From contig NZ_QZWH01000029.1 in NCBI RefSeq assembly GCF_003601925.1, positions 1-60,351 on the forward strand: 60,351 nt of DNA, read 5' to 3'. The notes beneath the pieces are model-generated. The model did not search any database. It was not told the origin of the DNA and saw nothing but the letters and a program-made list of their open reading frames with translations. This DNA is from Buttiauxella izardii. Its GTDB lineage: Bacteria > Pseudomonadota > Gammaproteobacteria > Enterobacterales > Enterobacteriaceae. Both the position numbers and the translations under genes were made by a program. Of the stretch, positions 1 to 60,351 are shown piece after piece; the first letter of the stretch is position 1; each line of letters begins with the position of its first letter.

Positions 1-5
1 AAAGG

Positions 6-120
6 CCCTCACCCTAACCCTCTCCCCCAGGAGAGGGAATTAACGGTTTTCTCCCTCTCCCCCAGGAGAGGGGATTGACGGTTTTCTCCCTCTCCCTGAG
101 GGAGAGGGCCGGGGTGAGGG
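6..120. repeat. CCCTCACCC/GGGTGAGGG interspersed repeat, three internal hairpins
   Basis: The outer arms CCCTCACCC (left) and GGGTGAGGG (right) are inverted and enclose three CCCTCTCC/GGAGAGGG hairpins separated by spacers of the form AATTAACGGTTTT. The left arm continues TAACCC and the right arm is preceded by CCGG, which I call orientation A. It lies just beyond the 3' end of the GH31 gene and could act as its transcript end. Six related loci occur in this window. Confidence 0.9.
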
Positions 121-127
121 TTAGCGA

Positions 128-2491
128 TTAAAACTTCCAGAAATCCTGCTCTTTCCCATCCACCACCAAACGGCGTTTTTCACCCGCTGGTAGCGTTAAC
201 TTCATCTCTTTCCAGGCCGGTTGATAATCCCCTTTACGGCTAAACGCCACCTGAATCTCATCGGCAGTACAGCGAATTTCCCAGTTCAGCCACAGTGCAT
301 TGCCTTGCTGATAACCCCATGATTCGCCGTCATCTTCAAACAGACTACCGTGAGAAACGCCTGTGCCTTGCAGCGGATACACTTTCAGCTCGCGCACATT
401 ATCTGCACTCGCTTTGACATGCGTAATGCGTGCCGAATGCGGCAGAGCAGCACCCGCACGAACCAGCAACGGCAAGCGTTCCAGCGGCGCATCAACCACA
501 ATAGTCTGGCCGCCGCTGTACCACTGGCCGGTGTAATAGTCGTACCAGCCTGCGCCGTTTTCCGGCAGCCACACTTCACGCTCACGTTGGCCTTCTTCAA
601 CCACGCTTGCCACTAACAAATCACGACCCAGCATAAAGTCGTCGCACTCTTCGAAAGTTTTCGCGTCGTGTTCGTGGTCAAGGAATGTTGAACGTAGCAT
701 CGGCTCGTCGTCGGCATGCGCCTGCCACAGTAGGGTGTAGAAATACGGCAGCAGGCGATAGCGCGTTTCAATCGCGCTGCGAATCGCCGGAGTGACCGAC
801 GAATACATCCACGGCTCGTTCACCGTGTGATCGTCATTCCATGAGTGAATAGTGAAACGCGGGTGCATCACGCCGTTTTGTACCCAGCGCACAAACAGCT
901 CAGCGTCTGGCTTGTCGCCTGAGAAACCGCCGACATCGTGGCCCACGTTATACAAACCAGACAGGCTCATGCCCACGCCCATGCGGGTGTTGTAGCGCAG
1001 CGTGTTCCAGTTAGTGCGGTTATCGCCGCTCCAGGTTTGCACATAACGTTGCATGCCCGCGCAGCCGGAACGGGAAATCAGATACGGGCGTTTTTCTGGT
1101 GCAAATGCCTGCTGGGCTTCCAGCGAGGCGCGCATCATCAGCAGCGGCATCACCGGACGGATATTTTTGATGGCGATCTCTTCACCAAACCCGTGGCAGC
1201 GTGCTTCACCGTCCCACACTTCGTATTCGTTGTTATCGTTCCAGGTCGAGTCGATGCCCATTTCCAGCAATTGCGTGGTGACGCCGTTCTGCCACCATTT
1301 CACCGTCGCCGGATTGGTGAAGTCGAGGTGCGAACCTTCGTCATCCCAGAAGATTGAACGCTCCGGGCTATCTTGTTCGGAGTCTTTAATAAACAGACCT
1401 TGCTCAACCACTTCCTGATAGCGCGGGTGATCCTGCAACAGGCACGGCTTGATATTCGCCGCCAGTTTGATGCCCGCGTCGTGGAACGCCTGGCTCATCA
1501 CTTTCGGCTGCGGCACTTTGTCGTAGTTCCAGTTGAATACGTAGCGCTTGTTATTAATCGACGTGTAACCGGATGAAAGCTGGAACGAATCGCAAGGGAT
1601 CGCGTGTTCGTCGCACAGTTTGATAAAGCTCATCAGCTGGTTTTGCGCGTCCGGCGCATCGGTGTAATGCATGGTTGAACCGCTGTAACCGAGGCTCCAT
1701 TTCGGGCCAAACAGCGTTTTACCGGTCAGGCGCACAAACGCTTTGGTGACGTCTAAAACTTGCGGGCCGAGGAACAAGTAATAATCGACATCGCCCGATT
1801 CTGCCTGCCAGCGGCGGTAGGGCAGGTGATAGTTATCAATTTCGTTGCCCAAATCCAGCCAGCAACTGCTCAGGTTGTCGTAAAACATCCCGAAGCTTAC
1901 GTCCGGGCGGCGCGTAATGGTAAATGGAATATGTTTGTACAACGGATCGGTAGACTCCGCGTTATAGCCCATCGCGTCGAGGTTGCGCATTTCATAACGC
2001 TTACCGGTACGCTGAAGCGGGCCCGCTTTTTCGCCTAAACCGTAATACTGTTCTTCTTTAAAGCGACGCTGATAGTGCGCCACGCCGTCGCCGTGAGCAT
2101 TCAGCAGATACGCGCTGGTCGGGCGGTCGCTGGCGAGCATTTGCCACTCGCCGTTCTCGTTCTTATATTCCCACTCCAGCCACAGCGGCTGGTGAACGGT
2201 GACGCGCAGTTTATCGCTGCTCACGCGGAGCGTATCATCAAGTTCTTCAACGCTAAAACCTGGCAGCGTAAAACCTTGCAAGCTTTCGCGGTCGCGGCCT
2301 TCCCATGGCACGTCATTCTCTGGCGCGATGCTCCACGTGCGGTTCAGCGCCAGCTTGTTTTCGCGCTTAATCAACACGCGGAACATGCCTTGCTCCAGCA
2401 CAAACAGGTTCAGGCGGTGTTTACCGTCCACGCTTAACTCAACGTGGTTGGTATCAGAATTCAACAGTGTCCAGTTCTTCAAAGTTTTCAT
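128..2491 (-). CDS. Glycoside hydrolase family 31 alpha-glycosidase
   Basis: The 787-residue protein has the GH31 layout: an N-terminal beta-sandwich (about 1-250), a catalytic barrel (about 260-600) and C-terminal beta domains. The nucleophile motif WNDNNE places the catalytic aspartate at Asp419, and the SGDNRTNW motif places the acid/base at Asp490. There is no signal peptide, so it is cytoplasmic and should hydrolyse alpha-linked glucosides or xylosides after uptake. It lies 15 bp downstream of an MFS transporter gene on the same strand, with a divergent LacI-type regulator beyond, so the three form one sugar-use module. The substrate cannot be read from sequence; E. coli relatives of the family include YicI (alpha-xylosidase) and YihQ (sulfoquinovosidase). 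The start ATG at 2491 gives a complete N terminus. Confidence 0.9.
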   Translation of the reverse strand: MKTLKNWTLLNSDTNHVELSVDGKHRLNLFVLEQGMFRVLIKRENKLALNRTWSIAPENDVPWEGRDRESLQGFTLPGFSVEELDDTLRVSSDKLRVTVHQPLWLEWEYKNENGEWQMLASDRPTSAYLLNAHGDGVAHYQRRFKEEQYYGLGEKAGPLQRTGKRYEMRNLDAMGYNAESTDPLYKHIPFTITRRPDVSFGMFYDNLSSCWLDLGNEIDNYHLPYRRWQAESGDVDYYLFLGPQVLDVTKAFVRLTGKTLFGPKWSLGYSGSTMHYTDAPDAQNQLMSFIKLCDEHAIPCDSFQLSSGYTSINNKRYVFNWNYDKVPQPKVMSQAFHDAGIKLAANIKPCLLQDHPRYQEVVEQGLFIKDSEQDSPERSIFWDDEGSHLDFTNPATVKWWQNGVTTQLLEMGIDSTWNDNNEYEVWDGEARCHGFGEEIAIKNIRPVMPLLMMRASLEAQQAFAPEKRPYLISRSGCAGMQRYVQTWSGDNRTNWNTLRYNTRMGVGMSLSGLYNVGHDVGGFSGDKPDAELFVRWVQNGVMHPRFTIHSWNDDHTVNEPWMYSSVTPAIRSAIETRYRLLPYFYTLLWQAHADDEPMLRSTFLDHEHDAKTFEECDDFMLGRDLLVASVVEEGQREREVWLPENGAGWYDYYTGQWYSGGQTIVVDAPLERLPLLVRAGAALPHSARITHVKASADNVRELKVYPLQGTGVSHGSLFEDDGESWGYQQGNALWLNWEIRCTADEIQVAFSRKGDYQPAWKEMKLTLPAGEKRRLVVDGKEQDFWKF

Positions 2492-2506
2492 CGTTCACAA
2501 TCCATT

Positions 2507-3808
2507 TCAGGCGCGCTTGGTGCGGCGTTCAGCAATAAAGGAAACCAGGAATACAGCGCCAATCAGGTCAAAGAAGCCCATGGCGATAAATAAAGGGTTG
2601 TAGCCAATCTTGTCGGCGGTGACGCCAATCAGCAGTGAGAATAAGAAGCTGGCAATCCAGGCGGCAGAACCGCGCATGCCGTTGACCGTCGCCATCTGGC
2701 CTTTATCAAAGGAATCCACCACCAGCGCGCTCAACATGCAGGAGATAATCTGGTGCCCGAAGCCACCGACGGAAATCAACGCGATGGTGATGTACGGGTC
2801 TTTGGTGAGGGCAACTAACGCCAGGGAAATCATCAGGAATGCGCCGGTCACAGAACTTGCCACGATGGAGTTAGTGCGCGAGCAGCCAAACCAGCGGGTG
2901 TAAATCTTAGTCAGATAACCACTCGCGACACTGCCTAGGTCTGCGGCGAGGAACGGCAGCCAGGCGAACATGGCGATTTGCTTCAAATCCATACCGCGCT
3001 CTGAAGCCAGATACAGCGGCACCCAGAAGCTCAATACGGCCCAGGCCGGTTCAGCCATAAATGCAGGGATCGCGATACCGTAAAAACGTTTGTTTTTGCC
3101 GACGGTTTTCAGCGCGGTCAGGAACGGCAGTTTTACCGCATCAGGCTCGTTATCTTGTTTGATAAAAGCGAGTTCTTCTTTGCTCAGATTCGGGTGTTGT
3201 TCCGGGTTGTGATAGAACAGCCACCACAAAATCACCCATAACATCGCCAGCACGCCGGTAAACATAAACGCGCCCTGCCAGCCGAAAGAGGCATGCGCAA
3301 AATAGATGATTGGCGGCGCGAGCATCGCACCAATCGAGAAACCAACGCCTGCCCAACCTGCGGCAATCGGGCGTTCTTTTTTCGGGAACCATTCGCCAAT
3401 GGTTTTGGCGTTAGCAGGCGTGGCGGCAGCTTCTGCGCCACCCATAAAGAAGCGCAAAATCGCCAGTTGCAACCAGCTTCCGGCTCCGGCGTGCATTACA
3501 CAAACCACGGCCCAAATACCTGCGCAGACTAAGAAGCCTAGCTTCAGGCCGATAACATCGATTAACCAGCCGCAGATAGGCTGGAACACGGTGTAAGCCA
3601 GTTGGAACGCGCCGACGATATAAGAATATTGCTGAGTGGTAATCCCAAGAGAAGATTTCAGTTCTGGGGCCAAAATGCCCAATGAGTTGCGGGTAATGTA
3701 GTTAACGGTAACGCCTAGCAGGAACAGCACCAGAACCCACCAGCGCAGGTTTTTAATAGTGCGTTTGGCCTTAACGGCGGTAACCCCAGGATTTATGCCA
3801 TGACTCAT
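2507..3808 (-). CDS. MFS sugar or sugar-acid transporter, ExuT-like (ACS family)
   Basis: This polytopic inner-membrane protein of 433 residues has about twelve hydrophobic segments and clear similarity to E. coli ExuT, including an N-terminal Y-x-TRN motif, QQYSYI, and a middle loop with AEPAWAVL and KQIAMFAWLPFLAADLG. It should import an anionic or neutral sugar by proton symport. The start chosen is the ATG at 3808 because GGAG lies about seven bases upstream; the longer reading from a GTG at 3820 would begin inside that ribosome-binding site. It is transcribed toward and probably with the GH31 gene. A LacI-type regulator is divergent across a 294-bp gap with palindromes. The solute is unknown; the GH31 partner suggests a glycoside. 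Confidence 0.85.
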   Translation of the reverse strand: MSHGINPGVTAVKAKRTIKNLRWWVLVLFLLGVTVNYITRNSLGILAPELKSSLGITTQQYSYIVGAFQLAYTVFQPICGWLIDVIGLKLGFLVCAGIWAVVCVMHAGAGSWLQLAILRFFMGGAEAAATPANAKTIGEWFPKKERPIAAGWAGVGFSIGAMLAPPIIYFAHASFGWQGAFMFTGVLAMLWVILWWLFYHNPEQHPNLSKEELAFIKQDNEPDAVKLPFLTALKTVGKNKRFYGIAIPAFMAEPAWAVLSFWVPLYLASERGMDLKQIAMFAWLPFLAADLGSVASGYLTKIYTRWFGCSRTNSIVASSVTGAFLMISLALVALTKDPYITIALISVGGFGHQIISCMLSALVVDSFDKGQMATVNGMRGSAAWIASFLFSLLIGVTADKIGYNPLFIAMGFFDLIGAVFLVSFIAERRTKRA

Positions 3809-4102
3809 GTCGTTCTCCACGTAGAAGCAGTGTCTATCGGAATGTTTGCCACAATTTGAATTGTGAAAATTGTATCTATTTGATTAATAATTATTTTATG
3901 TGCTTCTTGCCGCGAACAGGCAGGCTCAGTTGCGGCAGTGGAGAGAGCGTAAAACAGTTAGAAATTGCTCAATAGCGACTTCGGTGCAAAAATTTTCATA
4001 TGAAAGCCAAATACGTGCGTTTGGTAACGAAAAATCCAGTGATAAAGCCATACACTTCGTCATGAGAAATTTTTCATGGCTGAAATGGGCGTAGATCACA
4101 TA
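3809..4102. promoter_or_regulatory. Divergent control region with three dyads (transporter / LacI regulator)
   Basis: The gap between the divergent MFS and regulator genes contains no gene but three symmetric sites: CACAATTTGAATTGTG, a perfect 7+2+7 inverted repeat at 3850-3865; TTTCATATGAAA, a perfect palindrome at 3994-4005; and CATGAGAAATTTTTCATG, a near-perfect palindrome at 4061-4078 next to the regulator start. LacI-family repressors bind such dyads, so these are candidate operators for the adjacent regulator. The first is about 40 bp upstream of the transporter start. None has the central CG typical of many LacI-family operators. Confidence 0.5.
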
Positions 4103-5176
4103 ATGAGTAAAAAGCTAAAAATCGCCGAAATTGCAGCGGAAACCGGCCTTTCTATCAGCACGGTTTCACGCGTGCTGGCCGGGAAATCCAACACCAGCGA
4201 ACAGGCGCGCCAGCAGGTTTTAAACTGCGCCGGGCAAAAAGGCGTGCTGGCGGGCATGGCTGCGGGGCGCATGTTACTTAACAGTCTGGTCGTTTTTGCG
4301 CCACAACGTGCCTTCGATGAGCGGTCTGACGTCTTTTATTATCGCGTGACGCAAGGGCTGAGTAAGGCGCTTTTGCCCCACGAAGTGCGGCTGCGGTATT
4401 GCGCGCTGGAAGAAAACGACAGCGACGCCAACATGTTCCTGAGCAAAATGAATGAAGTAGAAACCGAAGCGGCGATCTTGCTCGGCATCGACGATCCGCA
4501 TATTCACGATCTGGCGGTGGATCTCGGCAAGCCGTGTGTGTTGATCAACTGCCGCGATCGCAAAATGCGCCTGCCGGGAGTCGCGCCGGATCATCAGTTG
4601 ATCGGCGACTTTGCAGCGAGTTATCTGTTCGAGCAGGGGCATAAATCGGTAGTCACATTGCTTTGCTTGCGGCGCTACACCATGGAATTACGGCTGGCGG
4701 GCATTCGCGACGCCTGGGATGCCAATAATCTGCAATTTGATGACGCGCAGCATCTGATCACCGCACAAAGTTTTAGCGCCAAAGAGAGTGAAAAGCTGAT
4801 TGCTGATTTTCTGGAAAGAACGCCGCGCCACCAGTTGCCAACGGCTTTGCTAGTAGGCGGAGATTTTATGGCGGCGGGGGCGGTGAGTGCGCTGCAAAAT
4901 GCCGGTTTGCGCGTGCCGCATGACATTTCGGTCATGAGTATCGACGGCTTTAACCTGGCCGCGATTCACGATGTGCCGCTGACTTCGGTACACGTTCCGC
5001 GTGACCAGTTAGGCGAAGAAGCGGTGCATATTCTCCAGCAACGCTTGATTCGCCCGGATGCGCCAGTGGGGAATTTATTGCTCAATGGCATGCTGGTGGT
5101 GCGCGATTCAGTGCGCCGTATTCGCCCGAATAAGAGCCATACGGCGGTCAGTAGCGTGGGGCTTTATGATGAGTGA
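4103..5176 (+). CDS. LacI/GalR-family transcriptional regulator
   Basis: The N terminus carries the LacI-type helix-turn-helix (KIAEIAAETGLSISTVSRVL) followed by the hinge and a periplasmic-binding-protein-like sensor domain ending with the VPRDQLGEEAVHIL region, 357 residues in all. The start ATG at 4103 places the HTH at residue 5, as usual; an in-frame ATG at 4076 would add nine residues. It probably represses or activates the divergent MFS-GH31 operon in response to a sugar. The hinge-region NCAGQKGVLAGMAAGRM is less conserved than usual at the NPxA segment. The 3' end overlaps the convergent moeB gene by 13 bp. Confidence 0.85.
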   Translation: MSKKLKIAEIAAETGLSISTVSRVLAGKSNTSEQARQQVLNCAGQKGVLAGMAAGRMLLNSLVVFAPQRAFDERSDVFYYRVTQGLSKALLPHEVRLRYCALEENDSDANMFLSKMNEVETEAAILLGIDDPHIHDLAVDLGKPCVLINCRDRKMRLPGVAPDHQLIGDFAASYLFEQGHKSVVTLLCLRRYTMELRLAGIRDAWDANNLQFDDAQHLITAQSFSAKESEKLIADFLERTPRHQLPTALLVGGDFMAAGAVSALQNAGLRVPHDISVMSIDGFNLAAIHDVPLTSVHVPRDQLGEEAVHILQQRLIRPDAPVGNLLLNGMLVVRDSVRRIRPNKSHTAVSSVGLYDE

Positions 5177-5925
5177 GAACAACACACATCACACTGCGGA
5201 TTGCGCGGCAGTTTCATTTCGCGGAATTGGCAGGTCATCGCATCGTACATCACGATTTTCCCGCTCGCAGGCGTGCCGTAATTCGCCAGCAGTTTGATGG
5301 CTTCCATCGCCTGCAATGAGCCGATAACACCCACCAACGGGGCCATCACGCCCGCTTCCACGCAGGTGAGGGCATTCTCACCGAACAGGCGGCTCAGGCA
5401 GCGGTAACACGGTTCGCCATCCTGATACGTAAAGACGCTGATTTGCCCTTCCATACGAATCGCCGCGCCGGAAACCAGCGGTTTTTTCAGCGTAAAACAG
5501 CACTGATTCAACTGATTACGAATCGCCACGTTATCGGTGCAATCCATCACCAGGTCGTGCTCAGCAATCAATTCCAGCAACTGCGCTTCGTCTAACAGCG
5601 CATTCACCGTTTCCAGTGTGATATGCGGATTTATCGCCGCCAGCGCATCTCTTGCAGAATCAACTTTTGGCTGGCCGATGGTGGCATCGCGATGCAGCGT
5701 CTGGCGCTGCAAATTCGACAGCGCCACAGTGTCGAAATCGAGCAGCGTCAAATGCCCGACGCCCGCCGCCGCCAGATACGGTGCGCTGGCGCAACCGAGG
5801 CCACCAAGCCCGACAATCAACACGCGGGCGGCTTTCAGCGCTTCCTGGCCGTCAAAATCGAAACCGCGCAGGATAATCTGGCGGTTATAGCGCAGCATCT
5901 CCTGATCGCTCAGCTCAGCGCCCAT
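5164..5925 (-). CDS. moeB: Molybdopterin-synthase adenylyltransferase MoeB
   Basis: MoeB is the E1-like enzyme that adenylates the C-terminal glycine of MoaD so it can receive sulfur for molybdopterin synthesis. The 253-residue protein shows the nucleotide-binding GLGGLG loop at residues 39-44, and zinc-binding cysteine pairs at Cys173/Cys176 (CYRC) and Cys245/Cys248 (CDVC). Length and sequence agree with E. coli MoeB. It follows moeA on the same strand with only two bases between the moeA stop and the moeB ATG, so they form the usual moeAB operon. Its product supports the molybdenum hydroxylase encoded at 32.6-35.9 kb. Confidence 0.96.
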   Translation of the reverse strand: MGAELSDQEMLRYNRQIILRGFDFDGQEALKAARVLIVGLGGLGCASAPYLAAAGVGHLTLLDFDTVALSNLQRQTLHRDATIGQPKVDSARDALAAINPHITLETVNALLDEAQLLELIAEHDLVMDCTDNVAIRNQLNQCCFTLKKPLVSGAAIRMEGQISVFTYQDGEPCYRCLSRLFGENALTCVEAGVMAPLVGVIGSLQAMEAIKLLANYGTPASGKIVMYDAMTCQFREMKLPRNPQCDVCCSHSS

Positions 5926-5927
5926 CG

Positions 5928-7160
5928 TTAGCCTCCAAACAAATGGTTGAACGGCTCAATCTCAACCCAATCGCCCGCTTCAACATTGCCGCGCTCACGC
6001 TCCAGCACGATAAAACAGTTGGCCTGGCTGAAAGAACTGAAAATATGCGAACCCTGGTGGCCGGTGCTCAACACTTCTAATTGCCCGTCTTCGCCGGTGC
6101 GCATCATGCCACGCTGGAAATCGAGGCGGCCCGGAGACTTTTTCAAACGCCCAACGGTACGCGCGCGCTGGCGTGGCGGCAGGGCGTTACCCTGCTGGCC
6201 GCTGAGTCTGGCGAGTAATGGCTGAACCAGTTGATAGAACGTCAGTGCCGCAGAAACCGGGTTGCCCGGCAATCCGCAGAACCAGCTATTTTGCAGGCGA
6301 CCGAAAGCAAAAGGTTTGCCCGGTTTAATCGCCAGTTTCCAGAAACCGACTTCGCCTAACTCTTCGAGCAATTGTTTGGTGTAATCCGCTTCACCCACCG
6401 ACACGCCGCCGCTGCTGATCACCACATCGGCCTGGCTGTCGGCGTCAATAAATGCCGCACGCAGCGCTTCCGGGTCATCGCGAATAATCCCCAAATCAAT
6501 CACTTCGCATCCCAGTTGCTCGAGCATAATATGCACCGCCAGGCGGTTGGTGTCGTAGATTTGACCGTCGCCAAGTGGCGTGCCCGGCAGTTGCAGTTCA
6601 TCGCCGGTAGAGAACACCGCCGCGCGAACTTTACGCAACACCGCGACTTCCGGAATACCCAACGAGGCAATCAGCGGTAATTCCGCCGCCGTCAGCTTTT
6701 TACCCGCAGGCAACACGCTGCCGCCCTGGCGAATATCTTCACCGCGCAGGCGAATGTTTTGCCCGTTTTTCACCGCTTCGTTAAAGCGCACACCGCTTTC
6801 CGTCACGGTGGCTTCTTCTTGCATCACAACGGCATCGGTTCCTTGCGGCACCGGCGCGCCAGTCATAATGCGAATGCATGTGCCTTCCGGCCATTCGTCG
6901 GCAAAAGGCTGCCCGGCAAAGGCTTTACCCGCCACCGGCAACGCCGTACCCAGCGCCAGATCTTTCAGGCGCACCGCGTAACCGTCCATTGCTGAATTAT
7001 CAAAACCCGGTACATCAATCGGAGAAGTGACAGGGTGCGACGTAATGCGCCCACAAGCCTTCAGTAAAGGGATGGACTCAGATTCGGTGACAGGAACAAT
7101 ACGCGAAAGCATCTGTTCCATTGCGGTTTCAAGCGGGATAAGCCCGGCGGTAAATTCCAT
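5928..7160 (-). CDS. moeA: Molybdopterin molybdenumtransferase MoeA
   Basis: MoeA inserts molybdate into adenylylated molybdopterin in the cytoplasm. The chosen start is the ATG at 7160 (protein starts [10 protein letters not shown], matching E. coli MoeA), with an AGGAG ribosome-binding site a few bases upstream; reading from 7199 adds 13 unsupported residues. The protein has 410 residues, compared with 411 in E. coli. The central MPT-binding domain contains [17 protein letters not shown] and the GLPGNPVSA motif typical of the MogA/MoeA fold. It is the first gene of moeAB and is divergent from iaaA across 214 bp that should hold both promoters. Confidence 0.96.
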
Positions 7161-7374
7161 GAAAGCTCCTGCGGCGCGGGGGAAAAATATGTCGGACATT
7201 ATGGCAGAGAAACGCCTTTGGCTGAATGTCCCATTATGGGTAATCAGGAACGCCGTTTTCCTTTACATCACATTTACATCTTTCTATATTCAAAAATCGT
7301 CTCAAGCCGGTTCGACTAATCTGATATTTATAGAGAAAGTAAAACCGGACTTCACATGACAGGGCTACGTCGAT

Positions 7375-8321
7375 ATGACCAAAGCAGTAATTGCTATCCA
7401 CGGTGGCGCAGGAGCCATCACTCGCGCGCAACTCAGCCCCGAAAAAGAGCTGCTTTATATTAAGGCGCTGTCGGAAATTGTTGAAGCAGGCCAGGCGTTG
7501 CTCGAAGCGGGTGGAACAGCCCTCGACGCGGTGACCGAAGCGGTGCGTATGCTCGAAGAATGCCCGCTGTTTAACGCCGGAATTGGCGCGGTCTTTACCC
7601 ACGACGGCACCCACGAACTCGATGCCTGCATCATGGACGGCAACACGCTGGAAGCGGGTGCGGTGGCGGGCGTCAGCCATATTCGCAACCCGATTCTTGC
7701 CGCGCGCAAGGTGCTGGAACACAGCCCGCATGTTTTGCTGATTGGCAAAGGGGCTGAAAACTTTGCCGAACAGCAGGGGCTTGAGCCGGTTTCGCCCGAT
7801 ATCTTCTTTACTCAGCAGCGCTGGGATCAATTACAAAGCGCCCGAGCAAACCAGCAAACCGTGCTGGATCACGATGAGCCGATTAACCCCGGCACCAAAT
7901 TTGGCACCGTCGGCGCGGTCGCACTCGATAAACACGGCAACCTGGCAGCCGCCACCTCCACCGGCGGCATGACCAACAAAATGCCAGGCCGTGTGGGCGA
8001 CTCACCGATTATCGGCGCGGGTTGCTACGCCAATAACGCCAACGTTGCGGTGTCTTGCACCGGAACTGGCGAAGTGTTTATGAAAACGCTCGCCGCTTAC
8101 GACATCGCAGCATTGATGGAATACGGCGGGCTAAGCCTGCACCAGGCCACAGAACGCGTGGTGATGGAAAAACTCCCGGCGTTGCAGGGCAGCGGTGGAG
8201 TGATTGCCATTGATAGCGAAGGCAACGTGGCGTTGCCATTTAACAGCGAAGGAATGTATCGCGGCTACGGTTATGTCGGCGATGCTCCGAGCGTCGGAAT
8301 TTATCAAAGCCAGGAGAGCTG

Positions 8322-8322
<1 letters not shown>
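7375..8322 (+). CDS. iaaA: Isoaspartyl peptidase / L-asparaginase IaaA
   Basis: IaaA is an N-terminal-nucleophile hydrolase that cleaves isoaspartyl dipeptides and has asparaginase activity. The 315-residue precursor begins [11 protein letters not shown] and has the self-cleavage site before Thr178 in FGTVGAV, which becomes the catalytic residue; the following [23 protein letters not shown] segment is the family signature. It is the first gene of iaaA-gsiABCD, as in E. coli, and its TGA overlaps the gsiA ATG by one base, indicating translational coupling. The start ATG at 7375 has only a weak AGGG upstream. Confidence 0.95.
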
Positions 8323-10163
<1,841 letters not shown>

Positions 10164-10184
10164 AAATCAATTCCGGAGAACACA

Positions 10185-11726
10185 ATGACCGTATTCGAGA
10201 ATAAAAAATGGCTGTTGGCAGCGGGTCTGGCGACCAGCGTTTTGGCCGCCCCGGCATTCGCGGCGAAAGATGTGGTTGTCGCGGTGGCATCTAACTTCAC
10301 CACGCTTGACCCGTATGACGCCAACGATACGCTGTCGCAGGCGGTGGCGAAGTCGTTTTACCAGGGCTTATTTGGCCTGGATAAAGAGATGAAACTGCAA
10401 AACGTGCTGGCGGAAAGCTACACCGTTTCTGACGATGGGCTGGTTTACACCATCAAATTGCACCCTGGGGTGAAATTCCAGGACGGCACCGATTTCAACG
10501 CCGAGGCGGTGAAGGTCAACCTCGACCGCGCCAGCAATCCTGAAAACCATCTCAAGCGCTACAACCTATATAAGGCGATTGCGAAAACAGAAGCGGTTGA
10601 CGCCAACACCGTGAAAATCACCCTTAAACAGCCGTTCTCGGCGTTTATTAATATTCTCGCCCACCCGGCAACGGCGATGATTTCCCCGGCGGCGCTGAAA
10701 AAATACGGCAAAGAAATTGGCTTCCACCCGGTCGGCACTGGCCCGTATCAGCTCGATACCTGGAACCAGACCGATTTTGTGAAGGTGAAGAAATTCGACG
10801 GTTACTGGAAACAGGGTTTGCCTAAACTCGACACCATCACCTGGCGTCCGGTGGTGGATAACAACACCCGCGCGGCGATGCTCCAGACTGGCGAAGCGCA
10901 GTTTGCTTTCCCAATTCCTTACGAGCAGGCCGGGGTGCTGGAGAAAAACGACAAGCTGGAGCTGGTGGCATCGCCGTCCATCATGCAGCGTTATCTCAGC
11001 ATGAACGTGACGCAAAAGCCGTTTGATAACCCGAAAGTGCGTGAAGCGATCAACTACGCGATTAACCGCCAGGCGCTGGTGAAAGTGGCGTTTGCCGGTT
11101 ACGCCACGCCAGCCGAAGGCGTGGTGCCACCGTCTATCGACTTCGCGGAAAAATATAAACCGTGGCCGTATGACCCGGCAAAAGCACGCGAACTGCTGAA
11201 AGAAGCGGGCTATCCAAACGGTTTCGAAACCACGCTTTGGTCTTCGCATAACCACAGCACCGCGCAGAAAGTATTGCAGTTCACGCAGCAGCAACTGGCG
11301 CAGGTCGGCATTAAAGTGAAAGTCACGGCGATGGACGCCGGGCAGCGTGCTGCGGAAGTGGAAGGCAAAGGCCAGAAAGAGAGCGGCGTGAGAATGTTCT
11401 ACACCGGCTGGTCAGCGTCGACGGGCGAAGCCAATTGGGCGCTGTCGCCGCTGTTTGCGTCATCTAACTGGCCGCCAACGCTGTTTAACACCGCGTTCTA
11501 CAGCAACCCGCAGGTGGATAAAGATTTGACCGAGGCGCTGAAAACCACCAATCGTGACGATAAAGCGAAGCTGTATAAAGACGCGCAGGACACCATCTGG
11601 AAGGAAAATCCGTGGGTGCCGCTGGTGGTCGAAAAACTGGTTTCCGCGCACAGCAAGAACCTCAGCGGTTTTTATGTGATGCCGGATACCGGTTTTAGTT
11701 TTGACGATGCAGATTTGAAAGAGTGA
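10185..11726 (+). CDS. gsiB: Glutathione-binding periplasmic protein GsiB
   Basis: This is the family-5 extracellular solute-binding protein that delivers glutathione to GsiCD. The 513-residue precursor starts with a Sec signal peptide (positively charged NKK, hydrophobic core, cleavage likely after AFA near residue 26), followed by the typical family segments [27 protein letters not shown] and [15 protein letters not shown] ribosome-binding site lies before the ATG at 10185. The downstream gap to gsiC holds a palindromic repeat, so this highly needed component may be separated in expression level from the permease genes. Confidence 0.96.
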
Positions 11727-11748
11727 TGGTTTTTGATGTGCGTTTACG

Positions 11749-11803
11749 CCCTCACCCTACCGGTTTCCCCCCCTCTCCCTGGGGGAGAGGGCCGGGGTGA
11801 GGG
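11749..11803. repeat. CCCTCACCC/GGGTGAGGG repeat inside the gsi operon
   Basis: A one-hairpin member of the interspersed family, with left arm CCCTCACCC at 11749 and right arm CCGGGGTGAGGG ending at 11803; the left inner segment is altered to TACCGGTTTCC. It lies between gsiB and gsiC, wholly within an operon transcribed left to right, so transcripts must cross it. The hairpin could stabilise the upstream iaaA-gsiA-gsiB message or reduce read-through. Confidence 0.88.
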
Positions 11804-11826
11804 CGATAAAACAGTGAGACAGGCCA

Positions 11827-12747
11827 ATGTTTAACTATTTCCTCAAACGCCTGCTGGGCCTGATTCCCACGCTGCTGATCGTGGCGGTGCTGGTGTTCCT
11901 GTTCGTCCACATGCTCCCCGGCGACCCGGCACGTTTAATCGCCGGGCCGGAAGCCGATGCCACCGTGATTGACATGGTGCGCAAACAACTGGGGCTGGAT
12001 TTACCGCTGTGGCAGCAGTTTTTGCACTACATCGGCAACATCGTGCAAGGGGATTTCGGCACCTCGATGGTGTCGCGTCGCCCGGTTTCCGAAGAAATCG
12101 CCAGCCGCTTCATGCCGACATTCTGGCTGACGATGACCAGTATGATCTGGGCGGTGATCTTCGGTTTATTCACCGGGATTATTGCCGCCGTGTGGCGCAA
12201 CCGCTGGCCAGACCGTCTCAGCATGACGATTGCGGTTTCGGGCATTTCATTCCCGGCGTTTGCCCTCGGCATGTTGCTGATGCAGGTTTTCTCCGTTGAG
12301 CTGGGCTGGTTGCCGACCGTTGGCGCGGATTCCTGGCAGCACTACGTTTTACCATCGATTACCCTCGGCGCGGCAGTGGCGGCGGTGATGGCTCGTTTTA
12401 CCCGCGCTTCGTTCGTCGATGTTTTGCAGGAAGATTACATGCGCACCGCCCGCGCCAAGGGCGTGAGCGAAACGCTGATTGTGATCAAACACGGCCTGCG
12501 CAACGCCATGATCCCCGTCGTCACCATGATGGGACTCCAGTTCGGTTTCTTGCTCGGCGGCTCGATTGTGGTCGAAAAAGTCTTTAACTGGCCAGGGCTT
12601 GGGCGCTTGCTGGTGGATTCAGTCGAAATGCGCGACTACCCGGTGATTCAGGCGGAAGTGTTGCTGTTTTCGCTGGAATTTATTGTCATCAACTTAGTGG
12701 TGGATTTGCTGTACGCCGCCATTAACCCGGCTATCAGGTACAAGTAA
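11827..12747 (+). CDS. gsiC: Glutathione ABC transporter permease GsiC
   Basis: GsiC is one of two inner-membrane permeases of the glutathione importer. The 306-residue protein has the DppB-type N terminus ([21 protein letters not shown]), about six membrane segments, and the EAA loop in the stretch [27 protein letters not shown] that contacts GsiA. The end of the gene is two bases before gsiD, consistent with co-translation. The segment upstream contains the repeat rather than a recognisable promoter. Confidence 0.96.
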
Positions 12748-12749
12748 GG

Positions 12750-13661
12750 ATGCGACTCTTTAACTGGCGACGCCAGGCGGTACTGAACGCAATGCCGATA
12801 GTTCGGCCAAACCAGGTGCGCACGCCGTGGCACGAATTTCTGCGCCGTTTACGCAAACAACCGGTGGCGATGATGGCCGGGTTATTCGTGATGTTTTTGA
12901 TTGCCATTGCCCTGATTGCGCCGTGGATTTCACCCTTCGATGCGGAAAACTATTTTGACTACGACCGGCTTAACGATGGCCCGTCGATGCTGCACTGGTT
13001 CGGTGTGGATTCCCTCGGGCGCGATATTTTTAGCCGCGTGTTAGTCGGTGCACAAATCTCGCTTGCAGCCGGGGTGTTTTCGGTACTGATCGGCGCGTTG
13101 ATTGGCACGTTCTTTGGCCTGCTGGCGGGGTATTACGAAGGCTGGTGGGACAGGGTGATTATGCGCATTTGCGACGTGCTGTTTGCCTTTCCGGGGATTT
13201 TGCTGGCGATTGCTGTTGTTGCGGTGATGGGCAGCGGCATGTCGAACGTGATTATCGCGGTGGCGATTTTCAGTATTCCCGCCTTTGCCCGCCTGGTGCG
13301 CGGCAACACGCTGGTGCTGAAACATCAGACCTTTATCGAGTCGGCGCGCAGCATTGGCGCATCGGATGCGACCATCATCTTCCGCCATATTCTGCCGGGC
13401 ACGGTTTCGTCGATTGTGGTCTATTTCACCATGCGCATCGGCACGTCGATTATTTCGGCGGCGAGTTTGTCTTTTTTAGGTTTAGGCGCACAGCCGCCGA
13501 CGCCGGAGTGGGGCGCGATGCTTAACGAAGCGCGAGCGGATATGGTGATCGCGCCGCATGTGGCTATCTTCCCGAGTCTGGCGATTTTCCTTACGGTGCT
13601 GGCATTTAATTTGCTGGGAGATGGGTTGAGGGATGCGTTGGATCCCAAGATAAAAGGGTAG
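12750..13661 (+). CDS. gsiD: Glutathione ABC transporter permease GsiD
   Basis: GsiD is the DppC-type partner permease of GsiC. The 303-residue protein has a cytosolic N-terminal extension, a first membrane helix near residues 42-62, a periplasmic loop containing [17 protein letters not shown], and the EAA loop ([21 protein letters not shown]). It is the last gene of iaaA-gsiABCD. In E. coli the c-di-GMP genes yliE and yliF follow; here only a repeat of about 150 bp separates gsiD from convergent rimO. Confidence 0.96.
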
Positions 13662-13670
13662 TAAAAACAA

Positions 13671-13823
13671 CCCTCACCCCGGCCCTCTCCCTGAGGGAGA
13701 GGGGGAAAACGGGACTATTCCTTCTCCCGTGGGAGAGGGGGAAAACCGAACAATTCCCTCTCCAGGGGGAGAGGGAGAAAACCGAACAATTCCCTCTCCT
13801 GGGGGAGAGGGTTAGGGTGAGGG
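13671..13823. repeat. CCCTCACCC/GGGTGAGGG repeat, four internal hairpins
   Basis: This is the longest array of the family in the window: outer arms CCCTCACCCCGG (left) and TTAGGGTGAGGG (right) enclose four CCCTCTCC/GGAGAGGG hairpins, with three spacers of which two read nearly identically (AAAACCGAACAATT). The inner arm sequences show it is in the opposite orientation (B) to the copy at 6-120. It fills the gap between the convergent gsiD and rimO genes, where E. coli carries yliE/yliF. Confidence 0.9.
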
Positions 13824-13830
13824 CGTAAAC

Positions 13831-15159
13831 TTAAACCACTGAACCCCACAGATCATACTCGTCCGCGTTTTCAACTTTCACGCGCACCACATCACCTGGT
13901 TTCAGTTTAGTTTCGCCGTTCAGATAAACCGCGCCGTCGATTTCTGGAGCATCCGCCATGCTGCGGCCAATCGCGCCTTCTTCGTCAACTTCATCCACGA
14001 TCACCAGAATTTCGCGGCCCACTTTTTCTTGCAGACGTTCAGCAGAAATCTGCTGTTGCAACTGCATGAAGCGGTTCCAGCGCTCTTCTTTCACGTCTTC
14101 CGGCACCGGATCGGCCAGTTCGTTAGCGGTCGCACCTTCAACCGGGCTGAACTTGAAGCAGCCGACGCGATCCAGACGCGCTTCTTTCAGGAAGTCGAGC
14201 AGCATCTGGAAGTCTTCTTCGGTTTCGCCTGGGAAGCCGACAATAAAGGTGGAACGCAGCGTTAAGTCCGGGCAGATTTCACGCCACTGCTTAATGCGCT
14301 GCAACTGGCGATCCACGCTACCAGGGCGCTTCATCAACTTCAGAATGCGCGGGCTGGCGTGCTGCAATGGGATATCCAGATACGGCAGGATTTTGCCTTC
14401 CGCCATTAAAGGAATCACATCGTCAACGTGCGGATACGGGTAAACGTAGTGCAGACGCGTCCAGACGCCGAGTTTGGAAAGCTGCTCGCACAGGCTGACC
14501 ATGCTGGTTTTCACCGGCTCGCCGTTGTAGAAACCGGTGCGGTGCTTAACGTCCACGCCGTAAGCGGAAGTATCCTGCGAGATAACCAGCAGCTCTTTCA
14601 CGCCCGCATCAACCAGACGTTTGGCTTCAGAAAGCACATCGCCAATTGGGCGGCTGTCCAAATCACCACGCATGGATGGGATGATGCAGAACGTGCAACG
14701 GTGGTTGCAGCCTTCGGAAATTTTCAGGTAAGCGTAGTGACGTGGAGTCAGCTTCACGCCTTGTTCCGGCACCAGGCTCAGGAACGGGTTATGTTTTGGT
14801 TTTGGCACATAGTGGTGAACGTGCTGCAAAACCTGCTCGTAGCTGTGCGGGCCAGTGATTTCCAGAACTTTAGGGTGCACTTCGCGGATTTGATCTTCTT
14901 TGGCCCCTAAGCAGCCGGTCACAATCACTTTGCCATTTTCGTTCAGCGCTTCGCCGATAGCCTCAAGCGACTCTTGTACGGCGCTGTCGATAAAGCCACA
15001 GGTGTTAACGATAACCATATCGGCATCATCATAGCTAGGCACTACATCGTAACCTTCGGTGCGCAGCTCAGTCAGGATCCGTTCAGAATCAACGAGGTTT
15101 TTTGGGCAGCCGAGGGAGACAAAGCCAATACGGGGTTGTTGCATACGGGTCACGCTCAC
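13831..15159 (-). CDS. rimO: Ribosomal protein S12 methylthiotransferase RimO
   Basis: RimO is a radical-SAM enzyme that methylthiolates an aspartate of ribosomal protein S12. The 442-residue protein has the N-terminal UPF0004 domain with cluster cysteines Cys18, Cys54 and Cys83, the radical-SAM motif CNHRCTFC with Cys151, Cys155 and Cys158, and a C-terminal TRAM domain. Length equals the E. coli protein within one residue. It is monocistronic here, convergent with gsiD and divergent from a lipoprotein gene. Confidence 0.96.
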
Positions 15160-15351
15160 AAAGTAAACAGAAAATAAAAACCGGGCGATTCTACACGGGT
15201 TTTGGATGTGGCTCTACTGGTTGTTTTTTTCGGCGCACAAATGAAATTTCAGAATCATCACGTCGCCTTAGTTTTTGCTTACCTTTGGCGCAGGCTCTAT
15301 TATCTTTCCCGCCTTGTTTATTCTTAACGTCCCGCTTAAAGAGATAATCAC

Positions 15352-15660
15352 ATGATGAGAAAAATTATAGCCCTTTCCGGGATGCTGGCCGGTGCCTTGC
15401 TGTTATCCGGCTGCAACATTATTCCTACGCCGCTGAACACCCCGCCAGCCACGGCGCAGAAGTTTGTTTGTGGTGGCGAGAAACTGGCAATCGATGGCGA
15501 TTATGCCTGGTACAACGGCGACCGTTATTCCTACCAACGTATGAGCGGCGGACAGGCGTTTTACCGCTACCACAGCAGCAATTTCGGCCTGAAGAAAGTC
15601 GGTGAAAACCGCACGATGTTCATCGGCCTCGATGCCAAGCCTTGTGTGGCGGCGAACTAA
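15352..15660 (+). CDS. Small lipoprotein of unknown function
   Basis: The 102-residue product starts with a lipoprotein signal peptide ending in the lipobox LLSGC (cysteine at residue 21), so it should be acylated and held in the membrane facing the periplasm. The mature part has two further cysteines (in KFVCGGEKL and AKPCVAAN) that could form one disulfide, and is rich in tyrosine and glycine. It faintly resembles the small disulfide-bonded MliC/PliC lysozyme-inhibitor folds, but I do not recognise the family. The next gene starts immediately after its stop codon in the same reading frame. No equivalent is known to me at this place in E. coli. Confidence 0.7.
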   Translation: MMRKIIALSGMLAGALLLSGCNIIPTPLNTPPATAQKFVCGGEKLAIDGDYAWYNGDRYSYQRMSGGQAFYRYHSSNFGLKKVGENRTMFIGLDAKPCVAAN

Positions 15661-16872
15661 TTGAAGAATCCACACCGTTGCCTTAGTACGCTGCTGCTCA
15701 GTTTTACGCTGGCGGGGTGTGGAACGTTGTCGAACGTCGCGCCCGAAGCCGAAGTGCCGCAAAAAGCACAGCGAGTTTGTGGTGCAACGGAGCCACGCGA
15801 TATCAACCAGTGGCTTCCCGCCATGGTTGAGCAGCAATCCCCCGCGATGGTGGTTGGGGTGATAGACGCCAGCGGGCAGCGCCATTACTGGCATTTTGGC
15901 GTCACTGATAACGAGCATCAATTCCCGGTTGATGAACATACGCTATTTGCCGTTGGCTCGCTCAGTAAAGGCATGACCGCTGAAGCGACGGCAGTACTGG
16001 TGACGCAAGGGCGTTTGCATTGGACGGATACCCTTGAAACATTGTTGCCACCGTCGGTGCCATTAAGTGCTGACGCGAAAAAAATCACCTTGCTGCAGCT
16101 GGTTACGCACACTTCCGGTTTGCCACGGCAGAATATGGATTTGCCGATGCTGACTGCATTTATTCGTTATCTCGGCAACGGCGAGAATTTTTACGCCCAT
16201 CTTGATAGCGACGATGTGGTCGCCGATCTGGCTGATTTCGCAAAACCTTCCGGCAATGAGCCGCGTTATTCCAACCTCGGTTATGCTGTGCTGGATTACG
16301 TGCTGAGTTACCAGACCGGGCAACGCGCCGATCAACTGGTTCAGTCGCTGATTTTTGATCCACTGAAGCTGCAAAACAGCAGTTTTACGCCACAGAAATT
16401 AAGAAGTTATCCTCAGCGCGCCATTGGTCATGCGGGGAGTCAGCCTAAATTTGTTCCGCGTGGGCAAGTGGTGCCGGACTGGCAGTTTTCCGGCAACATG
16501 CTTGGCGCGGGAGGGTTGTACACCGACACCGCGGATTTGCTGACGTATGCCGCCGCCCATCTGGATAACACCGGCGATAACACGCTGGATAAAGCGATTG
16601 ACGATACGATGCGCGTCTATTACCCACGCGACAAAGAAGCCGCCAATATCGCCTGGGTGACGGACACGTATGGCGAGCAGTCCATCACTTATCAGGTCGG
16701 GTATATCGGCGGTTACTCCAGTTATATTGGTATTGATCGGGTGAATCACTTTGCGGTGGTGGTACTGCAAAATAGCTTCACCTGGCAAAATAACCTTGGG
16801 CACAGTGTGTTACGGCAAATGCTTGAAGAGAAGAACCAGGCCGCGACCTGTCGGGTCGTCACCGCTGCGTAA
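15661..16872 (+). CDS. Serine hydrolase lipoprotein of the class C beta-lactamase family
   Basis: This 403-residue protein belongs to the penicillin-binding-protein-like serine hydrolases. It shows the SxxK motif as Ser100-Leu-Ser-Lys103, the YxN motif as Tyr203-Ser-Asn205, and a conserved VTHTSGLP segment. A lipobox LAGC puts the acylated cysteine at residue 20, so it is membrane-anchored in the periplasm, where it could act as an esterase, peptidase or carboxypeptidase; resistance to beta-lactams cannot be inferred. The start is a TTG directly adjoining the TAA of the preceding lipoprotein gene. No ATG in a suitable position would keep the signal peptide, and expression likely depends on coupling to the upstream gene. 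Confidence 0.85.
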   Translation: MKNPHRCLSTLLLSFTLAGCGTLSNVAPEAEVPQKAQRVCGATEPRDINQWLPAMVEQQSPAMVVGVIDASGQRHYWHFGVTDNEHQFPVDEHTLFAVGSLSKGMTAEATAVLVTQGRLHWTDTLETLLPPSVPLSADAKKITLLQLVTHTSGLPRQNMDLPMLTAFIRYLGNGENFYAHLDSDDVVADLADFAKPSGNEPRYSNLGYAVLDYVLSYQTGQRADQLVQSLIFDPLKLQNSSFTPQKLRSYPQRAIGHAGSQPKFVPRGQVVPDWQFSGNMLGAGGLYTDTADLLTYAAAHLDNTGDNTLDKAIDDTMRVYYPRDKEAANIAWVTDTYGEQSITYQVGYIGGYSSYIGIDRVNHFAVVVLQNSFTWQNNLGHSVLRQMLEEKNQAATCRVVTAA

Positions 16873-17014
16873 CGCCTTGTTTCACGCCGACTGTTAGCAA
16901 TTGTAAAGCTTGTTGCCGGGGATCAAAAAACTCGGCAAAAATTCCAGGTCAGATTAAAATTTATCCATACTATAAGTGTGTGTTATTGATTCAAACCACA
17001 CGGAGGGTAAATGT

Positions 17015-17398
17015 ATGACTGGGGAGCCACTCAAACGCGATCTCTTGAAAAAGATGATTATCGCCAAAATAGACATCGCCGCTTATCTTTGTATGAGAAA
17101 AGCGAAAGGCTATATGTCTGTGGTTGAAACTGAGCATCTGCGCGATAACTTGTTCGATTTGTCGAACGAGTATCGTGAGAAGTCGTTACGCCTCAAATCG
17201 CATCTTGCGCTGCAAGAAATCGAAACGCTGAATCAAGGAATGAGCGCGGTATGCTCTGCTGCCGTCTGCCTGATGACCGGGCGTCACGATTGCCCGCAAT
17301 ATATCGCCGTCGATGCCGAAAAACTGGAAAGTTGCTTGTCTCAGCTTTCTGCCAGCCTGAAAGATATTATGGGCCACCAACTGGCGGTAGAAACCTGA
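17015..17398 (+). CDS. bssR: Biofilm regulator BssR
   Basis: The 127-residue protein has the same length as E. coli BssR (YliH) and shares the segments RKAKGYMSV, HLRDN, KSLRL and AAVCLM with it. BssR influences biofilm formation, indole and autoinducer-2 uptake genes in E. coli, but its molecular action is unclear. The ATG at 17015 was chosen because GGAGGG lies seven bases upstream; the frame open from 16976 would add 13 residues without support. A likely promoter with TACTATA lies around 16965-16975. A GAAA-tetraloop hairpin follows the stop codon. Confidence 0.9.
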   Translation: MTGEPLKRDLLKKMIIAKIDIAAYLCMRKAKGYMSVVETEHLRDNLFDLSNEYREKSLRLKSHLALQEIETLNQGMSAVCSAAVCLMTGRHDCPQYIAVDAEKLESCLSQLSASLKDIMGHQLAVET

Positions 17399-17402
17399 TA
17401 TC

Positions 17403-17436
17403 AGGGGGAGGAAACTCCCCCTTGTTCAAGTTTTTG
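17403..17436 (+). terminator. Rho-independent terminator after bssR
   Basis: A perfect 8-bp stem AGGGGGAG / CTCCCCCT (17403-17410 and 17415-17422) closed by a GAAA tetraloop starts four bases after the bssR stop and is followed by a T-rich run (TTGTTCAAGTTTTTG). Confidence 0.8.
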
Positions 17437-17470
17437 TAAAATTCTCATCCCCCCATTTATGGACGACTAA

Positions 17471-17494
17471 CCTTATCGGGTAACCGATAAGGAG
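17471..17494 (+). promoter_or_regulatory. Leader hairpin overlapping the yliI ribosome-binding site
   Basis: CCTTATCGG (17471-17479) and CCGATAAGG (17484-17492) form a perfect 9-bp stem with a GTAA loop. The right arm contains the first bases of the AAGGAG ribosome-binding site (17489-17494) of yliI, whose ATG is at 17501. The element could be a DNA operator or an RNA structure that hides the ribosome-binding site. Confidence 0.55.
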
Positions 17495-17500
17495 AAGGCT

Positions 17501-18637
17501 ATGTCACGGTCCGGACTCAATTCACTCATCACCGCCACATTGCTCCTTTCAGCAAGCTGGACTTATGCCGCTGAAGTGAAAGTCGATGTGTTGCAAAGCA
17601 AGCTCGATCACCCCTGGTCATTGGCATTTTTGCCAGAGAATAAAGGCATGCTGATTACGCTGCGTGACGGGCAGTTACGCCGCTGGCAGCCTGGCGAGGG
17701 CTTAGGCGACCCGATTGTCGGCGTGCCAAAAGTCTGGGCGCATGGGCAGGGCGGATTGCTGGATGTGGTGCTGGCTCCGGATTTTGAACAAAGCCGCCGC
17801 GTCTGGCTAAGTTTCGCGGAAGCGAATAGCGATGATAAAGCGGGCACCGCCGTCGGCTACGGCACCTTGAGCAGCAATATGGAACGGCTGGAAAACTTCA
17901 AAGTCGTCTTCCGCCAGACGCCAAAACTTTCCACCGGCAATCACTTTGGCGGGCGCATGGTGTTTGATGGCAAAGGCTATCTGTTTATCGCGCTCGGTGA
18001 AAACAATCAGCGTTCAACCGCCCAGGACATGGACAAACTGCAAGGCAAACTGGTGCGCCTGACCGAAAACGGCGAGGTGCCGCCGGATAACCCGTTTGCG
18101 GGCAAGCAGGGTGTTCGCAGTGAAATCTGGTCTTATGGGCATCGTAATCCGCAGGGCATGGCGCTTAATCCGGCTAACGGCGAGTTGTGGCTTAATGAAC
18201 ACGGGCCGAAAGGCGGCGATGAAATTAACGTCGCGCAGCCGGGTAAAAACTACGGCTGGCCGCTGGCGACGTGGGGCATTAATTACAGCGGGTTGCCGAT
18301 ACCGGAAGCGAAAGGAGAAATTGTTGAGGGTACCGAACAGCCGATTTATTACTGGAAAGTTTCTCCGGCGGTGAGCGGCATGGCGTTCTATAACAGCGAT
18401 AAATTCCCGCAGTGGAAAGGGAAGCTGTTTATTGGCGCGCTAAAAGAGAAGAACCTGATTGAGTTGACGCTGAACGGCGATAAAGTCACGGAGCAGAAGC
18501 GTTTGCTTGACGACCACGGCGAGCGGATCCGCGATGTGCGCGTCGGCCCGGACGGTTATCTGTATGTCCTGACCGACGAATCAGATGGGCAATTGTTGAA
18601 GATCAGCCCATCCCAGAATGATGACAACGCGAAATAA
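17501..18637 (+). CDS. yliI: PQQ-dependent aldose sugar dehydrogenase YliI
   Basis: YliI (Asd) is a soluble periplasmic six-bladed beta-propeller that oxidises aldoses with pyrroloquinoline quinone. The 378-residue precursor has a Sec signal peptide (cleavage after TYA near residue 24), followed by DHPWSLAFLPE, the NHFGGRMVFDGKGYLFI and YGHRNPQG segments that line the cofactor site, and ELWLNEHGPKGGDEIN. E. coli YliI has 371 residues. As no pqq synthesis genes are in the window, the enzyme may need external PQQ. It follows bssR as in E. coli. Confidence 0.93.
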   Translation: MSRSGLNSLITATLLLSASWTYAAEVKVDVLQSKLDHPWSLAFLPENKGMLITLRDGQLRRWQPGEGLGDPIVGVPKVWAHGQGGLLDVVLAPDFEQSRRVWLSFAEANSDDKAGTAVGYGTLSSNMERLENFKVVFRQTPKLSTGNHFGGRMVFDGKGYLFIALGENNQRSTAQDMDKLQGKLVRLTENGEVPPDNPFAGKQGVRSEIWSYGHRNPQGMALNPANGELWLNEHGPKGGDEINVAQPGKNYGWPLATWGINYSGLPIPEAKGEIVEGTEQPIYYWKVSPAVSGMAFYNSDKFPQWKGKLFIGALKEKNLIELTLNGDKVTEQKRLLDDHGERIRDVRVGPDGYLYVLTDESDGQLLKISPSQNDDNAK

Positions 18638-18646
18638 ACGGGTTTT

Positions 18647-18735
18647 GTAGGGTGGATAAGCGCTAGCGTCATCCACCATTTGCGCCTGTCATGGCAGGTG
18701 AAAGTGTCGGATGACGCTGCGCTTATCCGACCTAC
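18647..18735. repeat. REP/BIME-type palindromic element
   Basis: Two REP-like units face each other: GTAGGGTGGATAAGCGC at the left end and GCGCTTATCCGACCTAC at the right, each with an inner GCGTCATCC or GGATGACGC. The element fills the gap between the convergent yliI and gstB genes and could protect 3' ends or stop transcription. Confidence 0.88.
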
Positions 18736-18746
18736 GGAACGAGTGA

Positions 18747-19373
18747 TTAGCTTAAGGGAATCATGACGATTTTCTTGAACGCCGTGCGCTGGGTCAGTTG
18801 CTGATACCAGCGTCGTAGGTTCGGAAAATCATTCCATTGCACATCAAGATTGAGCAGGTTGTAAACGCTCGGGGCAAGGGCGATATCCGCCACGCTGAAC
18901 GCATCGCCTCCCAGCCATTTTTGCTTCGCCAGCTCCGCTTCCACGATGGCAAACAGCGTGTTGCATTGCGCGATACTGTCGTCGATAAGCTTTTGGCTGC
19001 GCTCTTCCGGCGCAATACGCACCAGGCTGAAAAACACGCCGCGATGCGGGCCAGCAAGCGTTGTGCCTGCCCAGTCCATCCACTTTTCACCGCGCGCACG
19101 AGTCGCAGGGTCGGCAATCCACAGCGTCTCTTTGCCATACTGCGCGGCAAGATAACGCACGATGGTATTGGATTCCCATAACGTCAGGTCGGTGGCGTCG
19201 TCGTGAATACATGGCACCAGCGCATTGGGGTTCATTGCCAGATATTCAGCATCGTGGGTTTTACCAAATTTCCCGCCCGCCGGAACCGATTGATACGCCA
19301 CGCCTAATTCTTCCAGACACCACAACACTTTTTTCACATTCGTCGAATTATCTCTGCCCCAAACTGTGATCAT
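18747..19373 (-). CDS. gstB: Glutathione S-transferase GstB
   Basis: The 208-residue protein equals E. coli GstB (YliJ) in length and has an N-terminal thioredoxin-like glutathione-binding domain ([30 protein letters not shown] around residues 66-77) and an all-helical C-terminal domain. GST enzymes conjugate glutathione to electrophiles in the cytosol. It sits next to the periplasmic dehydrogenase gene yliI, as in E. coli, and near the glutathione importer genes. It faces dacC across a 250-bp gap that should hold both promoters. Confidence 0.94.
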
Positions 19374-19623
19374 TTTGTTTCCTCTGTACGTGGGTTTGCA
19401 CCCCAGTATGCCGTGGGCTGATGAAGAAAACAGCAGTGAACATCAACGGCAGGTAAAAAACTCATCAACGTGGCGGCAAGTCGCGCAGTTATCGAATAAA
19501 CTTAAAAAACTTTACCAACGTTATGTTTCATTAAGATGTTTCCCGCGATAGCTTACTGGCAACTTGAAACATTAAGTCACGGCGCGCGTCGTCACTTTTA
19601 TAGAATGGATACTGGGTGGTGTT

Positions 19624-20832
19624 ATGAAAACTTTGCAAATCCCTGCTTCGCTTCGAGCATTACTGGCGGGTACGACCCTGCTGTTGGTGGCCGCGCCTGC
19701 GGTTAGTGCGGAACAACAGACTGCTGATGCACCGCAAGTTGATGCTAAGGCCTGGATCTTAATGGATTATGCCAGCGGTAAAGTGTTGGCCGAAGGGAAT
19801 GCCGATTCGCAACTTGATCCGGCGAGTCTGACCAAATTGATGACCAGTTACGTGGTCGGGCAGGCGCTCAAAGCCGATAAAATCAAACTGACCGATATGG
19901 TCACCATTGGCAAAGATGCGTGGGCTACCGGCAACCCGGCGCTGCGCGGTTCATCGCTGATGTTCTTAAAACCGGGCGATAAAGTCTCGGTTGAAGACCT
20001 GAACAAAGGCGTGATTATTCAGTCAGGTAACGACGCCAGCATTGCGATTGCCGATTACGTCGCGGGCAGCCAGGACTCGTTCGTTAGCCTGATGAACAAC
20101 TACGCGCAAAAGCTGAACCTCACTAACACCACCTTCAAAACCGTCCACGGCCTGGATGCGCCAGGGCAGTTCAGTACCGCGCGCGACATGGCGCTGCTGG
20201 GCAAAGCGTTGATTCACGATGTGCCGGAAGAGTACGCCATCCATAAAGAGAAAGAGTTCACCTTTAATAACATCAAGCAGCCGAACCGTAACCGCTTGCT
20301 GTGGAGCTCAAACCTTAACGTCGATGGCATGAAAACCGGCACCACTACCGGCGCGGGTTACAACCTGGTCGCATCAGCAACCTCCGGCGACATGCGTTTG
20401 ATTTCCGTGGTGCTGGGCACCAAAACCGACCGCATTCGTTTTAATGAAAGTGAAAAACTGCTGACGTGGGGCTTCCGCTTCTTTGAAACCGTCACGCCAA
20501 TTAAACCAGACGCCACGTTTGTGACCCAGCGCGTGTGGTTTGGGGATAAAAGCGAAGTGAATCTGGGGGCGGGCGAAGGTGGCTCGGTCACGATTCCTCG
20601 CGGCCAGTTGAAAAACCTGAAAGCGAGCTACTCCCTGACCGAACCACAACTTACCGCGCCGCTGAAGAAAGGCCAGGTGGTTGGCACCATCGACTTCCAG
20701 CTTAACGGTAAGTCCATCGAACAGCGCCCATTGATGGTGATGGAAGCGGTGGACGAGGGCGGTTTCTTCAGCCGGATGTGGGATTTCGTGATGATGAAAT
20801 TCCACTCCTGGTTCGGCAGCTGGTTCTCTTAA
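19624..20832 (+). CDS. dacC: D-alanyl-D-alanine carboxypeptidase DacC (PBP6)
   Basis: DacC trims the terminal D-Ala from peptidoglycan pentapeptides in the periplasm. The 402-residue precursor has a signal peptide ending near VSA (residue 29), the SLTK motif (Ser68-Lys71), SGN (134-136) and KTG (237-239), then a C-terminal beta domain and a terminal amphipathic helix rich in Trp and Phe that anchors it to the inner membrane. E. coli DacC has 400 residues. Its TAA directly abuts the convergent deoR stop codon with no intergenic base. Confidence 0.96.
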
Positions 20833-21597
20833 TTACCACTCAATCTGAATATTCTCCGACGCGGCAAATTCAACAAACGCCGCGTCGGGTTTTTCATCAC
20901 TGATAATCAAATCAAAGGCAGAAAGCGGCCCCATACAAGCTGCGCGAACTTTGCCGAATTTACTGCTATCCACCACCAGCACACGCTGCTGTGCCATCGC
21001 TAATGCCCAGTGTTTGACCGGCAACTCATCGAGATTAAAACAAGTCGCACCGTGACGCGGGTGAATACCTGCCGCTGAGAAAAAGGCGATATCCGGGCAG
21101 AAGTTATTCAGGCATTCCTGGAAATTAATCGGCTTGAAAATCGCATTGCTGGCGTGAAACTCGCCGCCGCTTAAAATCACGCGGCAGCCGGGTTTATCCT
21201 GCAACGCCAGAAAGGTGTTTAACGAGTAACACACGCCGGTAAATTCCAGATCATCATCCAGCGCTTCAATGATGTAAGGCGTGGTGGTGCCGCAATCAAA
21301 AAACACCGTCTGATGTGGCCGAACCATGGCTGCGGCGAGGCGCGCCGCATGGCGTTTTTCTTCAATACGACGGGTTTTCTGGTCACTTAACAGATAGTGG
21401 TTAGCGGTGACGCTGCGCGGTTCAAGAACCACATAACCCCCAAGCAACACCACCGGCCCCGGTTCGTTACTCAAGTCTCGTCGAATCGTCATTTCAGAAA
21501 CGCCCAGCAAGGCGGACGCTTCTTTAAGGTGAATTTTGTCGCTGCGTTTAAGCGCCTGAATCAGGCGGCTGATGCGTTCGTCGCGCCGGGTTTCCAT
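20833..21597 (-). CDS. deoR: Deoxyribonucleoside operon repressor DeoR
   Basis: DeoR represses the deo operon and nupG in E. coli and responds to deoxyribose-5-phosphate. The protein (254 residues from the ATG at 21597, start METRRDERI as in E. coli) has the DeoR-family HTH (LKEASALLGVSEMTIRRDL) and the C-terminal sugar-phosphate-binding domain with FFDCGTTTPYIIEAL and the CFNLDELPVKHWALAMAQ block. Two extra residues follow the RSV position relative to E. coli. An ATG at 21606 would add three unsupported residues. The gene is convergent with and abuts dacC. Confidence 0.94.
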   Translation of the reverse strand: METRRDERISRLIQALKRSDKIHLKEASALLGVSEMTIRRDLSNEPGPVVLLGGYVVLEPRSVTANHYLLSDQKTRRIEEKRHAARLAAAMVRPHQTVFFDCGTTTPYIIEALDDDLEFTGVCYSLNTFLALQDKPGCRVILSGGEFHASNAIFKPINFQECLNNFCPDIAFFSAAGIHPRHGATCFNLDELPVKHWALAMAQQRVLVVDSSKFGKVRAACMGPLSAFDLIISDEKPDAAFVEFAASENIQIEW

Positions 21598-21621
21598 AGT
21601 GAGCAACTAAACCTTTTTATT

Positions 21622-21653
21622 CCCTCTCCTGGGGGAGAGGGTTGGGGTGAGGG
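21622..21653. repeat. Half copy of the GGGTGAGGG repeat
   Basis: Only one internal hairpin (CCCTCTCC/GGAGAGGG) and the right arm GGGGTGAGGG are present; the left CCCTCACCC arm is missing. It lies between deoR and ybjG, both on the minus strand. In E. coli these two genes are also neighbours. Confidence 0.8.
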
Positions 21654-21687
21654 CGTTAATTAACGCATCTTACCTTCGCTCAAAGGG

Positions 21688-22296
21688 TTAGTCACGCACC
21701 CAGCCTTTGCGGATGGGCAGGGCGAAACAGAAACGATATCCCCGGTGCAGGCGCGCGTGAAGCGACTCGCCAAGCAGGTTCCATACCATTTGCGCCAACA
21801 GGCAAGAACACAAGCCCACCAGCAAACCGCCGAGCATATCCAGCGGCCAGTGTACGCCAAGGTAAACGCGCGACCAGGCAATCGCGCAGGCGATGGCAAA
21901 CAGCACGACACCAGACCAGACCCGGTGCCAGAACAAAAACGCCAGCGCGAAGGTGAAAATCACCGTCCCGTGATCGCTTGGGAAAGAATCATCCGGCGCG
22001 TGATGCAGGAAGTTATAGCCAAAGCCAGTGACAAACGGCCTGTCATGTGGGAAAGCATGACCGATAATCCATGACAGCGACACGCTAATAATAATGGCCA
22101 GTGCGGTTTTGATTACCACAACACGCTGCGCGGTCATCTGGCGGCGTTGCCCCCACAACCACAAAATGGCAATCAGTAATGGCACGATGCTAATCAAATC
22201 TTTGGCGATGAAAATGGCAAATTTAATCAACCATTCCGATGAATCAGGTGTTGCGTTAATCAGCAGAAAAAGCGACTGATTGAGTTGTTCGATCAT
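21688..22296 (-). CDS. ybjG: Undecaprenyl-diphosphatase YbjG
   Basis: YbjG dephosphorylates undecaprenyl pyrophosphate at the periplasmic face of the inner membrane, recycling the lipid carrier for peptidoglycan. The 202-residue protein is a PAP2-family membrane protein with the three phosphatase motifs HDRPF, FPSDHGT and SRVYLGVHWPLDML, and about five membrane helices. It ends in FALPIRKGWVRD exactly as the E. coli protein does. The gene is divergent from mdfA across a 200-bp gap. Confidence 0.95.
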   Translation of the reverse strand: MIEQLNQSLFLLINATPDSSEWLIKFAIFIAKDLISIVPLLIAILWLWGQRRQMTAQRVVVIKTALAIIISVSLSWIIGHAFPHDRPFVTGFGYNFLHHAPDDSFPSDHGTVIFTFALAFLFWHRVWSGVVLFAIACAIAWSRVYLGVHWPLDMLGGLLVGLCSCLLAQMVWNLLGESLHARLHRGYRFCFALPIRKGWVRD

Positions 22297-22496
22297 AACG
22301 TTTTGAGTTCCTTAGCCCGTCAAATGAAGATGATGCCGCACGCCCTGCATCGTGACTATAGGACGACAGACTACTTTGACGTTCTTAAGAAAACCTTAAA
22401 CAAACGAACGATTGTCTTGCTTAAATAACAATTCACTATCTACCGCGAGGGCAATTTATTACACTTCGTTCGTTTTTCTTCTCCTTTGAGTTTCTC

Positions 22497-23717
22497 ATGC
22501 AAAATAATAAGCGACTGGGTCGCCAGGCACTGCTATTCCCGCTGTGCCTGGTGCTCTATGAATTTTCTACGTATATCGGCAATGACATGATCCAGCCCGG
22601 CATGCTGGCGGTTGTCGAACAATACAACGCGGGAATCGAGTGGGTGCCAACCTCCATGACCGCGTATCTGGCAGGCGGCATGTTCTTGCAATGGCTGTTA
22701 GGGCCGCTGTCCGACCGTATTGGTCGTCGCCCGGTGATGTTGACCGGCGTGGTGTGGTTTATCGTCACTTGTCTGGCGACATTGCTGGCGCAAAACATCG
22801 AGCAATTCACCTTCTTGCGATTCTTACAGGGTATCAGCCTGTGCTTTATTGGCGCGGTAGGGTACGCGGCGATTCAGGAATCGTTTGAGGAAGCGGTGTG
22901 TATCAAAATCACCGCGCTGATGGCGAACGTGGCGCTGATTGCGCCGCTGCTCGGCCCGTTGGTGGGCGCTGCGTGGATTCACTACGCGCCGTGGGAAACG
23001 ATGTTTGTGCTGTTCGCAGCGCTGGCGGCGTTCTCCTTCTACGGCTTACACCGCGCGATGCCTGAAACCGCCACGCGCCTGGGGGAAAAGCTCTCGCTGC
23101 GTGATTTAGGGCATGACTACAAGCTGGTGCTAAAAAATGGCCGTTTTGTGGCCGGTGCGCTGGCGATTGGTTTTGTCAGCCTGCCGCTGCTGGCGTGGAT
23201 TGCACAATCGCCAATTATTATCATCAGCGGTGAAAAGCTTTCGACCTACGAATATGGTTTGTTGCAGGTGCCAATATTCGGCGCACTGATTATGGGTAAC
23301 CTGGTGCTGGCGCGGTTAACTTCACGTCGCAGCGTACGTTCGCTGATCATCATGGGCGGCTGGTGGATTGTGCCGGGGCTGGTGGTTGCGGCGGTGGCAA
23401 CATTGGCATCAACGCACGCTTATTTGTGGATGACCGCCGGGCTGAGTATTTACGCCTTCGGGATTGGCCTTGCGAATGCGGGTCTGGTTCGTTTGACGTT
23501 GTTCGCCAGCGACATGAGCAAAGGCACCGTTTCAGCGGCGATGGGCATGTTGCAGATGCTGATTTTCACCGTCGGTATCGAAGTGAGTAAACATGCTTAT
23601 CTGCAAGGCGGAAACGGCTTGTTCAGCCTGCTGAATTTGCTCGGCGGCGTGATTTGGTTAGGTTTGATGTTTGTGTTTTTGAAAGATAAAAGCGTTGGGA
23701 ATCGGACGGACGCGTAA
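22497..23717 (+). CDS. mdfA: Multidrug efflux MFS transporter MdfA
   Basis: MdfA is a drug/proton antiporter of the major facilitator family in the inner membrane. The 406-residue protein has twelve membrane segments and the acidic pair in the first helix, Glu22 and Asp30 ([10 protein letters not shown]), which correspond to Glu26 and Asp34 of E. coli MdfA. The motif [14 protein letters not shown] follows helix 2. It ends the block that is collinear with E. coli around 19 min; the next gene, metG, comes from another region, with a repeat at the junction. Confidence 0.94.
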
Positions 23718-23725
23718 CAAAACAA

Positions 23726-23805
23726 CCCTCACCCTAACCCTCTCCCTGAGGGAGAGGGAATATCCGGTTTTCTCCCTCTCCTTTGGGAGAGGGCCGGGGT
23801 GAGGG
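23726..23805. repeat. CCCTCACCC/GGGTGAGGG repeat, two internal hairpins
   Basis: Left arm CCCTCACCCTAACCC, two CCCTCTCC/GGAGAGGG hairpins separated by AATATCCGGTTTT, and right arm CCGGGGTGAGGG (orientation A). It fills the gap between convergent mdfA and metG, which is a gene-order junction relative to E. coli. Confidence 0.9.
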
Positions 23806-23811
23806 AAAATA

Positions 23812-25845
23812 TTACTTAACTGCCATACCCGCCTGCGCACCGCTGTCCGGGCTTAACAAGAAGATATCTTTCCCGCCAGGACCTGCCGCCATCACCATCC
23901 CTTCCGAGATACCGAAGCGCATTTTACGTGGTGCCAGGTTTGCCACCATAATCGTCAAACGGCCTTCCAGCGCGGCCGGGTCTGGATAAGCAGAACGGAT
24001 ACCGGAGAACACATTGCGTTTCTCGCCGCCAAGATCCAGCGTCAGGCGCAGCAGCTTGTCAGAACCTTCAACAAATTCCGCTTTCTCAATCAGCGCAACG
24101 CGCAGGTCTACTTTAGCAAAATCATCAAACGCGATCGTTTCGCTAATCGGGTCGTCAGCCAGTGGGCCAGTGACCGGAGCGGCAGCGGCTTTCACTTCTT
24201 CTTTCGAGGCTTCAACCAGCGATTCAACCTGTTTCATCTCAATGCGGTTATACAGCGCTTTGAAATTATTCACTTTGTGATTCAGCAGCGGCTGCTGGAT
24301 AGCATCCCAGCTCAGTTCCGTATTCAGGAATGCTTCAGCACGTTCAGAAAGCGTTGGGATAACCGGCTTCAGCCAGGTCATCAACACGCGGAACAGGTTT
24401 ATACCCATGGTGCAGATGGCTTGCAGGTCAGCATCGCGGCCTTCTTGCTTCGCCACCACCCACGGTGCTTGTTCGTCAACATAGCGGTTTGCTACGTCTG
24501 CCAGCGCCATAATTTCACGCACGGCTTTACCAAACTCACGGCTTTCCCACGCTTCGCCAATGCTTTGTGCCGCATCGGTAAAGGTTTTGTACAGCGCCGG
24601 GTCAGCGATTTCGGCAGACAGTTGGCCGTCGAAACGCTTGGCGATAAAGCCTGCGTTACGGGAAGCCAGGTTCACCACTTTATTCACGATGTCGCTGTTC
24701 ACGCGCTGCACGAAATCTTCCAGGTTCAGGTCGATATCGTCGATGCGCGAAGAGAGTTTCGCGGTGTAGTAATAACGCAGGCTGTCGGCGTCAAAGTGGT
24801 TCAACCAGGTGCTGGCTTTAATGAACGTGCCGCGCGATTTAGACATTTTCGCGCCGTTCACCGTCACGTAACCATGAACGAACAGGTTAGTTGGCTTGCG
24901 GAAACCGCTGCCTTCTAACATCGCTGGCCAGAACAGGCTGTGGAAGTAAACGATGTCTTTACCGATGAAGTGATACAGCTCGGTTGTGGAATCTTGCTTC
25001 CAGTATTCGTCAAAGCTTTCGGTATCGCCGCGTTTGTCACACAGGTTTTTGAATGAACCCATGTAACCGATTGGCGCGTCCAGCCAGACGTAAAAATATT
25101 TGCCCGGCGCATCCGGGATTTCAAAACCGAAATATGGCGCATCGCGGGAAATATCCCACTGTTGCAGGCCAGACTCGAACCACTCCTGCATTTTGTTCGC
25201 CACTTGCTCTTGCAGCGCACCGGAGCGAGTCCAGGCTTGCAGCATTTCGCTAAACGAAGGCAAATCAAAGAAGAAGTGCTCGGAATCACGCATCACAGGC
25301 GTTGCGCCAGACACCACGGATTGCGGGTTAATCAGCTCGGTTGGGCTGTATGTTGCGCCACAAACTTCGCAGTTATCGCCGTATTGGTCTGGTGCTTTGC
25401 ATTTCGGGCAGGTGCCTTTCACGAAACGGTCTGGCAGGAACATGCCTTTTTCCGGGTCGAAAAGCTGAGAAATTGTGCGGTTTTTAATAAAACCGTTCTC
25501 TTTCAGGCGGCCATAAATCAGCGACGCCAGCTCGCGGTTTTCATCGCTGTGCGTGGAGTGATAGTTATCGTAGCTGATGTTAAAGCCAGCAAAATCAGTC
25601 TGATGCTCCTGACTCATTTCGGCAATCATCTGCTCTGGAGTAATCCCTAACTGCTGTGCTTTCAGCATGATAGGCGTACCGTGTGCATCGTCTGCGCAGA
25701 TGAAGTTAACCGTATTGCCGCGCATTCGTTGGTAACGGACCCAGACGTCAGCCTGGATGTGCTCCAGCATGTGACCAAGGTGGATTGAGCCGTTAGCGTA
25801 CGGAAGTGCGCACGTTACCAATAATTTTTTCGCGGTATGAGCCAT
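23812..25845 (-). CDS. metG: Methionyl-tRNA synthetase MetG
   Basis: MetG charges tRNA-Met. The ATG at 25845 gives 677 residues, the E. coli length, starting [25 protein letters not shown] with the HIGH-like HLGH motif. A zinc-binding knuckle follows (CPKC ... CEVC), then the KMSKS motif (KMSKSRGTF), an anticodon-binding helical domain, and a C-terminal EMAP-type tRNA-binding domain. The frame stays open up to 26079, but that extension would run through the mrp start region and is not supported. It is divergent from mrp, as in E. coli. Confidence 0.97.
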
Positions 25846-26008
25846 AGTAGAAATTGCATCTTCTAAAGAGAAAAGGGCCTTGATGTTAACCGAAAGCCCG
25901 CCTTGCGGTAAACCACACAAGCTGCACAAGGAAATTTTATCGCGCCTGGTGGCTTCTGGTATGCTTAACAAACTGCAATGTCCGACAATAAAAACATAAG
26001 GAGCCGGG

Positions 26009-27121
26009 ATGAATTCGCAATCCCCGTCAAGTCGTTCCCCCGAGCAGCTGCGCGCTATGGTCGCCGGGACGCTAGCCAATTTTCAACACCCAACGCTTAA
26101 ACATAATCTGACCGCACTCAAAGCGCTGCACCACGTCGCCATGCTGGACGACACGCTGCACGTCGAGCTGCTGATGCCGTTCGTCTGGCGTTCGGCCTTT
26201 GAAGAACTGCAAGAGCAATGCAGCTCTGATTTGCTGCGTATTACTGGCGCGAAAGCGGTGGACTGGAAACTCAGCCACAACGTCGCCACGCTAAAACGTG
26301 TAAAGAATCACCCTGGTATTAGCGGCGTGAAAAACATCATTGCCGTTAGTTCGGGCAAAGGCGGCGTGGGTAAATCAAGCACGGCGGTGAACCTGGCGCT
26401 GGCGCTGATTGCCGAAGGGGCAAAAGTCGGGATTTTGGATGCGGATATCTACGGCCCGTCGATCCCAACCATGCTGGGTGCGGAACACGAACGCCCAACC
26501 TCGCCAGACGGCACGCATATGACGCCAATTATGGCGCATGGCCTGGCAACCAACTCCATTGGTTATCTGGTGACGGATGAAAACGCGATGGTGTGGCGCG
26601 GCCCGATGGCCAGCAAAGCGCTGATGCAAATGCTGCAAGAAACCATGTGGCCGGATTTGGATTATCTGGTGCTTGATATGCCGCCAGGCACGGGTGACAT
26701 TCAGCTGACACTGGCGCAGAACATTCCGGTAACGGGGGCGGTTGTAGTGACGACTCCGCAAGATATCGCGCTGATCGATGCCCGCAAAGGTATCGTCATG
26801 TTTGAGAAAGTCGATGTGCCGGTACTTGGCATCGTCGAAAACATGAGCATGCATATTTGCAGCAACTGCGGCCATCACGAGGCGATTTTCGGCACTGGTG
26901 GCGCGCAGAAACTGGCGGATCAGTACCACACCAAATTGCTGGGCCAGATGCCGCTGCACATAACGCTGCGTGAAGATCTTGATGCGGGCAAACCAACGGT
27001 AGTGAGCCGCCCGGAAAGTGAATTTACTGCGGAGTATCGCCAGCTAGCCGGGAAAGTTGCCGCACAACTTTACTGGGGCGGTGAAGTGATCCCTGCGGAT
27101 ATTGCGTTCAGAGCGGTTTGA
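26009..27121 (+). CDS. mrp: Iron-sulfur cluster carrier protein Mrp (ApbC)
   Basis: Mrp is a cytosolic P-loop ATPase that carries and transfers Fe-S clusters. The 370-residue protein has an N-terminal MIP18-like domain (about 10-95), the deviant Walker A loop [11 protein letters not shown] (115-124), [10 protein letters not shown], and the CxxC motif in [11 protein letters not shown] that binds the shared cluster. A GGAG ribosome-binding site precedes the ATG at 26009. E. coli Mrp has 369 residues. Its product may help supply the Fe-S subunit of the nearby molybdenum hydroxylase (inference). Confidence 0.96.
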
Positions 27122-27131
27122 TTTAAAACCA

Positions 27132-27212
27132 CCCTCATCCCAGCCTTCTCCCTGAGGGAGAAGGAGCAAACCGGATGATCCCCTCTCCCGTGGGAGAGGG
27201 TTAGGGTGAGGG
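27132..27212. repeat. CCCTCATCC/GGGTGAGGG repeat, two internal hairpins
   Basis: The left arm is slightly changed (CCCTCATCCCAGCC), followed by two hairpins separated by AGCAAACCGGATGATC, and the right arm TTAGGGTGAGGG (orientation B). It fills the gap between convergent mrp and the GNAT gene. Confidence 0.87.
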
Positions 27213-27216
27213 CAAA

Positions 27217-27654
27217 TTACCCCGCATATCGCATCAAATAATACTCGCCGTCCACGCTATCCCCGGTTGATTCAATTTTCCAGTCGTGTCGCAGATAAAA
27301 TTCCAACGCATTCTCGTTCTTCACCAGACATTTTAACGTGCCGCTAGCGGTAAATTCTGCCTGAACTTTCTTCAGCAATTCCAGCCCGACTCGTTTTCCC
27401 TGATGTTTCTGAGCGACATATAAACTATGCAAAAAATTATCGGCGACAAAGACCGAAGCAAAACCCAACAGTTCGCCGTTCTCTTCCGCGACCCAAATTT
27501 GTTCATCTTGCGTGGTGCTATCAAAATCCTCTGGCTTCCAGGCGCTGCTGTCCAGCCACGGCCAGGCGCTCAGGCGAACCTGTAAATATAAAGTCTGTAA
27601 ATTGAGACGATCGTTCTCGGTAAAAGAGCGAATAAGCAAATTGAAGCACTCCAT
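27217..27654 (-). CDS. GNAT-family N-acetyltransferase
   Basis: The 145-residue protein has the GNAT fold pattern: LIRSFTENDRLNLQTLYL at the start, the beta4 segment NFLHSLYVAQKHQGKRVGLELLKKV with the acetyl-CoA pyrophosphate-binding Q-G-K-x-V-G loop (about residues 92-97), and the NALEFYLRHDWK helix near the end. It should transfer an acetyl group from acetyl-CoA to an amine; the acceptor is unknown. It lies alone between mrp and btsS, with a repeat downstream, and has no counterpart in that place in E. coli. Confidence 0.85.
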   Translation of the reverse strand: MECFNLLIRSFTENDRLNLQTLYLQVRLSAWPWLDSSAWKPEDFDSTTQDEQIWVAEENGELLGFASVFVADNFLHSLYVAQKHQGKRVGLELLKKVQAEFTASGTLKCLVKNENALEFYLRHDWKIESTGDSVDGEYYLMRYAG

Positions 27655-27767
27655 AGTCTGAATATCGCGATTATTGAGGGCAAATCAAAAATTATTGAAT
27701 CCCTTCAAAGAAAGTTAAGCCGCATTGTCGTATGTTACGCGCCCATTAAAATTTAACGGCGCTCGCA

Positions 27768-29456
27768 ATGTACGAATTTAACCTGGTATTACTGCTGCTC
27801 CAGCAGATGTGCGTCTACCTGGTTATCGCCTGGTTGATGAGTAAAACGCGCCTATTTATCCCGTTGATGCAGGTCACCGTACGTTTACCACACAAATTAC
27901 TCTGCTACGTCACGTTTTCCATCTTCTGCATTATGGGCACCTATTTTGGCCTGCATATCGACGACTCCATCGCCAACACGCGAGCGATTGGCGCGGTAAT
28001 GGGCGGCTTGCTCGGCGGCCCGTTAGTGGGTGGGCTGGTCGGGTTGACCGGCGGATTGCACCGTTACTCAATGGGCGGAATGACCGCACTCAGTTGCATG
28101 GTTTCGACCATTATTGAAGGCTTGCTGGGCGGGCTTTTACACCGCTTTTTGATTCGCCGTGGGCGCAGCGATTTATTGTTCAACCCGCTCACCGCAGGCG
28201 GCATTACGCTGCTGGCTGAATTCTTCCAGATGGGCATTATTCTGCTGATTGCTCGCCCGTTTGCTGACGCGCTGAACCTGGTGAAAAGTATTGCCGCGCC
28301 GATGATGGTGACCAATACCGTGGGTGCGGCGCTCTTTATGCGTATTTTGCTTGATAAGCGCGCGATGCTTGAGAAATACACCTCGGCATTTTCCGCCACG
28401 GCGCTAAAAGTCGCTGCCTCTACCGAAGGGATTTTGCGCCAGGGATTTAACCAGGAAAACAGCATGAAAGTGGCGCAGGTGCTGCATCATGAGCTGGATA
28501 TCGGCGCGGTGGCGATCACCGATCATGAAAAGCTGCTGGCTTTTACCGGCATTGGTGCCGATCACCATTTGCCGGGGCGTCCGATCTCATCCGATTACAC
28601 CTGGCAGGCGATTGAGCGCGGCGAAGTGGTGTATGCCGATGGCAACGAAGTGCCCTATCGCTGCTCGCTGCACCCCAACTGCAAACTCGGCTCGACGCTG
28701 GTGATCCCGTTATACGGCGAAAATAGCCGGGTGATTGGCACCATTAAACTGTATGAAGCGAAAAATCGCCTGTTCAGCTCGATAAACCGCACGCTGGGCG
28801 AAGGTATTGCACAACTGCTTTCAGCACAGATTCTGGCGGGGCAATACGAGCGGCAAAAACAGATGCTCACACAGTCGGAAATCAAATTGCTGCACGCGCA
28901 GGTCAATCCGCATTTCTTGTTTAACGCGCTGAATACGCTGGTGGCGGTGATTCGCCGGGATAACGAACAGGCCTGCCAACTGGTGCAATATCTCTCAACG
29001 TTCTTTCGTAAAAACCTTAAGCGCCCGAGCGAGATTGTGACCCTTGCCGATGAAATCGAGCACGTTAATGCGTATCTGCAAATTGAACAGGCGCGGTTTC
29101 AGTCGCGCTTGCGTGTGCAGTTGAACGTTCCACAAAGCCTTGAGCAGGTACGTTTACCGGCATTCACTTTGCAGCCGATTGTCGAAAACGCCATTAAACA
29201 CGGCACTTCACAATTGCTCGGCGTGGGCGAAATCACCATTAACGCCAGCCAAAATGGTGAGCATTTACATTTGTTCGTGGAAGACAACGCCGGGCTTTAT
29301 CAGGAAAACCCATCCGCCTGCGGGCTGGGCATGAGCCTGGTCGACAAACGCCTGCGCGCCCGTTATGGCGACGACTGCGGCATCAAAGTGGACTTTGAAT
29401 CCGACCGATTTACCCGCATCACCCTACGTTTACCTCTGGAGGAAACCCCATGTTAA
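27768..29456 (+). CDS. btsS: Pyruvate-sensing histidine kinase BtsS (YehU)
   Basis: BtsS is the LytS-type sensor kinase that detects extracellular pyruvate in E. coli. The 562-residue protein has an N-terminal 5TMR-LYT membrane domain (about 1-205, several hydrophobic helices with a glycine-rich [18 protein letters not shown] run), a GAF-like domain (about 220-360), the His-kinase segment with [13 protein letters not shown] where His382 is the likely phosphorylated residue, and a C-terminal HATPase domain ([27 protein letters not shown]). It overlaps btsR by seven bases, as expected for a coupled pair. E. coli BtsS has 561 residues. Confidence 0.95.
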
Positions 29457-30178
29457 AAGTGCTGATTGTCGATGACGAGCCGCTGGCGCGTGAGAATCTG
29501 CGCGTCATGCTGCAAAACGAGGCCGATATTGAGGTTGTGGGGGAGTGCGGAAACGCAGTGGAAGCGATTGGCGCGGTGCATCGTTTACACCCGGACGTGG
29601 TGTTTCTCGATATCCAGATGCCGCGCATTAGCGGCCTGGAAATGGCGAGTATGCTCGACCCGGAACAGCGGCCCTACATCGTTTTCCTCACTGCTTTTGA
29701 CGAATACGCGGTGCAGGCGTTTGAAGAACACGCGTTTGACTATTTGCTCAAACCGATAGACGGCAAGCGGCTGGAGAAAACACTGCATCGCCTGCGCCAT
29801 GAACGCGTCGATCAGGACATGACGTTACTGACGCCCAACCAGGAAGATCTCAAATTCATCCCTTGCACCGGGCAAAGCCGAATTTACCTTTTGCAAATGG
29901 AAGAGGTGATGTTTGCCAGCAGCCGCATGAGCGGGGTGTATGTCACCAACGCGCAAGGGAGCGAAGGGTTTACCGAACTCACATTGCGCACCCTCGAAAG
30001 CCGCACGCCGCTGGTGCGCTGCCATCGCCAATACCTGGTGAACATGGCGCATCTTAAAGAGATCCGTTTTGAAGACGGCGGGCAGGCCGAACTGATGCTG
30101 CGCGACGGGCAATCCGTTCCGGTGAGCCGCCGCTATCTTAAAAGCCTGAAAGAGGCGCTGGGGCTGAAAGCGGTGTAG
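29450..30178 (+). CDS. btsR: LytTR-family response regulator BtsR (YehT)
   Basis: BtsR is the DNA-binding partner of BtsS and activates btsT (yjiY) in E. coli. The 242-residue protein has a receiver domain with phosphorylation site Asp54 (VVFLDIQMP) and conserved acidic pair in IVDDEPLA, a linker, and a C-terminal LytTR DNA-binding domain ([14 protein letters not shown] ... [15 protein letters not shown]). Identity to E. coli BtsR is very high throughout. It likely binds the ACCACTCA repeats upstream of the CstA-family gene at 37.3 kb. Confidence 0.95.
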
Positions 30179-30271
30179 TTTTATTTATTAGGGTATCTGC
30201 AATCGTGCCGATATACTGCCCGCTTTAGAAATACCCCCGCTTGTAAGATTTAGAACGAGAGAATCACCACT

Positions 30272-30742
30272 ATGATGAATAACGACGTATTACGCAGCGT
30301 GCGCTACATGCTGAATTTGGGCAACGACGACATGGTGAAAATCTTCGCCCTGACCGACACTGCCGTGACTGCCGAGCAAATTGTCACCTGGACCAAAAAA
30401 GAAGACGAAGAGAACTTCAAACTTTGCCCGGATATCCTGATGGCAAACTTCCTCAATGGCCTGATTTACTTCAAGCGCGGCAAAGACGAAAGCAAACCTG
30501 CACCAAAAATTGAACGCAAGATGACCAATAACATCATCCTGAAAAAACTGCGTATTGCGTTTGATTTGAAAACTGACGACGTGCTGGAAATTTTGACCAG
30601 CCAGGAATTCCGCATCTCTATGCCGGAAATCACCGCGATGATGCGCGCACCAGAGAACAAAAACTTCCGTGAATGTGGCGACCAGTTCCTGCGCTACTTC
30701 CTGCGTGGTTTAACTTCACGCGTACACGTCGCGAAGAAGTAA
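30272..30742 (+). CDS. yehS: DUF1456-family protein YehS
   Basis: The 156-residue protein equals E. coli YehS in length and shares long identical stretches, such as FLNGLIYFKRGKDES and MPEITAMMRAPENKNFRECGDQFLRYFLRGL. It contains two repeated DUF1456 units (about 1-70 and 80-150), each starting LRSVRYML-like or LKKLRIAF-like. The function is unknown. It follows btsSR in the same direction after 93 bp, as in E. coli. The start ATG at 30272 has AGAGAATC before it. Confidence 0.93.
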   Translation: MMNNDVLRSVRYMLNLGNDDMVKIFALTDTAVTAEQIVTWTKKEDEENFKLCPDILMANFLNGLIYFKRGKDESKPAPKIERKMTNNIILKKLRIAFDLKTDDVLEILTSQEFRISMPEITAMMRAPENKNFRECGDQFLRYFLRGLTSRVHVAKK

Positions 30743-30750
30743 GATTTTAT

Positions 30751-30811
30751 GCGCTTATCCACTCTACGAATGTCTTTCGTAGGTCGGATAAGCGCCAGCG
30801 TCATCCGACGC
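30751..30811. repeat. REP-type palindrome after yehS
   Basis: GCGCTTATCC (30751-30760) with CTACGAA (30764-30770) pairs with TTCGTAG (30776-30782) and GGATAAGCGC (30786-30795) to form a long stem; the typical CAGCGTCATCCGACGC end of a REP follows. It separates convergent yehS and the xdhC-like gene and shares its core with the element at 18647-18735. Confidence 0.85.
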
Positions 30812-31779
30812 TATCCCCGCGCTTCGTTTTTCCGCTTCACAATATCCGCCATCACCGCCAGGGCAATTTCTGCCGGAGTTTTGCTGCCTAACGGCAAGCC
30901 AATCGGCGCATGAATGCGTTGTAATTCTTCCGGGTTTAATTCGGCAATTTTCTGTAACCGCTCCAGCCGTTTCGCGCTGTTCTTCTGCGAGCCCATTGCG
31001 CCAATATAAAACGCAGGCGTATTCACCGCTTCCATCATGGTTAAATCATCCATGCGCGGGTCATGGGTTAGCGCGACAATCGCCGTATTCGCGTGGCAGG
31101 AATTTTGTTCGAGATAGTTCGCCGGGAACTGTTTAAGCAGCGTGATTTCCGACTTGAGCTGTGTGGCGAAGTTCTCCAGCACTTCCGGGCGATTCTCACA
31201 AACTAACACTTCAAAACCGAGCGAGCTGGCAAAATCGGCACAGTACAGCGCCACGCTCGACAGCCCGGCAATCAGCAGGCGCGGGGCGGCGGCAACATGC
31301 AGCGTAATCTGTTGCCCATGGCGCTCAACCTGGGTGATCTCGGCAAACTCAGTGACTTCAAGATGGCAGCAAGGCTCAGGCAGCGTCAGGCGTTTTTGCA
31401 GGGCAAAATGGCCGCTCAGCGCATTTTCCATTTTCTCGAGATAAGCCCCATTTCCCGCCGTGGCGGGCAGATATTCCACCAGAATATCCAGCACGCCGCC
31501 GCAGGGTAGTGCGATCCCCGGTTCCAGTCCGCCTTCGCCATAGCGCACAATTTGGCTGGCTTGCTGGTATTCACCTTGCGCAATACGCTGCAAAAAATCC
31601 TCTTCCACACAGCCGCCGGAAAGCGAGCCGCAAAAGCGGTTGTCGGCGGTGGCGACCATCAGCGCGCCCGGTGAGCGCGGCGATGAACCATAGGTATTTA
31701 ACACGGTACAGAGCCAGACCGGTTGTGCCGTAAGCCACTCTCGCGCCTGGCGAATCACACTCATATCAAGGTGTTGCAC
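30811..31779 (-). CDS. XdhC/PaoD-type molybdenum hydroxylase maturation factor
   Basis: XdhC-family proteins bind molybdenum cofactor, promote its sulfuration and insert it into molybdenum hydroxylases. The 322-residue protein has an N-terminal XdhC/CoxI domain (VLNTYGSSPRSPGALM; CGSLSGGCVEEDF; GLEPGIALPCGGVLDILVE) and a C-terminal Rossmann domain (PRLLIAGLSSVALYCADFASSLGFEV; HDPRMDD; FYIGAMGSQKNSAKRLERL). It lies two bases downstream of a MocA-like gene on the same strand and is divergent from the three enzyme subunit genes, so it is almost certainly the dedicated chaperone of that enzyme. PaoD of E. coli is the closest comparison I know. Confidence 0.9.
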   Translation of the reverse strand: MQHLDMSVIRQAREWLTAQPVWLCTVLNTYGSSPRSPGALMVATADNRFCGSLSGGCVEEDFLQRIAQGEYQQASQIVRYGEGGLEPGIALPCGGVLDILVEYLPATAGNGAYLEKMENALSGHFALQKRLTLPEPCCHLEVTEFAEITQVERHGQQITLHVAAAPRLLIAGLSSVALYCADFASSLGFEVLVCENRPEVLENFATQLKSEITLLKQFPANYLEQNSCHANTAIVALTHDPRMDDLTMMEAVNTPAFYIGAMGSQKNSAKRLERLQKIAELNPEELQRIHAPIGLPLGSKTPAEIALAVMADIVKRKNEARG

Positions 31780-31781
31780 GA

Positions 31782-32360
31782 TTATTTTCTCCCTTGTACC
31801 AGTTGTGATGGAAGGTCGATGTCGCGTTGCGAGTCGCCATCATCAATTTCAATAAAATGCACCGCTTCACCTTTTAACAACTCACGCGCGCCGTTATCGC
31901 CCGTAAGGCCGCACAGTTTGTCGAACCCGGTGTTATCGAATCCCACCGGATGGCCGGGCAGTGAACCCACGCGCGGGCGCACAAGCGGGTAGGTTTTTAG
32001 CGCATCGGCAACTTGCAAGAACACGTCGGGGGGAACAAAGGGCATATCCGCGAGATGAATCAGCCAGCCGTGCCAGTCGGAATTGGCGCGAACTCCGGCG
32101 GCGATGGATTCACCCAAACCTGTGCTGTCGATAAGCGTGACGGGAACCTGCTGCGCATGGCACAAATCCTGAATGTGAGTATTTTCCGGGCGCGTCACTA
32201 CGTGAACCGCAAGATGAGTTGCGCAGGCGTTGTTCAGCGTTTGCGCAAACACGCTGCAATTGTTAAGACGCGCATCCAGTTTATTGCCATTTCCACCTGC
32301 TTCCCGGAAGCGTCTGGCAAACCCGGCGGCGGTGATGATAATGCCCACATTCCTGCTCAA
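31782..32360 (-). CDS. MocA-like molybdenum cofactor cytidylyltransferase
   Basis: The protein of about 192 residues is a MobA/MocA-type nucleotidyltransferase: GIIITAAGFARRF at the start replaces the usual LAAGxSxRMG loop, followed by a conserved lysine in GNKLDARL, HLADMPFVPPDVF with the metal-binding aspartate, and PGHPVGFD. It should make the cytosine-dinucleotide form of the cofactor used by aldehyde-oxidase-type enzymes. The start is probably the TTG at 32360, because GAGGA lies about seven bases upstream; the frame stays open to a GTG at 32387 that has no ribosome-binding site. It pairs with the xdhC-like gene. Confidence 0.85.
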   Translation of the reverse strand: MSRNVGIIITAAGFARRFREAGGNGNKLDARLNNCSVFAQTLNNACATHLAVHVVTRPENTHIQDLCHAQQVPVTLIDSTGLGESIAAGVRANSDWHGWLIHLADMPFVPPDVFLQVADALKTYPLVRPRVGSLPGHPVGFDNTGFDKLCGLTGDNGARELLKGEAVHFIEIDDGDSQRDIDLPSQLVQGRK

Positions 32361-32387
32361 GACTGATTCCTCGGCACTTTTTATCAC

Positions 32388-32566
32388 ACAGATTACGTAA
32401 ATTTGTTGCGCAACTGTTTGCGCAAATATGTTTTTTTTATGAAAATGAGTTGTTAATTCTCACATGATTTAGCTTAAATGGATATACTCATAATCACTAC
32501 GGATATATCTAAATGCTGTGCAATTAGTTCAAAAAAAAGACAATTATAAAATTAACGGGATGTTTT
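32388..32566. promoter_or_regulatory. Divergent control region of the molybdenum hydroxylase locus
   Basis: The gap between the divergent maturation and enzyme operons has two perfect 10-bp palindromes side by side, GTTGCGCAAC (32405-32414) and TTTGCGCAAA (32417-32426), sharing the octamer TTGCGCAA with a 12-bp centre distance. Farther right, GGATATA occurs at 32480 and 32501, a 21-bp direct spacing, in an AT-rich stretch that should contain the enzyme promoter. No regulator gene is adjacent. Confidence 0.5.
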
Positions 32567-35356
32567 ATGAGCAATTTTAATCCATCGCGGCGTCGCTTTA
32601 TAAAAAGCGCCGTCGTAGCAGGAGTCGCGGTCTATCTTGCCCCTCTCTACAGCCGCGCCTACGCAGCATTGTTTGAGGCTAAAATCCTCCAGTCCCCGGA
32701 ATGGGATGCCAAAAACAAACGCGTTCGTTTTCGTATCGACGGCAAATCAAAAGTCATGGGCCAGAAAGTTTTCGCCCGTGATATTCGTGCCGTAGATATG
32801 CCGCACTGGCCGCAGAAACAGGCCCACGCCTTTATTTTGCGCACCACTCAAGCCGACAGGCTGTTTAGCGGTATCGATCTCTCTTTATTAGGCGACGATC
32901 TCAAACCTGACCGTATTGTGACCGCTGAAGATTTGGCGCGCGACGGTTTAGCCTTCCCGGCGTTTTACGGCGAAGACATGCTGCTGCCGACCGGCAAAAC
33001 TCCGGCGTATCTCGGCCAGGCCGTAGCGATTTTGATCTATCACGATTTCGCCCGTTTCCGTTTCGCCAAAGACAAACTGAAATTCAAAGACGAAGTGATC
33101 CAGTATGGCGCAGAAACCGGGCCGCTGGAGCGTGACCCGTGGGGAACCTTCCGCTTTGTGCGCGTCGGCGGGGCCACTTCCCAGGACGACGATAAATTCT
33201 CCAGCCTGAAAGATATGCCCATCTTCCCGGTATCAATGAGAAAGCATCTGCCGGTTTGGCCTGAAGGGCGCGAAGGCGGCAAGCTGGACCAGGAAGGCAT
33301 GTTCTATGCTTCGCAAATTGCCGACGAGCTGAAAAACCCGCCGCAAGACTGGCTGGTAATGAACCGCCGCTACACCACGCAATCTATCGACACCGCCGCC
33401 CTTGAGCCAGATAACTCCAACGGCTGGTTCGACCCCGCCACGCAAACGCTGCATATGGTGGTGCCGACGCAATCCCCGCAGGAAGTGGCCGACGAAATGC
33501 CGCGCATGCTGGCAAAAGCCACGTCGCCGGTAAAACAGCTGATTCTGCATCCGTGTTACACCGTGGGTTACGGCTCGAAAGATCACTACAACTTCCCGTT
33601 TTACGGCGCGGTGGCGGCGATGTATGGCGACGGTCATCCGGTGCGCCTGGCCAACGACCGCTACGAGCAGTTCCAGACCTCGATCAAACGCCACGCGTTC
33701 GACATGAATTACACCATTGCGGTCAACAAACAGACCGGCGTTCTGCAATCGTTTTTAGGCGATATGACCGCCAACGGCGGCGGGCGCAGCAACTTTACGC
33801 CATCAGTTGCCATGGTCGGCGCGACGGCTGCGCAGTCCATTTACTACTTCCCGAAAAGTGATTTGTCGGCGGTTGGCATAGCTTCCCGCGCTATTGACGC
33901 CGGTTCCGCTCGCGGTTACGGCACGCTGCAAAGCATGGCCGCCACTGAAATGATGGTGGATGAAATTGCCGCCGAGCTGAATATCGACCCAATCGAATTC
34001 CGTATGCGCAACGCGCTGAAATCCGGCATGAAAAACACGCAAGGCGCGATTCCTGGCGGGGCGATTCGTGTCGATGAAGTGTTAGCGAAAGCGGCAAAAC
34101 ATGAAATCTGGCTGAAACGCGCTGAACGCAAAGCCGAATTTGAAATGAAAAACCCAGGCAAACGCTACGGCGTCGGCTTTGGCTGCGTGCAAAAAGACTT
34201 TGGCACCGGAGCGGAAACCTCGTTTGCCCGCGTGGAATTGAGTGCTGAAGGGCGCATTACTTTGCACCACAGCGGCGCGGAAATGGGCACCGGCATGTCG
34301 ACTTCACAATCGGTGCTGTGCGCGCAATGGCTGGGCAAACCGGCTGATGAAGCGCATTTCTCCGTTACTGATTGGTCAACGCTGCCGATTGTCACCAGCG
34401 GCGACCCGTACATTATGTCCCAGGAAGAGCAGGACAAACTGGCGGCAAACCCGGCGTGGTCACCGTCTTACTGCTCGCCATCGAGCGCCAGTAACTCGGC
34501 TTTTTACTTCTCCCACAGCACGCGTGAAGCGGCGCGTTTAGTGTTCGAACAGGGCGTGTGGCCTGCGGCGATGGCAATCTGGAGCACCGGAATCGGCGGC
34601 GGCCAGGCGGCTCCGTTGGTGGTGCGTATCGACGACGCCCGTTGGGTGGAAGGTGGCTTAACCGCCGCTGGCATGGAAATTCTCAGCCTCGAAAGAATTG
34701 CGAAAAAGGCCTATGAAATGGGGCTGATGACCGGCGCAGCGGTGCATGTGTTTAACCGTTGGCAGTGGGCAGAAGCCGATTTCAAACTGGGCGAGCAAAG
34801 CAGACGCCTGCCGATTGATGGTTTATCGGTGCGCAACGGCAATGGCGAATTCACCACGCTCGCTCGCGAACACGTTTATTACCCGCCAACCCAGCGTAAC
34901 AACGCGGCGGTGACGTACTACAGCGCGGTCGCCACGCTGGCAGAAATTGCGGTCAGCCTCGCAACGGGTGATGTCGAACTGCTCAATCACCACTCGATTA
35001 TGGAATGCGGCAACTTGATTGTGCCGGAACTGGTTTCCGGGCAGTTGCAGGGCGGCCTGGCGATGGGTATCGGCCACGCGCTCCACGAATATTTACCTCT
35101 CTACGAAGACGGGCCGGGTAACGGAACATGGAACTTCAACCGTTACCACATGCCGCGCGCCAGCGATGTTGCCGTCTGGAAACAGACCGGCGATATCCTG
35201 CCTGCGCTTTCGGAAACTGACCCGCCAAAAGGTATGGCTGAAGTGGTGATGATCCCGGTAGTTGCCGCGATTATTAACGCGCTTGCCGATGCCACCGGCC
35301 ACCGTTTCCGTGATTTGCCTGTCCGTGCTGAAAATATTCGTGAGGTATTACCATGA
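32567..35356 (+). CDS. Molybdopterin-binding subunit of a periplasmic aldehyde/isoquinoline oxidoreductase
   Basis: This 929-residue protein belongs to the xanthine dehydrogenase family, of the IorB-like two-domain type with a Tat signal: Ser7-Arg-Arg-Arg-Phe11-Ile-Lys13 precedes a hydrophobic stretch ending YSRAYA. The molybdenum-site segments GGGRSNFTPSV, GSARGYGTLQSMAATEMMVDEIA and GAEMGTGMSTSQSV are present, and the likely catalytic glutamate is Glu892 in PPKGMAEVVMIP. It should oxidise an aldehyde or N-heterocycle in the periplasm. Its ATGA overlap with the next gene indicates coupling. There is no FAD subunit gene, unlike PaoABC; electrons instead pass via the Fe-S subunit to a cytochrome c. 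Confidence 0.9.
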   Translation: MSNFNPSRRRFIKSAVVAGVAVYLAPLYSRAYAALFEAKILQSPEWDAKNKRVRFRIDGKSKVMGQKVFARDIRAVDMPHWPQKQAHAFILRTTQADRLFSGIDLSLLGDDLKPDRIVTAEDLARDGLAFPAFYGEDMLLPTGKTPAYLGQAVAILIYHDFARFRFAKDKLKFKDEVIQYGAETGPLERDPWGTFRFVRVGGATSQDDDKFSSLKDMPIFPVSMRKHLPVWPEGREGGKLDQEGMFYASQIADELKNPPQDWLVMNRRYTTQSIDTAALEPDNSNGWFDPATQTLHMVVPTQSPQEVADEMPRMLAKATSPVKQLILHPCYTVGYGSKDHYNFPFYGAVAAMYGDGHPVRLANDRYEQFQTSIKRHAFDMNYTIAVNKQTGVLQSFLGDMTANGGGRSNFTPSVAMVGATAAQSIYYFPKSDLSAVGIASRAIDAGSARGYGTLQSMAATEMMVDEIAAELNIDPIEFRMRNALKSGMKNTQGAIPGGAIRVDEVLAKAAKHEIWLKRAERKAEFEMKNPGKRYGVGFGCVQKDFGTGAETSFARVELSAEGRITLHHSGAEMGTGMSTSQSVLCAQWLGKPADEAHFSVTDWSTLPIVTSGDPYIMSQEEQDKLAANPAWSPSYCSPSSASNSAFYFSHSTREAARLVFEQGVWPAAMAIWSTGIGGGQAAPLVVRIDDARWVEGGLTAAGMEILSLERIAKKAYEMGLMTGAAVHVFNRWQWAEADFKLGEQSRRLPIDGLSVRNGNGEFTTLAREHVYYPPTQRNNAAVTYYSAVATLAEIAVSLATGDVELLNHHSIMECGNLIVPELVSGQLQGGLAMGIGHALHEYLPLYEDGPGNGTWNFNRYHMPRASDVAVWKQTGDILPALSETDPPKGMAEVVMIPVVAAIINALADATGHRFRDLPVRAENIREVLP

Positions 35357-35907
35357 GCATCAAAACTAAACCAATGACCCTGACCATCAACAACAAACCG
35401 TACGGCCCGATTGATGTGCCGGAAGGGTTGATGATGATCGATTTCCTCCACGAATACGTTTATCTGACCGGTTCGCGCCTTGGTTGCGGGCAGGGCATTT
35501 GTCACGCTTGTGTGGCGATTGTCGATAACCCAAGCGGCACCAGCGAAGAAGTGCGCACCTGCATTACCGGCGCACATTTCTTTAACGGCAAAAAAGTCCG
35601 CACCGTGGAAGGCCACGCCAAAGTCGATGAGCAAGGCGAAGTCGTCGAGCTTTCGCCGATCCAGCAATCTTTCCTCGATCATTACAGCTTCCAGTGCGGC
35701 TACTGCACGCCAGGCTTTGTGAATGCCGCGACGATTTTTGTTGAGAAACTCAAGCGCGAGCCCATCGAACGCGACGAACTGGAAGGCGCAATTTCCCAGG
35801 CGCTGGAAAACCACATCTGCCGCTGCACCGGCTACGTGCGTTACTACGAAGCCGTGCGCGACGTGGTGCTGAAAACGCCGGGGCTGGTGAAGGAGGCGGT
35901 GAAATGA
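35353..35907 (+). CDS. 2x[2Fe-2S] subunit of the molybdenum hydroxylase
   Basis: The 184-residue subunit carries two [2Fe-2S] clusters: a plant-ferredoxin-type site with Cys45, Cys50, Cys53 and Cys70 (GCGQGICHAC), and the helical C-terminal site with Cys115, Cys118, Cys156 and Cys158 (QCGYCTPGF, ICRCTGY). It has no signal peptide and presumably is exported together with the Tat-tagged large subunit. It overlaps both neighbours by four bases (ATGA). It transfers electrons from the molybdenum centre to the cytochrome encoded next. Confidence 0.94.
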   Translation: MSIKTKPMTLTINNKPYGPIDVPEGLMMIDFLHEYVYLTGSRLGCGQGICHACVAIVDNPSGTSEEVRTCITGAHFFNGKKVRTVEGHAKVDEQGEVVELSPIQQSFLDHYSFQCGYCTPGFVNAATIFVEKLKREPIERDELEGAISQALENHICRCTGYVRYYEAVRDVVLKTPGLVKEAVK

Positions 35908-37145
35908 AAAAGCGTCTCGCGCTAATCGTACTGGTGATTATCGCCATTATCGTGGCGATTCTGTACTGGCGGGAATACCGCACGTATGACGGCCCGGTGC
36001 AAAAAGTCACCGCCAGCAAAGAGCAAATCGAGCGCGGCAGTTATCTTGCCAAAGCGGCTGACTGCGCGGCTTGCCACACGGCATCCGGCGGCGCACCGCT
36101 GGCGGGTGGCTATCCGCTGGAATCCCCGTACGGCACAATTTACGGCAGCAACCTGACGCCATCGGCTGATTACGGGATTGGCCGCTGGACGAAAGATGAT
36201 TTCTATAAAGCGCTGACCGAGGGCGTTGGCCCAACCGGACGCCATCTGTTCCCGGCGATGCCGTACACCTCGTACAAAAACATTTCGCGCCAGGATTCAG
36301 ACGACATTTATGCGTATCTGATGACCCGCCCGGCGGTAGACGTGAAAACGCCGGATAACGAAATGAGCTTCCCGTTCAACCAGCGTATCGCGCTGATTGG
36401 CTGGAATATCCTGTTCCACAGCAAAGATCCGCTGCCTGCGATTTCTACCGGCAACTCTGCCGACTGGCAGCGTGGACGTTATCTGGCGGACGTGCTCGGG
36501 CACTGTGGCGAATGCCATACCGAGCGCGGATTACTCGGCCAGATGAAGCTCGACAAAGCGATGCAGGGTGGGGAACTTGGGCGCTTTATGGCGCCGGATA
36601 TTACGCCGAAAGCATTAGCGCAACGCGGCTGGACGCCGGACGACGTGAAACAATTCCTCACCACCGGCATTGCGCCACAGGGCAGCGCGTTTAGCGAAAT
36701 GCATATGGTGGTGGATCTGAGCACGCAGCATTTGACGCCTGAAGATCAAAAAGCGATGGCGACGTATCTGATGGGCGAAGCGCCTCCGGCGGCGATCCCG
36801 GCGAAACTCGGCCAGGGCAACGAGGCAGGGCGCATGACCTATCTCGACCAGTGCGCTGGCTGCCATGCCCGTGAAGGCGAAGGCAAACCGCACGTTGCTG
36901 TTTCCATGCTGAACAACGCCACGCTGCGCCAGCCGGATGCGAAGAACCTGATCGTTTCGGTTATGGACGGTCTGCCTGCGCAAAACTTCCCGAACGGGGA
37001 AAGCATGCAGAGTATGCCAGGGTTTGGTGATCGTCTGGATGATGCGCAGATTGCGGAGCTGGTAAATTACCTGCGCGTGACGTGGGGTGGTTTGCCGGGG
37101 GATGTGACGGCGGATCAGGTGAAGGCGCTGAGGCCTCAGAAGTAG
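35904..37145 (+). CDS. Membrane-anchored triheme cytochrome c subunit
   Basis: The 413-residue protein has one N-terminal membrane helix (about residues 4-21) and three heme c attachment motifs: CAACH (54-58), CGECH (201-205) and CAGCH (317-321), each in a cytochrome c domain with downstream methionines. It matches the cytochrome subunits of acetic-acid-bacteria alcohol and aldehyde dehydrogenases and of nicotinate or isoquinoline dehydrogenases. It should pass electrons from the molybdenum hydroxylase to the quinone pool or a terminal oxidase. It depends on the Ccm system for heme attachment, not in this window. It is followed by a palindromic repeat. Confidence 0.92.
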   Translation: MKKRLALIVLVIIAIIVAILYWREYRTYDGPVQKVTASKEQIERGSYLAKAADCAACHTASGGAPLAGGYPLESPYGTIYGSNLTPSADYGIGRWTKDDFYKALTEGVGPTGRHLFPAMPYTSYKNISRQDSDDIYAYLMTRPAVDVKTPDNEMSFPFNQRIALIGWNILFHSKDPLPAISTGNSADWQRGRYLADVLGHCGECHTERGLLGQMKLDKAMQGGELGRFMAPDITPKALAQRGWTPDDVKQFLTTGIAPQGSAFSEMHMVVDLSTQHLTPEDQKAMATYLMGEAPPAAIPAKLGQGNEAGRMTYLDQCAGCHAREGEGKPHVAVSMLNNATLRQPDAKNLIVSVMDGLPAQNFPNGESMQSMPGFGDRLDDAQIAELVNYLRVTWGGLPGDVTADQVKALRPQK

Positions 37146-37152
37146 TGTAAGG

Positions 37153-37197
37153 CCCTCACCCTAACCCTCTCCCTCAGGGAGAGGGCCGGGGTGAGGG
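37153..37197. repeat. CCCTCACCC/GGGTGAGGG repeat, minimal one-hairpin form
   Basis: The shortest complete copy: left arm CCCTCACCCTAACCC, one CCCTCTCC/GGAGAGGG hairpin, right arm CCGGGGTGAGGG, orientation A. It begins 7 bp after the cytochrome stop codon and ends 8 bp before the ACCACTCA array, and could insulate the following promoter. Confidence 0.9.
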
Positions 37198-37205
37198 TGA
37201 TTAAA

Positions 37206-37254
37206 ACCACTCACCCCCCATTTCCAACCACTCACACGCAAATACAACCACTCA
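37206..37254 (+). promoter_or_regulatory. Triple ACCACTCA array, probable BtsR binding sites
   Basis: The octamer ACCACTCA occurs at 37206-37213, 37227-37234 and 37247-37254. The first two are separated by 13 bp and the last two by 12 bp, so all three face about the same side of the helix. As I remember it, the published BtsR (YehT) site upstream of E. coli btsT is two copies of ACC(G/A)CT(C/T)A with a 13-bp spacer, which fits exactly. The last copy ends 78 bp before the start of the CstA-family gene; poor promoter elements (TTGCAC at 37271, CATAGC at 37293) fit an activator-dependent promoter. BtsR is encoded 7 kb upstream. Confidence 0.8.
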
Positions 37255-37332
37255 CCAAAACTCCCACTCCTTGCACCCCCGCCCCATGCCAGCATAGCGC
37301 TGAATTTTTTCTCTTTGGCTCTGGAGTGGGTT

Positions 37333-39132
37333 ATGCAACACGCACTAACGTTTGTTATCGCGACCCTGTGTATTCTGGCTATCTGCTATCGCCTTTACGG
37401 GGTGTTTTTCGTCCGTAAAGTTCTGAAGGCTGATGACTCTGAAATCACACCGTCACATGTTCTTGAGGACGGCAAAGACTACGTCCCGACTAAAAAATGG
37501 GTTAACTTCGGCAGCCACTTTGCTGCGATTGCCGCCGCTGGCCCGTTGGTTGGCCCGGTTCTGGCCGCGCAATATGGTTATCTGCCAAGCTTCCTGTGGT
37601 TGGTGATTGGCTGTGTGGTGGGCGGCGCGGTGCACGACACCGTGGTGCTGTTCGCCTCCATGAAACACCGTGGAAAGTCGCTCTCAGAAGTGGCAAAAGC
37701 GGAGCTTGGCCCGGTCGCTGGCTGGTGTACTGGCCTGGCGATGTTATTCATTATCACCATCACCATGGCGGGTTTATCGATGGTTGTGGTGCACGCGCTG
37801 GAACGTAACCCGTGGGGCACGTTTGCGGTGTTTATGACTATCCCGGTGGCGATTTGCGTTGGCCTGTGGGAACGCTATACCGGCAGCATGCGCGGCGCGA
37901 CCTGGGTGGGGATTATCGTTATCTTCGCCTGCGTGATCATCGGCCCATATATCCAGGAATCGTCATTCGGCGAATGGCTGAGTCTGCGCGCTTCAACCGT
38001 CAGCCTGGTGCTGCCGTTCTACGCCTTCTTTGCCACCGCTTTGCCGGTGTGGATGCTGCTGACCCCGCGCGGTTACCTTTCAAGCTTTATGAAAATCGGC
38101 GTGTTCGGCGCGCTGGTGGTGGGCGTGGTGTTCATCAACCCGGAAATTCAGTTCCCGGCGGTGACGCAGTTTATCCACGGTAATGGCCCAGTTCTGGCTG
38201 GCCCAGTCTGGCCGTTTATCTCTATCACCATCGCCTGTGGCGCGATTTCTGGCTTCCATGCGTTTATCGGTTCCGGCACCACGCCAAAACAAATCGACAA
38301 ATGGAACGACATTCTGCCGGTGGCTTTCGGCGCGATGTTGGCGGAATGCGTGGTGGGCGTAATGGCACTGATTGCTGCCACGGCGCTGCATCCAGCAGAT
38401 TACTTCGCGATTAACTCCGCACCGGAAGTGTTTGCTGGTTTGGGCATGAACGTGGTGAATCTGCCGCAGTTGAGCGAATCCATCGGCCTGGATTTATACG
38501 GTCGTACCGGCGGGGCGGTGACGCTGGCGGTCGGCATGGCGGATATCTTCACCCGCATACCATGGTTCAGCCATCTGGCGTCTTACTTCTTCCAGTTCGT
38601 GGTGATGTTCGAGGCGGTGTTTATTCTGACGGCGGTGGACTCCGGTACTCGCGTCGCACGTTATTTACTGCAAGATTTCCTCGGTGATATCTGGGCTCCG
38701 CTCAAACGCACTAACTGGATGCCAGGCGCGATTGGTTGCAGCATCGTGGCTTGCCTGTTATGGGGTTACTTGCTGAACTCCGGCGATATCAACTCGGTGT
38801 GGGCGCTGTTTGGCGTATCTAACCAGTTAATGGCGTCGATTGGCCTGATGATTGGCGCGACCATTATCCTGCGCATGTCAGAAAAACGCTGGTACGTACT
38901 GACTTGCCTGGTGCCGTTGTCGTATCTGTACGTGACGGTCAACTACGCAGCGTACTGGATGGTGAAAAACGTCTACTTCAACAGCGCCGCGAAAGGTTTC
39001 AACATCTTCAACGGCACGATTTCCATTGTCATGGTCGCGTTGGGCCTGGTGATTATGGTGGCGTCGATTCAACGCTGGTTCGTGCTGTGGCGTGCTCGCG
39101 GGAATAACGAGCCGATTGAGTTGTTGTCTTAA
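37333..39132 (+). CDS. CstA-family peptide/pyruvate transporter, short form
   Basis: The 599-residue inner-membrane protein has the CstA signatures GSHFAAIAAAGPLVGPVLAAQYGYLP, ITIACGAISGFHAFIGSGTTPKQI and FEAVFILTAVDSGTR, with about 16 hydrophobic segments. E. coli BtsT (pyruvate) and CstA (peptides) have about 716 and 701 residues, so this is a shorter paralogue lacking the long inserted loop and C-terminal part. The ATG at 37333 was chosen for its GGAG six bases upstream; the frame is open from a TTG at 37315. The BtsR-like array in its promoter suggests pyruvate-responsive expression, and it may import pyruvate (inference). The gene ends at a terminator. Confidence 0.88.
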   Translation: MQHALTFVIATLCILAICYRLYGVFFVRKVLKADDSEITPSHVLEDGKDYVPTKKWVNFGSHFAAIAAAGPLVGPVLAAQYGYLPSFLWLVIGCVVGGAVHDTVVLFASMKHRGKSLSEVAKAELGPVAGWCTGLAMLFIITITMAGLSMVVVHALERNPWGTFAVFMTIPVAICVGLWERYTGSMRGATWVGIIVIFACVIIGPYIQESSFGEWLSLRASTVSLVLPFYAFFATALPVWMLLTPRGYLSSFMKIGVFGALVVGVVFINPEIQFPAVTQFIHGNGPVLAGPVWPFISITIACGAISGFHAFIGSGTTPKQIDKWNDILPVAFGAMLAECVVGVMALIAATALHPADYFAINSAPEVFAGLGMNVVNLPQLSESIGLDLYGRTGGAVTLAVGMADIFTRIPWFSHLASYFFQFVVMFEAVFILTAVDSGTRVARYLLQDFLGDIWAPLKRTNWMPGAIGCSIVACLLWGYLLNSGDINSVWALFGVSNQLMASIGLMIGATIILRMSEKRWYVLTCLVPLSYLYVTVNYAAYWMVKNVYFNSAAKGFNIFNGTISIVMVALGLVIMVASIQRWFVLWRARGNNEPIELLS

Positions 39133-39156
39133 TAAGAATTGATTTAATGACGTACT

Positions 39157-39187
39157 AAAAGCCGGTCCTCCATGACCGGTTTTTTTA
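39157..39187. terminator. Bidirectional terminator after the CstA-family gene
   Basis: AAAAGCCGGTC and GACCGGTTTTTT form a stem (core CCGGTC 39162-39167 with GACCGG 39174-39179) followed by a seven-T run; the A run on the left makes it usable on both strands. It overlaps the stop codon of the convergent secreted-protein gene. Confidence 0.85.
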
Positions 39188-39565
39188 TTGGCAGGCTTTC
39201 ATTTCTGCGTTAGTCAGATCTTTACGGCTGCAATCCAGCGGGCGACCGGATGGGCCTTTGGCATCAGCAGCGGCTTGCTCAGCAGAAACAATCATGCCGT
39301 GCGCGCGATGTTTGCCTGTCCAGCTGACATCTGCTGAACCGTCCGGGGAGGTGGAAATTGACAGCACAACGCCCTGGCCAGTGGCTTCGTAATAGTTGTC
39401 GTTGATTTTCTTCAGCTTCATTTCTTTGCCGTTCAGGTAAACCGGGCCGCCCTGGTCGATATGCACATCACCCGGTTGGCCTTTGCCGTTAAACAGCGGC
39501 AGCGCAGCGCTGGCAGAAAAAGCGACAAAACCCAGAACCATCACTAACGTTTTCAGTTTGCTCAT
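39185..39565 (-). CDS. Small secreted protein of unknown function
   Basis: The 126-residue product begins with a Sec signal peptide (basic MSKLK, hydrophobic core, cleavage likely after SASA near residue 20). The mature part, about 105 residues, contains DQGGPVYLNGKEMKLKKIND, a short beta-rich pattern ending SWTGKHRAHG, and two cysteines near the C terminus (LDCSRKD and MKACQ) that could form a disulfide. I do not recognise the family. The start could be either of two adjacent ATGs (39568 or 39565); AGAGAG fits the second better. It is downstream of the MscS-type gene on the same strand with about 200 bp between them. Confidence 0.75.
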   Translation of the reverse strand: MSKLKTLVMVLGFVAFSASAALPLFNGKGQPGDVHIDQGGPVYLNGKEMKLKKINDNYYEATGQGVVLSISTSPDGSADVSWTGKHRAHGMIVSAEQAAADAKGPSGRPLDCSRKDLTNAEMKACQ

Positions 39566-39730
39566 CATTAACTCTCTTATCAGTATTTTTTCTCAATTTA
39601 TTCACAACCGTGAATATGAGAAATGGAATATTTCCGGAGCGAGATAATGCTGCCGGACGCCTGAACCCTTATTGATTTGTATCAAACTGCTGAATGGGTT
39701 TGATGGCGATTATTCTTAATAATGATGATT

Positions 39731-39762
39731 CCGCTACAACCCGTTTCCACAGATTGTAGCGG
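39731..39762 (-). terminator. Hairpin downstream of the MscS-type gene
   Basis: CCGCTACAA (39731-39739) and TTGTAGCGG (39754-39762) form a perfect 9-bp inverted repeat starting six bases after the stop codon of the channel gene. No clean T run follows, so termination is uncertain. Confidence 0.4.
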
Positions 39763-39767
39763 CAGAC

Positions 39768-42191
39768 TTACTCTTCGGTGGCGATTTTGCTGATTGGTTG
39801 CTCGAGTACCATGGTCTGCGTCTGGCTCAGGCTAACACCCGCCGCGCGCAGCATTTTGAGGATTTCATACAGCAAGTCGCTGCGCGTTGAGCTCACCATG
39901 CGCGGGCTGTTTACATAGCCGGTTACGCTCAGCACGATGCCGGTTGGCCCCAGCTCTTTAAAGCTGACGGAAGGCTTCGGGTTTTCCAGAATCGATTCAT
40001 GCAGATTATAGGCTTCGAGCAATAAATTACGCACTTGCTCTGGGTCGATATCCAGCGGGAAGGTCAGGGCAATGGTTGCCACGCCTTGTGCATTGCCCAT
40101 CGTGGCGTTACGCACGTTCTGCGAAATGAGCTGCGAATTCGGCACGATGACCGTGGATTTGTCGCCTAACTGAATCTCGGTGGCGCGCACATTGATGCGA
40201 CGGATATCCCCTTCAACGCCGCTGATGCTCACTAAATCACCCACTTTCACCGGGCGCTCGGTTAACAGAATCAGGCCGGAGATAAAGTTCTTCACGATTT
40301 CCTGCAAGCCAAAACCGATACCCACCGACAGGGCGCTGACGATCCATGCCAGTTTGTTCCATTCAATGCCGAGCATCGAAAGGGTGAGCATGATAATCAG
40401 CACGTAGCCGACGTTGGTAAACAGCGTCACCAGCGAGGCACGCAGGCCGCGATCCATATTGGTTTTTGGCAGGAAATCATTGTCCAGCCAGCGGCGCGTG
40501 GAGCGCAGCACATACCAGCCGACCACCAGACACAGCACCGCATTAAGCGCATGTGCCGGGATGATGTTCATGCCTTCGAGGCCTTTTCCGCCCCACATAT
40601 CGGCAATCTTGGTCAGCAACTCCATCGGCGTCGTGGTGCCGAAAGTGCCGTTCAGCAGCGCTACGGCGGCCATTATGAGCAGCGTCGTTTTGCCTAGCGC
40701 GGAGAACAACGTTGCGGCAAGCGACAGGTGACGGTCATTCACACTCAACGTGCTTTTGAGGATTTTCCCGCTCTGGGTGGAAGGCGAGAATACCGCTTCA
40801 CACAAATCAACCACGAAATGAATCAGCAGATACAGGCTGGAAACCACCAGCCCAATCCACAGCAATTCGAAGGTGACGAAACGCGCCAGCGGGATGTAAC
40901 CAATCAGCAATGCCAGCAGGATGACGAACGCGGTGAGGCTGATGACCAGGTGAATCAGGCCCGCGACCGTTGAGCGGGCTTCGGTTTGCTCGCCATCGGC
41001 ACGCATTTTACGGCGGATACGGTTAACGCGAATCGGGGCGATTAAACAGTTCAGCGCCACCAGTAATGCGGAAAGACCATTACCAAAGAGCGTGGCGGCA
41101 ATACTCGCGCCGACCAGCGCGTTGAGTTGTTCAATAATGCCGAAGATAAAGATAAACGTTGCCAGCAAAATCGGGAATGTCGCCAGCGTTTTAGCGATGG
41201 GATCGGCAATGCCTGGCAGTCGCCAGGAAGGGTGGTTATTGGAGAGCAGTGCGATACCCAGCCCGGCGATCACCGCAGAAAAATAGGTGAGTTCAACTAA
41301 TTGCTCGGCAAATTCGTTGATCAACGCGGAGGTATCGGGCAGGCGAGTGAAGATATAACACAGCAACTGCATGCTGATGCCCAGCGTCAGCGTGGTGCTT
41401 AACGTGGTGAAACAAGCCAGGAAGCTGCGACGAAAACGCCCCTGCGGCAGCCAGCGCGGCAAAATCCAGTTCATTGGGCTATCCAGCCCACGGCGACCCA
41501 ATAGCCCAATGCCCAGCGCTAACAGCAAATAGATCCCGGTGCCCAGACGCCATTCTTCGCTCCACGCCTGGTCCCACGCGTTGCTAACCTGCGTACCAAA
41601 GTCCCCAAAACGTTCGGCGTCTTTATCGCTATAACTCACTACCGGCGACCAGAACTTTTCACCGAGAATACTGCCGGTGTTCAGCGCGATTTGCGTTTTC
41701 AGCGCGTCACGACGCAACCCGGAAATTTGTGACGACAGGTTTTGCGCGCCCACGGAAATCGCTTTCGTTTGCTCAATTTGGGTAGTGAGCAACGTTTTGC
41801 TGTTATTGAGCTGCTTGCGTTGGCTCACCACTTGCGGCGTTTCTGCCAGCGTGCCCGGCGCAGGGGCTGGCCCCAGAACATCAAGCTGCGCCTGAATTTG
41901 GGTTAATTGCGGAGCCAGCGCCACGGCGAGTTTGTCGGCTTCGCTCGCCAGCTTTTGCGCATCGTCGTTAAGACTGGTGAACTGCTTGTCCATTTTCGCG
42001 GCGGAGACGCGCTGTTTTAACGCATCCAGGCGTTTTTGCAACGCAGGCAGCGCGGTGCTGGCGTTGACCTTTGCAGGCTCTTCGGTGGCAGTTTGTCCTG
42101 TAGAATCATCAGCATGTGATATCAAAGGAGTCAATATCAGGCAGGACAATAATGCCAACAACAAAGGCATTTTTAACATTTTTTGTATCAT
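39768..42191 (-). CDS. Large MscS-family mechanosensitive channel with DUF3772 region
   Basis: The 807-residue protein has a signal peptide (cleavage near SHADD), a long periplasmic helical region rich in coiled-coil pattern (about 30-200, including LQKRLDALKQRVSAAKMDKQF, a DUF3772-like domain), around eleven membrane helices, and a C-terminal MscS module: the pore-helix segment SVGIGFGLQEIVKNFISGLILL and the beta domain VGDLVSISGVEGDIRRINVRATEIQLGDKSTVIVPNSQLI. It should act as an osmotic safety valve in the inner membrane. It is neither MscK nor MscM by length and resembles the YbiO size class. It is monocistronic or leads into the secreted-protein gene. Confidence 0.85.
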   Translation of the reverse strand: MIQKMLKMPLLLALLSCLILTPLISHADDSTGQTATEEPAKVNASTALPALQKRLDALKQRVSAAKMDKQFTSLNDDAQKLASEADKLAVALAPQLTQIQAQLDVLGPAPAPGTLAETPQVVSQRKQLNNSKTLLTTQIEQTKAISVGAQNLSSQISGLRRDALKTQIALNTGSILGEKFWSPVVSYSDKDAERFGDFGTQVSNAWDQAWSEEWRLGTGIYLLLALGIGLLGRRGLDSPMNWILPRWLPQGRFRRSFLACFTTLSTTLTLGISMQLLCYIFTRLPDTSALINEFAEQLVELTYFSAVIAGLGIALLSNNHPSWRLPGIADPIAKTLATFPILLATFIFIFGIIEQLNALVGASIAATLFGNGLSALLVALNCLIAPIRVNRIRRKMRADGEQTEARSTVAGLIHLVISLTAFVILLALLIGYIPLARFVTFELLWIGLVVSSLYLLIHFVVDLCEAVFSPSTQSGKILKSTLSVNDRHLSLAATLFSALGKTTLLIMAAVALLNGTFGTTTPMELLTKIADMWGGKGLEGMNIIPAHALNAVLCLVVGWYVLRSTRRWLDNDFLPKTNMDRGLRASLVTLFTNVGYVLIIMLTLSMLGIEWNKLAWIVSALSVGIGFGLQEIVKNFISGLILLTERPVKVGDLVSISGVEGDIRRINVRATEIQLGDKSTVIVPNSQLISQNVRNATMGNAQGVATIALTFPLDIDPEQVRNLLLEAYNLHESILENPKPSVSFKELGPTGIVLSVTGYVNSPRMVSSTRSDLLYEILKMLRAAGVSLSQTQTMVLEQPISKIATEE

Positions 42192-42630
42192 CAGGATCGA
42201 TCCAGTGAATCAATAATTTAACGGCTTAAAAACATTGGCTAAGAATATCTGTTATTCGCCCGGAATGTACCAGGTTTTATCTGTACTCGTCATACTCCAG
42301 GCCGCCTCTTTGTTGGCTACGCTCACTCTCCACAGACACTTCCTTTTGGGAGTGGTTCTTTTGTCGCCACTATTTCTTAGGCGTTAATAAGACATTCCTT
42401 AGGCATGATAAAGGTTTGGTACATGTTATTAAATGTGTATTTAACTTAAATTATCCCCCGTCGAAGATATTGGGATTTAAATGAAAATCACAATCTCGCT
42501 GATAACGATAAATAAATATCTCCACAGGGAATGAGGGGAGGGAATAGGCTGCCTATGGCCTCGGTTATTTACTGGAATAATGAAGGATGCATTATTCAAA
42601 CAGGGTATTTTGATAATAAAAGGAATCTCA
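42192..42630. other. Intergenic region upstream of fimA
   Basis: This stretch of 439 bp holds no credible gene. It must include the promoters of the channel gene (left) and the fim operon (right). Around 42281-42330 the sequence TACTCGTCATACTCCAGGCC followed by GTTGGCTACGCTCACTC resembles one half of a palindromic repeat common in Enterobacteriaceae, here without its other half. No invertible fimS-like element with paired 9-bp repeats and no recombinase gene was seen. An AAAGGA ribosome-binding site precedes fimA. Confidence 0.5.
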
Positions 42631-43182
42631 ATGAAATTCAGCAAAATTGCATCTACTTTGGTTGCGGGTATTGCATTAGTGAGCGGCGCAGCACAAGCCG
42701 ATGCGGTCACTGTTAATGGCGGAACTATTCACTTTAAAGGTGAACTGGTGAATGCAGCCTGCGCAGTCAGCACTCAGTCTTCCGATCAGACGGTGAAATT
42801 GGGCCAGTACCGCACTGCGGCATTTACTAAAGTGGGCGATACCTCCGCTCAGATTCCATTCACTATCGTGCTTAATGATTGCGATACATCTGTTTCAACC
42901 CTGGCTTCCGTCTCCTTCTCTGGCCAGACTGATGCCACCGATCCTACGCTGCTGGCGATTAACTCGGGTGACAACAGCACCACAGCAGGCGGCGTGGGTA
43001 TCCAGATTCTGGACAACAAATCTAAAGTGCTGACCCCGGATGGCGCAGTATTCTCCACCGCGCAGACTCTGATTGATGGCACTAACACCTTGCCGTTTAC
43101 CGCGCGTTATAAATCTACCGCAGCGGTTGCAACAGCCGGTCAGGCGAATGCAGACGCCACCTTCGTCATGAAATACGAATAA
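42631..43182 (+). CDS. fimA: Type 1 fimbrial major subunit FimA
   Basis: The 183-residue precursor has a signal peptide (cleavage near AQA-DAV, residue 23), the pilin disulfide cysteines Cys44 and Cys84, the donor-strand N-terminal extension ([15 protein letters not shown]), the [10 protein letters not shown] motif and a penultimate tyrosine (KYE). These are the marks of a chaperone-usher pilin of the type 1 group. The ATG at 42631 has AAAGGA a few bases upstream; the frame is open from 42580. It is the first gene of the fimACDHF operon, and two hairpins follow it that should lower expression of downstream genes. Confidence 0.93.
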
Positions 43183-43187
43183 TAAAA

Positions 43188-43286
43188 ACCTCAAAAATGA
43201 GGTATGAGACTGATGACAAACCCCGTATCCACCCTACAAAACCCGTTCATCAATCTTAATCTAAAGCCTCAGCAATGAGGCTTCAT
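43188..43286 (+). terminator. Two hairpins in the fimA-fimC gap (attenuator or RNA processing)
   Basis: ACCTCA (43188-43193) pairs with TGAGGT (43198-43203) around an AAAA loop, directly after the fimA stop. A second hairpin, AAGCCTCA (43264-43271) with TGAGGCTT (43276-43283) around a GCAA tetraloop, follows. Neither has a long T run, which would allow partial read-through into fimC. Confidence 0.65.
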
Positions 43287-43340
43287 TTATTAATTCATTA
43301 TTGCTGAAGTTAAACAGAGAAATAATGATGGTGCCGTGTA

Positions 43341-44036
43341 ATGACGACTTTATTTAAACAAGGCTCGGCCATAATGCTGTGCCTGTTAATGCTGGGCTTT
43401 AATGTACAAGCGGCCGGAGGCATTGCTCTGGGTGCAACTCGGGTTATTTATCCTGCTGAGGCAAAACAAACCTCACTCTCAATTAAAAATAGCGACAATA
43501 AAGAACGCTATCTTGTGAACTCGTGGATTGAAAATAACCAGGGCGTGAAAGATAAAACGTTTATTGTAACGCCGCCGCTATTTGTCAGCGAACCCTCAAG
43601 TGAAAACACGCTGCGCATTATTTACGCCGGGCCGCCGTTGCCAACTGACCGCGAGACGATTTACTGGATGAACGTGAAAGCGATTCCTTCGGTCGATAAA
43701 GATAACCTCGAAGGCAGCAACGTGCTGCAACTGGCGATTTTGTCGCGCATCAAGCTGTTTGTGCGCCCTAAAAACCTGCAAATGCAGCCAGAAGAAGCGG
43801 CAAAACAACTGCGCTTTAGCCGTAGCGGCGGGCAGTTGAGCATTCACAATCCTTCTCCCTATTACGTCAGCACCGTCAATCTAAAAATCGGCAACGAAAA
43901 ACTCGCCAATACCATGGTCGCGCCAAAAAGCGTATCGCAGGTGACGGTTCCCGCAGGCCTGAAAGGCGCTATCTCCTTCCAGACGGTGAATGACTACGGT
44001 GCGGTCACGCCGGTGCAAGCGGGCGTAATGCAGTAA
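43341..44036 (+). CDS. fimC: Fimbrial periplasmic chaperone FimC
   Basis: FimC-type chaperones fold pilins in the periplasm by donating a beta strand. The 231-residue precursor has a signal peptide (cleavage near VQA), then the immunoglobulin-like domains with [24 protein letters not shown], the conserved [12 protein letters not shown] and LRIIY strand, and [10 protein letters not shown], the family signature. The start has only a weak ribosome-binding site, consistent with coupling to the upstream transcript. It lies 158 bp after fimA; no fimI gene intervenes, unlike in E. coli and Salmonella. Confidence 0.92.
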
Positions 44037-44070
44037 TGCAGGTGATCTGCACAATAAGGATACCTGGCAG

Positions 44071-46638
44071 ATGAACAATAAGTCAGTCACCCCGCTTGCG
44101 GCGATGATAATGGCAGCCCTCTGGCCCGGAATAAGTTCAGCTGAAAGCTACTTTAACCCTGGGTTTTTATCGGCAGAAGACGCCGCCGTGGCGGATTTAT
44201 CACGTTTCGAAAAAGGCAGCCACCAGGCTCCGGGCGAATATCGCGTGGATATCTGGCGTAACGATGAATTTATCGCCACTCAGGATATCCGTTTCATTGC
44301 CAGCGACGCCAAAAGCGGAAAAGCCACATCAAGCGGGCTGGTGCCGTGTCTGGACACTGAGTGGCTCAAACGCCTCGGCTTAAATATGCTCGCTTATCCT
44401 CAACTGGCGAAGTTTAAGGCCGGTGAATGTGTGCCGATGGCAACGCTTATCCCTGATTCCGAAACCCACTTTGATTTTGCCAAATTACGCCTTGATATCA
44501 GCTTGCCGCAGGCGTCGCTGCTCAACAGCGCACGGGGTTATATTCCCCCGAACCAGTGGGACGAGGGGATCCCCGCCGCACTGCTGAACTACGGCTTTAC
44601 CGGCAACCATGGCAGTTCTGACGATAACTATTATTTAAGCCTGCAAAGCGGCCTGAACTATGGGCCGTGGCGATTGCGTAACAGCGGCGCCTGGAGCTAC
44701 AGCCGGGGTGATGATTACCGAACCAGCCACTGGAACAACATCAGCACCTACGCGCAGCGCACGATTATCCCGCTCAAAAGCGAGCTGGTGATGGGCGACA
44801 GCAATACCGGCAGCGACGTGTTCGACAGTCTCGGTTTTCGCGGCGCACGGCTTTATTCGGCGGATAATATGTATCCCGACAGCCTGCAAGGCTACGCGCC
44901 CACGGTGCGCGGTATCGCCCGCACTAACGCCAAAATCACCATCCGCCAGAACGGCTTTGTGATTTACCAAAGCTACGTTTCGCCGGGTGCGTTTGTGATT
45001 AGTGACCTCAACCCGACCTCGTCCAGTGGCGATCTCGACGTGACGCTCGAAGAGAAAGACGGCACGCAGCAAAAATATACCGTGCCGTACTCCACCGTTC
45101 CGTTGTTACAGCGTGAAGGGCGGGTGAAATTCGACGTTGTGGCCGGGGATTTCCGCAGCGGCAGCGACCAGCAAACTACGCCATTCTTCACCCAGGCCAC
45201 GCTGGTGGCCGGTTTACGCGATGGCTATACCGTTTATGGCGGCACGCAGCTTGCTGAAGATTACACCGCGCTGGCAATGGGCGCGGGCAAAAACCTCGGC
45301 GAATGGGGAGCCATTTCGATGGATGTCACCCACGCCCGCAGTCGGCTGGCGGATGACAGCGAACATCAGGGCCAGTCACTGCGCTTCCTCTACGCCAAAT
45401 CCCTCAGCGATTACGGCACCAACTTCCAGTTGCTGGGCTACCGCTATTCCACGCGCGGCTTTTATACGCTCGACGAAGTGGCATACAAAAATATCGAAGG
45501 CTATGAATACGCCGATGAAGCAGACGGCGGCGGCAAAAATGAGCCGGTGGTGCAGAGCTACCACAATTTGCGCTACAGCAAGCGCGGGCGTTTTCAAGTC
45601 AACGTTTCTCAATCGCTGGGGGATTACGGCTCGCTCTACCTTTCCGGTAGCCAGCAAACATACTGGGAAACCAATCAAAACAACACCTGGTATCAGACCG
45701 GCTATGCCAGCGGCTGGCGCGGCATAAGCTATTCGCTTTCGATGTCCTGGAGCAAATCCGTCGGGATTTCCGGCAACGATCGCATTATGGCTTTCAACCT
45801 TTCCGTGCCGTTCAGCACCTTGTTGGGGCATGGATATTCGCGCACCAGCACCCTTGATCGCGCGTATGCCACCTTTGCCGCCAGCAATAATTCTGATGGC
45901 GACGCCACGATGCAAGCCGGGATCGGCGGCACGTTACTGGAAGGGCGCAATCTCAACTACAGCGTGACTCAGGGCCATAGCGATACCAACGGATACAGCG
46001 GAAGTGCGAATGCCAACTGGCAGGCGACTTACGGCACGCTCGGTCTGGGCTACAACTATGACCGCGATCAGCATGATTTCAACTGGCAGGCGTCCGGCGG
46101 AGTTATCGGGCACGCAGATGGCGTCACTTTTAGCCAGCCGCTTGGCGACACCAACGTGTTAATCAAAGCACCGGGAGCCAGCGGTGTCAGCGTCGAAAAT
46201 CAGACCGGAGTGAGAACCGACTGGCGAGGTTATGCGGTGATGCCGTACGCCACGGTTTATCGCTACAACCGCATCGCGCTCGATACCAACACCATGGATA
46301 ACCACACCGACATTGAAAACAACGTCAGCAGCGTGGTGCCGACGGATGGCGCAGTTGTCCGTGCGGAATTTAAGGCGCGAATAGGCGTGCGAGCCATTAT
46401 TACCGTCACGCGAGCCGGGCGTGCGGTGCCGTTCGGTTCCGTGGTGCGCGAAGAAACTAGCGGGGTCACCAGCATGGTTGGGGACGAAGGGCAAATCTAT
46501 CTCAGCGGCTTGCCGCTTAAGGGAAAACTACTCGTTCAGTGGGGCGATGGCAAAGGGTCACAGTGTCTTGCGCCGTATACCTTGTCGCCGGAAAGCCTGT
46601 CTCAGGCGGTTGTCGTGGCGAGCGCGACCTGCTCATAA
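44071..46638 (+). CDS. fimD: Fimbrial outer-membrane usher FimD
   Basis: The usher is the outer-membrane assembly pore for the pilus. The 855-residue precursor has a signal peptide (cleavage near SSA-ES), the N-terminal substrate-binding domain ([23 protein letters not shown]), a long beta barrel with an internal plug domain, and two C-terminal domains ending in a cysteine pair ([10 protein letters not shown] ... ATCS). The N-terminal motif is close to FimD. It is 34 bp downstream of fimC and 19 bp upstream of fimH. Confidence 0.94.
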
Positions 46639-46657
46639 AATTTTCAGGGATCTGTTT

Positions 46658-47662
46658 ATGAAATTGATGACATTTTTAGCGGGATCGATGCTGTTGACTT
46701 GCACCTTCCCCGCGTTTGCCACGGTCTGCAAAAACTCCAACGGGGTGCCGACGGATATTTTTTACGATTTGTCGGATGTCTTCACCAGTGAAAACAATAA
46801 CGTCGGGCAAATTATTACCCTGGCGGCGAAATCAGGCTGGGTGGGTGTGAATGCCACTTGCCCGGCAGGAACCCAGGGCAACACCACCATGCGTAGCTAC
46901 GTGACTTCGCTTCCGGTGCAGGAAACCATCGGCGGCTATAAATACATGAAACTCAATGACTATCTAGAAGGGGCGATGAGTATTACGGACAGTTATGCCG
47001 GGCAGTTTTACCCGCCACGCAATTACATTCAGATGGGAAGTGACAGCGCTGTTTCTAAACAGCAGCCTTTTGGCGTTCAGGACTCGAAGCTAATTTTTAA
47101 GCTCAAAGTGACGCGCAAATTTATCAATATGGTGCCGATCCCCAGGCAAACCATGTTTACGGTGTATGTCACCACGCGAAACACCGACCCGCTGACCACG
47201 CCGGTTTATACCATCAGCTACAGCGGCAAAATCGAAGTGCCACAAAACTGTGAGATTAACGCCGGGCAAATCGTCGAATTTGATTTCGGGGATATTGGCG
47301 CATCGTTGTTTAGCCAGGCGGGAGCGGGGAATCGCCCGCAAGGCGTGACGCCGCAGAGCAAAACGGTCGCCATAAAATGCACCAATGTGGCGGCACAGGC
47401 TTATCTATCGCTGCGCCTGGAGGCGGAAAAAGCGTCCGGCAAAATGATGGTATCGAACAATAACGATCTCGGGTTTATCGTTGCCGACAGTACCGGGCAA
47501 CCGCTGACGCCCAATGATCTCAGTAGCAAAATCAAGTTCCAACTTGATGATGCCGCTACGGCGCAAGTGGGTATACGCGCCTGGCCGGTGAGCGTCACCG
47601 GCAACAAACCTGCGGAAGGGCCATTCAGCACGCGGGGTTACTTGCGGGTGGATTATGACTAA
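46658..47662 (+). CDS. fimH: Type 1 fimbrial tip adhesin FimH, Salmonella type
   Basis: The 334-residue precursor matches Salmonella FimH nearly throughout as I remember it, including NSNGVPTDIFYDLSDVFTS, SGWVGVNATCPAG, FGDIGASLFSQAGAGNRPQG and GPFSTRGYLRVDYD. It has a signal peptide to about residue 21, an N-terminal lectin domain (about 22-180) and a C-terminal pilin domain. This adhesin type binds mannose-containing glycans on host cells. The ATG at 46658 follows the usher stop by 19 bp; an open frame from 46421 runs through the usher gene and is not used. It overlaps fimF by eight bases. Confidence 0.93.
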   Translation: MKLMTFLAGSMLLTCTFPAFATVCKNSNGVPTDIFYDLSDVFTSENNNVGQIITLAAKSGWVGVNATCPAGTQGNTTMRSYVTSLPVQETIGGYKYMKLNDYLEGAMSITDSYAGQFYPPRNYIQMGSDSAVSKQQPFGVQDSKLIFKLKVTRKFINMVPIPRQTMFTVYVTTRNTDPLTTPVYTISYSGKIEVPQNCEINAGQIVEFDFGDIGASLFSQAGAGNRPQGVTPQSKTVAIKCTNVAAQAYLSLRLEAEKASGKMMVSNNNDLGFIVADSTGQPLTPNDLSSKIKFQLDDAATAQVGIRAWPVSVTGNKPAEGPFSTRGYLRVDYD

Positions 47663-48188
47663 AAAATCATTCGGGACTCTGGTGCGGGTTTTATTGCTGA
47701 CTAGCGGCATGGTGAATTACGCACAAGCGGGCTCTTCGCTCGGTGAAGTGAATATCGAACTGCGTGGAAACGTGGTGGATTTCAGCTGTTATGTAGAAAT
47801 CGGCGACGAAAACAAAACGGTGCAACTCGGGCGCTGGCCGACAAAAGAGCTGCGTACCGTAGGCAGTACGACCCAAAGCATGCCATTCACCTTAAAGCTG
47901 AACGGTTGCCCTCCGGGAGCGGCATCGATTACTTTTTCTGGCAAACAAGCCGCTGGTAACCCCGGATTACTGGGGCTGAACGACAGCAGTGGGGCGACAA
48001 ACGTGGCTATCGAATTGCGCGATAAAGACAAAACGCCATTGCCGCTAGAGCAGGCAAGTCAGGACGTGGCGGTCGATGCCAACGGCAATGCGGTATTAAA
48101 CTTCTTTGCTAATTACATCGCGCTGGCGGATAACCCGCAGGCAGGGCAGGCGAATGCCGATGCGACTTTTATGATCAATTATTATTAG
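47655..48188 (+). CDS. fimF: Minor fimbrial subunit FimF
   Basis: The 177-residue precursor has a signal peptide (cleavage near AQA), pilin cysteines Cys45 and Cys85, the [16 protein letters not shown]-terminal strand and the N-terminal extension for donor-strand exchange. It should join the adhesin to the pilus shaft, as FimF does in Salmonella. It overlaps fimH by eight bases and ends the fim structural operon, followed by a terminator. Confidence 0.9.
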   Translation: MTKKSFGTLVRVLLLTSGMVNYAQAGSSLGEVNIELRGNVVDFSCYVEIGDENKTVQLGRWPTKELRTVGSTTQSMPFTLKLNGCPPGAASITFSGKQAAGNPGLLGLNDSSGATNVAIELRDKDKTPLPLEQASQDVAVDANGNAVLNFFANYIALADNPQAGQANADATFMINYY

Positions 48189-48210
48189 TTTGCCAGGAAG
48201 TATCTCAAGG

Positions 48211-48249
48211 GCATTAAAAAACCGGGGCAAGATCCCGGTTTTTTAATGC
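48211..48249. terminator. Perfect bidirectional terminator between fimF and fimZ
   Basis: GCATTAAAAAACCGGG (48211-48226) and its exact reverse complement (48234-48249) form a 16-bp stem with a 7-base loop; both ends include A/T runs. It ends transcripts of the fim operon (plus) and fimZ (minus). Confidence 0.9.
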
Positions 48250-48263
48250 CAACTGTGATGCGT

Positions 48264-48896
48264 CTATAATAATTCTTTTACGCGTGCGTAATCGATAAGC
48301 TCGACAATAGAAGTGACATGCAGTTTTGAAAATATATTTGATTTATGCGCACTGATGGTTTTGTTACTGAGCAGCAATTGCTCGGCAATCTCCTTATTAG
48401 ACAGGCCATTCGCCAGATAACGTAATACGGTTATCTCTCTATTAGACAATGGCATATCATTGGTGGCTCCTTTACGTGAACCCGCGTTACTGATTAATTC
48501 CAGTGTTTCAGAAGGGAAGAAAGAATACCCCGAAAGCAGCATTTCGACCGCATGATAGATATCTTCCTGTTCCTTCCTTTTGCTAACAAAACCATTTGCG
48601 CCAGCCTGAATAGCACGCCCTGCATAAAATCGCTCAGATTTTGATGATAAGAAAAGTATGCGAGTGTCTGCTTGTATGCTTTTGATTCGCTTTAATAAAG
48701 TAAAGCCGTCGATAGACGGTAGCTCAATATCCAGAATCACTAAATCGACAGAATGGGTGCGCATATAGTTAATCACCTCCCGGCTATCGTCCGTTTTCAT
48801 AACAACATCAATATTTTTATTTTTCTGTAGCAGAACTTCTATCGACATTCTGACAATAGGGTGTTCGTCCATAATAATGACGGATGCAGGTTTCAT
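48264..48896 (-). CDS. fimZ: Fimbrial response regulator FimZ
   Basis: FimZ activates fimA transcription in Salmonella and affects motility. From the ATG at 48896 the protein has 210 residues, as in E. coli and Salmonella FimZ, starting MKPASVIIMDEHPIVRMSIEVLLQKN. The receiver domain carries phosphorylation site Asp56 (VILDIELP); the C-terminal LuxR-type HTH contains LSNREITVLRYLANGLSNKEIAEQLLLSNKTISAHKSNI. The frame is open 25 codons farther upstream, without support. It is convergent with the fim operon. Its upstream gap of 589 bp has direct repeats that may be binding sites. Confidence 0.94.
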   Translation of the reverse strand: MKPASVIIMDEHPIVRMSIEVLLQKNKNIDVVMKTDDSREVINYMRTHSVDLVILDIELPSIDGFTLLKRIKSIQADTRILFLSSKSERFYAGRAIQAGANGFVSKRKEQEDIYHAVEMLLSGYSFFPSETLELISNAGSRKGATNDMPLSNREITVLRYLANGLSNKEIAEQLLLSNKTISAHKSNIFSKLHVTSIVELIDYARVKELL

Positions 48897-49485
48897 ATTC
48901 TTGCCTCGGTTTTGAGAAACACATCGCATTGACACAGATTCACTGGCTGTGAAAGCAGCGAAACTATTCACTGATGAGGTTTTTATATTGTATGCAAGAT
49001 GTTTCCTTGAACTTAAAACAGTCCTTCAAATTTACTATTCCATAGCAGATTTGTGCGTTACAAAAGGAATTATTTCATGAGCTAAATGAATGTTTCATAT
49101 TAGCTAAATGAATGATTGGATTATACAGCCATATTATTTCAGAGAAAGGCTACAGTTTTCTCCAGGCAATAATGCGATGATCAAATTCTAATTAAATTGG
49201 TTAATTATTTGTTATTTGGGTAATGCGCCTGTGTTAAGTTAAATGAATGGCAAAAAAGCGCGTTTTGAATATAAAGAATAGTATGAAATCTTAAATGTTT
49301 CTTAATTGTTATGCATAACATGGAATCATTGCATGATTTATCCCGTGAAAGCGGCAGAGCCAGCGGGAAACTCAGTTTCCAGGAATAGTTGTAATTGTGA
49401 ATCAATTGATCTGTTTTAACAAAATTTAAACAATGAAAATAGGCAATTTCTTACGCTTCACTTGAAAGCGTGATATTCAGCGCGG
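48897..49485. promoter_or_regulatory. AT-rich fimZ upstream region with 22-bp-phased direct repeats
   Basis: The gap contains no convincing gene. GCTAAATGAATG occurs at 49081-49092 and 49103-49114, exactly 22 bp apart, and the variant GTTAAATGAATG at 49238-49249. They lie upstream of fimZ, which is read leftward, and are candidate operator sites. GGAAACT/AGTTTCC (49366-49372 and 49374-49380) forms a small hairpin, and CGCTT/AAGCG at 49454-49470 is a possible transcript end for the next gene on the minus strand. Confidence 0.5.
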
Positions 49486-50316
49486 CTACTCTTTCCCCGC
49501 CAGCGGGCAGGTTAATCTATTTAACAGGTGTATCAGTTCTTTGTTGTTTTTTAGCCCAACACGGGCGGCAACGCGGCCAAGTGTGTAAACAACGTAGTGG
49601 TAGGGTTTACCAAAAGACCGGGCGATGGATTTCAGCGATTCGCCTTTTGCCACGGCCAGCAGAATGTTCCATTCACGGGAAGACAGCGGAGCCGCAGGGG
49701 CAAATTTTTGAGTAAGAACAAGCCGCTGCACGTGTTGTTTTTGAACCAGAGCGTTATGCAATTCGGGCATTCTTTGCCGCCGTTCCACCACCGGAAAATC
49801 TGATGCCGCATCAATGAGCATGACAACATTCATGCAGCGGCAAGCCGTAAATTGCATGACATTGAGTTGAGGCCAGGTTTTTTGCCATTGCCGTATGGTA
49901 TTCAGCACGTCAATGGCTGCGACATTCACGCCATCTAAATCGATCAACATTCGCGGTTGGGGACTGCGGTTTAGCAATTTCTCGGCCTCATCGAGCGTTG
50001 CGCAGACGTGAGTACGCTGGTACTTAAAAAAGTGCTCGGTCAGTGCCAGAGACAAAAAGTTGTCGCGGGTCATGAGGATAAGATCAAGAGGCTCCCGCGC
50101 AGGCTCTGCGCGAATCTTATATTGCAGAGATTCCAGGCGGTCGAAGATTATTGGTATCACTCTGGCGTGAGGATGATCAATGCCTCCGTTTCTGATGCGG
50201 CGAAATCTGCGTTTGCGTGCGGCTATGTACAAAAGCTCAGTCTTCCATTGCGCGAACAAAAGGGTATTCGCGTTGATACGGCAGGGAATCAATGCTGAAT
50301 CAGACGTTATTTCCAT
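49486..50316 (-). CDS. LuxR-type regulator in the fim cluster, FimY-like
   Basis: The 276-residue protein has a C-terminal LuxR-type HTH (LSSREWNILLAVAKGESLKSIARSFGKPYHYVVYTLGRVAARVGL) and an N-terminal region that faintly resembles a degenerate receiver (MLIDLDGVNVAAIDVLNTIRQWQK). By position, downstream of fimF-fimZ, it corresponds to FimY of Salmonella, which acts with FimZ to activate fimA; I cannot confirm that identity from memory of the sequence. The N-terminal 35 residues may not be real, as Salmonella FimY is shorter (about 240 residues). It would act as a transcription factor. Confidence 0.75.
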   Translation of the reverse strand: MEITSDSALIPCRINANTLLFAQWKTELLYIAARKRRFRRIRNGGIDHPHARVIPIIFDRLESLQYKIRAEPAREPLDLILMTRDNFLSLALTEHFFKYQRTHVCATLDEAEKLLNRSPQPRMLIDLDGVNVAAIDVLNTIRQWQKTWPQLNVMQFTACRCMNVVMLIDAASDFPVVERRQRMPELHNALVQKQHVQRLVLTQKFAPAAPLSSREWNILLAVAKGESLKSIARSFGKPYHYVVYTLGRVAARVGLKNNKELIHLLNRLTCPLAGKE

Positions 50317-50471
50317 TTTATGTTAGTGGCATAAACGCATCGCTAACGTCCGACAGAAGCTGAATGTTTACAGCTTCTGATTATATCGTTGCAACGGATA
50401 CTGACAGGGATTAAAAGTGTTAGATATTAGGTTTGCCTTAAGTACATATAAGGGGTTTCTTAAATAAAATT

Positions 50472-51089
50472 TCAGTTAGGGATTAAAAACAGAAGATGAG
50501 CTTTTACAAACTTGCTCAATTCATATTGATTACGGATGCCCAGTTTTTTCATGATCCCCTTACGGAGCAACCTGGCGATATTTTCATCCATTTTCAATAA
50601 ATATGCAGACTCTGTTAGAGAATGACCCTTAGCGATGTGGCAAAGCAACTGGCGTTCAGCCACAGTGAAACTGCGTGTTGTGCAGTAGTGGCAAATCCCG
50701 GCGGGAACCGCAATGGAATTATTCCCGTCTCTGGCTGATTCAGTCCATCCACTTATTTTGCGGGTTATTTCATCAATTTCATCTTCCCTGTAGATAACGG
50801 GCAACATATACAAACACGGGCGAAAAATAAGGTTCTGGTGTTCTTTTTTTCGGCATATGAGAATAATTCGTTGAGACTGAGTTGCCGCTGGCATTTGATA
50901 GCATTCGGCTGTGACCCAATGATCATCAAGAGACAGAAACACAATATCGGCGCAATGGTGGTGTTCAGGAGATAAAAAACAAAAATCTTTTTTTAGGTAA
51001 TGGCACACTTTTTCAACGATTATTTTAATACCGTGAGTGAAATGGCTATTTTTTTCCCGTATTGCAATCTTAAGCATAAGATCTCTCAT
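50472..51089 (-). CDS. LuxR-type regulator in the fim cluster, FimW-like
   Basis: The 205-residue protein has a C-terminal LuxR-type HTH (FTVAERQLLCHIAKGHSLTESAYLLKMDENIARLLRKGIMKKLGI) and an N-terminal region without a clear phosphorylation site (DIVFLSLDDHW takes the position). Its size and place fit FimW of Salmonella, which represses fimbriae, but identity is not certain. The gene is AT-rich compared with the block before 42 kb. It lies between the FimY-like gene and the EAL gene, all on the minus strand, with 155 bp and 162 bp gaps. Confidence 0.72.
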   Translation of the reverse strand: MRDLMLKIAIREKNSHFTHGIKIIVEKVCHYLKKDFCFLSPEHHHCADIVFLSLDDHWVTAECYQMPAATQSQRIILICRKKEHQNLIFRPCLYMLPVIYREDEIDEITRKISGWTESARDGNNSIAVPAGICHYCTTRSFTVAERQLLCHIAKGHSLTESAYLLKMDENIARLLRKGIMKKLGIRNQYELSKFVKAHLLFLIPN

Positions 51090-51178
51090 TGAGAAATAAA
51101 TCGAATGGCGATCGTAATAAAATTAGCAGTGAAACAAAATCACCTGAGACTTAATCGAGGCGTCGCTGAGGATGAGAC

Positions 51179-51202
51179 AATGCCAGGGGAATTCCTGGCA
51201 TT
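51179..51202 (-). terminator. Hairpin after the EAL-domain gene
   Basis: AATGCCAGG (51179-51187) and CCTGGCATT (51194-51202) form a perfect 9-bp stem with a GGAATT loop, 50 bp downstream of the EAL gene stop. The T run after it is weak (TTGTCTCAT on the minus strand). Confidence 0.6.
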
Positions 51203-51251
51203 AAAAATAGGGGGGGAAATTAAGTAACAGTGCCGAATGTATGTAAAGCGA

Positions 51252-53435
51252 TCATTTCTTTAATGATTCAATAAGAACGGGTTTCCCGGTGTGGTAACCC
51301 TGTAGCCAGCCGATACCCATGTTTATCAGCATTTGTTTGATCTCTTCGCTTTCAACAAATTCTGCGACGACTTCCAAATTCTTGAACTTTGCGGCTTCGC
51401 AAAATGACATCACAATAAAATGGTCGAATTTTTCAGCAACGATATTGCGAATAAACGAACCATCTATTTTTAGAATATCAGCTTCTAAATTTTTCAGGCG
51501 CGAGTAGCTTGAAGCGCCGGTGCCAAAATCATCAATCGCAATCTTACAGCCCAGTTTTCGCAGCTCGCGCAATACGGATGAAGCATTAAGATTATCAATT
51601 ATATCTGACTCAATGATTTCAAAGATCACGCGATGCGGGCGTATTGACCAGATAGCGAACAAAGCATAAATCCGGTCGAGGAAATCGGATTTTATTAGCG
51701 ACTGCGGGGTAAGATTTATCGAGAATCGACTCTCCGAATGTGATTCCCCAAGGGAATGCATAAAGCGAAACGTCTGCTCGATTACCGTCATATCCACTTC
51801 TGCCAGCAGGCCAGCCTCCTGCGCCACGGGCAAAAAGGTATTCGGGAATAGCAGCGTATTTTCGCCAGTTTTAATGCGAATCAGTATTTCGTGATACCGC
51901 TCGGCGCTTGTTGTGGAAACGATAGGCTGAGCCATTAAGACAAACGATCTCTGGTCTATCGATTGCTGTAACAAATGGCGGATGACGCTGGGATTGTTAT
52001 TATTTTCGCCTGGAGCATCGATATTCAGCGTTTCTGGTCTGCCATTTTTGAGTGACACAAAAGTGCTGGCGTTGAGCTGCCCGACAACAGAAGAAAGATT
52101 AGTGATATTGCTGCCATTGAGAATATAGGACAAGCCAAAATTCAAACCTAACTCCATTTCTTCCCATGAGAAACGGAATGCGGACATGGCCTTGTAATAA
52201 GAGTCGATTAGCGTGTCATTGATATCGTCGAGGCGAAGGAGAATACCGTAACCGGGACTGTAATAAATATTGTCATGACCTCTGAGCAGTGGTTTCAGAT
52301 ATTCAACAACGGCTTTAACAAATTCAAAGCGGAAGGTAATGCCATGAGCCTGGGTCAGGGAGTTTAATTCAGGGCACTGAACGCTACACAACCCTGCGCC
52401 AGGAAAGCGAGGAATGTCATTTTTCAAGGCGCGAAGATTGGGTAAACCGGTATGAGGCTCTGTTAAAGAGACGCGTTTGAGATGCCTGATGTATCTCAAA
52501 ATGCGGGTTGCCAGCACACCGACCAGCACGATGGTCAGTGAAAATATCGCGATCATTGAAGAGGCCATCGCCAGGTGCCTGACGTAATGCTCTTCGGTGA
52601 AGTCGTTACTCCTCGCGATATAACTGTCGCTGTAATGACTCAACAAAATCAGCATGAAAACCCATAACGGGTTAATCAACGCATGCCCTAAACAAATAGC
52701 CCCCCACAGCATGATCGGCAAAAGCCAGACCAGGGAATAATCTGTGAACAGCAAGAAATCCTGGTTTGCAATAATCAGGCAATACATGATGGTAACTAAC
52801 ATCATTACCCAGGTTATTTGCTTAACGGCAGTCGGCCCTTCGACAATCAGCGCTTTCAATTGCCTTAAATAGCTGAAAAACCACTTCGGCTTGTAGCAAG
52901 CTCTAATTACCAAGTAACAAAATGGGATTCCAGTAATACAGGAAGTTAACATCCACTGAATATTAATTAACGTCGCGACGCTAAATATTTTTGCATCATA
53001 GGGTGAAGTGATGTGGAATTTTAACAATAGCCAGTGATGCAGCAGCGTAAATACAGCCGTATTAAACAAAATAAGCCAGAAAATGCGTTGCGCGGTAAGA
53101 CGGCTGCGGCCAAAACTCACTGCACCTCTTTTCCCGGTGATGAAGAAATAAATCACGGCGCTGCTTAACGCCGCAACAATTTGCGCCGCAATCTCTAAAA
53201 ACTCAAAAAGAGGATAGCGCCAGAAGCTGTAAACGGCGAACAGAGCCAGCGTAGGCAGGGCGCGGCGATGGTATAAAATCAGCAGTGCGGAGATAACCGG
53301 TAATGTCAGGTCATAGAGTTGCAGTGTGAAGCCACTGACTTCAATGCTATAACTCAGGCTCGCGGCAAGTGAGTAAAACACAATAAATGTTAAAAACAGT
53401 TTGCTGTGTCTTTTAAATCCGTCAGAGAAAACCAT
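51252..53435 (-). CDS. Membrane EAL-domain c-di-GMP phosphodiesterase with degenerate GGDEF
   Basis: The 727-residue protein has an N-terminal membrane domain of about eight helices (roughly 10-315, MASE1-like), a GGDEF-like domain (about 320-470) where the signature is replaced by SPGYGI so it cannot make c-di-GMP, and an EAL domain (about 485-725). The EAL motif reads EIL with Glu516, and the metal and substrate residues appear kept: Asn in SINLTPQSL, Glu in FEIIESD, Asp635-Asp636 in DDFGTG, Lys in LKIDGSF and Glu in VAEFVES. It should hydrolyse c-di-GMP. The architecture resembles E. coli PdeF (YfgF). A smaller EAL gene is known in the Salmonella fim cluster, which supports a role in fimbrial control. 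Confidence 0.9.
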   Translation of the reverse strand: MVFSDGFKRHSKLFLTFIVFYSLAASLSYSIEVSGFTLQLYDLTLPVISALLILYHRRALPTLALFAVYSFWRYPLFEFLEIAAQIVAALSSAVIYFFITGKRGAVSFGRSRLTAQRIFWLILFNTAVFTLLHHWLLLKFHITSPYDAKIFSVATLINIQWMLTSCITGIPFCYLVIRACYKPKWFFSYLRQLKALIVEGPTAVKQITWVMMLVTIMYCLIIANQDFLLFTDYSLVWLLPIMLWGAICLGHALINPLWVFMLILLSHYSDSYIARSNDFTEEHYVRHLAMASSMIAIFSLTIVLVGVLATRILRYIRHLKRVSLTEPHTGLPNLRALKNDIPRFPGAGLCSVQCPELNSLTQAHGITFRFEFVKAVVEYLKPLLRGHDNIYYSPGYGILLRLDDINDTLIDSYYKAMSAFRFSWEEMELGLNFGLSYILNGSNITNLSSVVGQLNASTFVSLKNGRPETLNIDAPGENNNNPSVIRHLLQQSIDQRSFVLMAQPIVSTTSAERYHEILIRIKTGENTLLFPNTFLPVAQEAGLLAEVDMTVIEQTFRFMHSLGESHSESRFSINLTPQSLIKSDFLDRIYALFAIWSIRPHRVIFEIIESDIIDNLNASSVLRELRKLGCKIAIDDFGTGASSYSRLKNLEADILKIDGSFIRNIVAEKFDHFIVMSFCEAAKFKNLEVVAEFVESEEIKQMLINMGIGWLQGYHTGKPVLIESLKK

Positions 53436-53814
53436 GTTTGTTAGTGATAATTTCCAGAATTGTTTAATAGTCGAGCTTTTCTCATCATGAATTTTTAACT
53501 TTCAATCATCTGTCTGTACAAATATCAAGCGCATTATTTTTTAGACGGCTAGATGATATTTCAGAGTATCAGTATCATATTAAACAAACATTAAACTGTC
53601 TTGTGATTATTGATTTTGCAATGATTGAATCTTGAAACTTAAATAATATGTAGAATAAATGAAGTTCTAAATGTTATTTATTTTCTGCCAATGTTGCCCT
53701 GAATGATTGAATAGGGCTATTACGTTCTAAGGGAAGTCTTCTTAACGGGTAACGGCACAGGCGGTTTACAGCCACTCCCGCAGGCATTATTCTTGTGGTC
53801 GATAAGATATGTTT
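53436..53814. other. AT-rich gap between the EAL gene and the thi leader
   Basis: About 380 bp without a convincing gene. It should hold the EAL gene promoter (left-going) and the promoter of the thiMD transcript (right-going). Base composition is AT-rich up to about 53680 and returns to that of the thi-yeg block after it. Confidence 0.4.
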
Positions 53815-53944
53815 TATCAATGACTCGGGGTGCCGTTGTAAAGGCTGAGAAATACCCGTACCACCTGATCTGGATAATGCCAGCGTAGGGAAGTCAGATG
53901 CCTGCCTGGTCATCTCTTCTTCACGCCAGGCAGGAGCTTAAAAG
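53815..53944 (+). promoter_or_regulatory. TPP riboswitch (thi box) and expression platform for thiMD
   Basis: The thi-box consensus is complete: CGGGGTGCC, GGCTGAGA, TACCCG, ACCTGATCTGGATAATGCC and AGCGTAGGGAAGTC (53825-53895). After it, CCTGCCTGG (53901-53909) can pair perfectly with CCAGGCAGG (53926-53934), whose 3' arm contains the start of the AGGAG ribosome-binding site (53932-53936) of thiM at 53945. That suggests ligand-dependent control of translation, as for the E. coli thiM riboswitch. Confidence 0.96.
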
Positions 53945-54733
53945 ATGCAACCTGACCTGCTACCCGGCCCTCGCGCCGCCTCTGTTTTATACCAATTACG
54001 CAGTACGCCCCCTTTAGTTCATTGCATGACCAACGACGTGGTGCAAAATTTTACCGCCAACGTGTTGCTCGCCATTGGTGCCGCTCCCGCGATGGTCATC
54101 GAAGCGGAAGAAGCCGCGCAATTTGCGCCTGTTGCCAGTGCGTTGCTGATTAATATCGGCACATTAACCTCCGCAAGCCGTCAGGCTATGCTGGCCGCCA
54201 TTCACGCAGCGAATGAATCTGACACGCCATGGGTGCTTGACCCGGTGGCGGTCGGCGCTCTGGAATTTCGCACGCAATTCGCCCGTGAAATCCTTGCGCT
54301 AAAACCCGCCGCGATTCGCGGGAATGCTTCAGAAATCCTCGCATTAGCGGGCGAGCACTCCGCAGGCCGGGGTGTCGACAGCGCTGACGACGCACTTTCC
54401 GCCTTGCCCGCAGCCCTGAAACTGGCGCAACTCACTGGAGCGGTGGTCGCGGTCACCGGCGAGGAAGATTACATCACCGATGGCGAAAATGCCTGGAGCG
54501 TGGCGGGCGGCGGCGTGCTGATGACGCGGGTTGTTGGCACCGGTTGCGCGCTTTCAGCCGTGGTTGCCGCCTGTTGCTCGCTGCCAGGTTCACGGCTGGA
54601 TAATGTCGCTGCCGCCTGCCAGTTTATGAAATTAGCCGGTGAACAGGCGATTGCCGCAAGCCGCGGCCCCGGTAGTTTTGTCCCGGCGTTTCTCGACGCG
54701 CTTTATGGACTCAAGGCGGAGGCGCTGGCATGA
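53945..54733 (+). CDS. thiM: Hydroxyethylthiazole kinase ThiM
   Basis: ThiM phosphorylates the thiazole moiety hydroxyethylthiazole for thiamin salvage in the cytosol. The 262-residue protein has the E. coli length and the family segments [41 protein letters not shown]-site GEEDYITDG, and the anion-hole motif [12 protein letters not shown]. Its ATG overlaps the stop of nothing upstream but ends with an ATGA shared with thiD, so they are coupled. It is controlled by the TPP riboswitch before it. Confidence 0.96.
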
Positions 54734-55539
54734 AAGGGCAAAAGCGGATTAACGCATTGACCATCGCCGGAACCGATCCGAGCGGTGGCGCAGGGATTCA
54801 GGCCGACCTGAAAACATTCTCGGCACTGGGCGCGTATGGCACCAGTGTTGTCACCGCGCTGGTGGCGCAAAACACCCGTGGCGTGCAGTCGGTTTATCGC
54901 ATTGAACCTGAATTTGTTGCCGCCCAGCTTGATTCGGTGCTCAGCGATGTGCGCATCGACACCATAAAAATCGGCATGTTGGCGCAAACCGATATCGTGG
55001 AAGCGGTGGCGGAACGTCTGGCCTTTTACCAGGCGAAAAACGTGGTGCTCGACACCGTGATGCTGGCGAAAAGCGGCGATGCGCTGTTGGCACCTTCGGC
55101 GGTGGAAAGCCTGCGTCAGAAGTTGTTGCCACAAGTCGCGCTGATCACGCCCAATCTGCCGGAAGCCGCCGCGCTTCTGAATGCAACCCATGCGCGTAAT
55201 GAGCGAGAAATGAATGAGCAGGGCGACGCGCTGCTGGGAATGGGTTGTAAAGCGGTGCTGATGAAAGGCGGCCATCTTGATGATGCCGAAAGCCCGGACT
55301 GGTTATTTACCCGTGATGGCGCACAGCGTTTTACCGCGCCGCGTGTGCAAACTCGTCACACTCACGGCACGGGATGCACGCTTTCTGCGGCACTTGCCGC
55401 ACTTTATCCGCGTTATAACGACTGGCCGCAAACCATCGCTGCGGCAAAAATGTGGTTATCCCAGGCGTTAGAACAGGCGGATTCCCTGGAAGTCGGGCAT
55501 GGAATCGGCCCGGTTCACCATTTCCATGAATGGTGGTAA
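54730..55539 (+). CDS. thiD: Hydroxymethylpyrimidine kinase / phosphomethylpyrimidine kinase ThiD
   Basis: ThiD carries out two phosphorylations of the pyrimidine moiety for thiamin synthesis. The 269-residue protein has the ribokinase-like segments [22 protein letters not shown] at the start, [30 protein letters not shown] and the [15 protein letters not shown] anion hole near residue 216. E. coli ThiD has 266 residues. It overlaps thiM by four bases. The downstream yegW gene begins 66 bp later with its own candidate promoter. Confidence 0.96.
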
Positions 55540-55559
55540 TACCAATACAAGACCATGGT
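55534..55559. promoter_or_regulatory. Dyads upstream of yegW
   Basis: TGGTA-A-TACCA (55534-55544) overlaps the thiD stop codon, and ACCATGGT (55552-55559) follows. They lie about 47-72 bp before the yegW start. GGTA/TACC half-sites recur upstream of yegT (TACC at 59622, 59627, 59640 and 59651), so they are candidates for YegW binding. HutC-type GntR regulators often bind GGTNTANACC-like dyads. Confidence 0.4.
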
Positions 55560-55605
55560 ATATACTTTATTCCCTTTATCTCCATCTTCCGGATACTTAC
55601 GTCAC

Positions 55606-56352
55606 ATGGAACCAGCCCACAGCCAGCTTATCGAACAACTCATCCAGCGTTTCTCTGAAGCCGATAATATGCCGCTGTATCTGAAATTCGCCGAAACGGT
55701 GAAAGCGGCGGTGCGCAGCGGCGGTTTGCCGCAGGGGAATATTCTGCCGGGCGAGCGTGACCTGAGTCAGTTGACCGGTGTTTCGCGCATCACGGTGCGA
55801 AAAGCGATGCAAATGCTGGAAGATGAAGGGGTGGTGACGCGTTCCCGTGGCTACGGCACGCAGATTAACAACACGTTTGAGTATTCGTTGAAAGAGGCGC
55901 GTGGTTTTTCGCAGCAAGTGGTGTTGCGCGGTAAAAAGCCGGACACGTTGTGGGTAAACAAGCGCGTGGTGAAATGCCCGGCGGATGTGGCAGAGCAACT
56001 GGCGATCGCCGCCGATAGCGACGTTTTCTTGCTTAAACGCATTCGCTACGTGGATGAAGATGCGGTTTCGGTGGAGGAATCCTACGTGCCTGCGGAGTTG
56101 ATTGCCGATGCCGACGACATCGGCGTTTCGCTGTATGACTACTTCCGCAGCCAGAATATTATTCCCCAGCGAACGCGCAGCCGCGTCAGCGCCAGAATGC
56201 CCGACAGCGAATTTCAGACGCATATCAAAATGGAAACGCCGGTGCCGGTTCTGGTGATCAAACAGGTGGCGTTTGATTCGCAAAACCGGCCAATCGAATA
56301 CAGTATTAGCTACTGTAGAAGTGACTTATATGTGTTTGTCTGCGAAGAGTAA
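55606..56352 (+). CDS. yegW: GntR-family (HutC type) regulator YegW
   Basis: From the ATG at 55606 the protein has 248 residues, like E. coli YegW, beginning MEPAHSQLIEQL. The N-terminal winged HTH (ILPGERDLSQLTGVSRITVRKAMQMLEDEGVVTRSRGYGTQI, about residues 45-90) and the UTRA ligand-binding domain (about 105-245) are complete. It is thought to control the yegTUV genes; the ligand is unknown. Its 3' end overlaps the convergent yegV gene by 27 bp. The frame is open from 55555 but the longer start lacks support. Confidence 0.94.
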   Translation: MEPAHSQLIEQLIQRFSEADNMPLYLKFAETVKAAVRSGGLPQGNILPGERDLSQLTGVSRITVRKAMQMLEDEGVVTRSRGYGTQINNTFEYSLKEARGFSQQVVLRGKKPDTLWVNKRVVKCPADVAEQLAIAADSDVFLLKRIRYVDEDAVSVEESYVPAELIADADDIGVSLYDYFRSQNIIPQRTRSRVSARMPDSEFQTHIKMETPVPVLVIKQVAFDSQNRPIEYSISYCRSDLYVFVCEE

Positions 56353-57306
56353 GGCTTGCTCAAGTTCAGCCAGATGCGGCGCGCAATCGCCGCCGCGATG
56401 GCTCACTACATAAGACGCCACGGCATTTCCCAGGCAAACCGCATCGTCCAGATTCCAGCCAGCGGCTAATCCCGCCAATGTGCCGCCGGCGTGGCTGTCG
56501 CCCGCGCCAATGGTGTCCACCACTTCCGCCGGGAAAGGTGCTGCCAGCCCGGTTTTATCCTGTGAAGCAAACCACGCGCCTTGTTTATCGAGGCGCACAA
56601 TTAATGGCGAATCAAAGCGTTGCAGCCACGCCTGGCAAATTCCCGCCATATCTTCTGCCGCCACATTCAGCCATTCGGCGGCAATCGCCGCTTCCTGGCG
56701 GTTAAGGGAAACAATCGGTTTGCAGGCCATAATCCGCGCCAGAAGTGGAGCAGGGATATCCGCAATGCGCGGGCCAAAATCGATAAAGGCGGTGACTTCG
56801 TTTAGCGATTCCAGCCAGCTGACTAATAATTCTGCGCACGGGCCAGCAAGCTGATAGCCTGAAAGCGAAAGCAGGGTGCCAGGCGCAAGCTGCAATTTAT
56901 CGAGCCACGCCTGATTCCACTGATGCTCGACGCCGCGAAACGACATAAATGTCCGCTCGCCATCCGGTTCAACCAGCGCCAGACACCAGCCGTTGTCGCC
57001 GCTGTCGGTGTGGATTTCGCTCTTGATGCCTTGCTTTTCGAGGCTCGAGCGAATGATATCCGCCCAGGTTCCCTGGCCAATCGGCAGCGCATTTTGCGAA
57101 GCAATACCGAGGCGTGAAAGCGTCAGCGCAATGTTCAATGCGCAGCCGCCGATATTCACGCTTTGCTGCTGCAACTCAATATCACAACCGCGCCACGGCA
57201 GGGCATAAGCGTCGGCAATCACGTCGATCACTGCCGAGCCGAGCACGCACACCGGGCGTTTTGCGGCAAGCGTCGGCAAGCGAGACTGCAATTCACGGGC
57301 ATTCAT
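56326..57306 (-). CDS. yegV: PfkB-family sugar kinase YegV
   Basis: The 326-residue protein is a ribokinase-family kinase: VIDVIADAYALPWRGCDIEL and NIGGCALNIALTLSRLG near the start, LVSLNRQEAAIAAEWL in the middle, and the catalytic anion-hole motif DTIGAGDSHAGGTLAGLAAG near residue 265-285 with the base aspartate. It should phosphorylate a sugar or nucleoside brought in by YegT; the substrate is unknown. It is the third gene of yegTUV, one base after yegU. Confidence 0.93.
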   Translation of the reverse strand: MNARELQSRLPTLAAKRPVCVLGSAVIDVIADAYALPWRGCDIELQQQSVNIGGCALNIALTLSRLGIASQNALPIGQGTWADIIRSSLEKQGIKSEIHTDSGDNGWCLALVEPDGERTFMSFRGVEHQWNQAWLDKLQLAPGTLLSLSGYQLAGPCAELLVSWLESLNEVTAFIDFGPRIADIPAPLLARIMACKPIVSLNRQEAAIAAEWLNVAAEDMAGICQAWLQRFDSPLIVRLDKQGAWFASQDKTGLAAPFPAEVVDTIGAGDSHAGGTLAGLAAGWNLDDAVCLGNAVASYVVSHRGGDCAPHLAELEQALLFADKHI

Positions 57307-57307
57307 G

Positions 57308-58309
57308 TCACACCTCCCGCTGATGGCGATACGCCATAAACAGGCGGCTGTAGCGCGTAAAGTCGAGCTGATTCACTTCATCAAGCTGGCGTTTCAGCTC
57401 GCTATCGATGCTTTCCACGCCGTGAAGCGCGCCGCAAATTGCCGTCGCCATCGCGCCGATGGTGTCTGTATCGCCGCCGAGATTAGCGCACAAAATCGCA
57501 CAGCGGTTCGGGTTAGTTTGCGCCAGTTCCACCATCGCAATCGCCGCCGCCACGGATTCAATGGTGCTGGTTCCGGTGCCGACCAGTTGATAAACCTGCT
57601 CCATGCCAGATTCGGTGCCGCGCGCGGTTCGGGCAACGTTTAGTGCCAGTTCAATGCGTGCGCCGAGCGACGCGTTAAAGGTGGTGACTTTCTTTTCTTG
57701 CGCGTGGCGCGCAACGGACGGCAGCTCGTCGCAAATCGTTTCCCAACTCGCTCCTTCAATCGCTTTAGAAATCGCCCAGGCAATCACGACTGCGCCGGAA
57801 ATCGCCAGGTCGGATTTGTGCGTCGGGCTGGAAGCGAGCGCCACTTCATCAATAAAGGCGTCGAGATTGTGCGTCGGCAACAGGCAACCGAGCGGCGATG
57901 CACGCATGGCGGCACCGTTGGTGACGCCATTGTTTTCCAGTTCGCTGACTGGCGTGCCTTGCTTAATCGCATTCAGCGCGATTTTGGACGTTGGCCCGAG
58001 AACGTTCTTGTTGAACGCGTCGAAGCCCTCGGCCCAGCGCAGAATATTGCGGCCGATAGTGTCGGGATGAATGGCGCCATCATGTTCGATAATCGCATCG
58101 GCCAGCGCCAGCGCCATCGACGTATCGTCGGTGAACTCCGCGCGGTTGAAATAACAAGCGGCATTGTTTTCCGCAGGGCCTGGCAGGAAACGGTCAATCC
58201 AGCCAAAGTGCGCTTTCACCCGCGAGCGCGGCCACAACTCCGACGGCATGCCCATCGCGTCACCTAATGCCTGGCCGTAAAAGGCCCCGAGAATGCGATT
58301 TTCCATCAT
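57308..58309 (-). CDS. yegU: ADP-ribosylglycohydrolase-family protein YegU
   Basis: The 333-residue protein has the ARH fold with metal-binding aspartates in FTDDTSMALALADAI (about residue 60-75) and GGDTDTIGAMATAICGA (about residue 280-300), and the N-terminal GAFYGQALGDAMGMPSE motif. Such enzymes split ADP-ribosyl or related glycosidic bonds. With a nucleoside transporter (yegT) and a sugar kinase (yegV), it may release ribose or a similar sugar from an imported nucleoside (inference). The ATG overlaps the yegT stop codon by one base. Confidence 0.93.
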   Translation of the reverse strand: MMENRILGAFYGQALGDAMGMPSELWPRSRVKAHFGWIDRFLPGPAENNAACYFNRAEFTDDTSMALALADAIIEHDGAIHPDTIGRNILRWAEGFDAFNKNVLGPTSKIALNAIKQGTPVSELENNGVTNGAAMRASPLGCLLPTHNLDAFIDEVALASSPTHKSDLAISGAVVIAWAISKAIEGASWETICDELPSVARHAQEKKVTTFNASLGARIELALNVARTARGTESGMEQVYQLVGTGTSTIESVAAAIAMVELAQTNPNRCAILCANLGGDTDTIGAMATAICGALHGVESIDSELKRQLDEVNQLDFTRYSRLFMAYRHQREV

Positions 58310-59586
58310 TATGCTTCCTTTAAATCTTTTTCAGATTGGTTGCCAGCAACGGCAATCGTGGTGATTTCTTTGTCGGACTCGCGGAAGAACACCATGAACA
58401 GCACGGTAATCACCGCGATCATGATGGCACCAAAGCCCCACATTCCCGCCCAGTTGAAGGTCTGGCCGTTGACCGGCGACGGGTAGGCGAACATTTTTTC
58501 CATCAGTTGTGCGCCGATGCGATAACCGAGCAGGCTACCAAAGCCTTGGCAGCACAGCGTGATAAGCCCTTGTGCCGCGGTGCGCATGTGAGTTGGCGCT
58601 TTTTTATCGACGTAGATATAGGCGGTGACGTAGTAGAAATCGTAACTCACGCCGTGCAGTAAAATGCCGAGGAACAGCAGGCCATAAGTAAAGATGTGAT
58701 CCGCGCCGCCGTAGACGAAGAAACCGTAACGAATCGCGGCGGTGATAAGACCAAACAGTAATACCTTTTTGATGCCAAAGCGCTTAATGAAGAACGGCAG
58801 CGCCAGCATAAAGAAGATTTCGGAGAACTGACCGAGCGTCATCCATCCAGTGGCGTTATGCATTCCGACTTCGGTGAGGTAGCCGTTGGCGAAGATGTAG
58901 TAGAACGCCAGCGGCATGGCAAACAGGAATGAGCAGAAGAAAAAGACGAGGAAGTTTTTGTCTTTCAGCAACACGATGGCATCGAGGCCGAGCATCACTT
59001 TCAGGCTCATCTTGCCGGTACTTTTCGGCGGTGTATTCGGCAGTGTTAATGCGAATACGCCCAATAATGCAGAGCTGGCGGCGGTGATAATCAGCGGAAT
59101 ATTGGTCGGTGAGATATCGCTAAAGCCGAGCATCTGCGGCAGGAAACCACACACTAAACCTGACGCAATCCAGCCGATAGTGCCCATCACACGAATGCGC
59201 GGGAAGTCGCGTTCCACATCATCGACGTTGGAAAACGCGATGCTGTTAGTCAGCGCAATGGTCGGCATATAAGTCAGGGAATAGGCCAGCAGCAGCGGGA
59301 AGAAATACACAAACTCAGTTTGCTGAGCGGCGAGATACATTAACACCGCACCGACGAACATCAGCAGCGCCAGCACCTTCTGCGCGGCAAAGAAACGGTC
59401 AGTCAGCGAGCCGACCAGAATCGGCGAAAGGATTGCGGCGATGGCGGTACAGGCATAAGACCAGCCGATTTCAGTCGGGCTAAATCCACTTTTACTCAGG
59501 AACAGCCAAAGAGGGACGAACCAGGCGCCCCAGATAAACCATTCAATAAACATCATGAATGAAAGGCTAATTGTTGTACGTTTCAT
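58309..59586 (-). CDS. yegT: Nucleoside transporter YegT (NHS family)
   Basis: The 425-residue protein (from the ATG at 59586) has twelve membrane segments of the nucleoside/proton symporter family, starting LSFMMFIEWFIWGAWFVPLWLFLSKSGFSP. It shares long identical stretches with E. coli YegT. It should import a nucleoside. The AAGG before the 59586 start supports that choice over the ATG at 59601. It is the first gene of yegTUV, and its promoter and first 75 codons are duplicated just upstream. Confidence 0.93.
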   Translation of the reverse strand: MKRTTISLSFMMFIEWFIWGAWFVPLWLFLSKSGFSPTEIGWSYACTAIAAILSPILVGSLTDRFFAAQKVLALLMFVGAVLMYLAAQQTEFVYFFPLLLAYSLTYMPTIALTNSIAFSNVDDVERDFPRIRVMGTIGWIASGLVCGFLPQMLGFSDISPTNIPLIITAASSALLGVFALTLPNTPPKSTGKMSLKVMLGLDAIVLLKDKNFLVFFFCSFLFAMPLAFYYIFANGYLTEVGMHNATGWMTLGQFSEIFFMLALPFFIKRFGIKKVLLFGLITAAIRYGFFVYGGADHIFTYGLLFLGILLHGVSYDFYYVTAYIYVDKKAPTHMRTAAQGLITLCCQGFGSLLGYRIGAQLMEKMFAYPSPVNGQTFNWAGMWGFGAIMIAVITVLFMVFFRESDKEITTIAVAGNQSEKDLKEA

Positions 59587-60285
59587 ACGTTGAACCTTCA
59601 TGATTGTGTTGGGTACGCCATTACCATACCAATCAACAATACCTTTTAAATACCTTTGTGTTGGTTTTATGAGGGAGGTAGCAAAATTTGTGACATGACG
59701 TCTGGGGGGGCGGTGGTTTTCCGTTCACCTGAAAGATCTCAGATCCTACATATTTCTGCGAACGGTGAACGTGTAAGGGGGATTACGACATCCCACCCTG
59801 ACTTATGGGGAACACTGGGGCAATCAGCAGCGCCAGCACCTTCTGCGCGGCAAAGAAACGGTCAGTCAGCGAGCCGACCAGAATCGGCGAAAGGATTGCG
59901 GCGATGGCGGTACAGGCATAAGACCAGCCGATTTCAGTTGGGCTAAATCCACTTTTACTCAGGAACAGCCAAAGAGGGACGAACCAGGCGCCCCAGATAA
60001 ACCATTCAATAAACATCATGAATGAAAGGCTAATTGTTGTACGTTTCATACGTTGAACCTTCATGATTGTGTTGGGTACGCCATTACCATACCAATCAAC
60101 AATACCTTTTAAATACCTTTGTGTTGATTTTATGAGGGAGGTAGCAAAATTTGTGACATGACGTCTGGGGGTGCGGTGGTTTTCCGTTCACCTGAAAGAT
60201 CTCAGATCCTACATATTTCTGCGAACGGTGAACGTGTAAGGGGGATTACGACATCCCACCCTGACTTATGGGGAACACTGGGGCA
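59360..60285. repeat. 463-bp direct tandem duplication of the yegT 5' region
   Basis: Copy 1 is 59360-59822 and copy 2 is 59823-60285, with a constant offset of 463. The unit holds the first 75 codons of yegT plus its leader and promoter region. Comparing the copies by eye I find three substitutions: C/T at 59476 and 59939, G/A at 59664 and 60127, and G/T at 59709 and 60172. The breakpoint shows a 2-bp (AT) shared sequence. Because the copies differ, this is not a simple assembly stutter. Confidence 0.92.
59783..60049 (-). pseudogene. Truncated yegT copy from the tandem duplication
   Basis: The duplicated yegT start encodes 75 native residues (first about two membrane helices) then, at the junction, a foreign tail IAPVFPISQGGMS and a stop, 88 residues from the ATG at 60049. 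It keeps its own ribosome-binding site and promoter copy. The short product would be a misfolded or peptide-like membrane fragment, so it is probably non-functional. Transcription from its promoter would read through into the intact yegT. Confidence 0.85.
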
Positions 60286-60287
60286 AT

Positions 60288-60351
60288 TTATACCGGGAAC
60301 AAGGTCAAAACCGGCTCGGTGTAGTCTTTGGGTTTTGACTTTTTGTTTTGA
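60288..60351 (-). CDS. Possible 3' end of an unidentified gene at the window edge
   Basis: On the minus strand, a frame open from the right edge ends at a TAA (60288-60290) with C-terminal residues SKPKDYTEPVLTLFPV. The stop lies two bases outside the duplicated unit. Only 20 codons are visible, so this may be chance; no family is recognised. Confidence 0.25.
   Translation of the reverse strand, partial: QNKKSKPKDYTEPVLTLFPV

Follow-up and report, generated by a model that had tools for sequence, protein, structure and literature searches.

The window analysed here is a stretch of 60,351 nucleotides of the Buttiauxella izardii genome (contig NZ_QZWH01000029.1). Its forward strand carries btsS (27768-29456), encoding a LytS-type pyruvate sensor kinase with 5TM-5TMR_LYT, GAF and His_kinase domains, and btsR (29450-30178), encoding a LytTR response regulator that scores 402.8 bits against the NCBIfam BtsR equivalog NF008677 (cut-off 246). 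BtsS and BtsR are 83% and 79% identical, respectively, to their E. coli counterparts. BtsR conserves D9 and D54, and BtsS conserves H382 as well as R72, R99, C110 and S113, the latter four being pyruvate-site residues according to the available text of PMC10653868. A BtsSR regulon calls for orthologs of both proteins in the same genome, and B. izardii has both. It encodes two LytTR regulators in all; the second, on another contig (C41), is of the YpdB type and 34% identical to BtsR.

A yehS-type gene (30272-30742, forward strand; DUF1456, PF07308) follows btsR as it does in E. coli. The interval beyond it (30811-37145) is occupied by what we call the cargo: XdhC-like and MobA-like genes on the reverse strand, divergent from a forward-strand operon for the large and small subunits of a molybdopterin oxidoreductase, including an Fe-S subunit, and a cytochrome c. 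After a repetitive palindrome and the array of boxes described below comes the gene for a short CstA-family transporter of 599 amino acids, here named S (37333-39132, forward strand). From the end of btsR to the start of S we measure about 7.15 kb, in line with the 7 kb given by the first-pass annotation.

Upstream of S the octamer ACCACTCA occurs three times on the forward strand, at 37206-37213, 37227-37234 and 37247-37254. Our sequence scan confirms that all three boxes are perfect and that they are spaced by 13 bp (boxes 1 and 2) and 12 bp (boxes 2 and 3). Boxes 1, 2 and 3 lie 127, 106 and 86 bp from the ATG at 37333, box 3 being nearest the promoter, and the array was rightly recognised as BtsR-type. 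Box 1 aligns in many relatives at about -125. Directly 5' of box 1 is the palindrome (37152-37200, forward strand), an inverted repeat with a fold z-score of -5.28 that we take to be REP/BoxC-like. Of 5426 E. coli genomes searched with a 187-base query containing it, 2214 gave a match, the palindrome being the matched part in the 20 cases listed; in another Buttiauxella locus (L007) the 18 bases preceding box 1 do not match it.

The BtsR motif has been published as a pair of ACC(G/A)CT(C/T)A boxes. Membership in the BtsSR regulon can be judged by the presence of at least two such boxes, 12-13 bp apart, upstream of the target, and this is what we find at S. The octamer occurs six times in the window against a shuffle mean of 1.24, a count of six being reached in 1 of 100 shuffles. 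Neither exact nor degenerate triples arose on either strand of 200 simulated windows, and the looser CCRCT-core triple arose once. We also searched the genome for the spaced motif, as had been suggested: scanning all 4.77 Mb with ACCRCTYA-N10..15-ACCRCTYA returned the two overlapping pairs of the S array and no other consensus pair that could point to further BtsR targets, while the reversed control pattern gave one match.

S covers positions 2-557 of the 560 in the CstA-family profile PF02554, with 601.9 bits (cut-off 27), a near full-length match that bears out its description as a CstA-type transporter of 599 residues. It scores 469.9 bits against the NCBIfam CstA equivalog NF011590, far below the cut-off of 1188, and is not a CstA ortholog by this measure. 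Nor does it group with btsT, whose members in our sample share at least 80% identity and are about 716 amino acids long. Its identity to E. coli BtsT and CstA is 42% over aligned residues, compared with 63% between BtsT and CstA themselves, and its alignment with BtsT leaves out some 30 N-terminal residues, one internal stretch and C-terminal parts of BtsT. The closest named relatives of S are found in Buttiauxella. The genome has one other CstA-family gene, its own cstA on contig C9, whose product is 92% identical to E. coli CstA. A full-length btsT, sought elsewhere in the B. izardii genome, is absent: the best matches of the BtsT query are the CstA-family genes on C9 and S, at 63% and 46%. 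The earlier statement that the transporter is not BtsT therefore stands. In Ewingella americana (L026, 12153-13871), another gene of the CstA family lies just downstream of S, with which it shares 41% identity; given its full PF02554 match, it may be cstA itself.

How S relates to BtsT can be judged from their distribution. Our family sample comprised 149 genomes from 148 genera, nearly one genome per genus. A CstA-family match was present in 90 genomes, 76 of which have an intact BtsR ortholog (at least 56% identity). All 76 carry exactly one of btsT (63 genomes) or S (13 genomes); none has both and none has neither. Among the 14 genomes with a CstA-family match and no intact BtsR, 13 are without intact btsT or S; the 14 include one with btsT and BtsR fragments (G028), counted as neither, and one with a marginal match (G135). 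The single intact btsT without BtsR is in G111, which also has the only one of 64 btsT promoters without an array (L184). This genome measures 2.7 Mb, its BtsT is 80% identical and we found no BtsR ortholog in it. In another genome (G046), S and the BtsR ortholog are on separate contigs. The association of BtsR with btsT or S has a Fisher P-value of 8.5e-15 with genomes treated as independent, an assumption whose kinship problem is softened by sampling nearly one genome per genus. We take the counts as complete: the matches listed lack only the weak end of the ranking, and the orthologs of btsT, S and BtsR head it.

From this exclusive pairing we infer that S fills the role that BtsT has in E. 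coli, with every BtsR genome in the sample retaining one of the two. BtsSR control of S, as first proposed, is thus probable: the genome has no btsT, and every genome with intact BtsR in the sample has btsT or S. Could S be under BtsR without being a pyruvate transporter, importing another overflow metabolite or peptides with pyruvate as a mere cue? The modest identity to BtsT and CstA and the missing segments of BtsT would allow for this. However, S and btsT interchange one for one under the same regulator. Moreover, as far as the consulted parts of the two papers go, BtsT and CstA both import pyruvate in Salmonella Typhimurium (PMC9504724), and in Vibrio campbellii a lone BtsSR system is accompanied by just one transporter for pyruvate, BtsU (PMC10653868). 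A change of substrate is the least improbable of the alternatives we considered, yet we hold it to be unlikely.

The 7 kb between btsSR and S might be taken for the original layout, and the comparison with relatives speaks against this. We collected 80 named S loci, some of which come from groups of closely related strains or species (Buttiauxella, 12 Yersinia, Azospirillum). The BtsR gene is found in the fetched flank in 58 of them, less than 300 bp from the S start in 31; BtsS alone is found in 3 and neither gene in 19, 12 of which are Yersinia, some flanks ending at contig ends. S looks like an old partner of BtsSR because its start is within 300 bp of btsR in those 31 loci. In Budvicia (L032, 616-2468), the array and S come straight after btsS, with no btsR between.

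The content of the gap varies. Seven Buttiauxella loci (L007-L012 and L034) have the molybdopterin-oxidoreductase cargo after yehS and before S; it was not found in loci L013-L016. L013 has a different, smaller insert; two Atlantibacter loci (L014, L015) and one recorded as Citrobacter freundii (L016) have yehS in a gap of roughly 665 bp; and the gap between btsR and S in G130 (L256) holds other, unrelated cargo, namely a TonB receptor, a hydrolase and a NUDIX protein. Since btsSR directly adjoins S in many relatives and the gap cargo differs among loci, the 7 kb is best read as a later insertion, the array staying with S. It looks as if the cargo operon split btsSR from S in Buttiauxella.

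Another genome, G060, may preserve a trace of exchange between the two transporters. It has a btsT with its own array (L163) and a second, orphan array at the btsS stop (L242, 695-743), with the S-type spacing of 13 and 12 bp, the btsS stop codon overlapping the end of box 1 and no transporter downstream. Beyond the array, the sequence looks like a promoter and is similar, on visual inspection, to the gap between btsS and S in Budvicia (L032); a tblastn search for an S remnant after the array gave no significant match. We read the orphan array as the probable scar of an exchange of S for BtsT.

The published motif is a pair, and the third box had been regarded as a local extra. We compared promoter sets selected by gene, not by motif: 64 btsT promoters (at least 80% identity), 13 S promoters (at least 83%) and 23 cstA promoters as controls, all from the 149-genome sample. 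A three-box score of at least 20/24 is reached by 63 of 64 btsT promoters, by 12 of 13 S promoters (the remaining one scores 19) and by none of the 23 cstA promoters; no shuffle attained it (0/640, 0/130 and 0/230, respectively). Among the 80 named S promoters, 60 reach this score and 20 fall below it (shuffles, 1/800). In promoters from outside the Enterobacterales, what is left of the octamer is its core, CCRCT. Exact CCRCT triples are present in 70 of the 80 named S promoters, a set ranging from Alpha- to Gammaproteobacteria, including 35 of the 39 from other orders than the Enterobacterales (controls: 0/4000 shuffles, 3/80 on the reverse strand). In the sample, exact CCRCT triples occur in 11 of 13 S promoters, 41 of 64 btsT promoters and 0 of 23 cstA promoters, leaving 2 S and 23 btsT promoters without one. 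Spacers of 12/12, 12/13, 13/12 and 13/13 all occur in btsT promoters, and S promoters mostly have 13/12. The E. coli K-12 btsT promoter itself reads GCCGCTCA-N12-ACCGCTTA-N13-ACCACTCA, its own third box matching at 7/8. Three boxes are the rule in the btsT and S promoters of relatives, E. coli included, and the idea of a third box peculiar to Buttiauxella has to be rejected.

It may still be asked whether only two adjacent boxes function, the third being a relic or a coincidence. LytTR sites, those of YpdB especially, are treated as a repeat pair in the available text of PMC4847170, and one outer box is degenerate in several btsT promoters, for example L170 (box scores 8, 8, 4), L180 (8, 7, 5) and L182 (5, 8, 7). 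Yet when the best pair alone is held in place, 59 of 64 btsT promoters, 11 of 13 S promoters and 66 of the 80 named S promoters have a further box scoring 6/8 or more at 20-21 bp on one side of it; at control offsets, such a box turns up in 2.7%, 11.5% and 6.2% of trials, respectively. Upstream of the fixed pair the mean score peaks at 20 bp in btsT promoters (5.14, against a mean of 2.63 at other offsets); in S promoters the peak is at 21 bp (5.38 vs 2.61). Across the 63 btsT arrays the mean scores of boxes 1, 2 and 3 are 7.54, 7.71 and 7.40 of 8, the middle box being the best-conserved position in btsT and in the 13 sampled S arrays (7.77/8). The core triple is maintained from Azospirillum to the Enterobacterales. 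A working pair with a dispensable neighbour is quite unlikely in the face of these figures.

Consensus pairs also occur elsewhere, being found in 119 of 295 family genomes. We inspected 14 places chosen by eye from those listed (L242-L255), in addition to the G130 gap and a known btsT promoter (L257). One apparent new target (L254) turned out to be a btsT promoter, and 11 of the remaining 13 fall inside mechanical reading frames. The last two are L242, the orphan array beside btsS described above, and L248, where the pair occupies a small intergenic space flanked by genes whose domains are of kinase, GAF and response-regulator type.

YpdB (PyrR) offers a comparison: like BtsR at S, it belongs to a LytTR pyruvate system, although its box sequence and its target, yhjX, are different and its site is printed as an A/B pair in what we could consult of PMC4847170. 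We assembled 20 yhjX promoters (19 best-ranked matches and one at 73% identity) which, with that of E. coli K-12, make 21 (L221, L222-L241). All 21 show three in-phase boxes with a period of 21, the third lying 5' of the A and B sites already in print and being weaker in most (6-9 of 10). At the fixed 21-bp offset a box of at least 6/10 is found in 21/21 promoters vs 28/546 control positions, and no shuffle in 420 reached the lowest real score (23). The offset profile also peaks 16, 20 and 25 bp upstream because of the internal CATT repetition of the box. The yhjX promoter of B. izardii (L229) has the YpdB-type box GGCATTTCAT upstream, unlike the BtsR-type box. It is highly improbable that the regulator acting on the S array is a different LytTR protein, for instance the one of YpdB type encoded on C41: the genome does have two such regulators and YpdB-type operators also have three boxes at period 21, but the YpdB-type box is different and precedes this genome's own yhjX, and the presence of the array tracks that of BtsR.

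We consider, with a probability of roughly 0.8, that the array serves the BtsS/BtsR pyruvate system as its operator, in a three-site LytTR form conserved over an interchangeable transporter, here S in place of BtsT. The natural form of this operator would be three head-to-tail boxes with a CCRCT core and a period of 20-21 bp, that is, two helical turns, which would set three BtsR molecules on one face of the DNA. Guided by the sequential binding of YpdB to its A and B sites, described in the portion of PMC4847170 at hand, we suggest that phosphorylated BtsR most likely occupies the middle box first and that the neighbouring boxes, the third included, are then filled cooperatively. BtsR would bring RNA polymerase to a weak promoter lying beyond box 3, and S, driven in this way, would replace the function of E. 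coli BtsT, with pyruvate presumably acting as both signal and substrate. A probable weak sigma-70 promoter can be proposed at 37271-37298 on the forward strand (TTGCAC at 37271-37276, a 16-bp spacer and CATAGC at 37293-37298); a scan of 37100-37345 for strict consensus sigma-70 promoters and terminators found nothing. Counted from the start of box 3, TTG-like columns occupy +24 to +26 in Enterobacterales S promoters, and 32 of the 41 have TA at +48. No -10-like element is fixed relative to box 3 in btsT promoters.

The E. coli BtsS/BtsR-btsT system (formerly YehU/YehT-yjiY) resembles the one described here in its orthologous kinase and regulator, its box, its three boxes at 20-21 bp and its CstA-family target. 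It differs in that the B. izardii target is a short, distant CstA-family paralogue, in the order of spacers (13/12 in B. izardii vs 12/13 in E. coli) and in its box 1, GCCGCTCA in E. coli, whereas all B. izardii boxes are perfect. Some elements were anticipated. The accessible portion of PMC5552118 lists BtsSR targets adjoining btsSR in Aeromonas and Vibrio (AHA_2620, AHA_3292, M892_07975) and one in Yersinia that is not marked as adjacent; it reports that activation of an E. coli yjiY reporter was conserved in most species tested, and that no recognisable motif was found in Serratia marcescens or Aeromonas hydrophila. Like those targets, S lies close to btsSR, and most Aeromonas loci we examined have S beside btsSR. 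The core CCRCT triple is present in the named Aeromonas loci, A. hydrophila not being among them, and may be the answer to the missing Aeromonas motif. V. campbellii BtsU may likewise belong with S. Three direct repeats are also known from the operators of RcoM1 and CoxC, LytTR proteins responding to CO, with a spacing of 12-13 bp for RcoM1, whose site differs from the canonical LytTR pair, and intervals of 18-21 bp for CoxC, as given in the text seen of PMC11347149. They are like the BtsR array in this respect, although regulators and signals differ. No printed statement of the third box turned up in the part of the literature searched, figures aside. Within that literature, the system is known and S as a target is partly anticipated, while the rule of three boxes, the one-or-the-other pairing with BtsR and the probable scar of an exchange appear to be new.

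With less confidence than for the operator itself, we favour a broader view, in which the pair model drawn from E. coli, for BtsR at btsT as for YpdB at yhjX, is incomplete. The real unit would be a three-site cooperative array nucleating on the middle box, fixed across Proteobacteria while the transporter is swapped, and orphan arrays would be the scars of such swaps. If true, this would put right how a model LytTR operator is understood. At btsT, the three-box stretch of E. coli sits inside the binding oligonucleotide used in PMC4847170; from what is available of that paper, both its yjiY and yhjX oligonucleotides contain the third box, and its yhjX A- and B-site variants left it intact. The sequential AB-BA binding kinetics could therefore be retested with the third box in mind. 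For the yjiY promoter there is also a Reg-Seq mutational scan (PMC7567609), and the region mutated in it appears to include the BtsR site. The locus would also provide a natural case of a conserved operator and sensor with an exchanged transporter. Three CCRCT boxes would be a better search pattern where the pair motif was reported missing, and a BtsSR-controlled importer would be predicted in genera without btsT.
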